This document shows, in pieces, positions 1 through 8,569 of a stretch of DNA of 8,569 nucleotides. Made by a program: the position numbers and the translations under genes. The notes under the pieces are model-generated. The model did not search any database. It was not told the origin of the DNA and worked only from the letters and a program-made list of their open reading frames with translations. This DNA comes from an uncultured Lachnospiraceae bacterium. GTDB lineage: Bacteria > Bacillota_A > Clostridia > Lachnospirales > Lachnospiraceae. The stretch's first letter is position 1. Each line of letters begins with the position of its first letter. The DNA lies in the NCBI GenBank assembly GCA_946621895.1, contig CAMOOZ010000144.1:1-8569 (forward strand), read 5' to 3'.

Positions 1-429
1 CGTGACAAGGGGGTCCTCCTTCAGCTTCTCCCACACCGGCTCAAGGCTGTCCCACATCGAAGCCTTATAGGGCAGAAACACCACCTCCCGCTGCGTGGGG
101 ATCCTGGCTTCGATCCCGTTTGCGGCCTGCAGCAGCGGTTTTCCCAGGCGCTTTAAGAGCTTCTTCGGATTGATCGTGCCGTCGTTTGTCTCATTGCTGC
201 ATTCCCAGAGCAGCTCGCAGTAGCGCTCCAGCGCGCGCACCTCCTCCGTGCCCTCGCCCTCGGCGTCTTCGATCAGGTTTCCCACCCCGATCGCTCCCTC
301 CTGGCACTGCTGCAGGAGGGCCAGGGCTTCCTCCGGTTTGCCCTGCTCCGTTAACCGGACAAGCTCTTCATGCGCCTCCTGCAAAAGCGAGAGGGCGGAA
401 AGACAGCGGTTTTTCAGATATTTTCGCAA
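1..429 (-). CDS. CDP-glycerol glycerophosphotransferase-like protein, N-terminal part (runs off the left edge)
   Basis: An open frame on the minus strand runs from a TTG at 429-427 to base 1 without a stop, giving 143 residues of a protein whose C-terminal part lies outside the window. The visible part begins RKYLKNRCLSALSLLQEAHE, is largely helical with Leu and Glu/Gln heptad-like spacing, and contains EGAIGVGNLIEDAEGEG and then VVFLPYKASMWDSLEPVW near residues 117-134. From memory, that last motif opens the conserved region of a clostridial family annotated as CDP-glycerol glycerophosphotransferase, which transfers glycerol-phosphate units to surface polymers at the membrane. The catalytic region is not visible, so the activity is inferred from the N-terminal signature only. 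The start overlaps the 3' end of the epimerase gene by 16 bases, implying translational coupling. The TTG is preferred because AGGGAG lies 8 bases upstream; a GTG further upstream in the same frame has no comparable ribosome site. Confidence 0.68.
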   Translation of the reverse strand, partial: MRKYLKNRCLSALSLLQEAHEELVRLTEQGKPEEALALLQQCQEGAIGVGNLIEDAEGEGTEEVRALERYCELLWECSNETNDGTINPKKLLKRLGKPLLQAANGIEARIPTQREVVFLPYKASMWDSLEPVWEKLKEDPLVT

Positions 430-1097
430 AGCTCCATCTCCCTGATCCTTTTGATCGTTTCCGCATAAGGGCACTGTTTGCCGAAAAGAAGCGCAGTCCC
501 CAGCACAAAGCCTTCCACGCCCATCGGCGCAAATTCCCTGATCTTGTCCATTCCGCAGGCGCCGTCCCAGTATACCCGAAAACCCATCTCCTTCCTGAGG
601 GGCAGGATCTTCTCATATTTCTTCCGTACATAGGGCAGAAACATCTGGCCCGCGTTTCCCGGGTTCACGGACATCACCAGCACCTTCTCCACAATCCGCA
701 GCATCTCATAAATCGTCTCCACGCTTGTGCCCGGATTCACGGCAATGCCCGGGACCATGCCGGCATTGATGATCCGCTGCAGCGTGGTGGAGGGATGATA
801 CTCCGCCTCGGGATGAATATAGATCGTATCTCCCTTTCGCAGCTCGCGGATAAACAGATCGATATTCGTGTTCGGGTGCTCGATCATCAGATGCACATCC
901 AGGGGCGTGTCCGTGGCGGACCGGATATAGCGCAGATCATTCAGGGACATCGCGTAATTCGGCACATACCGCCCGTCCATGATATCGATGTGGAAGGAAT
1001 CGATCCCGGCCCTGTCCAGCTCCTCCACTTCCCGCTTCAGATTTCCGAAATCGGCGCACATCATGGACGCCATTAATTCAAACCCAGCGTTTTTCAT
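414..1097 (-). CDS. rpe: Ribulose-phosphate 3-epimerase family protein
   Basis: The 227-residue product has the length and motif order of the (beta/alpha)8-barrel ribulose-phosphate 3-epimerase family, which interconverts ribulose 5-phosphate and xylulose 5-phosphate in the cytoplasm. Visible signatures are FHIDIMDGRYVPN (His36, Asp38), DVHLMI (His69), the phosphate-loop-like VNPGNAGQ near 144-151, and WDGACG (Asp178); the two His and two Asp match the metal-binding set. Two details differ from textbook Rpe: SMMCAD at 11-16 and DGACG in place of DGG. Both resemble D-allulose-6-phosphate 3-epimerase (SLMCMD and DGSCN in E. coli AlsE), so the substrate is not certain. The ATG at 1097 is chosen because GGAG sits 6 bases upstream. 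An ATG four codons earlier, at 1109, is possible, but its nearest GGAG is 13 bases away. The gene follows alaX by 29 bases and overlaps the next gene, so it may supply a pentulose phosphate for surface-polymer synthesis; that role is inference. Confidence 0.82.
   Translation of the reverse strand: MKNAGFELMASMMCADFGNLKREVEELDRAGIDSFHIDIMDGRYVPNYAMSLNDLRYIRSATDTPLDVHLMIEHPNTNIDLFIRELRKGDTIYIHPEAEYHPSTTLQRIINAGMVPGIAVNPGTSVETIYEMLRIVEKVLVMSVNPGNAGQMFLPYVRKKYEKILPLRKEMGFRVYWDGACGMDKIREFAPMGVEGFVLGTALLFGKQCPYAETIKRIREMELCENI
438..443 (-). promoter_or_regulatory. Ribosome binding site for a TTG start
   Basis: Read on the minus strand, AGGGAG lies inside the epimerase coding sequence, 8 bases before the TTG at 429-427. 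It decides the start of the glycerophosphotransferase-like gene, which has no suitably placed ATG in frame. A second GGAG lies only 2 bases from the TTG and is too close to act. Confidence 0.5.
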
Positions 1098-1103
1098 TGT
1101 CTT

Positions 1104-1107
1104 CTCC
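1104..1107 (-). promoter_or_regulatory. Ribosome binding site deciding the epimerase start
   Basis: GGAG on the minus strand lies 6 bases before the ATG at 1097-1095. Its first G is the last base of the alternative ATG at 1109-1107, so both starts can hardly be used equally. The spacing favours the downstream ATG. Confidence 0.5.
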
Positions 1108-1126
1108 ATGCTTTGCCAGCAGCTCC

Positions 1127-2380
1127 TTATTCTGTATAACAGGACAGCGCAGACCGGACCGCCTGCGGGTCAGCTGCAGGCATGCTGCCCTGGGTCATTT
1201 TCGAAGAGCCGCCGCCCTTTGCGCCGAGCTTCTCCCTGAGCAGCTGATCAACGGGCCTTACATCCCGGCGGGCGGAGGCAAGGATATAACGGTTTCCTGT
1301 CTTTTCCCTTAACAGGGCCAGCACAAAGCCCTCCGTCTTTTGCGTCAGGAGATTCACCAGCTCGCGAAGGGAGATCATGGAGATACCCTCTTCCTCAAGC
1401 AGAATATCCTCCTTCGTCTCAGGATAGGCTTTCGCCAGCAGCCGGATGTATTTCTGCTCAATGCCTGCCTTATCCTGCTTTTCCCCTTCAAGCTGGCGCT
1501 GCAGCGCCGTCACGGCCTCCGCCGTCTCCTGCGGCTTTACGGAAAGCAGCCTGCAGATCCTCTCTGTATTATCGCATTTATTCCGGTAATCCGAAAGGGC
1601 TCTTTCCCCGCAGAGCGCATGCAGCCTGATCCCGCCCTTATAATGCTCATGCGCGATGATCCGTAAAAGCCCCACCTCGCCGGTGCGTCTCACATGGGGC
1701 GCGCAGCAGGCGCAGATATCCACCCCCGGGATCGTCACGATCCGGATCGGTCCGTCGATCTCGATCTTGCTGCGGTAATCCAGGGTCTCCAGCACAGCCT
1801 TATCCGGATATTCCGCGGAAACAGGGATGTCCGCCCAGATCGCGCGGTTTGCCTCTGTTTCCAGTAAAAGGATATCCTCATCGGAAAGGAGACCGTCGTA
1901 GTCCATCGTGGTTTCCTTATCGCTTAAGCGAAAGCCCACATTGCGGAAACCGAAGCGCTTTTTCACCAGCCCGGAGAAGATATGCTCGCCGGTGTGCTGC
2001 TGCATTTTGGAAAAACGGAGTGAAAAATCGATCGCCCCTTCCACCTTTTCTCCGGGAGAAAGGGGTTTCTCCAGAAAATGCGTGATCACCCCGTCTTTGA
2101 TCTGCACATCGATGACGGGCAGCCTGCGATCAGGCAGGGGCTTTTCCCCTGCCTGACTGTGATCCGGTGCGCCGCTTTGCGGCACGGCTTCATTTTGCCG
2201 CGCCGGCCATAAAAAGCCGGTGTCCGCGCTCTGCCCTCCCTCCTCCGGGAAAAACAGGGTCTGATCCAGCACCACGCCGTATAACGCCTGGCCCTTCCTG
2301 TTCATTTTTTCGCAGGACACCACCTTCCCCTGAAACGAGGAGGCGTAGGCATCCCGGTCATAAAGCTTTATCGTGTCCAT
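1127..2380 (-). CDS. alaX: Alanyl-tRNA editing protein AlaX, long form with DHHA1-type tail
   Basis: The 417-residue protein matches the free-standing editing domain of alanyl-tRNA synthetase, which hydrolyses Ser-tRNA(Ala) and Gly-tRNA(Ala) in the cytoplasm. In order it shows the N-terminal barrel with FFPEEGGQSADTG (44-55), the zinc motif HTGEH (His129, His133), the second zinc motif CCAPH (Cys225, His229) within VDICACCAPHVRRTGEVG, a helical linker from about 265 to 315, and a DHHA1-like end with GGGSSKMTQG (389-398). This makes it the long AlaX class. All metal ligands are present, so it is probably active. The start is the ATG at 2380, with GAGG 5 bases upstream. The oddity is about 26 extra residues between positions 56 and 88, rich in Pro, Gln and charged residues. 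Other family members have only a short turn there. The extra DNA is a run of hairpins, described as a separate feature. The gene lies 98 bases after the J-domain gene and 29 bases before the epimerase gene. Confidence 0.92.
   Translation of the reverse strand: MDTIKLYDRDAYASSFQGKVVSCEKMNRKGQALYGVVLDQTLFFPEEGGQSADTGFLWPARQNEAVPQSGAPDHSQAGEKPLPDRRLPVIDVQIKDGVITHFLEKPLSPGEKVEGAIDFSLRFSKMQQHTGEHIFSGLVKKRFGFRNVGFRLSDKETTMDYDGLLSDEDILLLETEANRAIWADIPVSAEYPDKAVLETLDYRSKIEIDGPIRIVTIPGVDICACCAPHVRRTGEVGLLRIIAHEHYKGGIRLHALCGERALSDYRNKCDNTERICRLLSVKPQETAEAVTALQRQLEGEKQDKAGIEQKYIRLLAKAYPETKEDILLEEEGISMISLRELVNLLTQKTEGFVLALLREKTGNRYILASARRDVRPVDQLLREKLGAKGGGSSKMTQGSMPAADPQAVRSALSCYTE
2130..2220 (-). repeat. 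Three-hairpin palindromic array inside the alaX coding region
   Basis: Three inverted repeats follow one another within 91 bases of coding DNA. In minus-strand order they are CCGGC/GCCGG (2220-2216 with 2207-2203), a middle hairpin with core GCCGC-AAA-GCGGC (2183-2171) extended by outer CCG/CGG pairs to 2187-2164, and an 11-base perfect stem TCAGGCAGGGG/CCCCTGCCTGA with a 5-base loop (2156-2130). The segment encodes roughly residues 54-84 of AlaX, almost exactly the stretch that the family lacks. Its architecture matches the arrays at 3476-3599 and 6375-6479. The reading frame is kept through it. I interpret it as an inserted palindromic element; the structure is seen, the insertion history is inferred. 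Confidence 0.6.
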
Positions 2381-2442
2381 TTTGACCTCTTTTCCCCGTC
2401 AACGGCTTGGGAATCCGTTCCCGCCATGCTTTTTATAGGAGT

Positions 2443-2471
2443 CGTAAATGCATTTTCTGAATGCGTTTACG
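2443..2471 (-). repeat. Strong hairpin just after the J-domain gene
   Basis: The arms CGTAAACGCATT (2471-2460) and AATGCATTTACG (2454-2443) pair at 11 of 12 positions around a 5-base loop. The hairpin begins 7 bases past the TGA of the J-domain gene. It may act as a terminator or RNA-stability element, but no T-tract follows it in either direction, so a standard intrinsic terminator is not supported. A smaller inverted repeat, GGGAA/TTCCC with a 4-base loop, lies at 2409-2422 in the same 98-base spacer. Confidence 0.5.
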
Positions 2472-2478
2472 ATATGTC

Positions 2479-3285
2479 TCAGAACGGCTCCCTGCCGCCG
2501 GAATAGTTTCCCTGTCCGGGATTTAAGGGGCCGCCCTGCTGCCCGGAGCCTGGATAGTAGTAAAAATTATAGGGATTGCCCATCCGGGAAAGACCTCCGC
2601 AGCAGAGATTATTCCCACAGCAGAACAGATTGCACATCAGGTTTAAGAGACACATCCTTAAGCACCAGGAGCTGCCCGTGACCACGGTGCGGCCATAGGG
2701 ATTTCTGCGCCTCTCATAGCGATAGCCCCCAAACTGAAGGGTTCTCACCAGATCCTCATAGGCGGAATTCCCGGGATCCATCTGCTGGGCCCTTTTGGCA
2801 TGCTCAAGGGCGGTCACATTGTTTCCAAGACCTGCATTGGCCAAAGCGGAAAGATAGTACCATCTGGCATCCCGCTCCTCAATGCCGGCAAGGACATTTA
2901 AGGCCTCCCTGAAATGGCGGCTCCTGATATAGCTCTCCGCCGCATTCAGATGAAGCCTGCGCTCATCACTCTCCCCCGTGGCCCTGCTGCCCTGGGCGGC
3001 CTGCCGGAAAAAGGCCTCCCAGAAATCCCCGTAGCCGGTGCCGGAAAAGCTCCGGTAGCCGCCGTAGCTCTGGCCCGTGCCATAGCCGGCGCCGCCCCCG
3101 GATCTGATCCGCTGGATCTGCTCATAGGCCTGCTGGACCTGCTTGAATTTTTCCTCCGCTTCCTCCTTATTCGGATTGTTCAGATTCGCGTCGGGATGAT
3201 ATTTCCGGGAAAGCGCCCGGTAGGCTTTTTTGATCTCCTCCTCGCTGGCGGAGGGGCTTACACCAAGGACTTGATAAGGATCCAT
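2479..3285 (-). CDS. J-domain protein with TPR-like middle and cysteine-rich tail
   Basis: Residues 1-62 form a type III J domain: [20 protein letters not shown], then KYHPDAN with the HPD tripeptide at 30-32, then the [13 protein letters not shown] helix. This domain stimulates the ATPase of an Hsp70 (DnaK) partner. A Gly/Tyr/Ser-rich linker follows (63-86), then helices at about 112-182 that read as TPR-like repeats ([20 protein letters not shown] and [20 protein letters not shown]). Residues 208-229 hold seven cysteines in 22 residues, including CCG and CCGG, within a hydrophobic stretch, followed by a Gly/Pro/Tyr/Asn-rich tail. The zinc-finger repeats (CxxCxGxG) and C-terminal client domains of true DnaJ are absent, so this is not the general DnaJ. 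The ATG at 3285 has only a weak AG-rich ribosome site (GGAAGAAAG). No CIRCE heat-shock operator is visible upstream. The client is unknown; the neighbouring DUF5685 and DUF2225 proteins are candidates. Confidence 0.85.
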
Positions 3286-3374
3286 AAGCTTCTTTCTTCC
3301 TTTTCTTCCGGGCTGTTTCAGCGCTCATCCGTTCTTTTTTCCGGCATCTGTTCAATACACCGGTCTAAAGCGCA

Positions 3375-3422
3375 CTGACGCAGGTACCTGCTTTTTGGCT
3401 GATTCCGCAGCACATGCGTCAG
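3375..3422. repeat. Inverted repeat upstream of the J-domain gene
   Basis: CTGACGCA (3375-3382) and TGCGTCAG (3415-3422) are perfect inverted copies separated by 32 bases. A 12-base perfect palindrome, GCAGGTACCTGC (3380-3391), overlaps the left arm, so two alternative folds are possible. The repeat lies 90 bases before the J-domain start, in a 298-base gap with no gene. It could be an operator, a leader-RNA switch or part of the neighbouring hairpin array. I saw no convincing -35/-10 pair next to it. Confidence 0.4.
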
Positions 3423-3475
3423 CTTACGCGTGTTGCGATCCGCTTCTTTTCAGTCTTTTTCCTGTTCCGCTTTAT

Positions 3476-3599
3476 GGAAGCGCTGTTCAAAGCGCTTCCC
3501 CCGCCGAATTTTCGCCGCGAAGCGGCAATTACCCTTGAAAATTCGTGCGATCCGCCGGAGGCACTAAGGAAACGCTGATTAAATCAGCGTTTCCTTAGT
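3476..3599 (-). repeat. Three-hairpin array at the end of the DUF5685 gene
   Basis: In minus-strand order the array holds three hairpins. The first is a near-perfect palindrome (3599-3563) with 18-base arms around one central base, the arms containing AACGCTGATT and AATCAGCGTT. The second has 9-base outer arms CGAATTTTC/GAAAATTCG (3545-3537 with 3513-3505) around an inner GCCGC-TTC-GCGGC hairpin (3526-3514). The third is a 9-base perfect stem GGAAGCGCT/AGCGCTTCC with a 6-base loop (3499-3476). The first palindrome supplies the last five codons and the TGA of the DUF5685 gene. No T-tract follows, so it is not a standard terminator. The layout parallels 6375-6479 and 2130-2220. Confidence 0.6.
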
Positions 3600-4426
3600 T
3601 TTGCCCGCTCGAAGCCCGCCCAGACGCCGGAATAAAGGATATTCCGAAGAAGGTCCGCGCCCATTACGATGGGCAGGTATTCAAAGGCGGCTGTGCACTC
3701 CGCCATCATCAGGGTCAGGCAGTTTTCACAGAAGCTGTCGAAATCCTCGCGGCCGCGCAGCAAAAGAAGGGGATTAAAGTTCCCCTTTTTTTCATCCTTT
3801 TCCAGATCCTCATAGGCATCCGTCAGATAAATGAATTTGCCGAGATAAAAGCCCAGACGCCTTAAGGTCTCCGACCATTCATCTTCCGCATAGACAAACA
3901 GCTCGCTCATTAAGGAGCCGAAATATCCCGCGCTGACATCCATTGCCTCCTGCGGGGTGGCGCCCTCCCTGGTTTCCTCCTGCTCATAGGCGGAAAGGGC
4001 CTCCAGATTGGCTGTTACTGCCTCCGCCTGCCTGGGAAAGCGTTTGGCGATGCGGGAGGCCTTTTTCTTTAGCAGCTTCGCATAGGCATATCTGCCATGG
4101 CTTTTCTCATCCTTCCAGTCGTCCATGCACTGATAATAGGTCAGCAGCACATTCATTGCGGCGCCATAGTCCGTAAAACGGTTTTCATTGATGAAATGCC
4201 TGCGGGCCGGATGGGGCGCGCAGCGCACAAAGCCCTCTTTGTTTTCCGGCTCGTAAAGACCGGTCAGAAGAAGGATCAGAAAAGTCATGTCATAGGTGAG
4301 GGAAAGGCGGCCGGAAAGCCCGTATTCCTTTCCCAGGCGGTGGCACAGGCCGCAGTAATAGGTCTGATAAAGCTCAAATTCCCGGAACCTTAATTCCGGC
4401 TTGTTTACATTGACATATCCGAACAT
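3584..4426 (-). CDS. DUF5685 family protein
   Basis: The 280-residue product begins MFGYVNVNKPELRFREFELY and continues TYYCGLCHRLGKEYG, the hallmark opening of DUF5685, a family of unknown function common in Clostridia. Two features may be informative. Possible metal ligands are C25xxC28 and C69xxH72. Two Asp-rich motifs sit in helical sequence about 100 residues apart: DDWKDE (102-107) and DAYEDLEKDEKKGNFNPL (203-220), the second preceded by LGKFIYL. DDxxD followed by DxxxD is the arrangement of class I isoprenoid synthases, so an all-alpha isoprenoid-synthase-like fold is a reasonable guess, without evidence for substrate or activity. No signal peptide is seen. The start lies inside the DUF2225 gene (22-base overlap) with AAAGGA about 4 bases upstream, which implies translational coupling. 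The C-terminal residues KLRKR and the stop are encoded by one arm of a large palindrome, so the tail may have been altered by its arrival. Confidence 0.85.
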   Translation of the reverse strand: MFGYVNVNKPELRFREFELYQTYYCGLCHRLGKEYGLSGRLSLTYDMTFLILLLTGLYEPENKEGFVRCAPHPARRHFINENRFTDYGAAMNVLLTYYQCMDDWKDEKSHGRYAYAKLLKKKASRIAKRFPRQAEAVTANLEALSAYEQEETREGATPQEAMDVSAGYFGSLMSELFVYAEDEWSETLRRLGFYLGKFIYLTDAYEDLEKDEKKGNFNPLLLLRGREDFDSFCENCLTLMMAECTAAFEYLPIVMGADLLRNILYSGVWAGFERAKLRKR

Positions 4427-5211
4427 TCTGTCTGTCCTTTGACGGAGTCCTTCAGATCCTCCGCCATCACCCGCAGCGTGGAGCTGATCGTTCTGTTCTG
4501 CAAAACCCCGGTGATCATTCGCCCTGCCGTGGAGAAATCCCCCGTCTCAAAAGCCAGGGCGGAAATCAGATAATCAAATGTCGATTCATCCATGCCGGCG
4601 ATCGGGAAGGACTCTCTGGCCCTGGCCAGCTGAAAGCAGTCCAGTGCATAGTGCAGATATTTCTGTTCATTTTCCTTTTCGCACTCCTGGGGAATATCCG
4701 TCCCGCTCTTTTCCCATTCCTCCCGCCAGCTTCTGAGAAGCCAGGCAGTGTACAAAAAGATTTGGCCCCGCTCACCGGCTTCTCCCTGCTTGATCATGGA
4801 GCAGCGCAGGGCTGCGCGATAGATTCTGAAGGCCTCTTCAAAGCTTCTGTCCACCATCTCCTGCGTGGCTGCCGGAGAAGGATGTGTCTGCTCTCTTAAC
4901 GCGCGGGCCTCCCTTTCCTTCAGCGAGAAAAAGGTTCTGAGCAGAGAGGCATACCCGCAGTGGGGACATTGGTCCACATGATATTTGACGGGCTCCATCT
5001 GCTTATACCTGTGGTGCAGATCCATATCCCTTCCCACTGATATCAGCTTTCCATTTTTTATCGTGCGGATCACGCAGTTTTTCCAGCAAACCGGACATTG
5101 TACCTGCCTGTTTACCAGAAATTCGGACTCCAAAGACTCCGCGGGTTCTGAAATGCTTTCCTCCGAAATTTTTTCCTCCGAAACCGTATCTCCCGGTAGC
5201 TGCCCTCTCAT
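4405..5211 (-). CDS. DUF2225 family protein with four-cysteine zinc ribbon
   Basis: The 268-residue protein contains QCPVC (Cys39, Cys42) and DQCPHCGYA (Cys82, Cys85), two CxxC knuckles 40 residues apart as in the DUF2225 family, and very likely binding one zinc. From about 120 onward it is helical, with TPR-like segments (EEAFRIYRAALRCSMIK, KYLHYALDCFQLARARESFP, TFDYLISALAFETGDFSTAGRM cut in family alignments at similar places), suggesting a protein-interaction scaffold. The first 36 residues are acidic and low in complexity, with five-residue steps (SEEKI, SEESI, SEPAE, SLESE) encoded by near-identical 15-base units. There is no signal peptide, so it should act in the cytoplasm. The ATG at 5211 has GGAG 5 bases upstream and lies 17 bases after the STAS-kinase stop; the 3' end overlaps the DUF5685 start. 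This packing points to one transcript and a shared process. No biochemical function is known to me. Confidence 0.85.
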   Translation of the reverse strand: MRGQLPGDTVSEEKISEESISEPAESLESEFLVNRQVQCPVCWKNCVIRTIKNGKLISVGRDMDLHHRYKQMEPVKYHVDQCPHCGYASLLRTFFSLKEREARALREQTHPSPAATQEMVDRSFEEAFRIYRAALRCSMIKQGEAGERGQIFLYTAWLLRSWREEWEKSGTDIPQECEKENEQKYLHYALDCFQLARARESFPIAGMDESTFDYLISALAFETGDFSTAGRMITGVLQNRTISSTLRVMAEDLKDSVKGQTECSDMSM

Positions 5212-5228
5212 TTTTTCTCCATTCCTAT

Positions 5229-6329
5229 TTAAATGTTTCTCAGTCTGTTTTTCTTCTCCACCTGGCTTAAGACCTGCTCCTTCAGGACAAAATACTTTAA
5301 CAGCAGCTCATTCATCTTCCCCGTCTCCCCGTTGCCATGCTCCATATATTCCCGGAAAAAGATTTTCCAGAAATTCATACAGACCTGACTGGAGAGTCCG
5401 AAGCTTTCCATGCAATAGCCTTCTTTTGTTTTTTCCATGGCTACCAAAGAGGCGAATATTCCCTGTAAATCAAACAGGCCATGCCCTCTTGCGCTGCCTG
5501 CCATATCAAAGAGCACAAGCTCTCCGTCCCTTACCAAAACGCTGTTCAGACTGATATCTCCGTGTACATAATTTCCCCGGTCAGCCACTGTCTCAATGAG
5601 CTGGGAGAAAACGGCAGTCTGGGCATTGCCCTCATCCCCGATCTGCCTGATCCACTCCCTGTAGCGCTCCTTGATATCCGGCAGACTGCCCTCCTGAATC
5701 TCCGTGCTGTGAATATCCAGCAGCAGCTTTGCAAAGAGGCCCGCCAGGGAGGGAAGCCTGTCCGGCTCATCCTTCAACACCGCGGCAAGGCTCTTTGCCC
5801 CCGCCCACTCATAGACGATGCCATAGCCGTTCTCTGTCTGCACCACATCATAGGGAATCAAAGTAGGAATTCCTGCCACCATGGCAGTCTGGGCGTATTT
5901 ACGTTCCAGCTTAATGTCGGAAAGGGGAATGTCCGGCCCGTAGACCTTGACCATTTCCTCATCGGAAAGGGCGAAGAACTCCCCGTTTAAGCCTGAGCTG
6001 AGCTTTTTGCAGCCGTTAAGGCTTATCCGGCGCATGGTGCGCTCCACCTCCAGCACATCTGTAAAGCCGGTGACGGAAAAAATATCAAATACCTCATCGG
6101 ACACATTAAAGATCCTGACCGGTTTCTTCTGCGTTTTCCGCAGATTTAACAGAACCCTTAACCCGGCGCTGGAGATATACTGCAGCTTGCCTGCGTCCAG
6201 CGCCACCTCCACCTGGTCATACAGGGAAAGCTCCTCCAGTAATTCCTTTTCCAGCGCAGGGGCATTGGTGCCGTCAATCCTCCCCTCCAGGGGAAAATGC
6301 AGTGTTCCGTTGATAAACTTTCCTTTCAT
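5229..6329 (-). CDS. STAS domain fused to an aminoglycoside-phosphotransferase-type kinase domain
   Basis: The 366-residue protein joins two domains. Residues 1-100 form a STAS (anti-sigma-factor antagonist) domain with EGRIDGTNAPALEKEL, LDAGKLQYISSAGLRVLL (Ser53-Ser54 at the usual phosphorylation site, but Ala at 55) and DIFSVTGF. Residues 101-366 resemble the phosphotransferase family PF01636, close to the group modelled as TIGR02172: SSGLNGEFF as a degenerate nucleotide loop, Lys128 in MVKVYGP, the catalytic YVHGDISLNSVLV (Asp258, Asn262) and the metal-binding FDMAG (Asp275). The kinase residues look intact, so small-molecule or protein phosphorylation is plausible; the substrate is unknown, and antibiotic resistance is not implied. 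The fusion suggests partner-switching-type control, with the STAS part as sensor or substrate of the kinase (inference). The start at 6329 has AAGGA 5 bases upstream. It opens the three-gene packed run with DUF2225 and DUF5685, and follows typA after a 157-base hairpin-rich spacer. Confidence 0.82.
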   Translation of the reverse strand: MKGKFINGTLHFPLEGRIDGTNAPALEKELLEELSLYDQVEVALDAGKLQYISSAGLRVLLNLRKTQKKPVRIFNVSDEVFDIFSVTGFTDVLEVERTMRRISLNGCKKLSSGLNGEFFALSDEEMVKVYGPDIPLSDIKLERKYAQTAMVAGIPTLIPYDVVQTENGYGIVYEWAGAKSLAAVLKDEPDRLPSLAGLFAKLLLDIHSTEIQEGSLPDIKERYREWIRQIGDEGNAQTAVFSQLIETVADRGNYVHGDISLNSVLVRDGELVLFDMAGSARGHGLFDLQGIFASLVAMEKTKEGYCMESFGLSSQVCMNFWKIFFREYMEHGNGETGKMNELLLKYFVLKEQVLSQVEKKNRLRNI

Positions 6330-6354
6330 ATTTTCCTTCCCTGCTTTCTCTCAT

Positions 6355-6479
6355 GCTGCGAAGCGGCAGCCAAAGGCATATCGGCGAATGCCGATATGCC
6401 GATTGGAACAGTGCAATTTGGGCCGCTTTCGCGGATCAAATTGCGGTCAGGGAAAATCAGCTGTCGAGCTGATTTTTCC
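6355..6479 (-). repeat. Hairpin array between typA and the STAS-kinase gene
   Basis: Most of this 157-base spacer is palindromic. In minus-strand order the hairpins are as follows. First, arms AAAATCAGCT/AGCTGATTTT with a 4-base loop, extended by GG/CC past a one-base bulge (6479-6451). Second, outer arms GCAATTTG/CAAATTGC (6444-6437 with 6420-6413) around an inner CCGC-GAAA-GCGG. Third, an 11-base perfect stem GGCATATCGGC/GCCGATATGCC with a 4-base loop (6400-6375). A fourth, weaker hairpin GCTGC/GCAGC lies at 6370-6355. The first begins 7 bases after the typA stop and could end typA transcription, though CC, not a T-tract, follows it. The first three match the order and architecture of 3476-3599. 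Confidence 0.6.
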
Positions 6480-6486
6480 TGCTTCC

Positions 6487-8322
6487 TCAGCCCGGTTTAC
6501 GCATCGCGGCGCGCTTTCTCTGGGTGGAATCCAGAATCTTTTTCCTGATCCTCAAGCTCTTCGGCGTCACCTCGAGAAGCTCGTCCGTCTCAATAAAATC
6601 CATGCACTGCTCAAGGCTCATCTCCTTTTTCGGCGTGAGCCTTAAGGCCTCATCCGCGCTGGAGGAGCGGGTGTTCGTCAGATGCTTGGTCTTGCAAACA
6701 TTCACCTCGATATCATCCGCGCGGCCGGTCTCTCCCACGACCATCCCGGCATAGACCCTTTCGCCGGGGCCGATGAAGAGCGAGCCTCTTTCCTGGGCGT
6801 TGAACAGCCCGTAGGTCACGGCTTCGCCGCTCTCAAAGGCGATCAGGCTTCCCAGCTTCCGGTAGGAGATTTCCCCCTTATAGGGCGCGTAGCCGTCGAA
6901 GATCGTGTTCAGGATCCCGTTGCCCTTCGTGTCCGTCAAAAACTGTCCGCGGTAACCGATGAGCCCACGGGCCGGAATGGAAAAGACGAGCCTTGTGTCC
7001 GCGCCCTTTCCGCTGCCCATTTCCTTTAGCTCTCCCTTCCTCATGGAAAGGGCCTCGATCACGGCCCCGGAAAACTCCTGGGGCACATCCACATAGGCCA
7101 GCTCCATCGGCTCCAGGAGCTTGCCGTTTTCGTCCTTTTTATAGAGCACCTCCGCCTTGCTGACGGAGAATTCATAGCCCTCCCTGCGCATCGTTTCGAT
7201 CAGGACGGATAAGTGCAGCTCCCCGCGGCCGGAGACCTTAAAGGATTCGGTGGTGTCTGTTTCCTCCACCCGAAGGGAAACATCCGTGTTCAGCTCGCGG
7301 AACAGCCTGTCCCTGATGTGGCGGCTGGTCACATATTTGCCCTCCTGCCCCGCAAGAGGCGAATCGTTCACATTAAAATACATCGCGATCGTGGGCTCGG
7401 AAATCTTCTGGAACGGGATGGGCTCCGGCGAATCCGGCGCGCAGAGCGTGTCCCCGATATGAATATCCGCGATGCCGGAGATGGCCACGATGGAGCCGAA
7501 ATCCGCCTCCTTCACCTCCACGCGGTTTAAGCCGTCAAATTCATAAAGCTTGGAAACCTTCACCTTCTTGGCGTATTCCGGATCGTGCGCGTTTACGATG
7601 ACCACCTCTTCGTTCACGCTGACCTTTCCGTTTTCCACCTTGCCTACACCGATGCGGCCAACATATTCGTTATAATCAATGGTGCTGATCAGGATCTGCG
7701 TTCCCTTGTCGGGATCCCCCTCGGGGGCCGGGATCGCGGAGAGGATCGTGTCGAAAAGGGGCTGCAGGTCCTTCCCCTGCTCATTCGGATCAAGGCTTGC
7801 GTAGCCGGCTTTCGCGGAGGCATAGACCACGGGGAAATCCAGCTGGTCATCCTCCGCGTCCAGATCCATGAAAAGCTCCAGCACCTGGTCCACCACCTCC
7901 TCGGGCCTCGCCTCGGGACGGTCGATCTTATTGATGCAGCAGACCACCGGAAGCTTTAGCTCCAGCGCCTTGCGCAGCACAAATTTCGTCTGGGGCATCG
8001 TCCCCTCAAAGGCATCCACGACGAGGATCACGCCGTTTACCATCTTCAGCACGCGCTCCACCTCGCCGCCGAAATCCGCGTGGCCGGGCGTGTCCACAAT
8101 ATTGATCTTAACGCCTTTATAGGACACGGCGGTGTTCTTGGAAAGGATCGTGATCCCCCGCTCCCTTTCGAGCGCGTTGGAATCCATGACCCGCTCCGCC
8201 ACCTCCTGATTCTCCCTGAACACGCCGCTCTGCTTGAGCAGCTCATCCACCAGTGTCGTCTTGCCGTGATCCACATGGGCGATGATCGCCACATTGCGGA
8301 TATCCTCTCTTTTCTGAAGCAT
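6487..8322 (-). CDS. typA: Translational GTPase TypA/BipA
   Basis: The 611-residue protein is a full-length TypA/BipA, a ribosome-binding GTPase of the EF-G/LepA group involved in stress adaptation and large-subunit assembly. All GTPase motifs are present: AHVDHGKTT (15-23), RGITI (55-59), DTPGHAD (77-83), NKID (131-134) and SAK (169-171). The beta-barrel domain II follows at about 205-290, then the EF-G III-like and V-like domains (with GRGELHLSVLIETMRREGYE and YVDVPQEFSGAVIEAL) and the TypA-specific C-terminal domain from about 480, ending RKKILDSTQRKRAAMRKPG. Length and motif order are normal and nothing is missing. The ATG at 8322 has AGAGAG 8 bases upstream, a modest ribosome site. The 54-base gap to the upstream gene is AT-rich, but no promoter with both hexamers can be assigned. 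The gene is followed by a hairpin array. Confidence 0.98.
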   Translation of the reverse strand: MLQKREDIRNVAIIAHVDHGKTTLVDELLKQSGVFRENQEVAERVMDSNALERERGITILSKNTAVSYKGVKINIVDTPGHADFGGEVERVLKMVNGVILVVDAFEGTMPQTKFVLRKALELKLPVVCCINKIDRPEARPEEVVDQVLELFMDLDAEDDQLDFPVVYASAKAGYASLDPNEQGKDLQPLFDTILSAIPAPEGDPDKGTQILISTIDYNEYVGRIGVGKVENGKVSVNEEVVIVNAHDPEYAKKVKVSKLYEFDGLNRVEVKEADFGSIVAISGIADIHIGDTLCAPDSPEPIPFQKISEPTIAMYFNVNDSPLAGQEGKYVTSRHIRDRLFRELNTDVSLRVEETDTTESFKVSGRGELHLSVLIETMRREGYEFSVSKAEVLYKKDENGKLLEPMELAYVDVPQEFSGAVIEALSMRKGELKEMGSGKGADTRLVFSIPARGLIGYRGQFLTDTKGNGILNTIFDGYAPYKGEISYRKLGSLIAFESGEAVTYGLFNAQERGSLFIGPGERVYAGMVVGETGRADDIEVNVCKTKHLTNTRSSSADEALRLTPKKEMSLEQCMDFIETDELLEVTPKSLRIRKKILDSTQRKRAAMRKPG

Positions 8323-8376
8323 GCAGTTTACTCTCTTTCTGAATTACTGGGAACTTGGGTATTAGTTTACATAATT

Positions 8377-8569
8377 CTATATCGTGTAAAACCAGGTGCT
8401 GTCCATCTCCATCGCCCGGCTGACAAAGCTGTGCTCTGCGCCCTCCCCCGGCCTGTACTCCTGGTTCTGGATGCTGATCCTGGACCCGGGCGGGACAGAG
8501 GCCGTGATAAAGGCGTTGGAGCCGATGACCGAGCCCTTGCCGATCCTCGTTTCCCCGCCCAAAATGGAG
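8377..8569 (-). CDS. Serine O-acetyltransferase-like protein, C-terminal end (start outside the window)
   Basis: The frame is open from the right edge to a TAG at 8379-8377 and gives 63 residues. The sequence begins SILGGETRIGKGSVIGSN, which are left-handed beta-helix hexapeptide repeats, and continues FITASVPPGSRISIQNQE before a short non-conserved tail ending STWFYTI. From memory, the GKGSVIGSN...SVPPGS pattern is the end of the clostridial serine O-acetyltransferases (CysE/EpsC group), which make O-acetylserine for cysteine synthesis. Other hexapeptide acyltransferases cannot be excluded because the catalytic part lies outside the window. The tail of about 24 residues after the helix seems polar and variable. 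It is transcribed in the same direction as typA and ends 54 bases before it. Confidence 0.62.
   Translation of the reverse strand, partial: SILGGETRIGKGSVIGSNAFITASVPPGSRISIQNQEYRPGEGAEHSFVSRAMEMDSTWFYTI

Follow-up and report, generated by a model that had tools for sequence, protein, structure and literature searches.

An in-frame 81-bp palindromic insert in a Lachnospiraceae alaX gene, akin to intergenic hairpin repeats of a genus-mate

In Rickettsia, short palindromic repeats of 105–146 bp, the RPEs, are found intergenically as well as in frame within genes for conserved proteins, where the added peptide is tolerated and, in the case of gmk, the product is active (PMC2229807, PMC10969869, both as excerpted). 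Two MITEs, ERIC and the 107-bp Correia element, are likewise joined to genes in frame in some instances (PMC2229807, PMC10969869), and a table in PMC2229807 lists both with terminal inverted repeats and target duplications. CIRs, made of separate hairpins with the two ends unpaired, are reported in the same source as not found intragenically. Stem-loop families of bacteria in general are the topic of PMC1590033 and PMC2267715. The Firmicutes families treated in PMC2267715 (e.g., Clot-1, C. tetani) are dispersed structured intergenic repeats of low-GC Gram-positives, and the excerpt available of that paper notes no Lachnospiraceae genome. Judged by title and the start of the abstract, the literature found on palindromic, MITE or REP repeats contains no account of such elements from Lachnospiraceae.

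The DNA considered here, hereafter the window, is a stretch of 8,569 nucleotides from an uncultured Lachnospiraceae bacterium. It contains alaX (1127–2380, minus strand), an ORF for an alanyl-tRNA editing protein of the AlaX / AlaRS C-terminal type with 417 residues, which matches Pfam tRNA_SAD above the cut-off and the NCBIfam AlaRS and AlaXM models below their curated cut-offs. Scoring of 7998 candidates gave 4960 significant homologues, at the top of which stands P0001 (390 residues, source 'ena'), apparently from nearly the same strain. With a net 27 extra residues of the window protein set aside, 384 of 390 residues are identical and 6 are substituted. The extra tract lies between GGQSADTGFL and VIDVQIKDG. 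An earlier note, made from the letters alone, had pointed to about 26 additional residues at this place; the tract is real and the reading frame is kept across it, as that note had held, while the count comes to 27 whole codons.

Homologues of AlaX are mostly short here, again in agreement with what had been expected of the family. Counted from GGQ to MQQHxGEH, 118 of the 120 listed homologues have 59 residues and the two others have 84 and 86, the latter being also the value for the window; across genome loci the spacing is 57–67 residues in 68 of 72. These relatives come largely from Blautia and other Lachnospiraceae, and the record of P0004 carries the name Lachnospiraceae. The gap predicted for an orthologue alignment is thus seen, also against P0001, and the 27 residues are not common to orthologues. 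In two homologues, P0005 and P0012, the same site holds a long tract of a different sequence. The four long alaX loci (L044–L047) have their extra residues further on, at a place different from that of the window; in these four Lachnospiraceae MAGs the insertion in the protein is charged and some two dozen residues long.

The nearest relative in our collection, G001, is the 2.0-Mb draft genome behind locus L001 (TypA 93% identical) and the sole member of its genus there. By eye, the three genes in a row up to alaX are the same as in the window, and its alaX has the short turn. Copy numbers and gene contexts of repeats in G001 below refer to 140 of its contigs, about 1.2 Mb.

At the DNA level, a segment of 31 codons in the window (2117–2209, minus strand) stands opposite four codons of P0001 (GSMS), flanked in both proteins by FL and V. 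Five neighbouring codon positions accommodate the gap with equal mismatch, and the placement 2129–2209 is the one that agrees with the ends (ATC...CCA) of a G001 repeat family, E1, described below; this agreement is consistent with exact borders at 2129–2209 and does not amount to independent proof of them. So placed, the insert measures 81 bp or 27 codons (WPARQNEAVPQSGAPDHSQAGEKPLPD on the minus strand), and its plus strand has the orientation of E1. Five of the six substitutions with respect to P0001 adjoin it, which could reflect indel-linked mutation, imprecise loss or a replaced tract.

The insert is strongly structured. Hairpin 1 (2130–2156, plus strand) is a perfect 11-bp stem in which 2130–2140 pairs with 2146–2156 (11 of 11 positions) around a loop of 5. 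Hairpin 2 (2164–2206, plus strand) has outer arms at 2164–2170 and 2200–2206 that enclose an inner hairpin at 2171–2183 (GCCGC-TTT-GCGGC), and the stretch 2184–2199 on its 3' side corresponds to a bulge in E1. Of the chain of three hairpins proposed in the earlier note, the perfect stem thus stands, whereas the best structure of the insert alone has two members, one hairpin (2130–2156) and one nested asymmetric hairpin (2164–2206). A weaker alternative pairing with arms at 2185–2200 and 2204–2219 is 75% complementary and extends into native alaX. The segment 2130–2220 folds at −49.5 kcal/mol (z −4.99), and none of 200 dinucleotide shuffles does as well. In 1.1 Mb of predicted genes (those of the fetched part of G001 and of the window), perfect stems of at least 10 bp lying at least 60 nt inside a gene number nine, that of alaX included, with a mean of 3.6 in five codon shuffles. 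Perfect stems of 15 bp (L190:1999-2034) and 10 bp (L278:1651-1674) well inside predicted G001 genes may be further genic elements or chance. Rfam gives no match in the window at gathering score, the best for the insert being 22.2 of the 70.4 bits needed, and on five G001 contigs it finds Clostridiales-1 RNA alone.

The genome of G001 is rich in dispersed intergenic hairpin repeats, and several of its contigs start or finish in them. Two families also have a copy in the window. Family B is a three-hairpin intergenic repeat (3472–3598, plus strand; alignment A3), of which the fetched part of G001 holds 22 copies or fragments, one in a weak predicted ORF (score 11). Family C is an intergenic hairpin chain (6346–6486, plus strand) with 31 copies or fragments there, none inside a gene and some overlapping a predicted gene end by at most 22 nt. 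The third family, E1, was found because the inner hairpin of the insert recurred in it. Six G001 copies of E1 pass a profile search, none of which overlaps a predicted gene, and the E1 consensus, like the insert, consists of two independent hairpins with unpaired ends. After masking of B and C, 52 intergenic regions of G001 are still linked by shared repeats (e.g., L231:2251-2618, L184:1-883 and L177:9000-9822), and those inspected are hairpin-rich. A G001 hairpin at L273:107-131 was considered as a related element and set aside, since by eye it resembles a terminator after another gene. Elsewhere in the window, at 5229–6329, a STAS domain and an APH-like kinase domain form a fusion, beside which lies a DUF2225 protein.

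The covariance-model search suggested in the earlier note was carried out with G001 copies only. The model R1 was built from six E1 copies of G001, with no window sequence, and was scored at every position of the window (its E values are roughly calibrated). Two full-length matches are clear: repeat B at 3469–3559, where the first two of its three hairpins match R1, with 36.4 bits, and the insert at 2123–2218 (plus strand; model positions 1–102 of 102) with 25.7 bits and an E value of 5.2e-5 for the window; the next, at 13.0 bits and E 0.041, is the reverse strand of the insert. A repeat related to the insert is found in the window itself, and others in the genus-mate. Repeat C, the negative control, scores at most 4.2 bits. 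The insert as a member of family C was rejected, there being no nhmmer match at E up to 10 and R1, the E1 model, not scoring on C. The match of the insert to E1 covers the order of the hairpins, their orientation and the one-sided bulge. Part of its 25.7 bits comes from the native flanks, since 2126–2209 by itself scores 13.8 bits.

In 99 of the 140 G001 contigs (944 kb), ten R1 matches reach at least 25.7 bits: five copies used to build the model, one more E1-like copy and four copies of B. None of the ten falls within a predicted gene. Leaving E1 and B aside, the highest-scoring match has 20.5 bits and lies on the contig of L273, in a gene which we take to be dgt-like, with no insertion visible by eye. 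A mixed model of E1 and B, R2, scores the insert at 16.9 bits (E 0.011), less than it gives two partial matches, both to one hairpin of B, and a sequence-only profile of E1 misses it, with partial matches of 0.5–0.6 bits on the wrong strand. Covariation is weak in E1 alone (4 of 28 pairs, reached by 40 of 500 shuffles); in an E1 and B alignment of 18 matches fitted to the model structure it extends to 22 of 28 pairs, which none of 500 shuffles reaches. Counts of G-U against A-C pairs, compared to tell RNA from DNA structure, are 8 to 15 in alignment A6, 12 to 1 in B and 31 to 5 in C, the last two on RNA-folded alignments.

Because of the 16.9 bits of R2 and the 13.8 bits of R1 without flanks, the similarity of the insert alone was examined separately. 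The insert was aligned end to end with seven E1 copies of G001 (the six of R1 and that of L184) and compared with shuffles that keep base pairs and composition: it reaches z 6.05, with none of 2000 shuffles as good, as against z 0.44 for its reverse strand. Under the same procedure the core of repeat B gives z 3.53, and of four C stretches the end of C on the minus strand gives 3.77 and the others 1.1–1.7. A further comparison drew on 304 hairpin-rich controls, that is, 152 intergenic 81-mers of G001 on both strands that fold at −28 kcal/mol or lower. None reaches the insert (best score 20.8 vs 34.3, best z 4.37 vs 6.05), which itself folds at −47.4, more strongly than the listed controls. These similarity tests are not blind, since E1 was chosen after the fact, by way of the inner hairpin of the insert.

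We consider it probable that an E1-type paired-hairpin palindromic intergenic repeat of 81 bp was inserted into alaX in frame and added 27 residues to its product. That the tract is an insertion, as had been proposed before, agrees both with P0001, which is without the 27 residues, and with the recovery of the insert by a model from the genus-mate, where the similarity goes beyond shared palindromy. The element would have come to lie antisense to alaX, with the frame kept and no stop codon brought in. It would have moved as DNA, presumably mobilised in trans by an enzyme, to a site beside an A-rich TAA tract, and a turn of the editing protein would so have gained 27 residues. The five substitutions beside the insert are not accounted for by a clean insertion, and no near-identical source copy was seen in the genomes of relatives that were searched.

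Alternatively, the hairpins could have arisen in place, by template switching or by duplication followed by quasi-palindrome correction, their likeness to E1 being that of any two GC-rich hairpin chains. By eye, 11-nt imperfect direct repeats flank hairpin 1 (CTGCGATCAGG / CTGTGATCCGG), and the R2 score is equivocal, both of which would suit such an origin. However, the similarity to E1 outlasts the shuffles that keep the hairpins as well as the 304 controls, and the order, orientation and one-sided bulge agree with those of E1; we regard an origin in place as improbable.

The composition of the insert bears on its age. Its in-frame coding log-ratio of −2.93 is lower than in any of the other 337 windows of 27 codons in alaX, and among 12,586 windows in G001 genes 99.7% score higher. 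The insert is thus non-coding in composition and, given that P0001 is nearly identical, seems to be non-coding DNA that arrived recently. An older, lineage-specific extension of the loop that was imprecisely deleted in P0001 would fit the long tracts of P0005 and P0012 at the same place, as well as the GSMSV of P0001, which departs from the DG(I/V)PV of P0002 and P0003 more than the LPV of the window does. It is hard to reconcile with the non-coding composition, the perfect stem and the 118 of 120 listed homologues without extra length, and is very unlikely. A metagenomic misassembly or chimera at a repeat, for which one may cite that G001 contigs start or finish in such repeats and that these hence break assemblies, is very improbable too, as both flanks of alaX stand in one frame with 384 of 390 residues matching P0001, and a chimera would need to have joined two parts of one gene without a frameshift.

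For the insertion of an E1-type element, some features of the site can be compared with the copies in G001. On the plus strand, the insert is directly followed by TAAAAAGCC, an A-rich TAA tract. Four of the seven E1 copies are followed by TAACAAAAGGC, TAAACAGAAG, TAAAAAAGGC and TAAGAAAGGC, ahead of terminator-like hairpins, and the other three have no TAA after the copy. This may hint that E1-type elements have some preference for TAA with an A-rich tract. By eye, neither the E1 copies nor the insert show a target duplication. REP and BIME elements consist of separate hairpins without end pairing, and REPs are thought to be moved by RAYT transposases of the Y1 type. Such a mobilisation was considered here and is unsupported, and E1 differs from REP in this respect: of 17 genomes searched, 8 are without a Y1_Tnp (PF01797) match, namely G001, itself a draft MAG, and 7 of the remaining 16 (G146, G120 and G260 among the eight). 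Viral contigs contain no match to P0001 and no exact copy of hairpin 1, and the plasmid collection gives a single match of 113 nt, in a part of alaX other than the insert.

The repeats extend to other genomes of the family. At E up to 0.001, R1 has matches in 30 of 299 family genomes, G001 included, and in 1 of 291 genomes of a class-wide sample, again G001 (13 candidates scored per genome, strict filters). The element class is therefore real, and as far as these samples show it is concentrated in the family. By blastn with 2 candidates scored in each genome, family B matches 20 of the 299 family genomes, and in 6 of them the match spans most of the element. The insert itself, at E up to 0.1 and with the same number of candidates, has matches in 61, none longer than 46 nt, and 3 matches in G001, the longest of 25 nt. 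R2 has matches in 15 of 17 genomes (G001 and 16 chosen for B matches), with up to 39 per genome. Across 71 loci of other genomes (1.25 Mb), the sole R1 match with E up to 5 has 19.1 bits; a set of 37 loci of other genomes gives five, two of them above 25.7 bits (L089, L124). Among the 20 places with B matches in L080–L099, 17 lack a spanning ORF of 120 codons and 3 have one, the latter with no Pfam match better than E 0.26. The B copy of L089 sits between two other ORFs, and those of L092 and L095 may lie in a gene or between genes. Tandem R1 matches about 120–126 bp apart occur at G251:C6:198020-198359, G251:C1:1029678-1030003 and G020:C97:76709-76922.

The site of insertion in AlaX is probably a surface turn: in an alignment with the homologous solved protein 3kew, the conserved blocks that flank the site are joined by the short stretch GQMGDLGLIDGIKVLDV. 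The insert-bearing AlaX may still work; in Rickettsia, the RPE-bearing guanylate kinase is active with a changed substrate affinity (PMC2229807, as excerpted).

How does this element compare with the described systems? With RPEs it shares the position in frame within a conserved protein gene, and the two are likened by effect, not by sequence. The insert has only 81 bp, consists of two independent hairpins with unpaired ends and belongs to another phylum; moreover, it is one genic case against some 59 copies or fragments of E1, B and C in the examined part of G001, none of which lies in a convincing gene. Since genic insertion does not recur in that part of G001 and the ends are unpaired, we do not class the element as an RPE. 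With ERIC and Correia it has in common the in-frame fusion of a repeat with a gene, whereas the terminal inverted repeats and target duplications listed for these MITEs in PMC2229807 are not recognised in it. Separate hairpins with two unpaired ends are also a feature of CIR, from which the insert differs by its place inside a gene. The Firmicutes stem-loop families resemble E1 as dispersed structured intergenic repeats; PMC2267715, as excerpted, names no Lachnospiraceae genome among their hosts. E1-type repeats are a new family of an already known kind, in a group for which no such report was found.

Rickettsia is the best-known source of palindromic inserts that lie in frame within conserved genes, and ERIC and Correia provide cases elsewhere (PMC2229807, PMC10969869, as excerpted). 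A case outside these groups, for which a near-identical allele without the insert is at hand, offers a testable instance of non-coding DNA becoming protein. Whether Lachnospiraceae harbour family-specific and still mobile paired-hairpin DNA elements that, in the manner of RPEs, can turn non-coding palindromes into new protein segments, with alaX polymorphic between near-identical strains as a result, we regard as an even call. The finding points to a class of hairpin repeats spread over one bacterial family.
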